DNA of 39,755 bases from a virus, in IMG/VR virus record IMGVR_UViG_3300050821_005838, positions 1 through 39,755 of that record. One strand, 5' to 3'. Each line of letters opens with the position of its first letter. Position 1 is the first letter of the stretch. Of this stretch, positions 1-39,755 are shown piece by piece. The position numbers and the translations under genes are program-made. The notes beneath the pieces are model-generated. The model was not told the origin of the DNA. It saw nothing but the letters and a program-made list of their open reading frames with translations, and did no database searches.

Positions 1-150
1 TTCTGCGCGAACCAGCCGTGTCCGACTGGATACCGGCCCTATGACGAGCACGGATGGTGCCCGGTCTGCCGCAGCCTTGCTGCGCCCTACCCGGACGGGC
101 GGCTAACCTGTCTTCGGTGTGAGTGGGAGGAGTCGCGATGCGCAAGCTGA
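1..150 (+). CDS. C-terminal fragment of a zinc-ribbon-like protein
   Basis: An open frame runs in from the left edge and stops at 148-150; its start is outside the window. The visible 49 residues contain spaced cysteine pairs (CPVC and CLRC), the layout of a small zinc ribbon. It overlaps the start of the next gene by 13 bases, so both probably belong to the mobilisation operon. Function is unknown. Confidence 0.5.
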   Translation, partial: FCANQPCPTGYRPYDEHGWCPVCRSLAAPYPDGRLTCLRCEWEESRCAS

Positions 151-515
151 TCGCCTTTTTCGCGGACATCCACGACCGCAAGGCCCAGATCCAGGGCGGC
201 ATCAAGCAGGTTTGCACCGGGGTGGCGATCGCCTTGCTGCCCCTCGCCGTGGGGTGCGTGTGGTGGGGCATCGGCATCCCGCTGCCGGATTTCGGCGGGC
301 TTGAACTTCTGGCCGTCCTCGCACTGATTGCGATTTACCCGTTTTGGATGGCCTTCTTTCTCGGGCTTGCGAAAAACGGCGTCCCGATGATCACCGGGCG
401 CAAGCCGACCAAGGCACTCGGCGGGGCCAAGTTCGGGACACGCAAAGTGATGGATAAGCTCGGCCACATCGGCGGATCGCGGCGGTCGAAGGTCTACCTC
501 GGGAGGATTCGGTGA
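138..515 (+). CDS. Membrane half of a split VirD4/TraG-like coupling protein
   Basis: A 125-residue protein. The ATG at 138 is chosen because GGGAGGAG lies 5 bases upstream; a GTG at 123 is possible but poorly placed. Two hydrophobic segments (about residues 24-45 and 55-78) are followed by a basic stretch with GGAKFGTRK and ending YLGRIR. VirD4/TraG coupling proteins carry two N-terminal membrane helices and then a short G-S-A-R-W-like stretch before the ATPase, so this gene matches that N-terminal portion alone. The rest is encoded by the next gene, which overlaps by GTGA. It would anchor the ATPase in the inner membrane at the secretion channel. The split interpretation is inference from gene order and length. 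Confidence 0.6.
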   Translation: MRKLIAFFADIHDRKAQIQGGIKQVCTGVAIALLPLAVGCVWWGIGIPLPDFGGLELLAVLALIAIYPFWMAFFLGLAKNGVPMITGRKPTKALGGAKFGTRKVMDKLGHIGGSRRSKVYLGRIR

Positions 516-1990
516 GCGACCACGTATCCTACGGCGGACCTGGGCACTATGTCGTCATCGGAGCCCCACGCTGCAACAAGACAGCGGGCATCCTGATTCC
601 GAACATCCTGTCGCTGGATGACCGCCCGCTAATCATTTTCAACGACTGTAGAGGTGAGATTTACGAGACGGTCATCCGGCACCGCAGAACCCGCGGACCT
701 TGCCTGCTGATCAATCCGCTCGGGCTGCGGGGCTACAAGTCCAGCGGCTTCAACCTGATGGTTGACCTCGACCCGAATAAGCCAAATTTCTATTCATCCG
801 GCCTCGCTTATGGCGAGGGCCTGATTGCTCGCCGACCGAACGATAACCAGCCGATTTTCAATCTTGGTGCGCAGACGCTTGTGTCCATTTTCGCGATGAT
901 GGCCAAGTTGGCATTTGGCGAAAAGGCATCGCACGCCAAGGTGCAGCAGATGATTGCGATGGCTCAGATCCCTGGCAAAAGCCCGAATCCCGAGGAGACA
1001 GACCCAACGAAAAGGATTCCCGGCGCGGCGTCGCGCCTGATTGAGATGGCTATGCAGGGCGACTATAGCCCTGATCCCGACCACGGAGCACCAAGCGCCT
1101 ATCCACAATATGACATCAGGAATGGCGGAAAACCGTTTGAGCCATTGCAACTATTGGCCACGCAATTCATGGCAAAGGCCGGGCAGGATAATCGGTTCTT
1201 TCAGGACCGCGTTGCGACGGCTCAAACTGAGATGGGCAAGCTATCTGATCCGCAGTTGATGGAGGATATGGCCAAAACGCCGAAATTCGGCGGTGTGCCG
1301 TTCGAATTCTCACGGATGCGCCAATACGCCGACCTGGATCGCAAGAAGGGCGTCTTCACTGTCTTTGTGATGATCCCGCCGAAGTTTTTCGTCACGCACG
1401 CGGTCTATATGCGGGCGCTGATCAACAATGCGATCAACTCCCTAATGGCCTCCGAGCCCGGTCCCGACACGCCGCTGACGCCGTTGATCATCATCGAAGA
1501 GATGGCCCAACTCGGGAAAATCGCGGCGGTCGAGAACTCCATCAACATGGCTGCCGGCAACGGGCTGCAATACATGATGGTGTTTCAGCAGCTCAGCAAG
1601 ATGCGGGACGCCTATGGCCAGGAGGGCGTCGGCACGATTCTCGACGCTTGCGACGTCAAGCTCTGCTTCTGTTCGGAGGACGGATACACCCAAGAATATA
1701 TGTCCAATCTCGGCGGGATGAAAGGCGAATGGGTCAAGAGCTTCCACGATGAGAGACCGGGCGTCTCGAAAACCGGGCAGTTCGCCAATCATACTCAACA
1801 GTCCGTCCCGCTGATCCGTCCGCAGGACATCCGCGACTTGAAGAAGGGCGAACTATTCGCATGGATCAAACATGCGCCGCCCGTCAAGCTCAGCGCGCCG
1901 GGCTACTTCGACACGGATGCATGGCCTGAACTGCGCGGGAAGTGGGACGTGAATTCGACATTGCCGATGAACCAGAGGAGTGCAGCATAA
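512..1990 (+). CDS. Type IV coupling protein ATPase (VirD4/TraG family), lacking its own membrane domain
   Basis: A 492-residue protein with a GTG start at 512, GGGAGG 5 bases upstream and a 4-base GTGA overlap with the membrane gene. Coupling proteins are hexameric ATPases that recruit the relaxase-DNA complex to a type IV secretion channel. The P-loop (residues 17-24) reads GAPRCNKT: the Lys and Thr are kept but the usual Gly before Lys is Asn. Walker B is LIIIEE (325-330) followed by AQLG, and a later FQQLSKM corresponds to the Gln-containing sensor region of the family. Family membership is fairly secure. The split and the altered P-loop are unusual. No secretion channel genes are visible in the window. 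Confidence 0.78.
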   Translation: MSDHVSYGGPGHYVVIGAPRCNKTAGILIPNILSLDDRPLIIFNDCRGEIYETVIRHRRTRGPCLLINPLGLRGYKSSGFNLMVDLDPNKPNFYSSGLAYGEGLIARRPNDNQPIFNLGAQTLVSIFAMMAKLAFGEKASHAKVQQMIAMAQIPGKSPNPEETDPTKRIPGAASRLIEMAMQGDYSPDPDHGAPSAYPQYDIRNGGKPFEPLQLLATQFMAKAGQDNRFFQDRVATAQTEMGKLSDPQLMEDMAKTPKFGGVPFEFSRMRQYADLDRKKGVFTVFVMIPPKFFVTHAVYMRALINNAINSLMASEPGPDTPLTPLIIIEEMAQLGKIAAVENSINMAAGNGLQYMMVFQQLSKMRDAYGQEGVGTILDACDVKLCFCSEDGYTQEYMSNLGGMKGEWVKSFHDERPGVSKTGQFANHTQQSVPLIRPQDIRDLKKGELFAWIKHAPPVKLSAPGYFDTDAWPELRGKWDVNSTLPMNQRSAA

Positions 1991-2115
1991 TGATCTCGAA
2001 TCTACTCGGAGTAGATCACGCAATAGTCTCGATGATACTCGGACTTATCACTGCTGGGATGTGGTTTGCCCGGCGCTGGGTGATTGCACGCAATCAGAAG
2101 AGGAGTGCAGCGTAA
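1990..2115 (+). CDS. Small single-pass membrane protein, 41 aa
   Basis: The ATG overlaps the coupling-protein stop (TAATG). One hydrophobic helix (about residues 11-27) is followed by a basic tail (RRWVIARNQKR). Its last codons and the following start repeat the junction after the coupling protein: both ORFs end in RSAA and both junctions read gaggagtgcagc-TAATG. This suggests the gene was inserted by duplication of that junction. No family recognised. Confidence 0.55.
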   Translation: MISNLLGVDHAIVSMILGLITAGMWFARRWVIARNQKRSAA

Positions 2116-2240
2116 TGTTCGGACTTGAACTGCTTGCCTTGGGAGGCTTGGGCGTTTCGGGTATTGGTTCGGATTGGGGCGCCTACACCCCACGCGAACA
2201 AGCAATGATAGATGCATCCGGTCCTGACGTTTATGGCTAA
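2115..2240 (+). CDS. Glycine-rich hydrophobic microprotein 1 (41 aa)
   Basis: Starts at a TAATG overlap with GAGGAG upstream. The N-terminus MFGLELLALGGLGVSG is hydrophobic and glycine-rich; the C-terminal half is polar with WGAY and VYG. The start MFGLELL is shared with the next microprotein at 2256. First recognisable member of the tandem array. Function unknown; a membrane-associated peptide is plausible from the composition. Confidence 0.6.
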   Translation: MFGLELLALGGLGVSGIGSDWGAYTPREQAMIDASGPDVYG

Positions 2241-2255
2241 CAGAGGAGACGGACG

Positions 2256-2351
2256 ATGTTTGGACTCGAGCTTTTGTTTTTGGGCTGCGTGGGTGCCGTA
2301 CCGCTGGCGATGCAGGATGACGCGAAATACGACAATTATCCGTCTTATTGA
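2256..2351 (+). CDS. Glycine-rich hydrophobic microprotein 2 (31 aa)
   Basis: AGAGGAGACGGACG precedes the ATG. It begins MFGLELLFLGCVGAVP, nearly the same start as the microprotein at 2115, then turns polar and tyrosine-rich (YDNYPSY). The shared start with a divergent tail points to paralogy within the array. Confidence 0.55.
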   Translation: MFGLELLFLGCVGAVPLAMQDDAKYDNYPSY

Positions 2352-2355
2352 CTAA

Positions 2356-2375
2356 CCGCCGCGTGACGGCCTCAC
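2356..2375 (+). repeat. Leader repeat copy 1 (small hairpin GCCG-CGTGA-CGGC)
   Basis: The 20-mer CCGCCGCGTGACGGCCTCAC, identical to 16674-16693 and differing only at its two end bases from 2570-2589. A GCCG/CGGC stem encloses a CGTGA loop. In each case the repeat lies just upstream of the ribosome binding site of a short ORF. A degenerate fourth copy lies at about 2838-2870. Confidence 0.7.
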
Positions 2376-2392
2376 ATACACGGGGATGAGCC

Positions 2393-2470
2393 ATGGAAAA
2401 CATCTGGACGATGATGGGCGGGATGGGCGCTGCCCACGGAATCGAGAACGTGTGGGGTTACGGCTACTAA
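2393..2470 (+). CDS. Glycine-rich microprotein 3 (25 aa)
   Basis: Follows leader repeat copy 1; GGGGATGAGCC precedes the ATG. The protein is rich in Met and Gly at the start (MENIWTMMGGMGAAHG) and ends WGYGY, an aromatic-glycine tail like that of neighbouring microproteins. Weaker start signal than its neighbours. Confidence 0.45.
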   Translation: MENIWTMMGGMGAAHGIENVWGYGY

Positions 2471-2482
2471 AGGAGAGAAACG

Positions 2483-2569
2483 ATGGAGCTGATAGCTTTG
2501 ATGTGCGGTGCTGGTGCCGGGGCTGCGGCCATTAACGCCAGCGAAGGCAGCTACCAATATGTAGGTTGA
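2483..2569 (+). CDS. Glycine-rich hydrophobic microprotein 4 (28 aa)
   Basis: AAGGAGAGAAACG precedes the ATG. It starts MELIALMCGAGAGAAA, shared with the next microprotein (MELIALM), then a polar tail with SYQYVG. Alanine-glycine repeats could pack as a short membrane helix. Confidence 0.58.
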   Translation: MELIALMCGAGAGAAAINASEGSYQYVG

Positions 2570-2589
2570 TCGCCGCGTGACGGCCTCAT
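2570..2589 (+). repeat. Leader repeat copy 2
   Basis: Eighteen of 20 bases match copies 1 and 3, and the GCCG-CGTGA-CGGC hairpin core is kept. It sits between microproteins 4 and 5 and is followed by GCGCAACGAAGGAGAG, closely matching what follows copy 3 (GCACAACAGAGGAG). The repeat therefore appears to travel with a ribosome binding site. Confidence 0.7.
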
Positions 2590-2610
2590 GCGCAACGAAG
2601 GAGAGATAAT

Positions 2611-2727
2611 ATGGAACTGATAGCTTTGATGCTGGGTGGCGGCTGTGCCGCTGCTGGCTGTGCCAATGGGGGGCAAGGTCTCTTCAATGAAGGCTGCGGC
2701 TTGGGCGGGGAAGGCGCATCAGGCTAA
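2611..2727 (+). CDS. Glycine/cysteine-rich microprotein 5 (38 aa)
   Basis: GAAGGAGAGATAAT precedes the ATG. Starts MELIALMLGGGCAAAG and holds three cysteines (12, 17, 29) among many glycines. Its first seven residues are identical to those of the microprotein at 2483, the clearest paralogy in the array. Confidence 0.58.
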   Translation: MELIALMLGGGCAAAGCANGGQGLFNEGCGLGGEGASG

Positions 2728-2742
2728 CGAAGGAGAGATGCC

Positions 2743-2838
2743 ATGGAAGCGATACTTTTGCTGCTCGGTGCTGGCGCCATAGGTGTTGGCGCTGGTCACG
2801 CTTTGAGCGGTGGTGAGGAAGGTCAATCCCAAGGATAA
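2743..2838 (+). CDS. Glycine-rich hydrophobic microprotein 6 (31 aa)
   Basis: GAAGGAGAGATGCC precedes the ATG. Starts MEAILLLLGAGAIGVGAG, then a polar GGEEGQSQG tail. Its small-residue spacing resembles a glycine zipper, as in the other members. Confidence 0.57.
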   Translation: MEAILLLLGAGAIGVGAGHALSGGEEGQSQG

Positions 2839-2876
2839 CCGATGCGTAACGGTGATCGACAACAAGGAGAGCGACA

Positions 2877-2948
2877 ATGACTGAATTGATTGAATATGAA
2901 CAGGAGCGACTTCAGAACCCGTGGTCGACGTCCTCGGGCTTGTTCTGA
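2877..2948 (+). CDS. Short acidic ORF, 23 aa
   Basis: CAAGGAGAGCGACA precedes the ATG and a degenerate leader repeat lies upstream. The product is polar (MTELIEYEQERLQNPW) and unlike the glycine-rich peptides, although MTELI resembles their MELI start. Its stop overlaps the next ATG (TGATG), so it may serve translational coupling. Confidence 0.42.
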   Translation: MTELIEYEQERLQNPWSTSSGLF

Positions 2949-3193
2949 TGCTGCGATTTCTTCTGCTGATCTTCTCTCTGTCGTGTTGGGCGGCATGCGG
3001 CCTTGTTGAACCGCTGCCGTTCCACACGCCGTATTTCGACATCAGCAATATCTGGGCGGTGCTGTTCATCCTGTCCGGCGCAGAACTGGCACGTCCCTGG
3101 ATCATGAGCGGCTACAAGACGTCCAAGCCGTTTAACTGGCCCTCACGCAGCCAGCCGAAGACGATGGATTTCGACGATCCGGAGACGATGTGA
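2948..3193 (+). CDS. Small membrane protein, 81 aa
   Basis: The ATG at 2948 overlaps the preceding stop (TGATG); an in-frame GTG at 2921 would add 9 residues. Two hydrophobic segments (about 2-18 and 36-53) are followed by a soluble basic then acidic tail. The operon position between microproteins and relaxase suggests a link to DNA transfer. No family recognised. Confidence 0.6.
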   Translation: MLRFLLLIFSLSCWAACGLVEPLPFHTPYFDISNIWAVLFILSGAELARPWIMSGYKTSKPFNWPSRSQPKTMDFDDPETM

Positions 3194-3402
3194 TGATACG
3201 CGCGATCCTGAATTACTTCCGGCCCGACCGAGGCCCGACTTTTGGACCCTGCACATTTTGCGGAGGTATAGGGAAGACGCCGATCCATTATGATGACGAC
3301 AAATATCGGACGGCTTGGATCGAAAGCGACGACATCCCTCTGAGGGATTGGAAAATATGCCCATGCCCGATTTGTGGAGGCGCAGGTGCATTCGCCCACT
3401 GA
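3193..3402 (+). CDS. Zinc-binding protein with two CxxCxGxG motifs, 69 aa
   Basis: Starts at a TGATG overlap (an alternative GTG at 3190). It contains CTFCGGIG near the middle and CPICGGAG near the C-terminus, two copies of the CxxCxGxG motif known from the DnaJ zinc domain. There is no J domain. It may act as a small zinc-stabilised protein-binding module. Ends 8 bases before the relaxase start. Confidence 0.6.
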   Translation: MIRAILNYFRPDRGPTFGPCTFCGGIGKTPIHYDDDKYRTAWIESDDIPLRDWKICPCPICGGAGAFAH

Positions 3403-3410
3403 GGTGATGC

Positions 3411-6400
3411 TTGATCGTCAAATCCGGACGGGGCAAGGGGCTAAGCGGCGCCGTTCGCTACATCACCGGCGAGGGAAATCTGGAAGACGGGACTCGCATC
3501 ACTCTCGCACCGGGGCAGGAGAGTCGCGTCGATCTGCTCGGTGGTCAGAATTTAGGGTTAGAGCTTGAAGACTTCCGGCAGATGGGGCTTGAAGACAAAG
3601 ATTTTGCCGAGTTTGCCCGCCGCCAGATGGAGTTCACCGCCCGCCCCGAAATCCAGGGCGACAAAAACTTTTATGCCGCCAAGGACGCACTGCATTTCAA
3701 TTTGAATTGGGCCAAGGGCGAGCAGCCGACCCGAGAGCAGCAACTGGAAGCAGCCAAGGACTATCTCAAGGCCATCGGCTTAGAGAAGGCGCAGGCCGTC
3801 ATCGTCGCGCATGTCGACCGCCAGGTCGATCGCAAGGGAAATCCGCGCGCCATCCACGTCCACGGCGTCGCCCAAATGGTCGATCGAGAGACCGGCATGG
3901 CCTATGACGATCGCAATCGCGGTTTCCGCGAACGGCACTGGGGGGTCGATTACGAGGAGCGGATGCTCAAGGAGCAGAACTGGCCAATTCCGAAGGCCAA
4001 CCAGTGGCGGCATGATCAGCGCGCGGTGACCCGCGGCCAGCCAGATTACGAGAAACTGCTCGACATCCTGGGAAAGAACGAGTCGGCAATCACAAAATTT
4101 CGGGTCGAGAACGCGATGGCCTTCGGCGGCCACGTCGAGCCGCAGCACCTAGCGGCGCAACGCGAGAACTTCGTCAAGCACAACAATATGCAACGCCTCG
4201 CCAACTATCCGAACGGCGCTGACGCGGCCTATGCCACCCAGGAGACGATCGCCCAGGAACGCCGGATCATGGGCATGGCCAAGCAACTCCATGCCCAGAC
4301 CGGATTTGAGGTGCCCGACCACATCCTCGACGAGGTGGCGAAGCGGCACGGTCTCGACGACGAGCAGAAAACCTCGATGCGGCATCTGACCCGCGACAAC
4401 GGGTTTTCGATCCAGACCGGAAATGCGGGCACGGGAAAGAGCCATGTCACCAACAAAGCCGTGCGCGACGCCTATGAGGCGATGGGCCGCGACGTCTCGG
4501 GTGGAGGATTCACAAATAATATCGCGTTACAGATGAAACATGACGGGATGCTGCGAGCGAACACGCTCGACTATTGGAAGACAAGGTTGGACTTTGAGAA
4601 GCCAGACGCGCCAGAACCGATTCTCAAGCGAGGCAGTGTGTTCGTTTTCGACGAGGGTGGCCAGGTCAAGAATGAGCACTTCGAGTCGCTCTACAATCAT
4701 CTCCATGCGCGCGGCGTGAAGGTCATCCTAAGCGGCGATCCGAAGCAGATGGCATCCATCGAGAAGGGCGCGATGATGGACGTCCATGTCCGTCAGTTCG
4801 GCACCTCGGTGCTGTCCAAAGTCTACCGCCATCCCGAAAAGCAACAGCATTGGGACGATATGGCCGAGGGCACAAAGGCCAAATCCCAGAGCAAAGCGGA
4901 GGAAAAATGGAAACAGGCCATCGAAGGATTCCGGGGTCGCGGCGAAATCCACTGGTTCGACTCCACCGAAGAGGCCATCGAGGGCATCGCCAAGCAGCAC
5001 GCCCAAGACCACAAGGAGCGCCCGGATCGGACGCAGTTGATGCTCGGCACCACCAACGACGAGGTTCTAAAACTCAACGAGGCGGTGATCGCCCTGCAGA
5101 AAGAGAACGGCACGCGTGGGCCAGAAATCCTGATCGAGACATCGAGGGGACTCCGCGCCTATGCGGTCGGCGACCGGATCACGCTAAAGGACAACCATCC
5201 TGACGTAAAAGAGAAGCGCAAGGGATTTGCGAACGGCGCACTCGGAAACCTCATCGGCCTACAGCCCGAGGCCGATGGCCGCCACCGCATGACCGTCGAT
5301 CTCGATCGACCGAAGGGCGCACAGCGGCGCGTGTTTTCGTTCTTTCCAGGTCTCAACAAGGATGCCGGCGAGATCGACACCGACCACGGCTGGGCCGGGA
5401 CCAATTACAAAGCCCAGGGTAAGACGATCGACTTCGTCTATCCGCTGCACAACCCCATCGCCAAACGGAACACGGCCTACGTTGCGATGACCCGCGACAA
5501 GGCGACGGTCTTTCTCGGCGTCGCGCGGGAGACGACTGGCGGCTATCGGGGCCTCATCGAGCAGATGTCCCACGGCGGGCCGAAGCGCGCGGCGCACAGC
5601 TACTTCATGAAGGATGAACAATCCACACAACCAGAGCGACTTATTCAAAAACAGGAGGAAGTAATGGCTAAGACTGAGACCCCCGATGAAACGCTTAAGC
5701 GGTTTGGATTCCCCGAGGATGACGTCAAAGGCATCGACACTGGCGTTAAACGCCACACTGTGGAGATGTTGCGCAAGTCCTATCCAAACGGATTTACGCC
5801 GAGACAGGAACCGAAGCCAACTAAAGAACATCAGCCGCGCGTCAAGATACTCGGATGGGAGTTTGGAGAATCCGGCCGTAAAGCGCGCGGGACCGACGGG
5901 CTCTACAAGGCCGCAGAAGACGAATTTTCCAAGTTTATAAATATCGCAGCCAGCCTACGCGACAAAGATATTCCACAAAAGACTTATGATTCCATGAAGG
6001 AAGAATATTTCCGCAAGACGACTCCGGAGCATCGCAAGCGGATGGATAAAATTCTTGATAGAGTCGACAAAGGCGAGGAATGGAAACAACGCGATCGGCA
6101 GATGCCGCAAGAGCAACCGCAAGCCAAACATGAGCCGAAGCCATCGCCAAGGCCCGGTGCCCTTCATGGCGACGACCCGCGAATCCCGCTTACCCGCGAA
6201 CAAGAGCATGAACGAGCAAAGAACGGCTTGAGTCGAGCGGCACAGAAAAATCTTGACGAGTTCACTGATGCTTGGCGCAAGCAGTCGCGGGAAGAAAACC
6301 GCGCACCAGCCACGAACCAACAGGAGTCGAAGCGTGGATGGTCAGTGAACGACATCCCCGGCAGCCGCATCATCAGAGGAACGGCACGCAAGATTGAATC

Positions 6401-6812
6401 AATAACCGACAATCTTGAAGAAAAGCTTCGGGAAAAGTGGAATCACCATGTGGCAAACCCGGTGCGCTATAAGACCGACAAAGTGCTTGATCCGGTCAGG
6501 AATCTTCTCAAGCAATCGGAGCAGCAGAAAGAGCGCGACGCAAAGCGCGAGGAGAAGAAGGCCGCCACGCGGGGGCCGGAAACCGGCAATGGTCTGACAA
6601 GGGATACGACCGTAGCCACGATGACGCGAGTCAAAGATGATGTCGACCGCGCATTTCGTCCCGCACTGCCGGTGCAATCAAAACAGGATAAGACCCTGAC
6701 GGCCGCCCCTGGTCAATCGGCCGATAAGGGTCAGGAATCACGACTGGCCTCTGCAAAGCATAATCTACCGAGAGATCAGGGGCACTCTGGTGGCTCGGGG
6801 CTGGGGATGTGA
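3411..6812 (+). CDS. Relaxase (VirD2-like nuclease) fused to RecD-like helicase
   Basis: 1133 residues from a TTG at 3411, supported by GAGGTG upstream and by the protein beginning directly with MIVKSGRGKGLSG. It would nick the transfer origin, remain attached to the 5' end and unwind DNA for transfer. The N-terminal domain shows candidate tyrosine Y17, ALHFN (94-98), AHVD with H134, and HVHG with H149/H151, matching the relaxase three-histidine metal site. The helicase part has Walker A GNAGTGKS (337-344), DE box FVFDEGG (411-417), SGDPKQ (441-446) and a UvrD-like C-terminal motif with AMTRDK (about 692-697). Residues from about 760 are charged, helical and low-complexity, probably a protein-interaction tail. 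This nuclease-helicase architecture is typical of conjugative elements, not phages. No transfer origin could be identified. Confidence 0.85.
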   Translation: MIVKSGRGKGLSGAVRYITGEGNLEDGTRITLAPGQESRVDLLGGQNLGLELEDFRQMGLEDKDFAEFARRQMEFTARPEIQGDKNFYAAKDALHFNLNWAKGEQPTREQQLEAAKDYLKAIGLEKAQAVIVAHVDRQVDRKGNPRAIHVHGVAQMVDRETGMAYDDRNRGFRERHWGVDYEERMLKEQNWPIPKANQWRHDQRAVTRGQPDYEKLLDILGKNESAITKFRVENAMAFGGHVEPQHLAAQRENFVKHNNMQRLANYPNGADAAYATQETIAQERRIMGMAKQLHAQTGFEVPDHILDEVAKRHGLDDEQKTSMRHLTRDNGFSIQTGNAGTGKSHVTNKAVRDAYEAMGRDVSGGGFTNNIALQMKHDGMLRANTLDYWKTRLDFEKPDAPEPILKRGSVFVFDEGGQVKNEHFESLYNHLHARGVKVILSGDPKQMASIEKGAMMDVHVRQFGTSVLSKVYRHPEKQQHWDDMAEGTKAKSQSKAEEKWKQAIEGFRGRGEIHWFDSTEEAIEGIAKQHAQDHKERPDRTQLMLGTTNDEVLKLNEAVIALQKENGTRGPEILIETSRGLRAYAVGDRITLKDNHPDVKEKRKGFANGALGNLIGLQPEADGRHRMTVDLDRPKGAQRRVFSFFPGLNKDAGEIDTDHGWAGTNYKAQGKTIDFVYPLHNPIAKRNTAYVAMTRDKATVFLGVARETTGGYRGLIEQMSHGGPKRAAHSYFMKDEQSTQPERLIQKQEEVMAKTETPDETLKRFGFPEDDVKGIDTGVKRHTVEMLRKSYPNGFTPRQEPKPTKEHQPRVKILGWEFGESGRKARGTDGLYKAAEDEFSKFINIAASLRDKDIPQKTYDSMKEEYFRKTTPEHRKRMDKILDRVDKGEEWKQRDRQMPQEQPQAKHEPKPSPRPGALHGDDPRIPLTREQEHERAKNGLSRAAQKNLDEFTDAWRKQSREENRAPATNQQESKRGWSVNDIPGSRIIRGTARKIESITDNLEEKLREKWNHHVANPVRYKTDKVLDPVRNLLKQSEQQKERDAKREEKKAATRGPETGNGLTRDTTVATMTRVKDDVDRAFRPALPVQSKQDKTLTAAPGQSADKGQESRLASAKHNLPRDQGHSGGSGLGM

Positions 6813-6957
6813 CGAAAACCTCCGCGACCGGCGCGGTCACGGAGGCTCTCCGGAATCCATGTTTTGCGCCCCAGAGCAGGAATGCCGCGCCGAGGATACA
6901 GATCCCCAACGCAATGAAAACGTTCGGGGGGCTCTTCTTTCCTTTGGGGAATGCCAT
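6631..6957 (-). CDS. Small membrane protein, 108-codon frame running through a terminator
   Basis: Starts at a TGATG overlap with the upstream gene, so the start is credible. A basic N-terminus (MAFPKGKK) precedes one membrane helix (about residues 13-30). After residue about 37 the frame crosses a strong minus-strand terminator (6819-6845) and then runs antisense to the last 180 bases of the relaxase gene. The distal part is probably not native coding sequence. The gene may have lost its original 3' end at the mosaic boundary with the mobilisation module. Confidence 0.45.
   Translation of the reverse strand: MAFPKGKKSPPNVFIALGICILGAAFLLWGAKHGFRRASVTAPVAEVFVTSPAPSHQSAPDLSVDYALQRPVVIPDPYRPIDQGRPSGSYPVLIAPAVRDEMRGRHHL
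6819..6845 (-). terminator. Hairpin terminator between relaxase and minus-strand operon
   Basis: Stem CCTCCG-x-GACC / GGTC-x-CGGAGG with a 5-base loop. Read on the minus strand it is followed by TTTTC, the form of an intrinsic terminator. It begins 6 bases after the relaxase stop, so it may also slow plus-strand transcription. It lies inside the 108-codon minus-strand frame at 6631-6957. Confidence 0.6.
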
Positions 6958-7196
6958 CAGTCATCCACATTGATTTCGATGGTATCGATGAAAGCGCCGA
7001 GTTCAGGCTCTGGCGGCGGGTCCTTGCGCCATTCAATATCCTCGAACGAATCCAAGAAATCCATGGCCGCGAGATCGTAATTGTCTGCATCAGCGACTCG
7101 CCGTATTAGCTTTTGGAGTTCTGGAGGCAGTCGCCCATAAAGGCCGTCTAGCTCGCCCGGTTCGATCGTCATGCTCAAAAAATCTTCTCGCGTCAT
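6957..7196 (-). CDS. Acidic small protein, 79 aa
   Basis: The ATG at 7196 is chosen for its GGGAGTGATCCG leader and 4-base ATGA overlap with the upstream 30-codon ORF. The product is acidic and helical (MTREDFLSMTIEPGE, then LPPELQKLIRR) with a proline-rich PPPEPE stretch. No family recognised. Confidence 0.6.
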   Translation of the reverse strand: MTREDFLSMTIEPGELDGLYGRLPPELQKLIRRVADADNYDLAAMDFLDSFEDIEWRKDPPPEPELGAFIDTIEINVDD

Positions 7197-7285
7197 CGGA
7201 TCACTCCCGTGAAATAGACGAGTAGTGTCGTCAGAATCCCGGCCATAGTCAGCCAGCAGAACATCCAATTGATGTGTCGCTCCAT
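7193..7285 (-). CDS. Membrane microprotein, 30 aa
   Basis: AGAAGGAGGCGATA lies upstream of the ATG. The start overlaps the HNH stop (TAATG) and the stop overlaps the next start (ATGA), so it is locked into the operon. One hydrophobic helix covers most of the peptide (WMFCWLTMAGILTTLLVYF). Confidence 0.58.
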   Translation of the reverse strand: MERHINWMFCWLTMAGILTTLLVYFTGVIR

Positions 7286-7644
7286 TATCGCCTCCTTCTA
7301 TTTTTGTTTCTTCTGATTTCGTCCTCGATCTCGTGGCAGGGTTTGCAATACAAGCCGAGGTCCTTGTCGTCCTCATATCCGAAGTTTTTATAGGTGAAGT
7401 GATGCACCTCCAGCCACTTCACATCGAGACCTCTCCGAGCACCGCAGCGTTTGCAGGTGAAATGGTCACGATTGTGAATCCGAATTGTTTTGTCCTTCCA
7501 TGCACCGGACTTAAGATATGTGTTGTAGTATTCCTTACGGGCGGCCTCGAACTTTTCTTGCTGCTGCTGCGAGGCCCCAGGGCGGGGCGGTGTCGGACCC
7601 GGCCCTGGATGATAGTGAAGGGCTCGCCAGATGGCGCGGAACAT
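7285..7644 (-). CDS. HNH endonuclease, 119 aa
   Basis: The C-terminal half carries CKRCG, then LEVHHFTYKNFG, then LYCKPCH. This is the HNH ββα-metal nuclease fold with two zinc-binding CxxC pairs. A proline/glutamine-rich N-terminal arm precedes it. The start overlaps the upstream stop (TGATG). In phages, HNH proteins near recombination or packaging genes act as nicking enzymes or homing-type nucleases; the exact role here is not known. Confidence 0.75.
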   Translation of the reverse strand: MFRAIWRALHYHPGPGPTPPRPGASQQQQEKFEAARKEYYNTYLKSGAWKDKTIRIHNRDHFTCKRCGARRGLDVKWLEVHHFTYKNFGYEDDKDLGLYCKPCHEIEDEIRRNKNRRRR

Positions 7645-8207
7645 CAGCCCTCCGCTTGGCTGGGCATCTCCGCCGTCAGGAATGCTGGGACTGGGTCATC
7701 CTGCGGCAGTTCCTTTTTGACTTCCTCGGCTGCATCCGTCAGCGACTCCGCGATGGCCTTGTCACAAGCCTCGGCAACGGCGTGGAGACGGGTCTTCAGC
7801 GATTGCGCGAAGCAACGGATAGTTCGGTTGTCGAGTTCGAGGGCATCGACTTTTGCCTGCAATCGAGACACCTCGCGGTGCAGGGCATTGTTCTCGCCGT
7901 TGAGGTCGGCGTTTTCCCGGCGCATCGTTTGGTTTTCGCTAGACGTCCTGGCGCATTGCTCAATCGCATCTCGGTAAAGCCGGTCGGCGTGAGCATATGG
8001 GCTCACGTGATTTCCCGATTCCGCGTTGTCTGAGGGTGGGTTGAGGTATGAATGATTCCCATCATACATGCGGCGCTGGTTAAGAGGTTCTGCCGAGGGA
8101 CCAGTTTCACTCATCATGCCGACCGCATGCGAAGTCTTCCATATTTTCTCCAATGATTTCATATTGTCGCTCTCTTTTTGAGTTTGTGGAATTTCCGCGT
8201 CGGCCAT
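7644..8207 (-). CDS. Coiled-coil protein of unknown function
   Basis: 187 codons from the ATG at 8207, which has GGAG 6 bases upstream. An in-frame ATG at 8162 (MKSLEKIW) overlaps the upstream stop as ATGA and is an equally good start. The middle section (ENQTMRRENADLNGEN and LQAKVDALELDN) is a heptad-like coiled coil. The polar N-terminus is probably disordered and the acidic C-terminus ends SQAEG. No family recognised. Confidence 0.6.
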   Translation of the reverse strand: MADAEIPQTQKESDNMKSLEKIWKTSHAVGMMSETGPSAEPLNQRRMYDGNHSYLNPPSDNAESGNHVSPYAHADRLYRDAIEQCARTSSENQTMRRENADLNGENNALHREVSRLQAKVDALELDNRTIRCFAQSLKTRLHAVAEACDKAIAESLTDAAEEVKKELPQDDPVPAFLTAEMPSQAEG

Positions 8208-8626
8208 GGCTGACTCCGATTTTGGATTTTTCGCGACAACTGTTTCGTCGCTTTGGCTCGTTTACGCTTTTTTCGATAGCGTTGCACTTCTGCCTCGGGC
8301 TCGCCAGTATCCTCCCTATAGTTGCGGTGATAGTCCTCGCACAATCCAAGCGGATCTTTTCCCTGGTAGCCATACCACCACGCCATTTCACCACACAGCC
8401 ACGTACTCTGCTCAATATGGTGATATCGACACAGAGGCAGCGCCCATTTGTCGTGCGCCTTCATGCCCTTGCCGCGGTGTTCCTTGCCTATGGTCATATC
8501 GGCAAAACTGACATGCGCCGCATCGTTCGGCGGTGGGCACCGGCAGATTACGCACGGCTTGTCCCGCAGCCACGCCAGATATTTCGGTTCGCGGCGCCTC
8601 GGATCGCGCTGGCGCAGTTCAGTCAT
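8159..8626 (-). CDS. HNH-type protein resembling phage DUF968, 155 aa
   Basis: The ATG at 8626 gives an ATGA overlap with the upstream gene; an in-frame ATG at 8641 is possible. Features in order: CVICRCPPPNDAAHVSF, a GKGMKAHD stretch, then LPLCRYHHIEQ, the zinc/HNH pattern of DUF968-like phage recombination nucleases. The C-terminus is strongly basic (KKRKRAKATK), fitting DNA binding. Probably a structure-specific nuclease working with the ERF/exonuclease genes of the same operon; that link is inference. Confidence 0.65.
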   Translation of the reverse strand: MTELRQRDPRRREPKYLAWLRDKPCVICRCPPPNDAAHVSFADMTIGKEHRGKGMKAHDKWALPLCRYHHIEQSTWLCGEMAWWYGYQGKDPLGLCEDYHRNYREDTGEPEAEVQRYRKKRKRAKATKQLSRKIQNRSQPWPTRKFHKLKKRATI

Positions 8627-8805
8627 TTGAAACTGTTCCATTCCGTCGCCGCAGCTTCTTGGGTTCGGCCTTCCGCTTTTGCGTGACTATGGTCCCTCTT
8701 GCAAAGGACCACCCAATCAATCCAACCAAGGCCGAGGAATCCGGTGGCACGATACGAATACCCCGCTTCAGATTCGCATATCAGGCAAGGCTGAAGGATG
8801 ATCAT
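8623..8805 (-). CDS. Lar-like restriction-alleviation zinc protein, 60 aa
   Basis: Contains PCLIC near the N-terminus and ends EAAATEWNSF, the eAi-x-x-W-N ending typical of Lar-family phage proteins. The second zinc pair is atypical (CKRDHSH rather than CxxC). Lar proteins dampen type I restriction of incoming DNA, which would complement the element's methyltransferases. ATGA overlaps on both sides. Confidence 0.55.
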   Translation of the reverse strand: MIILQPCLICESEAGYSYRATGFLGLGWIDWVVLCKRDHSHAKAEGRTQEAAATEWNSFK

Positions 8806-8999
8806 CGGCGCTCCCTCCAGATTTTTTTGACCTCATCAAGGGCGTCGCACGTATGCCGCCACGAAAAACGAATGCCCCCGCCGTTGATTAGCCCGGCCAT
8901 GAAGATCACCGGAAGCCCGAACAACATGAACGGGATTCCAACAAGCAACCATCGCCATGCTGGAGCCGATCCGCCTGCAAAATAGACTCGCTTCGTCAT
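8802..8999 (-). CDS. Small membrane protein, 65 aa
   Basis: ATG at 8999; a GTG at 9008 overlapping the upstream stop is the alternative start. One long hydrophobic segment (about residues 14-36, WLLVGIPFMLFGLPVIFMAG) is followed by a basic tail ending KKIWRERR. Its stop overlaps the Lar-like start. Function unknown. Confidence 0.58.
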   Translation of the reverse strand: MTKRVYFAGGSAPAWRWLLVGIPFMLFGLPVIFMAGLINGGGIRFSWRHTCDALDEVKKIWRERR

Positions 9000-9004
9000 C
9001 GTCC

Positions 9005-9169
9005 TCACTCATCATCATCATCCAGGTCGAATTCGTGACAACCGCATTCGCAGGGGCCGCCATCCGCCTCGATCTCCTCGATGCTATGGCAAAATGCGTG
9101 GCCACTGTAGCGGATGTCCCAGCACTCATAGGTATCTATCGATTTGCAGGCACAGGTTCGGTCGACCAT
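9005..9169 (-). CDS. Cysteine-rich small protein, 54 aa
   Basis: The ATG at 9169 has a strong AGAGGAGGAAATA leader; an in-frame ATG at 9262 would add 31 residues without a good site. Cysteines occur as CAC, a lone C, a further C, then CECGC, suggesting a small metal-binding fold, followed by a run of Asp. No family recognised. Confidence 0.55.
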   Translation of the reverse strand: MVDRTCACKSIDTYECWDIRYSGHAFCHSIEEIEADGGPCECGCHEFDLDDDDE

Positions 9170-9336
9170 TATTTCCTCCTCTGAGATTGGTGCCGGCGCC
9201 TTCCCCATTTGCAGCAGGAAAGGCGCCGGCTTCTGCCGAATACTGGATTGATCTGCGGCCATCCCTGACCATCACAATCCTCGTCGGCAGTTCCTGCCAC
9301 CGTCGCGGCTGGCGAACGTCGGCGGCAGAAACTCAT
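9169..9336 (-). CDS. Possible basic small protein, 55 aa (competing frame)
   Basis: This frame starts at an ATGA overlap with the upstream gene and ends at a TAATG overlap with the downstream start, exactly filling the gap. The product is arginine- and cysteine-rich (MSFCRRRRSPAATV and SCCKWGRRR), which could also be chance translation of GC-rich DNA. It competes with the long form of the gene ending at 9005. Confidence 0.33.
   Translation of the reverse strand: MSFCRRRSPAATVAGTADEDCDGQGWPQINPVFGRSRRLSCCKWGRRRHQSQRRK
9192..9230 (-). repeat. Perfect 11-bp inverted repeat, hairpin
   Basis: GCCGGCGCCTT (9192-9202) and AAGGCGCCGGC (9220-9230) flank a 17-base spacer. There is no T-run on either side, so it is not a standard terminator. 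It lies upstream of the strong ribosome binding site at about 9172-9182 and may modulate translation or RNA stability in the minus-strand operon. Confidence 0.6.
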
Positions 9337-9659
9337 ATTTTGGATCTCGCATTAGATGATTGAGTGCGCCAGGCTTCAATCTTGGCCTCGGCCGCGACTC
9401 TCATGAATCTATGATATTCGTCGGCCTTGACGGCATCTCGGAGTCCATCAAGAAGTGCCTTGTACCTCGGGTCAGCATAGGCTTCCCGCTCCTGCCCCCC
9501 GATCGGCATATTTAGATGCTCTTTCATGATCTCGGCCTTGAGCGTCTTGCGGTACTGTTCGATGTAGGCCCGCTCTGCTCGTGCTTGGGCAGCTTCCTTC
9601 GCGTTGTCCTGCAGAAAGTCTAACGCTCTATCGACATCATCGTCTGATATGCTGTTCAT
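9333..9659 (-). CDS. Helical protein next to the exonuclease, 108 aa
   Basis: ATGA overlap with the exonuclease stop. The product is predicted to be almost entirely helical and charged, with no cysteines (ALDFLQDNAKEAAQARAE; then MPIGGQEREAYADPRYKA). Position and composition fit a recombination accessory factor, but no function is established from sequence alone. Confidence 0.6.
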   Translation of the reverse strand: MNSISDDDVDRALDFLQDNAKEAAQARAERAYIEQYRKTLKAEIMKEHLNMPIGGQEREAYADPRYKALLDGLRDAVKADEYHRFMRVAAEAKIEAWRTQSSNARSKI

Positions 9660-10336
9660 GATGCCTCGGCGGATTGCCTAAGTTTGTCCATCAGGGTGTT
9701 GCTTCCATTGATATATCGGGCGCGCAATTCATTGACTGCCTCATCGACCTCTTCCAGAAATCCACGGACGATACCTTCTAGCGTCTCAATTCTGTCTGTG
9801 CTCCGCAGCATGGTTGCTACAAATAACTGCATTTCAGGCGGAAAGGCCGGGTGATAGCTGACGAAATCGCACCATTCCCGATCTGGATTGCAGGCAAAAT
9901 TCCAATCGATTTGATGAGTGTATTCAGCCGGAACAACATTCCCACGCAAATAAGCTAAATGCGTTGCGGCCTTCGGACACTTGATCTCAATAAATCCATA
10001 CGCTCCGACAAAACCATCAACTGAACCTCCCGCCATCTCAATGGTCGGGTGGTCAGCATAGCCAACCTGTTCGACCTCGCAGCGCTTGAGCAGTTCGTAT
10101 TCCATCCTGGCTTGTGGCTCCCGCTCGCTGCCGTTCTTCATATCTATCGAGCAATAACTTTCGAATGTCTCGCCGGTCAGCCTCTCGACGACCAGTTCGG
10201 CGGCGTAATTGCGCCGGCCAGCGCCCCAGCCATTCTTAATCGTGGCGCAGACATCCTTGACTCGCGATGCAGTCACTTTGCCGAGGCGAAGCGCAAACCA
10301 CTCAGGCGATCCCTGTTCAATGCGATGGATGGTCAA
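9656..10336 (-). CDS. YqaJ/lambda-exonuclease-like nuclease, 226 aa
   Basis: Motifs of the YqaJ recombinase-exonuclease family in order: GSPEWFALRLGKVTASR at the N-terminus, GSEREPQARMEYE, SVDGFVGAYGFIEIKCPK (the D..ExK metal-binding core) and EYTHQIDWNFAC. Such enzymes chew one strand of a DNA end to give the annealing protein its substrate. The start overlaps the ERF stop as ATGA, so the two are coupled. Length is normal for the family. Confidence 0.88.
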   Translation of the reverse strand: MTIHRIEQGSPEWFALRLGKVTASRVKDVCATIKNGWGAGRRNYAAELVVERLTGETFESYCSIDMKNGSEREPQARMEYELLKRCEVEQVGYADHPTIEMAGGSVDGFVGAYGFIEIKCPKAATHLAYLRGNVVPAEYTHQIDWNFACNPDREWCDFVSYHPAFPPEMQLFVATMLRSTDRIETLEGIVRGFLEEVDEAVNELRARYINGSNTLMDKLRQSAEAS

Positions 10337-11091
10337 AACTGCCTCCTAAAGCTCTCAAGTTTGGTCTTGGCATGAGCAAAATTTTTGGGTGACAACTGTT
10401 CTAGACTCTCGATGTGATAAACCTGACAGACCTTCTCCGTCTGCGCCCCGACTTCTTCTATAAGCTTTTTAATTTCCTCTACCTGTTCGGCGGTAACGTG
10501 CCCTTCATCCTCTGCCGCATGACCGCCGTGCCCATCATCGTCCTCGCCGGCCGCAAGCCCGAGCACCGCCTTCAAAGTGTAGCGCTGCAAGTAAGTGACG
10601 GTTGATCCGACGGCCTGGATGCTGTTTTTCCCAGCACCTTCATCCCTTGCGGCATAAAGTGTCGTTTCTTCTGAATGACCTTCGCGATGGGACAATATGC
10701 ATGTCACGGAAACCGGCTCGTTTGGCTTCGATGAGACTCTGAATCGGTACGACAGTCCGAACTCACTCAAGACCGGATCAACGGTGCGAGCTATCTCTGC
10801 CATGTCCTCGTGGACGTAATCCGTGCGAGGCTTAGACTTGTCTTTTGCCTCATATCCGACGCGCCGATTTTTCCGGATAACTGGAATTTTTGCTTTCGCG
10901 TCGGCAATTGCTCCGTCAAACGCCTTTCGCGCCTGGTTGGCCTCCCATCGCTCCTGCAATGCCATAAGCTTTTCCAGCACTTCCGTGCTTGCGTTTGAAG
11001 CCATGGCGCGCTGAAGCAAAACCATCGGCGTAGGTTGAGCTATCGGCATGATGTTGGCGGCCTCGATCTCTCGGTACAGTTTGTCGGTCAT
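10333..11091 (-). CDS. erf: ERF-family single-strand annealing recombinase, 252 aa
   Basis: The ERF core is visible: TDYVHEDMAEIARTVDPVLS, then NSIQAVGSTVTYLQRYTL followed by a D-D-D-G acidic stretch (AAGEDDDGHGG), the hallmark of Erf/Sak-type annealing proteins. It would coat exonuclease-produced single strands and anneal them for phage recombination or circularisation. The C-terminal about 60 residues are a charged helical extension. Coupled by ATGA to genes on both sides. Confidence 0.85.
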   Translation of the reverse strand: MTDKLYREIEAANIMPIAQPTPMVLLQRAMASNASTEVLEKLMALQERWEANQARKAFDGAIADAKAKIPVIRKNRRVGYEAKDKSKPRTDYVHEDMAEIARTVDPVLSEFGLSYRFRVSSKPNEPVSVTCILSHREGHSEETTLYAARDEGAGKNSIQAVGSTVTYLQRYTLKAVLGLAAGEDDDGHGGHAAEDEGHVTAEQVEEIKKLIEEVGAQTEKVCQVYHIESLEQLSPKNFAHAKTKLESFRRQF

Positions 11092-11294
11092 TTTCGCTCC
11101 TTGACCAATTTTTCGGCCAACAAAAGAATTGTTGAAAACGTGATCGCCGGGAGGACCAGAGGTCCGACAATAGCGACACCTATTGAAGATGTTATTTTAT
11201 TGCTTCCCTTGTCCGGGAAAGCCGAACTTTTGCGGAAATTAACGACACACGCGACGGACGCAGATACCCAGATCCAAATCCAGAACCAACTCAT
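11088..11294 (-). CDS. Two-helix membrane protein, 68 aa
   Basis: The ATG at 11294 overlaps the upstream stop (ATGA); its own stop overlaps the ERF start. Starts MSWFWIWIWVSASVACV, with a second hydrophobic segment about residues 42-60 and a basic end. Unrecognised; the hairpin membrane layout is seen in many small phage proteins. Confidence 0.58.
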   Translation of the reverse strand: MSWFWIWIWVSASVACVVNFRKSSAFPDKGSNKITSSIGVAIVGPLVLPAITFSTILLLAEKLVKERK

Positions 11295-11533
11295 CCGTCT
11301 ACCCTCTTCAGGCAATGGAAGACCTCGGGCCAGATGAATACCGACTTGATTTTCCCATCGATGGCTGCATATGCCGGGAACCCCGGCGCGCTTTCCTGTT
11401 CAAATCTTCTCTTGACTTCAATTTCAGCGCCCTCCGGGACCTCGACGCCAGCACTGGTGAATGTCTCAACGACAAGCATTCTCGTTCCTGGGGCAGCCCC
11501 GCCGATTGTCTGAAGCATATCAAGTGCGCTCAT
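11291..11533 (-). CDS. Conserved-looking small soluble protein, 80 aa
   Basis: AAAGGAGATTTTAAA precedes the ATG. The protein has an even amino-acid composition with predicted β strands (GTRMLVVETFTSAGVEVPEG; then EIEVKRRF). No motif recognised. Coupled to the membrane gene downstream. Confidence 0.6.
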   Translation of the reverse strand: MSALDMLQTIGGAAPGTRMLVVETFTSAGVEVPEGAEIEVKRRFEQESAPGFPAYAAIDGKIKSVFIWPEVFHCLKRVDG

Positions 11534-11549
11534 TTTAAAATCTCCTTTC

Positions 11550-11630
11550 CTATCTCATCCTGATGTAGCGAAGTCGAAGGAAAGCGTACCGCGCCGCGAT
11601 GGCGAGCATCGGAAGAAACTCGCTGATCAT
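11550..11630 (-). CDS. Basic microprotein, 26 aa
   Basis: ATGA overlap with the upstream stop at 11627-11629; ends with TAG 16 bases before the next ATG. The product (MISEFLPMLAIAARYAFLRL) is amphipathic and basic. The tight coupling is the main support. Confidence 0.45.
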   Translation of the reverse strand: MISEFLPMLAIAARYAFLRLRYIRMR

Positions 11631-11839
11631 GACCATTCACCCCACTTGTGGGAGCCGCTATCCAACGCGGCGATCAACGCCGATTGCGATTCGTAAATCT
11701 TCTTGGACGTTCGGGTCGCGTTGTCCTTGCGGGTAAAATCAAACTCTTGGGCGTAGTAGCCGCCGTCGTCAGGGCTATCGACGATATCGATGCATCTGAC
11801 GGGCTTATTGCCGTGATAGTCCGCGCGATACGTGCTCAT
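11627..11839 (-). CDS. Small soluble protein, 70 aa
   Basis: The ATG at 11839 overlaps the upstream stop (ATGA). The product is β-rich at the start (YHGNKPVRCIDIVDSPD) with a helical C-terminal half and no cysteine pair. No family recognised. Confidence 0.6.
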   Translation of the reverse strand: MSTYRADYHGNKPVRCIDIVDSPDDGGYYAQEFDFTRKDNATRTSKKIYESQSALIAALDSGSHKWGEWS

Positions 11840-12030
11840 GCCAGCCACCCTGAAATTTGCGCTGCGATGACTAAGAAGGTTCCGGAAACAAACATGCAAA
11901 TTGCAAACTGTTTCACTTGATCAGCAAAAGTTTCATCTTCCATCCTATAAAAGAGGCAAACGAATGCGGAATAAAATGAGTATGAGCTGAGTGCGCAGAA
12001 TATCACTGCTGCGATCATCCGAGTGCTCAT
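11836..12030 (-). CDS. Two-helix membrane protein, 64 aa
   Basis: ATGA overlaps at both ends. Hydrophobic segments at about residues 5-28 and 42-61, separated by an acidic loop (MEDETFADQ). Unrecognised; one of several small membrane proteins in this operon. Confidence 0.58.
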   Translation of the reverse strand: MSTRMIAAVIFCALSSYSFYSAFVCLFYRMEDETFADQVKQFAICMFVSGTFLVIAAQISGWLA

Positions 12031-12221
12031 GCCAGCCCCCTCAAATCGACCACGTTGCGGTTGGCGATCTCATCGCTAATTCTGATGTGCAGATTGTAGA
12101 GACATTCGCCGCGCTGGCTGTACGCCACGTCGTAGACCGACATGCTGGCCATTTGGCGTTCGATGTGGCGGAGGGCTGCGTAGAGGTCGATAGGCGATAG
12201 GCCCGAAAGTTCGGTTTCCAT
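12027..12221 (-). CDS. First gene of the minus-strand early operon, 64 aa helical protein
   Basis: GCAGGAGAAACCC precedes the ATG, and a well-formed promoter lies 26-53 bases upstream. The product is helical (SPIDLYAALRHIERQMASM) with no recognised motif. It opens the chain of coupled genes leading to ERF and the exonuclease. Confidence 0.62.
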   Translation of the reverse strand: METELSGLSPIDLYAALRHIERQMASMSVYDVAYSQRGECLYNLHIRISDEIANRNVVDLRGLA

Positions 12222-12246
12222 GGGGTTTCTCCTGCTGCGATTCCGG

Positions 12247-12274
12247 AGTATAGAGAATTTTACACAAGGCGCAA
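12247..12274 (-). promoter_or_regulatory. Promoter of the minus-strand recombination operon
   Basis: Read on the minus strand: -35 TTGCGC (12269-12274), 16-base spacer, -10 TATACT (12247-12252). The predicted transcript starts near 12240, giving a leader of about 20 bases with the GCAGGAG site. The -35 sits in the left arm of the palindrome CGCAA-9-TTGCG shared with the divergent promoter. Confidence 0.6.
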
Positions 12275-12283
12275 GAATTATTT

Positions 12284-12311
12284 TTGCGTTTCTCTAAAAA
12301 TCGTGTATAGA
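12284..12311 (+). promoter_or_regulatory. Divergent plus-strand promoter giving a leaderless transcript
   Basis: -35 TTGCGT (12284-12289), 16-base spacer, -10 TATAGA (12306-12311). The A of the ATG at 12318 is 7 bases after the -10 box, where transcription would begin, and there is no Shine-Dalgarno sequence. The -35 is the right arm of the palindrome shared with the minus promoter, so one protein bound there could block both. Confidence 0.6.
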
Positions 12312-12317
12312 AGCGAA

Positions 12318-12668
12318 ATGAGCAAGGAAAATACCGTGAGAATCGGACCTCAAATGCGACGTGAGCTTATGCAGCTCGCCCAAGCCTATTGCCGCGCGAC
12401 GGGTTACAAACTAGCCACCGTAGCCAACTACGCCAAGAAAGACCCTAGAATTTTCAATACTTTGCAACAGCAAATGTCGGGAACTCGGAAGGGGAGCTTT
12501 AATGTCGATACCTATGACGACTTGGTTGCGTGGCTGAGAGACCCCGCCAACTGGCCCGAAAAGGTCCGCATCGGCGAGGATGTAGATGGTGAGCCGATTT
12601 ACCGACCGTTTAGGCTGTCGGATATCCCAGAGCTAGGCGACCTAACCCACCACAAGAGGAAGCGATGA
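12318..12668 (+). CDS. Candidate DNA-binding regulator, 116 aa, leaderless
   Basis: The ATG at 12318 is preferred; no ribosome binding site is present and the -10 box ends 6 bases before it. Residues about 25-60 (YKLATVANYAKKDPRIFNTL) look like the helix-turn-helix of a Cro-like family common in alphaproteobacterial prophages, followed by a stretch predicted to form a wing. The C-terminus is basic (HHKRKR). Its place at the divergent promoter suggests it controls both early operons. The family call is from general resemblance. Confidence 0.6.
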   Translation: MSKENTVRIGPQMRRELMQLAQAYCRATGYKLATVANYAKKDPRIFNTLQQQMSGTRKGSFNVDTYDDLVAWLRDPANWPEKVRIGEDVDGEPIYRPFRLSDIPELGDLTHHKRKR

Positions 12669-12856
12669 GCGAAAAACTAAATGCGGTGGCTCTAGCTATC
12701 GCTGATGCCCTTGGGGAGGGAGAGTTCTATCTGTCTCCGGTCTTTCAGAATGCCTCCCGCGCCGCGATCAAGGCTATGCGGGAGCCGACGCAAGCGATGG
12801 CCGATGTGGGGCACAGAGACTACTGGCACGCCATGATTGACGAGGCCCTTCGATGA
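12665..12856 (+). CDS. Small helical phage protein, 63 aa
   Basis: ATGA overlaps at both ends. The pattern RAAIKAMREPTQAM followed by YWHAMIDEAL is frequent in small alphaproteobacterial phage ORFs of unknown function. Confidence 0.62.
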   Translation: MSEKLNAVALAIADALGEGEFYLSPVFQNASRAAIKAMREPTQAMADVGHRDYWHAMIDEALR

Positions 12857-13302
12857 TCAAGTTCACGGTCGAGGGCGAGCCGCAGGGCAAGGGACGGGCG
12901 CGGTCATTTATGCGCAAGCCCAAGCAGTGGGAAGAGATGGGGTTCGGCCCAATGCCGAAGATCGGCCATTACACGCCGAAAGATACCCGCGCGTATGAGA
13001 CGCTGATTCGCGACACCGCTTGGTTGGCGATGCAGGGGCACGAGATGTTCGAGGGCGCGGTTCGGCTTGAAATTCTCGCGGTGTTCTCGGTGCCGAAGTC
13101 ATGGTCGATCAGGAAGCGAGAGGCGGCGCTGAATGGCCAAGTCTTCCACACCTCGCGGCCGGATGCCGACAACATCCTCAAGGCGTTCAAGGACGCGATG
13201 AATGGTGTGGTTTATCGCGACGATAGCCGAGTCGTCGAGGGCATGTTCGCCAAGCTATACGGCGCTGCGCCGAGCGTATCCGTGACGGTGATGCCGCTAT
13301 GA
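12853..13302 (+). CDS. rusA: RusA-family Holliday-junction resolvase, 149 aa
   Basis: The RusA signature is present: N-terminal GEPQGKGRAR, then RPDADNILKAFKDAMNGVVY and DDSRVVE, with the conserved Asp residues that bind metal. RusA cuts four-way junctions symmetrically, completing phage recombination begun by ERF and exonuclease. Usual length for the family. Confidence 0.88.
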   Translation: MIKFTVEGEPQGKGRARSFMRKPKQWEEMGFGPMPKIGHYTPKDTRAYETLIRDTAWLAMQGHEMFEGAVRLEILAVFSVPKSWSIRKREAALNGQVFHTSRPDADNILKAFKDAMNGVVYRDDSRVVEGMFAKLYGAAPSVSVTVMPL

Positions 13303-13347
13303 CTTGGCTATTATTTGAACCGCGCCTTGTGGTGCATGTGGGGGAAG

Positions 13348-14190
13348 ATGAACGTAATTAATTACATCCAACCGATAGCCGAGATCGTCGATAAAGACGC
13401 CGCTGAGATTGGCGATCTATACCGGAAATCTCGGGCTTCCCTCATTGACTCTGTTGAGTCCGCAAGAGCCTGCGGCCAACGCCTGATTGAGAAGAAGGCA
13501 AAGATGGAGCACGGCGAATGGTTGCCGTGGCTGAAGGCCAACGCCGAAGTTTTGGGATTTGAGGGGCGCAGTACTGCATCTAGACTGATGAAGCTGGCGG
13601 CAAATGGTGCGCTGGCGCACCATTTGGACGAGTCCACCGCCAGCAGCATCAGCCGCAAGCTGTGGGGGCACGCGGACAGCAGTCTCGTCCAGCAATCGCT
13701 TTCCAACGAACACTATACGCCAACCAAATATCTAGACGCGGCGCGCACTGTCCTAGGGAGTGTTGACCTTGATCCGGCATCATGTACCGAGGCCAACGCC
13801 GTCGTCAAAGCAGAGAAGTTTTTTTCCGCCGAAGACGACGGCCTGGCCCAAAATTGGCACGGACGGATTTGGCTCAATCCGCCTTATGGGAGCCTTGTCG
13901 GAGATTTCGTCGCAAAGTTCACCGAAGAATACGAAGCGGGTCGGGTCAAGGCCGGCATCATCCTCGTAAACGCGCATTGTACCGACACGGCTTGGTTTAA
14001 GCCGCTGTGGAATGGTGTTCTCTGCTTCACCGACCATCGCATCAATTTCTATGGCGATGATGACCGCAGCGGATCAACCCACGGTTCGGTGTTTATCTAT
14101 TTCGGCCCCGAAGAGCGCACGTTCGTGCGGGCGTTTTCTCAATTCGGCGCGGTGGTCGCTGCTTTGGAGTCATGTGATGACAATTCGTGA
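13348..14190 (+). CDS. Phage N6-adenine DNA methyltransferase with DUF3102-like N-terminus, 280 aa
   Basis: The ATG at 13348 has GTGGGGGAAG upstream. Residues about 1-115 are helical and resemble DUF3102 (AEIGDLYRKSRASLIDSV; GRSTASRLMKLA). The C-terminal domain has NEHYTPTKYLDAAR, VDLDPASC and WLNPPYG, the phage Dam (DNA_N6_Mtase) signature with catalytic NPPY. It would methylate adenines in the element's DNA and help it escape restriction. It overlaps the next gene by 14 bases. Confidence 0.85.
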   Translation: MNVINYIQPIAEIVDKDAAEIGDLYRKSRASLIDSVESARACGQRLIEKKAKMEHGEWLPWLKANAEVLGFEGRSTASRLMKLAANGALAHHLDESTASSISRKLWGHADSSLVQQSLSNEHYTPTKYLDAARTVLGSVDLDPASCTEANAVVKAEKFFSAEDDGLAQNWHGRIWLNPPYGSLVGDFVAKFTEEYEAGRVKAGIILVNAHCTDTAWFKPLWNGVLCFTDHRINFYGDDDRSGSTHGSVFIYFGPEERTFVRAFSQFGAVVAALESCDDNS

Positions 14191-14620
14191 CATGAAGAGA
14201 TTCACGGACGCCTTGTGGGACTGGGGCTTTCTTGATGGTTGCTTCGGGACATCGCGGTCTCGCGTGGGTGACATCGATGGCATTGTCGAGCATTGCGGTG
14301 AAATTCTTTTGCTTGAAGGCAAGCCAATGAGACTCGCACCGGCGGCTGGGTCGACATGGCAGGACGAACGAAGCAAATACAACGGCCAGGCAAGGCTATG
14401 GTCTGGCCTCGCTGGCCGCGGAATTACGGTTTTGATCTTGTGGGGCGATGCATCGGACCAAAACAAGCCAAACGATAAGACGCCGAGCCGCATGCAAGTG
14501 TGGCGTCGGTTTAAACCCGAGCCTGATCCGGTCATCGAATGCGATAAGGAATCAGTTCGCAAATATGTAGCCAGTTGGTGGAATTGGACCGAACAAGCGG
14601 ATGCACCGAAAGCAAAATGA
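14177..14620 (+). CDS. Predicted PD-(D/E)XK-like nuclease, 147 aa
   Basis: The ATG at 14177 is preferred over farther upstream starts that would lie deep in the methyltransferase. Residues about 27-48 read GDIDGIVEHCGEILLLEGKP, a D...(D/E)xK-like active-site pattern preceded by an Asp-rich β hairpin. The C-terminal half has WW and basic residues. Situated between two methyltransferases. The function is a fold-level guess. Confidence 0.5.
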   Translation: MTIRDMKRFTDALWDWGFLDGCFGTSRSRVGDIDGIVEHCGEILLLEGKPMRLAPAAGSTWQDERSKYNGQARLWSGLAGRGITVLILWGDASDQNKPNDKTPSRMQVWRRFKPEPDPVIECDKESVRKYVASWWNWTEQADAPKAK

Positions 14621-15216
14621 TGGCTGGACTCGCATCAGGAACGGGAAACAAGGCCGCGCCACTCTCCGAGCGTAAGGACGACCTGTATGAGTCGCCTCCC
14701 GAGGCAGTCACTGCGCTGCTGAAGGCCGAGCAATTGCCTGCTGTGATTTGGGAGCCAGCCTGCGGTCCTGGCGTCATCGTTCGCACGCTCCGCGCTGCCG
14801 GCCGACAGGTCTACGCCACCGACCTGGTCGACTACAATTCACCGGATCAAGACAATTCTGGGTGGGACTTCCTGCTTGAGCGACAGCTTCCGATCGGCGT
14901 GCAGGCGATCGTTACAAACCCGCCATTTAAGAACGCCACCGAGTTCGTCGCGCACGCGCTGACGCTCTGTCCGAAGGTGATCATGCTGCTGCGGTTAGCG
15001 TTCCTCGAAAGCGACCGGCGCTCGCCAATCCTCGACAATGGCCAGCTTGCGCGCGTTCACGTTTTCAAAAAGCGTCTCCCGATGATGCATCGGCACGGCT
15101 GGGAGGGAAAGCATTCAAGCAGCGGCATGGCATTTGCGTGGTTCTGCTGGGATAGATTCCACTGCGGACGGCCGACCGAACTTCATCGCATTTCATGGGA
15201 GGCCGACATTGCGTAA
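14617..15216 (+). CDS. Class I SAM-dependent DNA methyltransferase, 199 aa
   Basis: The ATG at 14617 overlaps the preceding stop (ATGA). YESPPEAVTALL is followed by WEPACGPGVIVRTLRAAGR (SAM-binding motif I region) and IVTNPPFKNATEF with the catalytic NPPF, indicating an N6-adenine enzyme. LLRLAFLES and SSGMAFAWFCWD are recurrent in phage members of this group. Second methyltransferase of this operon. Confidence 0.78.
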   Translation: MMAGLASGTGNKAAPLSERKDDLYESPPEAVTALLKAEQLPAVIWEPACGPGVIVRTLRAAGRQVYATDLVDYNSPDQDNSGWDFLLERQLPIGVQAIVTNPPFKNATEFVAHALTLCPKVIMLLRLAFLESDRRSPILDNGQLARVHVFKKRLPMMHRHGWEGKHSSSGMAFAWFCWDRFHCGRPTELHRISWEADIA

Positions 15217-15382
15217 CGGGCCGAGCAGACGACTGACCCAGCACCTTGCGGCTATGTTGCAGGACGTCGATGCATATCTAGCCAAAGGTGATGTCCGGGA
15301 AGCCTATCGTCTCTTCGTCGCCGTTCGGGCTTCTATAGCTTGGGAGGAGAAAAAGCATGACAAAAACCATTGTAACGTTTGA
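15209..15382 (+). CDS. Small helical protein, 57 aa, TTG start
   Basis: The TTG at 15209 is supported by ATGGGAGG 6 bases upstream; no ATG fits better. The product is helical (LTQHLAAMLQDVDAYLAKGD) and ends with EEKKHDKN, similar to the end of the next protein. Unknown function. Confidence 0.6.
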   Translation: MRNGPSRRLTQHLAAMLQDVDAYLAKGDVREAYRLFVAVRASIAWEEKKHDKNHCNV

Positions 15383-15575
15383 AACGGAAAACACTGATCT
15401 CTTCGACCAACTTAAAATGAACGGAGACGTGTCGGCATTAGGAAGCCTTTTAGCCGCTGTCTTATTGGACGGCGAATCAACGCTGACGCAGGACCTAGTA
15501 TTGGCAATGTATGGCATCAAGGTTGTAGATGCCGCCAAAAATGCGGAGGAAAAGCATGCTTCAGAAAACGCCTAA
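15357..15575 (+). CDS. Small acidic protein, 72 aa
   Basis: GGGAGGAGAAAAAGC precedes the ATG. MTKTIVTFETENTDLF is strand-like, then helical; it ends EEKHASENA. A similar ribosome-binding-site segment (GGAGG-A-rich-GCATG) recurs at the next start, which suggests a local junction duplication. Confidence 0.6.
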   Translation: MTKTIVTFETENTDLFDQLKMNGDVSALGSLLAAVLLDGESTLTQDLVLAMYGIKVVDAAKNAEEKHASENA

Positions 15576-15816
15576 ACAGACGTTTAGCCGAGAGGAACTG
15601 ATCGGCACGGTGAAGCGGATTGAAAGGTTTTATGCGGAAATAAAAGACCTGAACGACGATCTAAAGAAGGTCTTCAAAGAGGGAATTTTCGACGAGCAAG
15701 CTTTGCGGATTCTCGTCAAGCTTCGCAAGCTAGACCCGGAGAAGCGAATGGAGACGTTCGACCTCGTGGGGGCCTATCTGCAAGCAACGAATCAAGGTGG
15801 AGGGACTGACCGATGA
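15556..15816 (+). CDS. GapR-family DNA-binding protein (DUF2312), 86 aa
   Basis: The ATG at 15556 has GCGGAGGAAAAGC upstream. LIGTVKRIERFYAEIKDLND, DLKKVFKEG, and FDEQALRILVKLRKLDPEKR follow the order of GapR, an alphaproteobacterial protein that binds overtwisted AT-rich DNA and helps replication. A phage copy may assist phage replication or compete with the host protein. GapR is restricted mostly to alphaproteobacteria, which supports the host assignment. Confidence 0.82.
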   Translation: MLQKTPKQTFSREELIGTVKRIERFYAEIKDLNDDLKKVFKEGIFDEQALRILVKLRKLDPEKRMETFDLVGAYLQATNQGGGTDR

Positions 15817-16019
15817 ATACGAAGCGAAAAGAGACGCCATCTTTCATCGGATACCAAGACCAACCAACGCGAGGACAGAGAGACCTGGCAAGGCGCCGCT
15901 CGCTTCCATTCCTCGATAGCGTGGGCGTCGACCGACCGATTAGTCTCGTGTTGGAAGAGGTCTACCTGCAGGGCATAAAAGATGCCGTCGAAGCTATGAA
16001 AGCTAGGGTGCCGGAATGA
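15813..16019 (+). CDS. Small protein, 68 aa
   Basis: ATGA overlap with the GapR-like gene. No family recognised. The last codons (KDAVEAMKARVPE) and the following start are repeated at 16292-16348, beyond the XRE gene, so this gene's 3' end was copied when that gene was acquired. Confidence 0.58.
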   Translation: MNTKRKETPSFIGYQDQPTRGQRDLARRRSLPFLDSVGVDRPISLVLEEVYLQGIKDAVEAMKARVPE

Positions 16020-16037
16020 ACAAAAGCCGCGCGCTGG
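15981..16037 (+). repeat. 57-bp junction repeat, left copy
   Basis: Covers the 3' end of the 15813 gene and the first codons (MNKSRAL) of the next. It matches 16292-16348 at all but about 8 positions; the last roughly 24 bases are identical. Together the copies flank the XRE gene. Confidence 0.75.
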
Positions 16038-16038
16038 C

Positions 16039-16272
16039 ATGATGACATTTACAGAGATGCTGATCGAGTCCCGCACTGGACGAGGAATGACGCAAAAGGA
16101 CTTTGCCGAAGCGCTCGGCTTCACGCCGCAATACCTGTGCGATCTTGAGATGGGTCGCCGCCTTGGCTCAGTCGAGTTCGTTAATCGTTTGTGCGATTGG
16201 ATTCGCTGCAGGCCGAAGCGCCGCAAGGAATGGCATCAAGCTGGAGCTAGATCGCACGGATGGGAAATATGA
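16039..16272 (+). CDS. XRE-family helix-turn-helix protein, 77 aa
   Basis: MTQKDFAEALGFTPQYLCDLEMGRR is a clear XRE helix-turn-helix, and the C-terminus has EWHQAGARSHGWEI. It is related to the repressor at 25563-25823 (EWHAAAARAHGWKI), so the element carries two copies of one regulator type. Flanked by 57-bp direct repeats, which suggests insertion. It may bind related operators. Confidence 0.8.
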   Translation: MMTFTEMLIESRTGRGMTQKDFAEALGFTPQYLCDLEMGRRLGSVEFVNRLCDWIRCRPKRRKEWHQAGARSHGWEI

Positions 16273-16291
16273 GCATAACACGGATCGCAAA

Positions 16292-16348
16292 GACGCCTTC
16301 GAAGCCATGAAGGATAGTGTGCTGGAATGAACAAAAGCCGCGCGCTGG
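16292..16348 (+). repeat. 57-bp junction repeat, right copy
   Basis: Repeats the end of the 15813 gene (here KDAFEAMKDSVLE in an otherwise gene-less frame) and the ATGAACAAAAGCCGCGCG start of the 16327 ORF. It restores the original stop/start junction downstream of the XRE gene. Confidence 0.75.
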
Positions 16349-16434
16349 TGGCGTGGGGGCCGGCAAACCCCGGTTGGTGGGGCGACGCTTGGCACAAGTT
16401 CTGGTGCAGCTACAACGCAGGGGTGATGATATGA
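16327..16434 (+). CDS. Tryptophan-rich microprotein, 35 aa
   Basis: Starts inside the right junction repeat and ends at an ATGA overlap with the next gene. The product has six Trp (AWGPANPGWWGDAWHKFW). The left repeat copy holds only an 8-codon remnant of its start, consistent with the XRE gene having split this junction. Confidence 0.5.
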   Translation: MNKSRALVAWGPANPGWWGDAWHKFWCSYNAGVMI

Positions 16435-16658
16435 ACCCGAAGACGTATTACGGACCTGATCCATTCGACCAGCCTAAAATCATCCAGGCGGCGCTCGTTC
16501 CCGAGATGACGCTGCGCGACTACTTCGCCGGGCAGGCGCTGATTGGAATCATAACGAGAGGGGAATTTGAGAGCCACCTTGCGATTAGTGCGATGGCCTA
16601 TTTAATTGCCGACGCAATGCTAGATGCACGAACTAAACCGCCTACTGAGATGAGATAA
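16431..16658 (+). CDS. Small protein, 75 aa
   Basis: ATGA overlap with the Trp-rich microprotein. MNPKTYYGPDPFDQPK, then a helical segment with MTLRDYFAGQALIGI, a motif common in small phage proteins whose role is not known. The MxKTYYGP start is shared with the protein at 33857. Confidence 0.62.
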   Translation: MNPKTYYGPDPFDQPKIIQAALVPEMTLRDYFAGQALIGIITRGEFESHLAISAMAYLIADAMLDARTKPPTEMR

Positions 16659-16673
16659 GAATTTTTAGAATAT

Positions 16674-16693
16674 CCGCCGCGTGACGGCCTCAC
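16674..16693 (+). repeat. Leader repeat copy 3
   Basis: Identical over 20 bases to copy 1 at 2356-2375, about 14 kb away in a different operon, and again directly before the ribosome binding site of a small gene. Forms the GCCG-CGTGA-CGGC hairpin. Confidence 0.7.
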
Positions 16694-16712
16694 GCACAAC
16701 AGAGGAGTGACT

Positions 16713-16973
16713 ATGCCAAGGAAAGCAAAGAAGATCGTTTCGCAGGAAGCCAAGGAGAATATGCGTCTCGGGCAGTTGAGGCGGCAGGCGAAACGCCGCG
16801 CTGAAAAGCAAAACGCTGAATGGGCGGCTACATCACTGTCGGCCGCAGCGGTGGCGCCAGCAACGGAAATTAGCTTCGTCATATCTTCAATCTATGCCCG
16901 CAAGGAACAAGCACTCAAGACGATAGAGGACTGCGACGCCCTGCTGGCTGCGTGGGAAAGGCTGGGGCTCTAG
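16713..16973 (+). CDS. Basic small protein, 86 aa
   Basis: CAGAGGAGTGACT precedes the ATG and leader repeat copy 3 lies upstream. The N-terminus is strongly basic (MPRKAKKIVSQEAKENMRL; RRQAKRRAEKQ), suggesting nucleic-acid binding. The C-terminus is helical. No family recognised. Confidence 0.58.
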   Translation: MPRKAKKIVSQEAKENMRLGQLRRQAKRRAEKQNAEWAATSLSAAAVAPATEISFVISSIYARKEQALKTIEDCDALLAAWERLGL

Positions 16974-16975
16974 CT

Positions 16976-17245
16976 ATGGTCAACTGCCCCTTTGTTCTGG
17001 GTCAGCGCGTGACGGTCTCTCCGCGTTTCACATACGCGGAGGACTGGCCGGGCGAGTACCTGATCACTGGAGTCACTTGGAACTACCAAGAAGGTAACGG
17101 CCAAGGGATCAATATCTGGATCGCTCACCCTGACGACGTAAAAGGTCGGTATGGATCGACCGATGGGTTCTCGGTCGATGACCTATTGCCCGTCGGATCT
17201 CGCGAGGTCCAGACGTCACATTGCGGAGACAATGGACCTTACTAG
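16976..17245 (+). CDS. Predicted β-barrel small protein, 89 aa
   Basis: ATG at 16976, 2 bases after the preceding stop; a GTG at 16952 is possible. FVLGQRVTVSPRF, then EYLITGVTW and GINIWIAHPDDV suggest an SH3-like β barrel, comparable in outline to the protein at 36154. Function unknown. Confidence 0.55.
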   Translation: MVNCPFVLGQRVTVSPRFTYAEDWPGEYLITGVTWNYQEGNGQGINIWIAHPDDVKGRYGSTDGFSVDDLLPVGSREVQTSHCGDNGPY

Positions 17246-17266
17246 CACTAGCACCTCGGAGGATTG

Positions 17267-17476
17267 ATGAGCACGACTGACGAGAAACATAGCGCGTTCG
17301 CCTCTTATCGACGGCGACTGCAACTAGGCAATGGAGCGATTTGGGCCATAACTTGCGTGCTGGTCTGGTATCTGATCGCTCATTTCTTGGATTCTCCGGA
17401 TAGCCATGACATCCATGTCTGGTCGACGGCGGTTTTTGCATTTCTATCTGGTTGGATGCTCCGGGGTGTCCAATGA
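17267..17476 (+). CDS. Two-helix membrane protein, 69 aa
   Basis: CACCTCGGAGG lies just upstream of the ATG. Hydrophobic segments at about residues 25-41 and 52-66 with a short acidic loop between. Unrecognised. ATGA overlap with the next gene. Confidence 0.58.
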   Translation: MSTTDEKHSAFASYRRRLQLGNGAIWAITCVLVWYLIAHFLDSPDSHDIHVWSTAVFAFLSGWMLRGVQ

Positions 17477-17646
17477 CAACGACCATGATCGATCTAACAC
17501 CTGACGAAAAGGAACTCATGATAACCGCTCTAATCATTTTCGAAACTGAGCGGAATCTTGGCAAGGAGGACTATGCCAAAGTCCAAACCATCAAGCGCAA
17601 GCTTGAAGGTACAATCCCTAGCGCATCGGAGTCTTCCGGCGACTAG
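17473..17646 (+). CDS. Small helical protein, 57 aa
   Basis: ATGA overlap at the start. LTPDEKELMITALIIFETER is a long helix; no motif recognised. Last gene before the non-coding stretch upstream of the primase. Confidence 0.55.
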   Translation: MTTTMIDLTPDEKELMITALIIFETERNLGKEDYAKVQTIKRKLEGTIPSASESSGD

Positions 17647-17704
17647 GTCTAGCGTTGTCAACAGGTAATATAAGACCTGCTTGCCAAGCTCTGGAATCTG
17701 GAGC

Positions 17705-17791
17705 AAAAAAGAGAAGACCCGCCGGGGTGAGGGGCGGGTCTTGAAACCAAACCGGTGCGCTGTGGTGGCTTTACCGGGGGAATAGTTAGCA
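17705..17791 (-). ncRNA. Candidate antisense-strand small RNA upstream of the primase
   Basis: On the minus strand a promoter-like pair (TTGACG, 17 bases, TACATC at 17826-17798) points toward a 10-bp perfect stem (17714-17723 / 17733-17742) followed by TCTTTTTT, a good intrinsic terminator. The RNA would be about 85 bases and antisense to the leader of the replication gene, reminiscent of copy-control RNAs. The -10 box is weak and there is no direct evidence of transcription. Confidence 0.35.
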
Positions 17792-17837
17792 AGGGAAGAT
17801 GTACGGGCATTAGACCCTTACGTCAACCACTCCCCCG
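17775..17837 (+). promoter_or_regulatory. Nested hairpin upstream of the primase gene
   Basis: CGGGGGA (17775-17781) pairs with TCCCCCG (17831-17837), GTT with AAC inside it, and AAGGG (17791-17795) with CCCTT (17815-17819). The rest of 17647-17883 holds the palindrome CAGGT-8-ACCTG (about 17661-17680) and the hairpin at 17714-17742, and no convincing ORF. A structured leader or replication-linked element is possible. Confidence 0.4.
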
Positions 17838-17883
17838 AAAAAAGAAGTCCGACAGCCATCGGTTCCCACAAGGGAATTGATTG

Positions 17884-19872
17884 ATGCTGCATGCTGACTT
17901 TATCCCGGTGCTAGACGCAAAGCCGACAATCCAAGTACCCAGGTCCGGACCGAGGGAACGGATAGGCCGAACAGGGGATGCAAATTCCCCGACCGGGGCC
18001 AAACTGACTGTTGCCAGGATCAACTGGGAATACCGCACGCGGCGCGACCCGCAGCCAAAGAAGCGGCAGGGAAAGCTCAAGGGAAGACCCCTCTGGGCCC
18101 TGCAGGTTTCCATTGATTTAAAACGACTTTTGGACGCACGGGCCGCTAAAGGGCCCGACCCCATAATTCAGCAATATCTCGACAATCCCGACCTGATCTG
18201 GCGCGGCACCTCAACCACGATCGGCGCCGAGGTCGAACTCGCCCTGGCCGAGCGTATCCGGCTGGGGATCACATCGCTGCGACCTTATGATGTGCCGTGG
18301 CGGGTCTGCCGGCGGCTGACCAAGCTCGCCCGGAACTCTCGCAAGAAACTCAAAGCACGGGAGGAGCGGCGCGCGGCCGGCATGAAACCCTGGAGCGAAT
18401 CGCTAGCCCAGACCAAACCGTGGCTAGCCGAGGGCATCTCCCGGAGCACTTGGTATTCCCAACGGCGGAAAATGAAACTTTCGGATAACGGAAAAATAGG
18501 AGGGAATCTTTCGGATAACCAGACGTATTGCGACGCACAAAATCAGCCATCGGACGAAAGTGTGCCGCCCCCTAATGAAGAATTAGAGCAGGCGGCACAT
18601 TCCAGTCCGAGCAAGATCGAAGAGGAGGAAAACCGTGAAGATCACGCCGGAAATGGTCGAGGCAGGAGCAATAGCTCTGCAAGAATCGATCTTAGTCGAT
18701 GGAGATGCCGCCGAGTGGGTCTGTCTCTCGGAGAGATTGAAGGACGAATATCGCGAGGTGGCCCACGCCATGTTGAGAGCGGCCTCAATCGCTCTCATTC
18801 ACGCTCAGAACTAATCGAAGAGGGCCAGCCAATGGCCCCGGAACTACCGGAAACTGAACCGAAACCGAACCATTTCAGGGGTGAAACCATGGAACAACTA
18901 CGACCAGACGATTTGAAAGACGCAAATCCTGTCGCGAAGAAATTCAATTCCGACAGGAGAATCCCTCTTCGCGACCGCGCCTGCGGCCACTGGCTGGCGA
19001 TCCTTCCGGCCCTCGGCATTCATCCTTCATTCCTGAAGATCAAAAACGGGCCATGCCCGATGTGCGGCGGCAAGGACCGATGGCGGTTCTATGATCCGGC
19101 CGGGGTTGGGTCGTGGTTCTGTAACAACTGCGGCGGCGGCGACGGCATTGCGCTGGCGATGAAGTTCCTAAGCCTGCCGTTCACCGATGTGGCCAAGCGG
19201 ATTGATTCGATCCTCGGCGATGCACCGCTGATAGCGGTTCCACCTCGGCGCACGGAACCGAACCGGGACGCGCTGCTCGCCCTTTGGCGGCGCGGGCGGC
19301 CGATCGAGCCTGATGATCCGGTCGACCGCTATCTGACGGGCCGCGGCATCACCATTCGGGACTACCCCAAATGCCTGCGGTTTGTCCGGCAGGCTAAGCA
19401 CGCCGACGGATCGATCCATCCGGCGATGCTGGCCGCAGTGTCGGACACTGACGGGAAATCGGCGACGATCCACAAGACCTATCTGACGGTTGATGGCCAG
19501 AAGGCCGACGTCGACCGGGTGCGGCTATTCTATCCCGGCCTCCGTCCGGAAGGCGGCGCGGTGCGGCTCGCCGCGCACGGTGTCGACCTTGGCATCGCCG
19601 AGGGCATCGAGACCGCGCTATCGGCGTCTCAACTGCACGGCGTTCCGGTATGGGCGGCCTTGGATACGGGGGGGGTTGAGCGGTTCATTCCGCCGCCCGA
19701 TGTGACCCGGCTCATTATCTTCGGTGACAATGATTCGAACTTTTCTGGCCACAAGGCGGCCTACTGTCTCGCAATGCGCGCCATCCTCGTCCTCAAGATC
19801 AAGGTAGAGGTGAAGATCCCCGATCGGGCCGGGACGGACTGGAACGACGTCCTGCGCGGGGTGCAGCCATGA
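17884..19872 (+). CDS. Primase with zinc finger and Toprim domain, apparently fused to an upstream DNA-binding protein
   Basis: 662 codons; AAGGGAA lies upstream of the ATG at 17884. Residues about 55-205 end in KPWLAEGISRSTWYSQRRK, a helix-turn-helix-like motif also found at 28456-28839. Residues about 250-315 are Arg/Ser/Gly-rich and probably overprinted, because another frame there encodes the protein at 18635-18814. From about residue 336 the primase begins: CPMCGGKDRW...FCNNCGGGDG is a gp4-type zinc finger, and EGIETALSAS and IIFGDNDSN are Toprim motifs. A separate start at ATG 18889 (AGGGGTGAAACC upstream) would give a normal-looking 327-residue primase. No stop separates the two halves, so one long product, two products, or both are possible. 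Coupled by ATGA to the helicase. Confidence 0.75.
   Translation: MLHADFIPVLDAKPTIQVPRSGPRERIGRTGDANSPTGAKLTVARINWEYRTRRDPQPKKRQGKLKGRPLWALQVSIDLKRLLDARAAKGPDPIIQQYLDNPDLIWRGTSTTIGAEVELALAERIRLGITSLRPYDVPWRVCRRLTKLARNSRKKLKAREERRAAGMKPWSESLAQTKPWLAEGISRSTWYSQRRKMKLSDNGKIGGNLSDNQTYCDAQNQPSDESVPPPNEELEQAAHSSPSKIEEEENREDHAGNGRGRSNSSARIDLSRWRCRRVGLSLGEIEGRISRGGPRHVESGLNRSHSRSELIEEGQPMAPELPETEPKPNHFRGETMEQLRPDDLKDANPVAKKFNSDRRIPLRDRACGHWLAILPALGIHPSFLKIKNGPCPMCGGKDRWRFYDPAGVGSWFCNNCGGGDGIALAMKFLSLPFTDVAKRIDSILGDAPLIAVPPRRTEPNRDALLALWRRGRPIEPDDPVDRYLTGRGITIRDYPKCLRFVRQAKHADGSIHPAMLAAVSDTDGKSATIHKTYLTVDGQKADVDRVRLFYPGLRPEGGAVRLAAHGVDLGIAEGIETALSASQLHGVPVWAALDTGGVERFIPPPDVTRLIIFGDNDSNFSGHKAAYCLAMRAILVLKIKVEVKIPDRAGTDWNDVLRGVQP
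18635..18814 (+). CDS. Small protein nested in another frame of the primase ORF, 59 aa
   Basis: A GTG at 18635 with AGAGGAGGAAAACC directly upstream opens a frame with natural-looking composition (VKITPEMVEAGAIALQES, then DEYREVAHAMLRAASIAL). The pattern ITPEMVEAGA...A..ML.AA is frequent in small alphaproteobacterial phage proteins. The long primase frame is low-complexity over exactly this segment, so the nested frame is likely the selected one. Confidence 0.62.
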   Translation: MKITPEMVEAGAIALQESILVDGDAAEWVCLSERLKDEYREVAHAMLRAASIALIHAQN

Positions 19873-21488
19873 AAGAGCTGAGACCGAGACAGGAGAGCGC
19901 GTTCGAAAACGTGAGGGAGTCGTTCAGGCAAGGTCTGCGCCGGATCGTGCTACAGGGGGCTTGCGGGTTTGGCAAAACCACCATGGCGGCGGCCTTCATA
20001 CACGCTTGCCTCGCCAAAGGCACCAGCGCGGCGTTCTTCGTTCCGCGGATCACGCTGGTCGATCAGACCTATCGTAGTTTCTTTGATGACGGCCTTACCG
20101 ATGTCGGTGTCTTCCAGGCCAACCATCCGAACGAGGACCACAGCAAGCCGGTCCAGATTTGTTCGGTGGACACGTGCCGATCCCGCGACGTCTGGCCGGA
20201 CAAATCCAAACTTTGGATCATCGACGAGTGTCATATGCGCAAGGCGGCGTTGATGGATCGCCTGCTGGAAACTGGCAAGCATGCGATAGGACTCACGGCG
20301 ACCCCATGGGCGAAGGGTATGGCGAAGGTCCGAAAGACGCCGCGTGGTCCCGAACAGGAATGGGAATCTCTCCTACAGGCGGGCACGATGGCAGAGTTGA
20401 TTGATGAAAAATGGCTGAGCCCCTTCAAATATTTTGGTGTCGGATATCCAGATCTTAAAGGCATCAAGACGAGCATCAGCGCATACGGAAAGGACTACAA
20501 CCAAGAGCAGTTGTCCGATCGCATGAACACGAACGAACTGCACGCCGACATCATCCGCACCTACAAACAACATTGGGGTAAGGGCAAAACACTGTTTTTC
20601 GGCGTTGATTGCCTGCACGCCAAGACGATGCAGAAGCGGTTCAACGAGGCGGGCATACCCGCCGGATATCAGGACGCTCATACGCCTGACTTCGGCTACT
20701 ACGCCGAAAAGGATCACAAGGATGGCCTATGGAAGAAAGGAGATTACATCGAGGGACGGAGCGATATCGCGAAGAAGTTTGCGTCCGGTGAGTATCAAGT
20801 CGTTTGCAATGTCGAGACGCTGACGACAGGCGTGGACTGGGATGTTCGCTGCATCAGTCTAGGGAGGCCGACCAAGAGCGAAACGTTGCTCGTTCAAATC
20901 TGCGGGCGCGGCAGCCGCTTGGCGGAAGGCAAGGATTGCTGCGTCGTGCTCGACCATACGGGGACAATCTCCGACGACGCGCTCGGTTACCCGCATCTGA
21001 TCGATCATGACCGACTCGATGACGGCGAACAGAATCCCAAGGCTGACATTAAGCCCAAGAATCCGTCGCCTAAACCATGCCCGAAGTGCTGTTTCTTGAA
21101 ACTGCCGCGGGTCCTGACGTGTCCCAATTGCGGGCATACGCCCGAGGTCATGTCGCACATCCACGAACACGACGGCGAACTGGTCGAGATCAAACCGGGT
21201 CAGTTGGCCAATAAGAACAACAAAAAAGCGACGTGGACCACCGACGAAAAGATGGTGTTTTACAGAGAGTTGAAGGGATATGCGGAGATCAGATCCTTCA
21301 AGCCAGGCTGGGCGTTCGTCAAATATATGGCGCGATTCGGTGGAGAGAAGCCGCTGCGCTCATGGAGTAATTTGGCACCGGCCGATTCCGTGTCTCGTAG
21401 CACCCAATCGTGGATTAAGAGCCAGAACATTGCCTGGGCGAAATCGCAGCGCAACCCAATAAACTCTGAATCTCGCGCTGGTGGATAA
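19869..21488 (+). CDS. SF2 (DEAD/DEAH-like) helicase with C-terminal zinc ribbon, 539 aa
   Basis: Motifs in order: RPRQ at the N-terminus, Walker A GACGFGKT (30-37), WIIDECH (117-122), LTATPW (142-147), TTGVDW and QICGRGSR (motif VI). Then CPKC and CPNCG form a zinc ribbon, followed by a helical tail. It probably opens duplex DNA for the adjacent primase during phage replication. The ATGA overlap with the primase supports a functional pair. Confidence 0.87.
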   Translation: MKELRPRQESAFENVRESFRQGLRRIVLQGACGFGKTTMAAAFIHACLAKGTSAAFFVPRITLVDQTYRSFFDDGLTDVGVFQANHPNEDHSKPVQICSVDTCRSRDVWPDKSKLWIIDECHMRKAALMDRLLETGKHAIGLTATPWAKGMAKVRKTPRGPEQEWESLLQAGTMAELIDEKWLSPFKYFGVGYPDLKGIKTSISAYGKDYNQEQLSDRMNTNELHADIIRTYKQHWGKGKTLFFGVDCLHAKTMQKRFNEAGIPAGYQDAHTPDFGYYAEKDHKDGLWKKGDYIEGRSDIAKKFASGEYQVVCNVETLTTGVDWDVRCISLGRPTKSETLLVQICGRGSRLAEGKDCCVVLDHTGTISDDALGYPHLIDHDRLDDGEQNPKADIKPKNPSPKPCPKCCFLKLPRVLTCPNCGHTPEVMSHIHEHDGELVEIKPGQLANKNNKKATWTTDEKMVFYRELKGYAEIRSFKPGWAFVKYMARFGGEKPLRSWSNLAPADSVSRSTQSWIKSQNIAWAKSQRNPINSESRAGG

Positions 21489-21624
21489 CGCAATATCACC
21501 CGTGGATCGTCGTAGTTCGGGCTTACATGGGGCAAGGGATGTGGCAAAGATGGCCGTGGTTGAATCGGAATACCCGATCGACTCGGCCAATGCCCCACGT
21601 AAACACGAGCGACGAGAAACCAAA

Positions 21625-21876
21625 ATGCGATGTCTTTGCGAAAGGGTTCACGCCAGCATCATTGGCGGGTATGACCCACAATCAAACGTTCGTATCCTCA
21701 CGATGCGGGTTGAATGCGCTAATCCCGAATGCCGTCGCCAATTCCGAGCAGTCGGCATCAACGACGGCACCGGCGAGGATGACTGCTATGAACCATGCTC
21801 AATCGACCACGGAATCACGACGTTGATCCCGCTCGTCCCGGAGGACGAGGAGCCGCTTATGGTGTCGATGCAATGA
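21625..21876 (+). CDS. Small zinc-binding protein, 83 aa
   Basis: The ATG at 21625 is preferred by composition, although upstream in-frame starts exist (ATG 21550, GTG 21481) and none has a strong ribosome binding site. MRCLCERVH, then VECANPECRRQFRAVG and CYEPC give two cysteine pairs. The 21489-21624 stretch is otherwise without a clear gene. Function unknown. Confidence 0.5.
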   Translation: MRCLCERVHASIIGGYDPQSNVRILTMRVECANPECRRQFRAVGINDGTGEDDCYEPCSIDHGITTLIPLVPEDEEPLMVSMQ

Positions 21877-22064
21877 CCAGGCGACGGAATATCGAAGCGG
21901 AAATCGCGCGCATCATGGCGATGACAGAAGCCGAATTGCGAGAAGAGTGCATCAAAGAAGGTACGACATTCGAGGCAGCAGTAGCGAGAGGGCGGGCGGC
22001 GCTTGAAAGAGCCAAAATGATCGTGGCTGAGAATATCCCCGCTCATTTGAGGCGGATGCAATGA
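21873..22064 (+). CDS. Small helical protein, 63 aa
   Basis: ATGA overlaps at both ends. Helical, acidic then basic (IEAEIARIMAMTEAELREE). No family recognised. Confidence 0.6.
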   Translation: MTRRRNIEAEIARIMAMTEAELREECIKEGTTFEAAVARGRAALERAKMIVAENIPAHLRRMQ

Positions 22065-22246
22065 AGCCCTTCAAGCTTTCTGAGCTAGAAAAGGACCATC
22101 CCGGATCGATCATCCGCATGACCGGCATAATGTCGCAGTGCAACAACGACAAATGCCGACAGCGATACCGGCGCATGGCTACCGATCCAGACACGCCCTG
22201 GCTGTGCGGGCGCTGCTACCCGCCTGGCGGCCCGAAGCACGAATAA
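22061..22246 (+). CDS. Zinc-finger-like small protein, 61 aa
   Basis: ATGA overlap with the preceding gene. CNNDKCRQRYRR followed by WLCGRCYPP gives a four-cysteine knuckle with basic residues, suggesting nucleic-acid binding. T-rich sequence follows the stop. Confidence 0.6.
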   Translation: MKPFKLSELEKDHPGSIIRMTGIMSQCNNDKCRQRYRRMATDPDTPWLCGRCYPPGGPKHE

Positions 22247-22262
22247 TTTTTATTTTTTTCTA

Positions 22263-22290
22263 TTGATTTCACGAACAAACTGGTTTATGG
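22263..22290 (+). promoter_or_regulatory. Possible promoter before the 22320 microprotein
   Basis: TTGATT (22263-22268), 16-base spacer, TTATGG (22285-22290), in an AT-rich gap between two coupled gene blocks. The -10 match is moderate. Confidence 0.33.
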
Positions 22291-22319
22291 TTTTTCCTAC
22301 AGCAGCAGGAGAAACCCCA

Positions 22320-22418
22320 ATGTACATCTTCTCTAAAACCTACGGCGTGACGTACATCCCCGCAAAGGGCGCATACGCATCTCTCTGCATCTGGCTCGTT
22401 CCCGGAATGGAGGGCTGA
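22320..22418 (+). CDS. Microprotein, 32 aa
   Basis: AGCAGGAGAAACCCCA precedes the ATG, the same leader form as the first gene of the minus operon (12221). The product (MYIFSKTYGVTYIPAKGAYA) is aromatic-rich and hydrophobic. Ends 3 bases before the next start. Confidence 0.5.
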   Translation: MYIFSKTYGVTYIPAKGAYASLCIWLVPGMEG

Positions 22419-22421
22419 GCC

Positions 22422-22616
22422 ATGTACAAGAACCTTCCCCTTCCTCCGAATCTAACGTTTCTTGAGTTCTGGCACGTCGCCAACTTTGTCCTGACGACTC
22501 ACGGCCAGCCCGAGCTAACCTATGGTTATGCCCGCGCTTGGTATGATGATTACAAGTTCAAGCGAGACCGCGAGTCGCTCGCCGCATTCCGCAGCAAGGT
22601 CAAGGCAGCCGCGTGA
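22422..22616 (+). CDS. Small protein, 64 aa
   Basis: GGAGGGCTGAGCC precedes the ATG. LTFLEFWHVANFVLTTHG and a basic C-terminus (KFKRDRESLAAFRSKVK). Unrecognised. Confidence 0.58.
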   Translation: MYKNLPLPPNLTFLEFWHVANFVLTTHGQPELTYGYARAWYDDYKFKRDRESLAAFRSKVKAAA

Positions 22617-22628
22617 TTAGGTGATGCA

Positions 22629-22877
22629 ATGGACAAGTCAAAATGTATCGGTTGCCGAGATGATTTCTACAACGGCAAGAATCCGCTCGGCGTGAAAGAG
22701 TGCTGGATGTTGAAGAGTGCCGAGCTAGTCACCCGATTTCGGATTGGAACGTGGACGCGTCCGACAGAACCAGGCGCTTTTACGAAAGTGAAAGTACCAA
22801 CCTGCTACAGCGCGAAGGGCTATAGCTACTTCACACAACTTCCCGACTTCGTAAAAAGGAAGGATGTAGTGCAATGA
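22629..22877 (+). CDS. Phage zinc-knuckle protein, 82 aa
   Basis: CIGCRDDFYNGKNPLGVKEC followed by WMLKSAEL and PTCYSAKGY is a pattern found in many small phage proteins, with cysteines placed for one metal site. Exact role unknown. ATGA overlap with the next ORF. Confidence 0.65.
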   Translation: MDKSKCIGCRDDFYNGKNPLGVKECWMLKSAELVTRFRIGTWTRPTEPGAFTKVKVPTCYSAKGYSYFTQLPDFVKRKDVVQ

Positions 22878-23038
22878 TGGGCGAGGCATACAACGAGCAC
22901 TACCGCAATCTGCCGAGCGAATACTCGATGGAGCAGCTCGTCGCCAAGTACAATGCCGGCGAGGTGCTCTTTTGGCGGGACCGGATCGACGTCGAGCGCT
23001 ATCTGCGCGCAAAGGAGTCAGTTCATGGGAACGGTTAG
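22874..23038 (+). CDS. Small acidic protein, 54 aa
   Basis: ATGA overlap at the start (ATGATG, so 22874 or 22877). MMGEAYNEHYRNLPSEYSME then VLFWRDRIDVERYL; helical, no motif. Its 3' end overlaps the next gene by 14 bases in another frame. Confidence 0.5.
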   Translation: MMGEAYNEHYRNLPSEYSMEQLVAKYNAGEVLFWRDRIDVERYLRAKESVHGNG

Positions 23039-23237
23039 CAAGGACATCGCCGACAAGGTCATAGCGGGCAACGGCCACTATCCAGGCGACGAACACCTGC
23101 CGCCCTACGTGCGAATTGTCGAGTACACGGACCAGGGTGGCAAACTGGCATATGGTCTCGAAAACGAATGGAATCTCGGCAAGTACAGCGAATCGGTGTG
23201 GGTCCGCGACCCAAAAGCCTATTGGGAACGGAAGTAG
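23025..23237 (+). CDS. Small protein, 70 aa
   Basis: CAAAGGAGTCAGTTC precedes the ATG. The product has a predicted β segment (PPYVRIVEYTDQGGKLAYGL) and no recognised motif. Confidence 0.58.
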   Translation: MGTVSKDIADKVIAGNGHYPGDEHLPPYVRIVEYTDQGGKLAYGLENEWNLGKYSESVWVRDPKAYWERK

Positions 23238-23367
23238 CCGACGCCACGGCAAACCGCTTGCTGGCGTAAGGAAGAGACCGCAAGCGGGAACTAGCGAGGG
23301 GAGGCGATCATGTAACCGCAGCAAACGCACGAGGATGAAAACGTTTTGATAAGTGTTGATTGATCAA

Positions 23368-23398
23368 GGAGGCGAGCCGGCCGCTCGGCTCGTCCTCC
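23368..23398 (+). promoter_or_regulatory. Strong hairpin before the 23414 gene
   Basis: GGAGG-C-GAGCCG pairs with CGGCTC-GT-CCTCC around a 6-base loop, ending 15 bases before the ATG. The surrounding gap 23238-23413 also holds CCGCTTGC / GCAAGCGG (about 23256-23290) and no convincing ORF. A regulatory leader structure is plausible. Confidence 0.42.
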
Positions 23399-23413
23399 GA
23401 AAAGGTGGCGACG

Positions 23414-23596
23414 ATGGCAAAGATACAGACTTATGACGAGAGGTGCTACGAGCTTGCTGGTTGGTTCCTGTCTGACTTGCCGAAAGTAAGCAATGCCGGC
23501 AATAGGCATGTTCTCGCTCTGGTCATTCAGCAAGCGATCGAGGACGAAATCGAGAAGATGCTCGAGCATAGCTTCCCGACAGAGGAGTCGAAGTGA
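23414..23596 (+). CDS. Small helical protein, 60 aa
   Basis: AAAGGTGGCGACG precedes the ATG. Helical and acidic (ERCYELAGWFLSDLP; VIQQAIEDEIEKML), a composition common in small phage accessory proteins. Stop overlaps the next start. Confidence 0.6.
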   Translation: MAKIQTYDERCYELAGWFLSDLPKVSNAGNRHVLALVIQQAIEDEIEKMLEHSFPTEESK

Positions 23597-23892
23597 TGCG
23601 GATCAATCTGACGCCGACAGAGCAGCGGGTCTTGAGCGCCTTGCAGTTTTCGGACGAACCGATCCAAGTCAGTGACCTAGCCGTCTGCTCGGGTCTCGAT
23701 CCGGACAAAGTGTCTGTGACTTGGATACGCAGCGTTGTGAACCGCCTCCGTTCTAGGTGCCCGGACTATATCTTCATCCGGATGCCGGGGCCTAAATACT
23801 CGGTCAATGCGATAACGGTATCGCGGCAAGACCTGACGATTCAAATGCGCCCGCGGCGCCGCCGCATCGCAGCACTGAAGAGGATTCCATGA
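23596..23892 (+). CDS. Winged-helix-like DNA-binding protein, 98 aa
   Basis: ATG at 23596 (TGATG overlap); a GTG at 23593 is the alternative. LTPTEQRVLSALQFSDEPI, then VSVTWIRSVVNRLRSR and PGPKYSV match the helix and wing order of response-regulator-type winged helices. The C-terminus is very basic. It may regulate late or adjacent genes. Confidence 0.6.
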   Translation: MRINLTPTEQRVLSALQFSDEPIQVSDLAVCSGLDPDKVSVTWIRSVVNRLRSRCPDYIFIRMPGPKYSVNAITVSRQDLTIQMRPRRRRIAALKRIP

Positions 23893-24191
23893 GCCACCCA
23901 ATTGAGAAGCTTTGGCGTGAAGCTGGACTGCCCGAATACTTTCTTGGCAACGGGGGTACAAACCACAAACTGTATGAACTCTATGATCGCATTAGCGCCG
24001 CGCATGCCGACAGAATCAAAAAGTTGGAGGCCCATCTTGTGAGTGCGCGGGATGCGCTGAGTCAATACGCCCTCAGCAGTAACTGGCAGCGCAACGCGAG
24101 ATTTGATCCGAATAATCCTTGGTTCGATGGGATTTCTTTTGCGCTAATTGCTTTAACCGCTTCGGAGAAGAAGGATAGTGCTGAAGGATAA
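23889..24191 (+). CDS. Helical protein, 100 aa
   Basis: ATGA overlap with the winged-helix gene. A coiled-coil-like middle (AHADRIKKLEAHLVSARD) and a hydrophobic C-terminal segment. No family recognised. Confidence 0.58.
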   Translation: MSHPIEKLWREAGLPEYFLGNGGTNHKLYELYDRISAAHADRIKKLEAHLVSARDALSQYALSSNWQRNARFDPNNPWFDGISFALIALTASEKKDSAEG

Positions 24192-24327
24192 AGAAGCCGA
24201 AGAAGCTCTGGAAGTTCTGGCCAAAGCTCTCGGCTGGGATGCGATGTCGACGGACGAGGTTCGTATCCTGGCCGCAGCTACGATGGCCTATTTTGCTCAA
24301 CGCCTGAACCGGGATCTGACAGCCTGA
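24178..24327 (+). CDS. Small helical protein, 49 aa, GTG start
   Basis: GGAGAAGAAGGATA precedes the GTG at 24178, and the frame overlaps the preceding gene by 14 bases. Ala/Leu-rich and acidic (EAEEALEVLAKALGWDAM). Last gene of the plus-strand early block. Confidence 0.55.
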   Translation: MLKDKEAEEALEVLAKALGWDAMSTDEVRILAAATMAYFAQRLNRDLTA

Positions 24328-24373
24328 CAAACTGCTGCACATAGGCTAAGGGGGGCCTGGCGCCCGGCCCACG

Positions 24374-24485
24374 ATTCGGGCTCGGGCTCTTTGACATCGT
24401 CGGAACCACTTTCTCGTCAGAAGGCCCGAATTGACGGGCGCGGGGCAATAGCGCCTTAGCGAAGTCTGACACGCGCTGACGAGAA
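24374..24485. other. Structured non-coding stretch next to parS
   Basis: Two inverted repeats: ATTCGGGC (24374-24381) with GCCCGAAT (24424-24431), and TTCTCGTCAG (24411-24420) with CTGACGAGAA (24476-24485). A third hairpin, TGGCCC-7-GGGCCA, lies at 24532-24550. The gap 24328-24619 has no convincing ORF. Together with the parS site it may form a partition or replication-control locus. Confidence 0.45.
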
Positions 24486-24499
24486 GGCTTACGAAATAT

Positions 24500-24515
24500 T
24501 GTTTCACGTGAAACG
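24500..24515. promoter_or_regulatory. parS: parS-like ParB-binding site
   Basis: TGTTTCACGTGAAACG: the 14-base core GTTTCACGTGAAAC is a perfect palindrome and equals the chromosomal parS consensus; 15 of 16 bases match TGTTTCACGTGAAACA. Chromosomal ParB proteins, including those of alphaproteobacteria, recognise this sequence and spread from it. No parA or canonical parB lies in the window, so host ParB is the likely partner. Confidence 0.7.
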
Positions 24516-24619
24516 ACCGGAGTCCGACCTTTGGCCCATGGTTAGGGCCATCGGAGTCGCTCCCGGTTTCCCTTTCTCCCTCCGTCCTTACTTTCCTCTC
24601 GGGACGGTTAAACTTTAGA

Positions 24620-24654
24620 GGCCGCTGCCGCATCCCGCTGGCGCGGCCTTTTTT
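24620..24654 (+). terminator. Intrinsic terminator of the plus-strand early operon
   Basis: A GGCCGC/GCGGCC stem with additional inner pairing is followed by TTTTTT. It sits just before the convergent minus-strand genes. Confidence 0.8.
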
Positions 24655-24659
24655 CTTGC

Positions 24660-24902
24660 TCACTTGAAGGTATTAGGGTCCGCACGGAATGTTAAGTCCA
24701 TGTCGCCTAGATCGGGAGTAACGCCAGTGATGTTTTTAAGTTCAATCATCCCGCGAATGGCGACCTCGGTCGGCCCCTGGATCGGGTGCCGTCCGGAGAG
24801 GAGCTTGCGGAAATGGCTGGGGCTCATCTGCAACCGACGGGCTAGCTCGTGCTGATACAGCCCGAGATAGGCGATTGCCTCGCGGAGGTCGGTGGGGGTC
24901 AT
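24660..24902 (-). CDS. Helix-turn-helix protein, 80 aa
   Basis: The ATG at 24902 overlaps the upstream stop (ATGA). LGLYQHELARRLQMSPSHF followed by KLLSGRHPIQGPTE is a helix-turn-helix of the Cro/XRE type. Its first residues (MTPTDLREAI) and start region nearly repeat those of the next upstream gene. Last gene of the immunity-like operon. Confidence 0.72.
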   Translation of the reverse strand: MTPTDLREAIAYLGLYQHELARRLQMSPSHFRKLLSGRHPIQGPTEVAIRGMIELKNITGVTPDLGDMDLTFRADPNTFK

Positions 24903-25081
24903 TGTCTTAACTCCCAAGGGATGCCGCATTCAGCGCAATAGGGGCGCCCAATCTCGTCCTGCCTAGCCCAGATATGCGAGCACTGGACCGGACAATTGTA
25001 GACCGGAGGGTTAGCCCCGACGCAGTCGCCCCCGCATCTGGGGCACTCTTTGATGGCTTCGCGGAGGTCGGCGGGGCTCAT
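24899..25081 (-). CDS. Zinc-ribbon small protein, 60 aa
   Basis: MSPADLREAIKECPRCGGDC, then CPVQC and CAECG: several cysteine pairs for a zinc fold. The opening MSPADLREAI duplicates that of the downstream helix-turn-helix gene, and the two starts share a 25-bp repeat (24878-24902 and 25057-25081). Confidence 0.62.
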   Translation of the reverse strand: MSPADLREAIKECPRCGGDCVGANPPVYNCPVQCSHIWARQDEIGRPYCAECGIPWELRQ

Positions 25082-25083
25082 AG

Positions 25084-25308
25084 CTACCCGCCTAGAGGCG
25101 GGTTAAAATCCCGCAATCGGCTCTCTAGAATCATTACGGCCTGGGTGAGGTCACGTTCCTGGCGAAACGTAATGGTGACGGCATATTCTCGATCTGAGGG
25201 TGTATTCAGTTCTCGTTCGTCGGTAACTTGATCCATTACTTGCCGGTCAATTGATCCGTGCAGGGGGTTAAGAAGGTCTAGCAAAGTCTGGATTGTCTCT
25301 TCATCCAT
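25084..25308 (-). CDS. Small acidic protein, 74 aa
   Basis: CGGAGAGACGAAA precedes the ATG at 25308. MDEETIQTLLDLLNPLHG then a strand with AVTITFRQERD. No family recognised. Confidence 0.6.
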   Translation of the reverse strand: MDEETIQTLLDLLNPLHGSIDRQVMDQVTDERELNTPSDREYAVTITFRQERDLTQAVMILESRLRDFNPPLGG

Positions 25309-25328
25309 TTTCGTCTCTCCGTTGTGGC

Positions 25329-25517
25329 TCAATTCAGCCTCCCGACCTGGTGCTCGCACTTGAGCGCGATAGGGCCGACCTCGACCCGGTCATCATCCCA
25401 ATCGTATTCCCACACCCCTTTCGGGATCACCCAATAGGAACCGCTGTAGAGGATCAGGCGGCCGGTCGCGCGGATCGCGGACGAATATTCGACGGTATAA
25501 AAGTCAATCTTCAGCAT
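25329..25517 (-). CDS. Small β-rich protein, 62 aa
   Basis: AAAGGGAACGACGCAC precedes the ATG. MLKIDFYTVEYSSAIRATGR, then VWEYDWDDDRVEV; a strand-rich pattern with no motif. Confidence 0.58.
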   Translation of the reverse strand: MLKIDFYTVEYSSAIRATGRLILYSGSYWVIPKGVWEYDWDDDRVEVGPIALKCEHQVGRLN

Positions 25518-25562
25518 GTGCGTCGTTCCCTTTTCTCTGGCTCTTGAGGAAGTGGGGAGGGT

Positions 25563-25823
25563 CTATGGCCCCTCGTCTATTTTCCATCCATGTGCGCGAG
25601 CGGCGGCGGCATGCCATTCCTGACAGCCTTTTGAGCCTCGGTTTAGATACGTGCAAATGCGGTCAATGAAGGTAACCGAAGGCACGCGCTTGCCGCGTTC
25701 CATGTCGCATATAAACTGGGGAGAGCAATTTAATGCTTCGGCAAGCTGTTTTTGGTTCATACCTAGCGCGAGCCGAAGCTGGACTAGCATTTCCGGTAAA
25801 CTGTTTACCCTCTTGGCTTTCAT
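25563..25823 (-). CDS. XRE-family repressor candidate, 86 aa
   Basis: ATG at 25823 chosen; an in-frame ATG at 25946 would extend it across the preceding gene. LALGMNQKQLAEALNCSPQF and CDMERGKRVPS give a standard XRE helix-turn-helix, and it ends HGWKIDEGP. Transcribed from a promoter covered by repeated GCGCTAT sites, the arrangement of an autoregulated phage repressor. Paralogue of the XRE protein at 16039. Confidence 0.8.
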   Translation of the reverse strand: MKAKRVNSLPEMLVQLRLALGMNQKQLAEALNCSPQFICDMERGKRVPSVTFIDRICTYLNRGSKGCQEWHAAAARAHGWKIDEGP

Positions 25824-25876
25824 GTTACTGGCTTCAGCATTTCCGCCGCTCCGTTGGGGGTTAGAGGTGGGGCGGC

Positions 25877-26005
25877 CTAAGCCGCCTGCTCCTTGGCGGG
25901 CCAAGTCCGCCTGTACGCCTCCAAGGCTGCGGCTCTTTCGTTCCATCCTTGGCGGATGAGAAGAGCCTTAAGATTGGAGTAGGCTTGGGTTTTCTCGTTG
26001 GCCAT
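25877..26005 (-). CDS. Small basic protein, 42 aa, first in the repressor operon
   Basis: ACGGAACGACCAA precedes the ATG and a strong promoter is 28 bases upstream. MANEKTQAYSNLKALLIRQG then WNERAAALEAYRR: helical with natural composition. It ends 53 bases before the repressor start. Confidence 0.6.
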   Translation of the reverse strand: MANEKTQAYSNLKALLIRQGWNERAAALEAYRRTWPAKEQAA

Positions 26006-26032
26006 TTGGTCGTTCCGTTTGTTGATGAAGAG

Positions 26033-26061
26033 ACTATAGCGCATTACGCGCTATAGGTCAA
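26033..26061 (-). promoter_or_regulatory. Promoter of the immunity-like operon
   Basis: On the minus strand: TTGACC (26056-26061), 17-base spacer, TATAGT (26033-26038), a near-consensus promoter. Its spacer is the palindromic operator sequence. Confidence 0.75.
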
Positions 26062-26071
26062 TACGCGCTAT
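26035..26071. promoter_or_regulatory. Operator cluster (three GCGCTAT sites)
   Basis: TATAGCGC (26035-26042) and GCGCTATA (26048-26055) form an inverted repeat with a 5-base spacer; a third half-site GCGCTAT is at 26065-26071, in direct repeat 17 bases from the second. The sites overlap the minus promoter and reach toward the plus gene at 26097. The XRE protein at 25563 is the likely binder. Confidence 0.65.
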
Positions 26072-26096
26072 GTCACGAAATGTTACAGAGGAAGAA

Positions 26097-26345
26097 ATGT
26101 CAAAACTGGAAGATATTTGGGACAAATGCTCACCTAACGACGAGTGCAGCCACATCGCGGTTAAGCCCGAAGTCGTTGGATTGATTATGAATTTGGAGGC
26201 GGTTGCACACAACTCATGCGCCGCCCATGCTGGTGTGATCAAACAGGCCATTTGCTTGCTAAGGCGGACGTTCGCAGCAGAGCCTTTGGCTAAGCCAGCA
26301 CCGGGCAAACCTCTGCCTGAGGAACTTCGGGATCTCGTGGCATGA
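26097..26345 (+). CDS. Small protein opening the late plus-strand block, 82 aa
   Basis: The ATG at 26097 has AGAGGAAGAA upstream; an upstream ATG at 26070 lies within the operator and lacks a site. MSKLEDIWDKCSPNDECSHI, then a helical stretch with cysteines. Unknown function. It is followed by an 11-codon ORF (26342-26377) coupled to both neighbours. Confidence 0.58.
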   Translation: MSKLEDIWDKCSPNDECSHIAVKPEVVGLIMNLEAVAHNSCAAHAGVIKQAICLLRRTFAAEPLAKPAPGKPLPEELRDLVA

Positions 26346-26376
26346 AAAGCCCGCCTATTAAAAAAGGAACTTCGTA

Positions 26377-27714
26377 ATGTGCCGGTGTACCCCGACCAAA
26401 CGCACGCCTTTCTGCGGCAAGCCTGGCTGCGAGCCACCGCCGCAGAAGTCGAAGCCGTCAGCAGAGAAAGCTTGGCCCTCCGACCAGGTCGAGAAACGGC
26501 CAATTGAGGGCCTGATCCCGTATGCCCGCAACGCACGGACGCATTCGGACGCGCAAATCGCCCAAATCGCGGCCTCGATCCGGGAATGGGGTTGGACGAA
26601 TCCGGTTCTAGTGGCTGAAGACGGCACCATCATCGCCGGGCACGGCCGCGTCCTGGCTGCCCGTCAGCTCGGGATTACCGAGGTCCCGGTGATGGTCGCC
26701 CGCGGTTGGACCGAGGCACAGAAGCGGGCCTATGTGATCGCGGACAACCAGCTCGGGCTCAACGCCGGCTGGGATATGGAACTGCTCAAGGTCGAGATGG
26801 CCGAATTGCAGGGTCTGGACTTCAACCTCGATCTGATCGGGTTCGACGACAAAATGCTGGCCGCTATAGAGGCCACAGGTGCCGGGATAGGGCTAACCGA
26901 CCCGGACGCCGTACCTGAAGCGCCCCTGTTGCGGGTCTCGCGTATAGGCGACGTGTGGACGCTGGGTCGGCATCGCCTTGCTTGTCTTTCGTCCTCGGAC
27001 GAATCGACCCATTCGTTTTTTGGAAAGCCGGATTTGGTCTTGACCGATCCTCCCTACTGCTCGGGAGGGTTTCAGGAATCCCAGAGGAGTCAGGGGAGTG
27101 TTGGAACTGATGCAAAGCACAAGCAGATAGCGAACGATCGGTTGAGCAGCCGTGGGTTCCAGTCGCTGATTAAAGCGGGGGTGTTCGCTATCCCTGCTCA
27201 ATATTTCTACATCTTCACCGACTGGCGCATGTGGGTGTATCTGTTTGATGCTGCCGAGTCGTCGAGTGCTGGTGTGCGCAGCATGATCACTTGGAACAAA
27301 GGAACGCCCGGTATGGGCATGGGCTGGCGCGCTCAGCATGAGTTGATCATGTGGGCAACGCGCCAAGCCCCGCCCTACGCAAAGGGATTTCCTGGAATAG
27401 GGAATGTGATTTCTCTGCCTCGGCAAGCTAACGAACTTCACACGACGCAAAAGCCGACCGAACTGCTGCGCATTCTTTTGCAAGGCGCCCCCTTTGCCCG
27501 CACCGTTGCCGACCCTTTCGTCGGGTCAGGAACGACGATAATTGCGTGCGAAATGGAAGGCCGAGACTGTTTGGCGTGCGAACTCGATCCGTTCTACGTG
27601 GACGTCGCCCTGCTCAGATGGCAGGAGTTCACCGGGGAAGAGGCTACGCTCGACGGAACCCCCTATTTCGAAGTGAAGGAATCACGGGAGAAGACGTCGG
27701 CCGAGGTGGCATGA
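26377..27714 (+). CDS. ParB-like nuclease domain fused to DNA methyltransferase, 445 aa
   Basis: Residues about 40-130 carry the ParB/Srx fold with NARTHSDAQIAQIAASIREW and AGHGRVLAARQLG. The methyltransferase has DPPY (224-227) and FVGSGTT (381-387), the order of β-class N4/N6 enzymes. The N-terminal 35 residues are cysteine- and proline-rich (CRCTPTKRTPFCGKPGCEPP). Such fusions are common just upstream of terminase genes in alphaproteobacterial prophages. The ParB-like domain has nuclease or targeting roles there and is not a segregation ParB. Confidence 0.87.
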   Translation: MCRCTPTKRTPFCGKPGCEPPPQKSKPSAEKAWPSDQVEKRPIEGLIPYARNARTHSDAQIAQIAASIREWGWTNPVLVAEDGTIIAGHGRVLAARQLGITEVPVMVARGWTEAQKRAYVIADNQLGLNAGWDMELLKVEMAELQGLDFNLDLIGFDDKMLAAIEATGAGIGLTDPDAVPEAPLLRVSRIGDVWTLGRHRLACLSSSDESTHSFFGKPDLVLTDPPYCSGGFQESQRSQGSVGTDAKHKQIANDRLSSRGFQSLIKAGVFAIPAQYFYIFTDWRMWVYLFDAAESSSAGVRSMITWNKGTPGMGMGWRAQHELIMWATRQAPPYAKGFPGIGNVISLPRQANELHTTQKPTELLRILLQGAPFARTVADPFVGSGTTIIACEMEGRDCLACELDPFYVDVALLRWQEFTGEEATLDGTPYFEVKESREKTSAEVA

Positions 27715-27865
27715 CGCTTTCGCGGAACCCGCATTCCTCGCACTTGAAGAGGATAATGGATATCCGACCCCACAGGCTAAAGCTGACGCGCTCGATGTTC
27801 AGGACTCGTTTCGGATCACAGACAGAACAGTGCCGGACAAGGCTCGGCGGCCATCGCTCATCCAT
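27644..27865 (-). CDS. Antisense zinc-ribbon protein, 73 aa
   Basis: A minus-strand frame with GGGGGCACCC upstream of the ATG at 27865. HCSVCDPKR...FKCEECGF gives two CxxC pairs around a strand-rich stretch, a pattern known from small alphaproteobacterial proteins. It overlaps the methyltransferase 3' end by 71 bases. The competing plus-strand frame in 27711-27956 looks less natural. Confidence 0.5.
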   Translation of the reverse strand: MDERWPPSLVRHCSVCDPKRVLNIERVSFSLWGRISIILFKCEECGFRESVMPPRPTSSPVIPSLRNRGFRRA

Positions 27866-27955
27866 GTATGGGTGCCCCCCATGCTGGTTTGGGCGCACCG
27901 AATCACATTTGCTGAAGCCTCGCTGTTCTGAATTGACCACTTTGGGGAACAAATA

Positions 27956-28417
27956 ATGGGCAAGCCTGGCCGCAAGCCGCACGATCCGACGCCCGAGCAG
28001 CGCAAGCTCGTGCATACGCTGGCCGGCTACGGGGTGAAAGAGGACGACATCGCCCGCGAGATCGGGATCGATCCGACCACGCTGCGGAGATACTACAAGG
28101 AAGAGTTGGCGATGGGCCATGTCCGCGCCAACGCCAAGGTCGCCGAGAGCCTGTACCAGATGGCGACGTCGGGCCAGAACGTCACCGCGGCGATATTCTG
28201 GCTCAAGACCCGCGCCCAATGGCGGGAACCGAAGAGCTTCGACATGCCGGCGCCCGTCGCCGATGTCGATGAATCGGCCGAGGCCAAGGTGTTCACCTTG
28301 CGCGTGTTCGACGGCGGCAAGCCGGTCCAGCCGCTGTCGCGGGAACCGATCCTGATCGACGCCACGCCGATCCGGATCGACCGGAAGAAGCCCAACGGCC
28401 ACGACGAGGTGGGCTAG
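27956..28417 (+). CDS. Terminase small subunit-like DNA-binding protein, 153 aa
   Basis: GGGGAACAAATA precedes the ATG. GRKPHDPTPEQRKLVHTLAG, then EDDIAREIGIDPTTLRRYYK is a helix-turn-helix, followed by ANAKVAESLYQMA and WLKTRAQWRE. This family occurs next to large terminase genes, where it would recognise the packaging site. The C-terminal third is extended and variable. Confidence 0.7.
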   Translation: MGKPGRKPHDPTPEQRKLVHTLAGYGVKEDDIAREIGIDPTTLRRYYKEELAMGHVRANAKVAESLYQMATSGQNVTAAIFWLKTRAQWREPKSFDMPAPVADVDESAEAKVFTLRVFDGGKPVQPLSREPILIDATPIRIDRKKPNGHDEVG

Positions 28418-28429
28418 GCTTGCTTTCTG

Positions 28430-28459
28430 TGCCATGCTGTGCCATACAGTGCCACATGG
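28430..28459 (+). repeat. Three tandem 10-bp TGCCAt repeats
   Basis: TGCCATGCTG, TGCCATACAG and TGCCACATGG follow without gaps, one DNA helical turn apart, between the small terminase gene and the next start. The arrangement suits a protein-binding site, for example for packaging or regulation. Confidence 0.5.
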
Positions 28460-28839
28460 ATTTGCCGAAATGCAAAATTTGCGGAGAGCGTCACCCGGTC
28501 CAGCGCGGCGGGTGCCCCTCTTTGCAATCTCGCGGCGGCGGGGAAAGCGGACCCGCCTGCACTCATCCAGGCCAAACACGAGCGCCCAAAGCCCCGCGTA
28601 AGCGGCACACTGGGGAGGACGCGGGAGTAGTGCCCCTGTCGGCGTCGAGCACCGGACGCCGTAGCTCAGATGGAGTCGGAGTAGCGTCCGGCCCGCGGGC
28701 GTTTCGAAAGCCATTAGCCAAGGACTCCGACAAGACCTTGATGGCTACCAAGCCATGGGATGCCGAAGGCATGTCGCGGCGCACGTGGTATCGGCGACGC
28801 GCTGAAGCAAGAAAAGTAGCACAGGAGAATCAAAAATGA
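28456..28839 (+). CDS. Cys-rich and basic protein with W-EGxSRxTWYRRR motif, 127 aa
   Basis: The ATG at 28456 lies in the third 10-bp repeat; no strong ribosome binding site is seen. MDLPKCKICGERHP at the start, a low-complexity basic middle, and KPWDAEGMSRRTWYRRRAE at the end. The same motif ends the N-terminal part of the primase ORF (KPWLAEGISRSTWYSQRRK), which suggests a shared DNA-binding module. Confidence 0.55.
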   Translation: MDLPKCKICGERHPVQRGGCPSLQSRGGGESGPACTHPGQTRAPKAPRKRHTGEDAGVVPLSASSTGRRSSDGVGVASGPRAFRKPLAKDSDKTLMATKPWDAEGMSRRTWYRRRAEARKVAQENQK

Positions 28840-29087
28840 CGGACGAGAAAGACCCAAAGTCTAACTATCAGTTTTCAATTACTTCTGATGACAGTTCTAT
28901 TACCATCGAAGACTGCGAGTGCTGGGGATTTCCGTTCCGGGATTATTTGGGACCGCCATCTCAGAACATAATAATCGATCATTGCACAATCGAAATAGTC
29001 GGTATCAGCAACGACTTAGCGACGCAGGCCGATACTAGCGGCTTGACCGGTCATTCTGGAATCATAGATGGCGAGCCTGACGTTTAA
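28836..29087 (+). CDS. Acidic small protein, 83 aa
   Basis: ATGA overlap with the previous gene. Strand-rich and acidic (YQFSITSDDSSITIEDCE; NIIIDHCTIEIVG). Its 3' end overlaps a 16-codon ORF that is a copy of the large terminase start. Unknown function. Confidence 0.6.
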   Translation: MTDEKDPKSNYQFSITSDDSSITIEDCECWGFPFRDYLGPPSQNIIIDHCTIEIVGISNDLATQADTSGLTGHSGIIDGEPDV

Positions 29088-29097
29088 CCGGCCGGAT
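29068..29097 (+). repeat. Duplicated terminase start (remnant copy)
   Basis: Encodes MASLTFNRPD, against MPSLTFNRPD at 29653-29682. The remnant ORF continues to a TGA at 29116-29118, overlapping the next ATG. The two copies bracket the DUF7448-like gene. Confidence 0.72.
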
Positions 29098-29114
29098 ACC
29101 GGGAGGGCAACAAA

Positions 29115-29675
29115 ATGAACTTTTCTGATTTGCAGGGAAAGACTTTCACGAAAGTCGAGAAGATCAACGACGACGAAATCGTTTTCGATGAAGGAAATGG
29201 CAGGGCATACCGACTTTATCACATGCAGGATTGCTGCGAGGAGGTCGTAATCGACGATATTTGCGGAGATTTGTCCGACCTCATCGGCGCACCTATTCTT
29301 CAGGCTGAAGAGTCGGTGAGTGATGATACGCCGATTGGTGCTTCAGATGATGTCTACGACAGCAATACGTGGACGTTCTACAAATTAGCTACGATCAAGG
29401 GTCGCGTGACGATTCGTTGGCATGGCGGGTCGAATGGATATTACAGCGAGTCGGTTGACTTCGAATGGATTGACCCCGACAAGGACTTGCCTCTGCTCAC
29501 TCGGCTTGTTGAGCGAGGCCCTATTATCGCGAGACATACGCATGAAGAGCACACCCTGGTTGGATTCGGGTATGCGCAATATTATAACAATGATGTCCCT
29601 CAAACGATGATTCGCGCGACGGATGTAGGGCGCAGGATAGTTGGTCGGGACGATGCCCAGCCTAACATTCAATAG
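29115..29675 (+). CDS. DUF7448-like phage protein, 186 aa
   Basis: The ATG overlaps the stop of the terminase-start remnant (ATGA). The N-terminal half has RLYHMQDCCEEVVIDDICGD followed by DLIGAPILQAEE, the DUF7448 pattern found in many phages, function unknown. The C-terminal half differs in style and may be a second small domain. It ends in the true terminase start, so it probably entered by junction duplication. Confidence 0.7.
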   Translation: MNFSDLQGKTFTKVEKINDDEIVFDEGNGRAYRLYHMQDCCEEVVIDDICGDLSDLIGAPILQAEESVSDDTPIGASDDVYDSNTWTFYKLATIKGRVTIRWHGGSNGYYSESVDFEWIDPDKDLPLLTRLVERGPIIARHTHEEHTLVGFGYAQYYNNDVPQTMIRATDVGRRIVGRDDAQPNIQ

Positions 29676-30969
29676 GCCGGACCTCTACCCGAAGCAATTC
29701 AGCGCGATCTACGACCCGCATCGTTATTCGCTGATCGAGGCATCGACCAAGGCCGGCAAAACTATCGGATGCATTATTTGGATAGTTGAAAGGGCGCTCT
29801 GCGGCCAGCCCGAACAGAATTTCTGGTGGATAGCTCCTGTTAGCGATCAGGCGTTGATCGCCTTCAACCGAATGAAACAATACATTCCGAGGGAGCTTTT
29901 CGCCGTCGATATGACGCGGAAAATCATTAAACTCGCGAATGGTGCTAAGATTTGGTTCAAATCAGGCGACAAGCCGAACTCTCTCTACGGTGAGGACGTG
30001 TATGCGGCGGTGATCGACGAAGCGTCTCGATTCAAGGAAGAGGCTTACATCGCGATCCGGTCGACATTGACCTATACCAAGGGGCCGATCCGCATCATCG
30101 GGAACGTGCGTGGAAGTAAGAACTGGTTTTACCGGATGGCGAGAAAGGCCCAGCGCGATCAATTGCTGGGCATTACTAGCGAGATGGGCTACCACAAGAT
30201 TGTAGCCGCCGATGCCGTCGCTGCCGGGGTGCTTGAGCAGCAGGAAATCGACGATGCCCGCGGCCAGATGCCCGAGGCGTGGTTTCGCGAACTCTACTAT
30301 GCCGAACCGTCGGCTGACGGCGGGAATCCTTTCGGGCTACAGCACATCGAGGCTTGCGTAAAGCCGGACCTCGGCGGCGGGGTTTGTTCGAAAAAGCCGC
30401 CTCGCGCCTGGGGATGGGATATCGCCAGGTCTCATGACTTCTTCGCAGGCATCGCCCTTGATGAGGATGGCGCGGTATGTCGCTTCGTTCATCACCAAGG
30501 CATGCCGTGGGGTGAAATTACCAACACAATCGTTCAAGCACACAAGGATGGCACGGCCGGACTAGTCGACTCGACCGGCAGCGGCGATCAGATCGTTGAG
30601 GACGCTCAGAGACGACTCAGCGGGATAGGACCGAATGAGTTTTGCAATCTGCAAGGCTACGTGTTCACCAATGCTTCTAAACAAAGGCTGATGGAAGGAT
30701 TGGCGCATGCGATCCAGACCCGGACGGTCTGGTACCCGGAGGGGGTTATCAAGGACGAATTAGAACAGTTTGAATTTATAATATCATTGCCTAGCACGGG
30801 CTCGGTACCGATAGTGCGATACTCGGCACCGGCTGGTTACCACGACGACTGCGTGTGTGCCCTAGCTCTAGCGAGGACGTGCTTTTCCGTAGTTCCCTCC
30901 CCGGTTATGGTGTCGCCGGAATTGCTGCGCCGAGTCGCGTCGATGCCTCGACGGAGGCCAAATTTATAG
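29653..30969 (+). CDS. terL: Terminase large subunit, 438 aa
   Basis: The ATG at 29653 is chosen because the duplicated copy at 29068 also begins there. Walker A ASTKAGKT (30-37), Walker B AAVIDEASRF (118-127), IIGNVRG as coupling motif, then nuclease residues in GWDIARSHDF, GLVDSTGSGD and GYHDDCVCA. It packages DNA into the prohead and cuts it. Overlaps the preceding gene by 23 bases. Confidence 0.9.
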   Translation: MPSLTFNRPDLYPKQFSAIYDPHRYSLIEASTKAGKTIGCIIWIVERALCGQPEQNFWWIAPVSDQALIAFNRMKQYIPRELFAVDMTRKIIKLANGAKIWFKSGDKPNSLYGEDVYAAVIDEASRFKEEAYIAIRSTLTYTKGPIRIIGNVRGSKNWFYRMARKAQRDQLLGITSEMGYHKIVAADAVAAGVLEQQEIDDARGQMPEAWFRELYYAEPSADGGNPFGLQHIEACVKPDLGGGVCSKKPPRAWGWDIARSHDFFAGIALDEDGAVCRFVHHQGMPWGEITNTIVQAHKDGTAGLVDSTGSGDQIVEDAQRRLSGIGPNEFCNLQGYVFTNASKQRLMEGLAHAIQTRTVWYPEGVIKDELEQFEFIISLPSTGSVPIVRYSAPAGYHDDCVCALALARTCFSVVPSPVMVSPELLRRVASMPRRRPNL

Positions 30970-30982
30970 GAGTCCGGCGGCT

Positions 30983-31258
30983 ATGTGGGAGGTGGCGGCG
31001 TTCTGCTCCGTCCTTGTCCTTCTTTTGGTGGCCGGCATCGTCATCCAGCGCGGGTTTACCTACGACAAGGGCTTTCGCGACGGCCAGCAAGAGATGTTCT
31101 TTCGGATGCAGGCGGAAAATTTGAAGTTTGCCGAAGACCTCGCCCGGCAGGAAGAGTACCGAAACGACCGGCGGGTCTGCCCGCATTGCCGGCTACCGCA
31201 TTCGATTGTGACGGACTGCACGCCGGACTCCGCACGCGTCGCCTACGATAAGACTTAA
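30983..31258 (+). CDS. Membrane-anchored small protein, 91 aa
   Basis: One N-terminal hydrophobic helix (about 5-21), a helical middle (GFRDGQQEMFFRMQAENLKF) and CPHCRLPH near the end. AGGAGTCCGGCGGCT precedes the ATG. Unknown role. Confidence 0.6.
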   Translation: MWEVAAFCSVLVLLLVAGIVIQRGFTYDKGFRDGQQEMFFRMQAENLKFAEDLARQEEYRNDRRVCPHCRLPHSIVTDCTPDSARVAYDKT

Positions 31259-31354
31259 AAACGTCCCGCACTGTTGAGATCACGCAATCGCCAATTGGAG
31301 AATCGGGCGGGGGCTGGTACAGCGCTGCATTCCTCTTCAGATCCTCCTTGGTTG

Positions 31355-31388
31355 CCGCCGCCGGGTATGCCCATCCGGCGGCGGTTTT
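31355..31388 (+). terminator. Intrinsic terminator after the terminase block
   Basis: A perfect 10-bp stem CCGCCGCCGG / CCGGCGGCGG with a 10-base loop, followed by TTTT. The gap 31259-31354 upstream has no clear gene. Confidence 0.82.
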
Positions 31389-31411
31389 CATTTGGGCCAA
31401 CATGATTTAAT

Positions 31412-31427
31412 TCAAGTTGAAACTTGA
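31412..31427. promoter_or_regulatory. Palindrome upstream of the portal gene
   Basis: TCAAGTT-GA-AACTTGA, a perfect 7-bp inverted repeat 17 bases before the portal ATG and after the terminator. An operator or a promoter-associated site for the head operon is possible; no clear -35/-10 pair was found. Confidence 0.45.
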
Positions 31428-31444
31428 TTGATGGGGCTGATTCG

Positions 31445-33691
31445 ATGGGATGGGGCGGCGCGCGTAAAGGCGCGGGGCGGCGCAAGCCGGTAGACAATCG
31501 ACCACAGCCGATGTTCTCGGACGCCTCGGTGCAGGCAATCATCGAGATGGTGCGGGAGTCCCGCGACCGTGCCGAGCAGCGACGTCGCGGCCCGGAGTGG
31601 AATCCATACATCATCCGGCCAGAGAAGTTCGGGCCTGCGGCCGAGCATATCAAGCAGCACAAACGATCGCTGGCGATGGACTCCAATACTGCGCTGATGG
31701 CCGCCAATGCCGTGCAAGTTGGGAACTGGGCCGGTGGTGGCGGCGGCGACGCTGGAATGTTGTTCCTAGGCTATTCATTTCTTTCTGACCTTGTTCAACG
31801 TGCCGAGTACCGCCTGTTCGGCGAGATCATGTCGGAGGAGATGACGCGCAAGTTCATCGATATCCGCGGCACCGACGACGAATCAATGAAGGAGACGGAG
31901 AAAGAGGACAAAGAAGACGGCGAGACCGACGCCCAAGACGAGGTGCCGCAGTTTAAATCTACGCCGGAACCGAAAGAAGAGAAGAAGCCGAGAAGCGACG
32001 GCCGCAACAAGGAGATAGAGCGCAAGATCGTCGAGCTTCGCCAGTTCGCCGAGGAAATCAAGTTGCGGGAAGTTTTCAAGACACTCGCCGGGCATGACCA
32101 GACATTTGGGATCGGGCATCTATACCTCGATCTGGAAGGGGCGAACGTAGACGATATCCGCGATCCGGAAAACGCGATGTCGATCGGCAACGGCCGGGAT
32201 AAGATCAGCGAGGGCAAACTATCTGCTGGCTGCCTGCGCGGACTCCGCACTATTGAACCTGTCTGGTGCTATCCAATCGCCTACAACGCGAACAACCCGC
32301 TGTCGCCGGATTGGTACAATCCGCAAGTCTGGTACGTGATGGGCGCGGAGATCCATAAGACGCGGCTTATTCCGTTCATCGGTCGGCCCATTCCGGACAT
32401 CCTCAAGCCGGCCTATGCATTCGGTGGCTTGCCGATGACGCAGATGGCGCAGCCCTATGTCGACATCTGGCTCCGCACACGGCAAAGCGTCGCCGACTTA
32501 ATCCATAACTTTTCGACGCCGGTACTACAGACCAACATGGGCACTATCGTGCAGCCCGGCGGGGCCGGCGGCGGTGGTGGAGACGTCGTCGCGCGCATGA
32601 TGTTATTCAACATGCTTCGTGACAATCAGGACATGCTCATCGTCGATAAAGCGACGGAAGATTTCAAGAATATTGCGGTTCCGTTAAGCACCCTTGATGC
32701 GCTCCAGGCCCAGGCGCAAGAGCATATGTGTGCGGTCGCCCGCATCCCGACAGTGAAGTTTACGGGTATCCAGCCGGCAGGATTGAACGCGACCAGCGAA
32801 GGCGAATTGCGTGCATTCAATGACACCGTTCATGGCCAACAGGAACATTTGTTCCGGTCGGGCCTGACGACCGTGCTCGATATCATGATGATTTCGCTGT
32901 GGGGCAAGCGCGACGAGGACATAACGTTTGACTTCGAACCGCTGCACGAAATGACCGAGCTAGAAAAGTCCGATGCAAAGAAAAAGGAAGCCGAGACGGA
33001 TCAAATCCGGATCGACAGCGGCGTCGTCAGCCCGGAAGAAGTTCGGTCGAAGCTCGTCGCCGATCCCGACTCTGGCTTCCACGGCCTCGATCCCGACGAC
33101 GTACCCGAGATGCTGGAGGAAGAAGCGGGCGGCCTCATTCCGCCGGGCTCGGGCAAGGGCTTGGAGGCGGTGCTCGGCGGCGGCGCGAAACCAAAACCGA
33201 AACCAGACTCAAGCGAAGATCAGGCCATGGATGGGGGCGAACCCATGTCGACCTTTAGCGCTGCGTGGCGGGCGGCGATAGACAAGGATCGTCTGGGATA
33301 TCTAAGGGGCTTGAGCCGTTTCTATATCGAGAAAGACCTCGATCAGTGGCACTCGGAGTACGACCCGGACACCGATGAGATCGTGGTGCAGCAGAAGCTT
33401 CTCGCCGACCCGCTGCACGAACAGACGCGAACGCTGCTGCACGAGGCCGGACACCGCGGACAATACCTCAAGGACAAGTCCGTATTCCGGAAATTCAAGC
33501 AACTCGGTCTCGACACAATTGAACACTTTGAGGCGATGGCTAACGCCACTCATATGCATGACTTCCGCCGTATCCATCACGTTGACGACAAGTCCGGTGA
33601 GGTATTTGCCGAGAGTTATGCGCGATTCTGTCTCGGGATGGAGATGCCGGCCGCATTGAAGGCGTTCTGGACGAAACTCACAACGATATAA
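31445..33691 (+). CDS. Portal protein (DUF1073 type) with C-terminal HEAGH domain, 748 aa
   Basis: The ATG at 31445 has GGGG upstream; a TTG at 31424 is possible. The N-terminal GGARKGAGR stretch resembles small-terminase starts. The portal core runs about 95-590, with FLSDLVQRAEYRLFGEIM, FNMLRDNQDMLIVDKA and KFTGIQPAGLNATSEGE. After a linker rich in Lys-Pro, residues about 600-748 form an added domain with LLHEAGHRGQYL (HEAGH at 666-670) and later GEVFAESYARF, the HExxH...E layout of a zinc metallopeptidase. Portals of this family are sometimes fused to other C-terminal domains; a peptidase is unusual. The portal forms the DNA gate of the head. Confidence 0.82.
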   Translation: MGWGGARKGAGRRKPVDNRPQPMFSDASVQAIIEMVRESRDRAEQRRRGPEWNPYIIRPEKFGPAAEHIKQHKRSLAMDSNTALMAANAVQVGNWAGGGGGDAGMLFLGYSFLSDLVQRAEYRLFGEIMSEEMTRKFIDIRGTDDESMKETEKEDKEDGETDAQDEVPQFKSTPEPKEEKKPRSDGRNKEIERKIVELRQFAEEIKLREVFKTLAGHDQTFGIGHLYLDLEGANVDDIRDPENAMSIGNGRDKISEGKLSAGCLRGLRTIEPVWCYPIAYNANNPLSPDWYNPQVWYVMGAEIHKTRLIPFIGRPIPDILKPAYAFGGLPMTQMAQPYVDIWLRTRQSVADLIHNFSTPVLQTNMGTIVQPGGAGGGGGDVVARMMLFNMLRDNQDMLIVDKATEDFKNIAVPLSTLDALQAQAQEHMCAVARIPTVKFTGIQPAGLNATSEGELRAFNDTVHGQQEHLFRSGLTTVLDIMMISLWGKRDEDITFDFEPLHEMTELEKSDAKKKEAETDQIRIDSGVVSPEEVRSKLVADPDSGFHGLDPDDVPEMLEEEAGGLIPPGSGKGLEAVLGGGAKPKPKPDSSEDQAMDGGEPMSTFSAAWRAAIDKDRLGYLRGLSRFYIEKDLDQWHSEYDPDTDEIVVQQKLLADPLHEQTRTLLHEAGHRGQYLKDKSVFRKFKQLGLDTIEHFEAMANATHMHDFRRIHHVDDKSGEVFAESYARFCLGMEMPAALKAFWTKLTTI

Positions 33692-33703
33692 AAGGGGCAG
33701 GAA

Positions 33704-33784
33704 ATGGCCGCTGGGCTTGCCGTATTTGGCGTCGTACTCGTTGTCAGCATAATCATCGTTGCGGCGACCTATTGGTATGAATAA
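33704..33784 (+). CDS. Single-helix membrane microprotein, 26 aa
   Basis: AAAGGGGCAGGAA precedes the ATG. The peptide is almost all hydrophobic (MAAGLAVFGVVLVVSIIIVA) and ends in TYWYE, comparable to the microproteins near 2115-2838. Confidence 0.52.
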   Translation: MAAGLAVFGVVLVVSIIIVAATYWYE

Positions 33785-33812
33785 CGGGGGACTGTAGGAC
33801 TCCGGGCTGGAC

Positions 33813-33843
33813 AAACGAACTACTTTGGGGGAGTAGTTCGTTT
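33813..33843 (+). promoter_or_regulatory. Perfect 12-bp hairpin abutting a ribosome binding site
   Basis: AAACGAACTACT pairs with AGTAGTTCGTTT around a TTGGGGG loop. GGAGG follows directly at 33844-33848, then the ATG at 33857. Too little T downstream for a standard terminator; translational or RNA-stability control is plausible. Confidence 0.6.
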
Positions 33844-33856
33844 GGAGGCGATTCAC

Positions 33857-34087
33857 ATGCCTAAGACCTATTATGGCCCGCTGCCAAATCCCATCGACTG
33901 GCTTAATCCTCAAGAATTGCCAGGACCAGATAATCGCATGGTGCGCTGCGTGTTGCCCGACTATTCGGAATGCCCGGCCAAAACGCCTGCCGCCTGCATC
34001 TGCTATCAATATCAGAAGATATCGGTGCCTGAGTTTGGGGACCTCTACGAGCAGAAGTACCGAGCAAAGTACGGGCATTCAGAATGA
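33857..34087 (+). CDS. Small protein, 76 aa
   Basis: TTTGGAGGCGATTCAC precedes the ATG. MPKTYYGPLPNPIDWL shares its opening with the protein at 16431 (MNPKTYYGPDPFD). Cysteines occur in RCVL, SECP, and ACICYQ. Unknown function. Confidence 0.6.
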   Translation: MPKTYYGPLPNPIDWLNPQELPGPDNRMVRCVLPDYSECPAKTPAACICYQYQKISVPEFGDLYEQKYRAKYGHSE

Positions 34088-34230
34088 CGAGTCCTGACGA
34101 CGACGAAAAAGAAGACGAAGAAAGACAGACTCAAATCGATGAGATGATTTGCGAGTTAGCTCTAATGTTTGGAGTTGATCTCAAGAAATCCGCTCCGAAC
34201 TATCCATTTCGGCGCCGAGAAATTGAATGA
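34084..34230 (+). CDS. Small acidic protein, 48 aa
   Basis: ATGA overlaps at both ends. A highly acidic start (MTSPDDDEKEDEERQ) and a basic end (FRRREIE). No motif. Confidence 0.55.
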   Translation: MTSPDDDEKEDEERQTQIDEMICELALMFGVDLKKSAPNYPFRRREIE

Positions 34231-34436
34231 CAGCCGAGCAGAAGGACTGGCTGGATTCGCACCGCGCCGCTGGCTACCGCGCGCTGGGCAAGCCGCCTGG
34301 CGCCCAAGCCCGGTATGTCAAAATCGGCGCGCTCTATCCTGACGGTTCGTTTGAACTGAAGCAGTCGCGGACCCACCGCTACCAGAAGATCGAGGCAGGC
34401 ATGTTCGAGGTCGGCGTTCTGGAAATGATGCCATGA
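34227..34436 (+). CDS. Small basic protein, 69 aa
   Basis: ATGA overlap with the previous gene. Helical start (AEQKDWLDSHRAAGYRALGK), then a strand-rich half (ARYVKIGALYPDGSFEL). Unrecognised. Confidence 0.6.
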   Translation: MTAEQKDWLDSHRAAGYRALGKPPGAQARYVKIGALYPDGSFELKQSRTHRYQKIEAGMFEVGVLEMMP

Positions 34437-34666
34437 AAATCACTGAGTTCCCGAACAAATTGATTTCATATGGATTCAATGGCCGATCCGGCGCTAGAAT
34501 TTCAGTAGGCGTATCCGACGACGGACTAACTCGAATCTATTTTCCGGGCTGTATCGAAGCAGTGATTGTCTCTCACGGACATCCGATTTCAATCGATGTC
34601 AGCGGCAATGGTCCGGGACCGGATGTGGCTGTCCTGATTGAAGCCTTTCGAGAAAGGACTTTTTGA
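34433..34666 (+). CDS. Small β-rich protein, 77 aa
   Basis: ATGA overlap at its start and TGATG at its end. KLISYGFNGRSGARISVGVS and RIYFPGCIEAVIVS suggest a β sandwich; no family recognised. Confidence 0.58.
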   Translation: MKITEFPNKLISYGFNGRSGARISVGVSDDGLTRIYFPGCIEAVIVSHGHPISIDVSGNGPGPDVAVLIEAFRERTF

Positions 34667-34947
34667 TGGGAGATGTGATCCAATTCCGCAAACCCGAGAA
34701 GCGGCGACAGAACTACCTGAATGTCTATTATCTGTCGTCCATGACCATGGAGCACTTTCTAAAAGGCGATCGAGGCGTGTTTACGGTTACGCCTGACGGA
34801 ATAGCGACGTTCTCTACTATTAGGCATTCGCCAGAGATCGATCGATGGCCGGACGCTGGAATAAATTGGACGCTTCTAGGCGCGATCACGTTTGGTCTCG
34901 CGATATGGGCGGCGGCCATCGCGTTCGCATGGAGCGAATTTAGGTGA
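34666..34947 (+). CDS. Membrane-anchored small protein, 93 aa
   Basis: TGATG overlap at the start. A basic soluble N-terminus (MGDVIQFRKPEKRRQN) and one hydrophobic helix near the C-terminus (LLGAITFGLAIWAAAIAFAW). Unknown. Confidence 0.58.
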   Translation: MGDVIQFRKPEKRRQNYLNVYYLSSMTMEHFLKGDRGVFTVTPDGIATFSTIRHSPEIDRWPDAGINWTLLGAITFGLAIWAAAIAFAWSEFR

Positions 34948-35174
34948 AAACAACCATTTCCCTGACTTGCAAAGACAAGCACGGCCGCCGTGCAATCATC
35001 CAAGCAGAATCTAAAAATGGATGGATTCCGTTTGAGAAAGAACACGCAGGCCAAATGGATGACTTTGTCATTTACGAGATTTGCGAGGTTGAGCAAACTA
35101 GCGAAACCGTCAATCAAAAATTCGGCGGGTATTATCAGTCCACGATAAAAAAAGGAAAAGTCCGTGAAGGCTAG
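34944..35174 (+). CDS. Small protein, 76 aa, GTG start
   Basis: Begins at GTGA, overlapping the preceding stop. Strand-rich start (KTTISLTCKDKHGRR) and basic end. Its 3' end overlaps the head morphogenesis gene by 11 bases. Confidence 0.55.
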   Translation: MKTTISLTCKDKHGRRAIIQAESKNGWIPFEKEHAGQMDDFVIYEICEVEQTSETVNQKFGGYYQSTIKKGKVREG

Positions 35175-35946
35175 GACCATTGCTGCGGTCCAACCCAACG
35201 CCGGCATCCGTGCAGCCTACCGGAAGAAACTGCTTCGGCTGGTCGACGACATGATCGTTTCTTATGAGCACTGGCTGCTAGCCTCGTATCGTCGCAATCC
35301 GCCGGCCATGGCACAGGACGCAACGCCGTCGAAGGAATTAGAGCGCGCGCTGAAACAACTCGCCCGCCGCTGGGAAAAGAACTTCACGGAAATGGCGTGG
35401 AAGATGGGCGGATGGTTCGCTCAATCGATCGAAAAGCGCAGCCGTGCAGCGCTGATGACTATGATGAAGAAGGCCGGGTGGACCGTGCGTTTCACGATGA
35501 CGCGGCAAATGCGCGACGTCTCTAACGCTATCGTTACGGAGAACGTCGGGCTCATCAAATCAATCCCTCAGCAGTTTCACACGCAGATCGAAGGCATGGT
35601 GATGCGCTCGGTGGCGCGAGGCCGTGACCTCGGCACGCTGCGCAAGGATCTGCAGAAGACATTCCACACGACACGCAAGCGCGCCGAACTCATCGCCCGC
35701 GATCAGAACAACAAGGCGACAAACCAACTAGCGCGCGTGCGTCAACTAGAGATGGGGATCACACAAGCAGTGTGGATGCATAGCGCGGCGGGGAAACAGC
35801 CGCGCCCGACGCACGTTGCCAATAACGGGAAAGTCTTTGATTTGGGGACCGGCTGGTACGACCCAGCCGAAAAGAAGCATATCCTGCCGGGGGAGCTAAT
35901 AAATTGCCGTTGCACTTCACGTCCGGTGGTGAAGGGATTCAACTGA
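35164..35946 (+). CDS. Mu F-like head morphogenesis protein, 260 aa
   Basis: AAAAGGAAAAGTCC precedes the GTG at 35164. The C-terminal domain shows RAELIARDQNNKATNQLARV, WMHSAAGKQPRPTHV, and LPGELINCRCTSRPVV, the Mu F/SPP1 gp7-type signature. The N-terminal 120 residues are helical. Assists assembly of the head with the portal. Confidence 0.85.
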   Translation: MKARTIAAVQPNAGIRAAYRKKLLRLVDDMIVSYEHWLLASYRRNPPAMAQDATPSKELERALKQLARRWEKNFTEMAWKMGGWFAQSIEKRSRAALMTMMKKAGWTVRFTMTRQMRDVSNAIVTENVGLIKSIPQQFHTQIEGMVMRSVARGRDLGTLRKDLQKTFHTTRKRAELIARDQNNKATNQLARVRQLEMGITQAVWMHSAAGKQPRPTHVANNGKVFDLGTGWYDPAEKKHILPGELINCRCTSRPVVKGFN

Positions 35947-35957
35947 AAGGGCTTGAA

Positions 35958-36179
35958 ATGGCAAGGCGGAAAATTCCAACCAGGGGCACTAAAACACCGG
36001 AAGGCACTCGGCAGATATCAACGAAATGGCCTGAAGAAATATTTCAGAGAGTTGATGCGGTAGCAGATACAATGAAATTGTCGTTTGCTGAACTCAACCG
36101 TGCCATTGTCATCAAGGTTCTTCCCGCTCTAGAGAGAGGTGAGACTCTGGATTATGTTGCAAGTCGGGGATCGGGTTAG
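35958..36179 (+). CDS. Ribbon-helix-helix-like protein, 73 aa
   Basis: AAAGGGCTTGAA precedes the ATG. A basic N-terminal arm followed by RQISTKWPEEIFQRVDAVA and a helix with LSFAELNRAIV resembles the Arc/MetJ strand-helix-helix order. May regulate late genes. Overlaps the next start by 26 bases. Confidence 0.55.
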   Translation: MARRKIPTRGTKTPEGTRQISTKWPEEIFQRVDAVADTMKLSFAELNRAIVIKVLPALERGETLDYVASRGSG

Positions 36180-36351
36180 GCTGACCGACTACGTTGCTAA
36201 GTCGTATCAAAGCAACCGAAAACACAAAGTTGTATGGGCCGCACGCCGCGGGACGATAAACCGCATCACGGCGCGCGGCTTTGCTCTGGTGGTGTGGGAC
36301 GACAAGAAATATCCCGACCCGTGGGATGTCAGGGCATTGGTGAAGGTTTGA
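36154..36351 (+). CDS. Predicted SH3-like small protein, 65 aa
   Basis: ATG at 36154; GTG 36139 is an alternative. MLQVGDRVRLTDYVAKSYQS, GTINRITARGFALVVWDD and a final VRALVKV give a β-barrel pattern typical of KOW/SH3-like phage proteins. Function unknown. Confidence 0.58.
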   Translation: MLQVGDRVRLTDYVAKSYQSNRKHKVVWAARRGTINRITARGFALVVWDDKKYPDPWDVRALVKV

Positions 36352-36364
36352 ATTTGGCGGCGGC

Positions 36365-36535
36365 GTGAAAGAATCGCCCATCAGCACCTCGGACTATAAC
36401 GGGATTAAGTTGCCCGCTCTGGTCACAGCATACGGACTGTCGAGGAAATCATGTCCGTTAAGCCGAGTCGCGCTCGGCCCGCCAAATGCCTTTCTTCTAG
36501 ATAAGATATGCGCCGTCGGGCGCCGGGTTGGGTAG
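36365..36535 (+). CDS. Possible small ORF, 56 aa (weak)
   Basis: A GTG-initiated frame in the gap 36352-36718 with no ribosome binding site. Composition is only partly natural (RVALGPPNAFLLDKICAVG). Its end overlaps the tRNA-like element. The hairpin GCCGAG-5-CTCGGC (about 36459-36475) lies inside it. Confidence 0.25.
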   Translation: MKESPISTSDYNGIKLPALVTAYGLSRKSCPLSRVALGPPNAFLLDKICAVGRRVG

Positions 36536-36579
36536 CGGGCTCATACTCCGCGACGGGAGTTCAACTCTCTCCGCTCGCA
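36516..36579 (+). tRNA. tRNA-like element with CAT anticodon and no D-arm
   Basis: The anticodon stem GCGGG/TCCGC (36535-36539, 36547-36551) encloses CTCATAC, with CAT at 36542-36544, T33 and A37 in place. The T arm GGGAG-TTCAACT-CTCTC (36555-36571) pairs fully, including one G-T. The acceptor TCGGGCG (36516-36522) pairs with CGCTCGC (36572-36578) except at the first position, with A as discriminator. Only 12 bases remain for the D region, too few for a normal D-arm, and the variable loop has 3 bases. CCA is not encoded. It may be a degenerate tRNA, a mimic, or an attachment-site remnant. Confidence 0.4.
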
Positions 36580-36718
36580 CATACTTTGACGGTTCCGTGC
36601 ATGCCGTGATACCAAAAGCCGACTCTAACGGGGGCGGATCATGGCGGCGGCTTTCAACGCCTTCATTTCCGGCATCTAGTCGTTTTGACGATTCGCAGCG
36701 TCGTGATATTTCCGACGC

Positions 36719-36952
36719 ATGCGCTCCCTTAAACTGACAACTCCGATTGGCGAACTCCCGGATTGGCATTTTGCCACGGGCGGACTCCCCGGCGTGTCTG
36801 ATGAAGACATGAGGCATTTTGAAGCCGGGGCGCTTCCTGACGTCTGCATTGATGCGATTGTCGAGATTGCCTGCGAGGAGATCCGGAAGCTTGCGACCGT
36901 GGATGTCCCAGGCGTTCAGGAGTGGATGAGCCCGCAGCGGAGGTCGAATTGA
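36719..36952 (+). CDS. Small acidic protein, 77 aa
   Basis: ATG at 36719 with no strong ribosome binding site. A helical, acidic C-terminal half (DVCIDAIVEIACEEIRKL) follows the first 35 residues. Its stop overlaps the DUF2213 start. The upstream gap from 36580 has only a 12-codon ORF (36641-36679). Confidence 0.55.
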   Translation: MRSLKLTTPIGELPDWHFATGGLPGVSDEDMRHFEAGALPDVCIDAIVEIACEEIRKLATVDVPGVQEWMSPQRRSN

Positions 36953-38673
36953 TGCCAGGCGGACTCCGCGACCCCCGTTTCGACCGCCCAACTGATTCGG
37001 CGACAACGCTTGCCCTCGACAAGGCGACAACGCGATCATTTGATGTCGACGGCCGAATGCACATTTCGAAGTGCAATATCAGCAAGGCCACCGTCAATCC
37101 GTACAAAGGCGAGGAGATCCCCGGCTGGGAAGAGCTTGGCCTGGAGCCGACGCGCGTCTATCAGATGTTCAGGTCTCCGGACGAACTTGCGAAGTCTGCG
37201 CCTACCTTCAACCGCGTCCAACTGCTTAAAAAGCACGTTCCCGTCGATGTTGACGATCATCAGATGTGGGACATCGTCGGCACCACCGGAAGCGACGCGG
37301 AGTTCGACGGTACATACCTAACGAACTCCTTAGCGGTGTGGACGAAGGAAGGAATCGATTTCATCGAGTCCGGCGAGCAGCGCGAACTGTCTTGCGGCTA
37401 TCACTACGTGCCCGTGATGACATCTGGAATATTCGATGGTAAGCGTTTCGATGGAATTATGACGGAGATCAAGGGCAACCATGTTGCTTTGGTCGAAGAA
37501 GGTCGGGCCGGTCACGATGTTGTCGTTGGTGACTCGGCGATCAGCGAGAGGGAAGACGAGATGAAGCCCACGCGCCTTGAGTACGCGGTTCTGATGCGAA
37601 CCGCCCGCGCCATCAACCCTCTATTGGCGCAGGACGCCAAGGTGGATTACGCGCCGATCCTGAAGGGCCTGAGCACGAAGAACTTCAAGACGCGCAAGCC
37701 GCAGATCGTCGACGGGCTCCGCAAAGCACTCACTGGGAAGACGATCGCTAAGGATGCTTCGATCGAACATCTCGCAAAGATGCTCGACCACTTCGAAGGC
37801 TCGCCGGCCCAGGCTGACGAATCAGTCTCGGGCTCGCAGCACCGCGCCATGGAAGCGGCGGCGCACGGCTCTAGCAATCTCGACATTCCGAAGTCCGTCG
37901 GTGAAGAGTTCTCGAAAGCCGACAAGGGAAAGACCTTCGGCGACATGATCCGCGACTGGTCTGCCGCGCGCGACTGGTCGAATGGCATGGACGAGGCCGG
38001 GCTCTCCGAACTTGAGAAGATGCACGGCGACTGCTCGATGGACTCCGAGGAAGAGACGGAGTCCGAAGAAGAAGCCGAGGACAAGCACGCCGACGACAAG
38101 AAGGCTCACGACAAGAAATCCGCCAAGGACCGCAAGGCGGCCAAGGACTCCGAGAAGGAGGACGAAGAGAAGGCCGAAGACGAGTTCCCGGATAAGAAGG
38201 ACGAAGAGGCCGAAGACGATTTCGAAGAGGCCGAAGACAAGCACGCCGACGATCGCCATGCCGACGATCGCGCGCGCGATAGCAAACGCGCAAAGGACAA
38301 GAAGGGCGCCATGGACAAGCGATCGATCACTCAGGACGAGGTGAACAAGGCGATCGAGGCAGCAGTGGCCGGCGAGCGCAAGCGTTCCAAGCTGGCGCAG
38401 GATGCTAGGGCCTTCGTTCGGCCGTTCGTCGGCGAGGTGGTCGGCGATAGCGCCGAGGCAGTGCTTCGCGCTGGTGCCAAGGCGCTGAACATCGACGACG
38501 CCGAAAAACTGCATGTCGACGCACTTCGGCCGCTGATCTCGGTGTTCGGAAAGCAGCGGATCGAGGGCACCCGTAGCCGATACGAGCCCGATCTCGCGAT
38601 GGACGCCGCTGATGGCGACGCCGTGACCACTTTCAACCAGATGTTCGGAGCAGACCGCATCCGCCCGGTTTAA
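36952..38673 (+). CDS. DUF2213 prohead-protease-like protein with charged scaffold region, 573 aa
   Basis: CGGAGGTCGAATTG precedes the ATG (TGATG overlap); GTG 36922 is an alternative. Residues about 30-200 contain LLKKHVPVDVDDHQMW, ELSCGYHYVPV, and EIKGNHVALVEEGRAG, with the His and Ser of the DUF2213 protease domain. Residues about 360-460 are an exceptional Lys/Asp/Glu/Ala-rich helical run (EDKHADDKKAHDKKSAKDRK type repeats), typical of internal scaffolds. The C-terminus is folded again. It probably cleaves itself and head proteins during maturation. Confidence 0.8.
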   Translation: MPGGLRDPRFDRPTDSATTLALDKATTRSFDVDGRMHISKCNISKATVNPYKGEEIPGWEELGLEPTRVYQMFRSPDELAKSAPTFNRVQLLKKHVPVDVDDHQMWDIVGTTGSDAEFDGTYLTNSLAVWTKEGIDFIESGEQRELSCGYHYVPVMTSGIFDGKRFDGIMTEIKGNHVALVEEGRAGHDVVVGDSAISEREDEMKPTRLEYAVLMRTARAINPLLAQDAKVDYAPILKGLSTKNFKTRKPQIVDGLRKALTGKTIAKDASIEHLAKMLDHFEGSPAQADESVSGSQHRAMEAAAHGSSNLDIPKSVGEEFSKADKGKTFGDMIRDWSAARDWSNGMDEAGLSELEKMHGDCSMDSEEETESEEEAEDKHADDKKAHDKKSAKDRKAAKDSEKEDEEKAEDEFPDKKDEEAEDDFEEAEDKHADDRHADDRARDSKRAKDKKGAMDKRSITQDEVNKAIEAAVAGERKRSKLAQDARAFVRPFVGEVVGDSAEAVLRAGAKALNIDDAEKLHVDALRPLISVFGKQRIEGTRSRYEPDLAMDAADGDAVTTFNQMFGADRIRPV

Positions 38674-38721
38674 GGCGCGCGCTGTAACGCAAGGACTAAC
38701 CGGCTTCATAGGAGAAGATCG

Positions 38722-39705
38722 ATGGCCTCCGGGTATCAGACCCAAGTGTATAATCAGGAAGCGCAGGGCGTTGCGGGCGACCGCGCGTCCCTGAACGCGA
38801 TCATGACCTTCGATGCCGGGCCGGGCGGCCTCATCGCAGACGTCGGCGGCGTTACGGTCGGCAATTTCGCGTGGGTTGTCCCTCCGACCGATCCAAACGG
38901 CACATCGTCGATCGCAACGCAGTCATCGAAGGCGTTCCTCAATACTGGAGCGAATGTCGCGGGACTCGTCTACAACGTGACGCAGGGCCTCAATACGGTA
39001 TTCCTTTCGGACGCCAGTCTAGTCATCCCGCAGGGCCTTCCCGTCGCTCTCGCGATCCAGGGCGACTTCTGGGTGGTCAACGCTGGTTCGGCCATCGCGA
39101 CTGTCGGACAGAAAGCCTATGCGATCCTCGATACCGGCGCGGTTCAGTTCGCCGCCACCGGCACGGCGACTGCAGTCTCGACCGCCACTGGTTCGAGTGT
39201 CGCGGCCTCGACCTTCTCGGTCACCGGATCGATCAACGGCGACTTGCTGACGGTTACCGCTGTGTCCTCGGGCACGATCGTGGCCGGCGCGACGATCTCG
39301 GGTACCGGCATTTCCGGTTCGCCGCAGATTGGTTCGCAGGTATCCGGCACGGCCGGCGGCGTCGGCCTCTACGCACTCACGGTTTCCCAGCAGAAGTCCG
39401 TCGCTTCCACCACGGTGTCGGGCACTTACGGCACCATGACCGTCGGCACGATGACGGTCGGCACGCAGTTCTCCGTCGGCCAATTGCTGATTGCGAGCGG
39501 CGCGGTCGTGGCGGGAACCATGATCACCCAGCTTTTGACTGGCACGGGCAACGCGGGTTCGACTTTCGCCGTCAACAACAACACGGTGGTCTCTTCGCAG
39601 TCGATCAGCGCGGTCGGTGCGGTCGAAACCAAGTGGGTTGCTCAATCGGTCGCCCAGCCTGGCGGCCTTGTGAAGATCACCTCTTGGGTTGGATCGCAGG
39701 GCTAA
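38722..39705 (+). CDS. Structural cement/decoration protein, 327 aa
   Basis: ATAGGAGAAGATCG precedes the ATG. MASGYQTQVYNQEAQGVAGD and VGNFAWVVPP match the start of the cement protein family encoded just before the major capsid gene. Residues about 150-290 are a Thr/Val/Gly/Ser-rich strand region with short repeats (GTMTVGTMTVGT), probably an added Ig-like or β-helical domain exposed on the head. The family gives stability to the capsid lattice. Confidence 0.78.
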   Translation: MASGYQTQVYNQEAQGVAGDRASLNAIMTFDAGPGGLIADVGGVTVGNFAWVVPPTDPNGTSSIATQSSKAFLNTGANVAGLVYNVTQGLNTVFLSDASLVIPQGLPVALAIQGDFWVVNAGSAIATVGQKAYAILDTGAVQFAATGTATAVSTATGSSVAASTFSVTGSINGDLLTVTAVSSGTIVAGATISGTGISGSPQIGSQVSGTAGGVGLYALTVSQQKSVASTTVSGTYGTMTVGTMTVGTQFSVGQLLIASGAVVAGTMITQLLTGTGNAGSTFAVNNNTVVSSQSISAVGAVETKWVAQSVAQPGGLVKITSWVGSQG

Positions 39706-39747
39706 CGCGTAACTACGGATCAGACACTTAACGGGAGACCGAAGACA

Positions 39748-39755
39748 ATGAATCC
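39748..39755 (+). CDS. First codons of the next gene, probably major capsid protein
   Basis: ACGGGAGACCGAAGACA precedes an ATG at 39748, and the frame runs off the window. The order protease-scaffold, cement, then this gene suggests the major capsid protein; only MN is visible. Confidence 0.4.

Follow-up and report, generated by a model that had tools for sequence, protein, structure and literature searches.

Entry-exclusion proteins of conjugative elements are small membrane proteins encoded within transfer regions. Compared with them, the ORFs of the array described here are much shorter, are present in multiple copies and have no family match. The genes flanking the array belong broadly to the same superfamilies as the VirD4/TraG coupling proteins and the TraA/MobA-type relaxases of alphaproteobacterial plasmids, but the locus differs from the plasmid loci in its low identity to them (about 25–31%), its split coupling protein and its chain of microORFs, of which the loci examined have none. 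Small hydrophobic type I toxins are known to occur as tandem duplicates, and most but not all of them have positively charged C-termini (PMC8309996). Ldr, Ibs and ZorO of E. coli resemble the array in their tandem duplicated ORFs and their short, hydrophobic, probably helical peptides (PMC8309996). Unlike them, the array encodes acidic peptides and lies in a densely packed operon with strong SD sites for its ORFs, and no antisense signal was seen. The genes of leaderless bacteriocins are likewise duplicated in tandem, and the peptides described are strongly cationic (PMC9484092). Aureocin A70 and thucin A share with the array the tandem homologous genes and the short, hydrophobic, leaderless peptides (PMC9484092), but these bacteriocins are strongly cationic and are accompanied by export and immunity genes. 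No description of an array of the present kind was found in the literature searched.

The array lies in the IMG/VR virus record IMGVR_UViG_3300050821_005838, a linear record of 39,755 bases, the whole of which was analysed and is called the window here. Transfer genes occupy positions 138–6812, and the remainder is a tailed-phage genome with recombination genes, methylases, primase, terminase, portal, protease and head proteins. The record divides into a transfer module (1–6812) and a phage part (6813–39755), and its left end is truncated. A minus-strand ORF of 108 aa (6631–6957) overlaps the 3′ end of the relaxase gene (3411–6812, plus strand) by about 180 bases and sits at the junction of the transfer and phage genes. 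In the phage part, a 60-nt direct repeat (88%; 15978–16037 and 16289–16348) flanks a small HTH-like ORF and represents another local duplication. A chimeric assembly of transfer module and phage is thought unlikely, since the two parts have a spacer element in common and similar GC contents (0.577 and 0.561). The record may come from a tailed phage with a captured transfer module, or from an element adjoining a prophage. Its closest full-length relative is a phage of 73 kb, with a terminase 67% and a portal 60% identical. Neither the coupling protein nor the relaxase was detectable in this phage, so the lineage does not always carry the transfer module. No relatives of the methylases were found in viral contigs by pattern search.

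All genes of the transfer region discussed below are on the plus strand. The ATPase part of the coupling protein (512–1990, 492 aa) matches PF02534 (E 2.2e-31; 109.7 bits against a cut-off of 20.1), the VirD4/TraG ATPase domain, and PF12696 (E 4.2e-21). In place of the canonical Walker A motif GxxxxGK[ST] it reads GAPRCNKT in the alignment. Relative to VirD4 proteins, the ORF starts beyond the TM domain, and its chain lacks an N-terminal one. A separate ORF at 138–515 (125 aa), which overlaps the ATPase gene by GTGA, encodes two TM helices, the second of which begins DFGGLELLAVLAL, and a GsArFAt-like segment, collinear with VirD4 N-termini. When the 138–515 product was joined to the start of the ATPase, the score against a profile of VirD4 N-termini (up to 34 sequences) rose from 9.6 to 18.5 bits. 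The coupling protein is split, with the 138–515 product as the putative TM subunit beside the ATPase; a sequencing frameshift may be the source of the split. Downstream of the array lie p81 (2948–3193, 81 aa), which has two hydrophobic stretches and no family match in Pfam, PHROGs or NCBIfam, and p69 (3193–3402, 69 aa), which has two CxxCxG motifs and only a weak PHROG match. The relaxase-helicase (3411–6812, TTG start) matches PF03432 and AAA_30; its score against the TraA_Ti model is below the model cut-off. The genes are closely spaced: the coupling-protein gene and m1 overlap by TAATG, as do m1 and m2, m8 and p81 overlap by TGATG, and 8 nt separate the end of p69 from the relaxase start. 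From the coupling protein to the relaxase, the tightly packed genes apparently form one operon.

A sequence-only reading had placed eight microORFs of 23–41 codons at 1990–2948, between coupling protein and relaxase, most with a GGAG-type site of their own. All eight are present there, the flanking genes match PF02534 and PF03432 as given above, and seven of the eight have AGGAG/GGAGA-type sites; m4 has only the weak site CGGGGATGAG. The first ORF, m1 (1990–2115), encodes a 41-aa TM peptide with a basic C-terminus, and the last, m8 (2877–2948), a polar peptide of 23 aa; neither is a member of the family formed by the six ORFs between them. These are m2 (2115–2240, 41 aa, MFGLELLALGGLG...), m3 (2256–2351, 31 aa, MFGLELLFLGCVG...), m4 (2393–2470, 25 aa, MENIWTMMGGMG...), m5 (2483–2569, 28 aa, MELIALMCGAGAG...), m6 (2611–2727, 38 aa, MELIALMLGGGC...) and m7 (2743–2838, 31 aa, MEAILLLLGAGAIGVGAG...). 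Their starts are as the same reading gave them, MFGLELL in m2 and m3, MELIALM in m5 and m6, and MEAILLL in m7. A chain rule was used to measure how unusual the array is, counting non-overlapping ORFs of 18–60 codons that begin with ATG, have a GGAG-type site at most 15 bases upstream and fall within 1 kb. Seven ORFs are chained in 1 kb at the array, m4 being missed because of its weak SD site. In 2000 dinucleotide shuffles of the array region the mean chain was 0.5 and the maximum 3. Elsewhere in the window, and on both strands of 1.25 Mb of loci collected from plasmids, phages and genomes, the longest chain was likewise 3. Chance does not account for this series of frames.

The spacing of the ORFs alternates, with short gaps of 12–15 nt (m2–m3, m4–m5, m6–m7) and long gaps of 38–41 nt (m3–m4, m5–m6, m7–m8). 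The long gaps are related to one another. Spacer 1 (2352–2392, 41 nt) and spacer 2 (2570–2610, 41 nt) contain the identical 18-mer CGCCGCGTGACGGCCTCA, and spacer 3 (2839–2876, 38 nt) is a diverged copy (P=0.0025 against spacer 2, P=0.032 against spacer 1). Because of this alternation and the relatedness of the long gaps, the array is best described as three two-ORF modules, m2–m3, m4–m5 and m6–m7, each followed by a spacer of ~40 nt, with m1 and m8 at the flanks. The local duplication and diversification suggested earlier from shared starts and different tails thereby gains support and is refined to the module with its repeated spacer. The 18-mer recurs at 16675 of the window, within a further copy of the element (16674–16696, plus strand) that forms the perfect stem GCGTGA-CGGCC-TCACGC and precedes the ORF 16713–16973, which encodes an 86-aa basic protein outside the microprotein family. 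The spacer copies fold as RNA no more stably than shuffled sequences, which leaves binding by a protein, or an origin as a duplication scar, no less likely than a function as RNA; no Rfam match was found in the window. In IMG/VR the 18-mer has two matches, one in unrelated phage coding DNA and the other at one end of a phage contig of 5.6 kb. In that otherwise unrelated contig the spacer element spans ~23 nt, near 17–39 on the minus strand, and adjoins a lysozyme-like gene. A search of 385 alphaproteobacterial genomes for a 22-mer of the spacer, allowing one mismatch, found no copy.

Shuffling tests with anchored N-termini upheld the relatedness of m2–m7, including the weaker membership of m4. 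The pairs m2–m3, m5–m6, m5–m7 and m6–m7 all gave P<=0.0003, m4–m6 gave a weak P=0.003, and m1 and m8 fell outside the family. Alignment of the two groups suggests a common core [LM]-E-L-[LI]-x-L, with m2 and m3 beginning three residues earlier. After this start, m2–m7 continue with a hydrophobic stretch rich in Gly and Ala and a tail that varies between members, and the net charge is -2 to -4. The hydrophobic stretch is found in five of the six members, with a 15-residue hydropathy of 1.6–2.3; that of m4 is only 0.56. The Gly/Ala stretch probably forms a single short helix in the membrane, followed by an acidic tail. On a biological hydrophobicity scale every member has a positive insertion sum, so the peptides may insert only marginally or bind at the membrane surface. 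AlphaFold2 gave a single helix for the family, spanning residues 3–22 in m7, at low confidence (pLDDT 64), and a profile search of the PDB returned nothing meaningful. Membrane insertion of m2–m7 is moderately well supported.

Because no homologous array was found, the evidence for translation is internal. Codons 2–7 of m2 and m3 differ at six nucleotides, all of them synonymous, and FGLELL is kept. Random placement gives such a pattern with P 7e-5, or 2.3e-4 with transition bias, and over 12 codons non-synonymous change is in deficit (P=0.002); these values are somewhat optimistic, since the pair was picked for its look-alike starts. The starts of m5 and m6 are nearly identical in DNA and carry no synonymous signal, and the differences of m7 from both are amino-acid changes. 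A codon-usage score trained on the clear genes of the window was highest in the proposed frame for seven of the eight ORFs, the exception being m7, which scored higher in a minus frame. The excess of synonymous change that the sequence-only reading had named as a check on coding is thus present in m2/m3, together with frame-specific codon use. These patterns strongly suggest that the microORFs are translated.

Searches for relatives covered the array, its flanking genes and the spacer. No homologous array was found in IMG/VR, and plasmids, phages and sampled alphaproteobacteria held no close relatives of the flanking genes. The coupling protein and the relaxase show about 25–31% identity to anything found. 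No relatives of the relaxase were found in viral and genome contigs, and none of the coupling protein in viral contigs. Among the matches listed, alignment-based scans with the coupling protein gave only generic VirD4 proteins (22–26%), and it was absent from 397 genomes of one order (E<=1e-35) and from 385 genomes of the class (E<=1e-30). The best relaxase match in sampled genomes reached 31–33%, over the helicase part. Degenerate DNA patterns run against IMG/VR matched once for an SD site followed by MELIALM and four times for one followed by MFGLEL[LF], none of them beside transfer genes or in a microORF chain. These absences are provisional, as the scans rest on exact or degenerate patterns and sampled genomes.

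We propose, with a probability of roughly one in three, that m2–m7 are duplicated single-helix membrane microproteins that act as accessories of the split type IV coupling protein. They would insert into the inner membrane as short, Gly/Ala-packed helices that carry an acidic tail, and would pack against the TM subunit encoded at 138–515, whose second TM helix their start resembles. In this position they could determine how the TM subunit is assembled or stabilised, or how it docks to the relaxosome or transfer channel. The extra copies would adjust dose or specificity, and the spacer would act as a control site common to the modules or be left over from duplication. The second helix of the 138–515 protein starts DFGGLELLAVL, and the motif FG.?LEL[LMIV] has three matches in 2.58 million translated positions of the loci collected, namely this helix, m2 and m3. 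When m2 and the helix were aligned locally, P was 0.026 among 36 comparisons, which is not significant. The occurrence of the m2/m3 motif in the coupling-protein helix was noticed after the fact and, as a possible clue to function, is only a lead. It points weakly to contact between the microproteins and the coupling protein. Coupling proteins in general need no such array, since 1.25 Mb of mostly VirD4 loci contain none. A bolder form of the proposal, in which the microproteins of a phage-borne transfer module mimic a TM helix of its own split coupling protein and so exert an undescribed small-protein control of DNA export, is rather improbable.

The peptides might instead serve in exclusion or immunity, keeping out either further copies of the element (entry exclusion) or competing phages (superinfection exclusion), with duplication and divergence broadening their specificity. 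Membrane-type peptides with common starts and different tails, encoded within a transfer operon, would suit this role, and entry-exclusion genes are commonly located inside transfer regions. Described exclusion proteins, on the other hand, are much longer than the microORFs, and m1, m2, m3, m5, m6, m7 and p81, the proteins scanned, have no family match in Pfam, PHROGs or NCBIfam where these were searched. We consider this role possible but unlikely. A similarly low likelihood is given to a translation relay or neutral amplification, in which the translated ORFs mainly move ribosomes along the mRNA and so fix how much coupling protein is made relative to relaxase, their sequence matters little and their copy number drifts. 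The stop/start overlaps and short gaps through most of the operon, the strong SD sites and the freely varying tails are what a relay would show; the conservation of FGLELL in m2 and m3 despite six nucleotide changes argues against it, and a relay would not need the constant hydrophobic, Gly/Ala-rich composition.

Membrane-active toxins or bacteriocins, similar to tandem type I toxins or multi-peptide leaderless bacteriocins, would account for tandem related hydrophobic peptides of 25–41 aa, each with its own SD site. For the TM helix typical of type I toxins the picture is mixed: m2, m3 and m5–m7 carry hydrophobic stretches, yet with positive insertion sums and low AlphaFold2 confidence. The positively charged C-terminus of most type I toxins and the cationic character of leaderless bacteriocins are both missing from m2–m7, which are acidic, and toxins are less likely for this reason. 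In addition, a consensus scan, weak evidence in this organism, found no promoter-like or terminator-like site on the minus strand within the array, and the strong SD sites and operon packing imply constant translation. The neighbours are the coupling protein, p81, p69 and the relaxase, with no adjoining export or immunity gene of the bacteriocin type, although an immunity role of p81 is conceivable. We regard a toxin or bacteriocin function as quite improbable. That the ORFs are not genes at all, the region being fortuitous, decayed or part of a gene on the minus strand, is highly improbable. In favour of this reading, two minus-strand ORFs (133 and 128 aa) overlap the array, the codon score of m7 is higher in a minus frame and no homologues confirm the frames; against it, a seven-ORF chain arose in none of the 2000 shuffles, seven of the eight frames are the best of six, and codons 2–7 of m2 and m3 differ only synonymously.

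The array is real and unusual, an orphan without a relative found elsewhere, and makes a good small-protein lead as a candidate new small accessory to DNA transfer. Tandem microprotein families of this kind are missed by annotation. The copy number, sequence and spacer of the array can be traced once related elements are found. Should the array prove to act on the coupling protein, it would represent a compact, naturally evolved means of regulating conjugative DNA export and would show how a tailed-phage lineage with transfer genes controls them.
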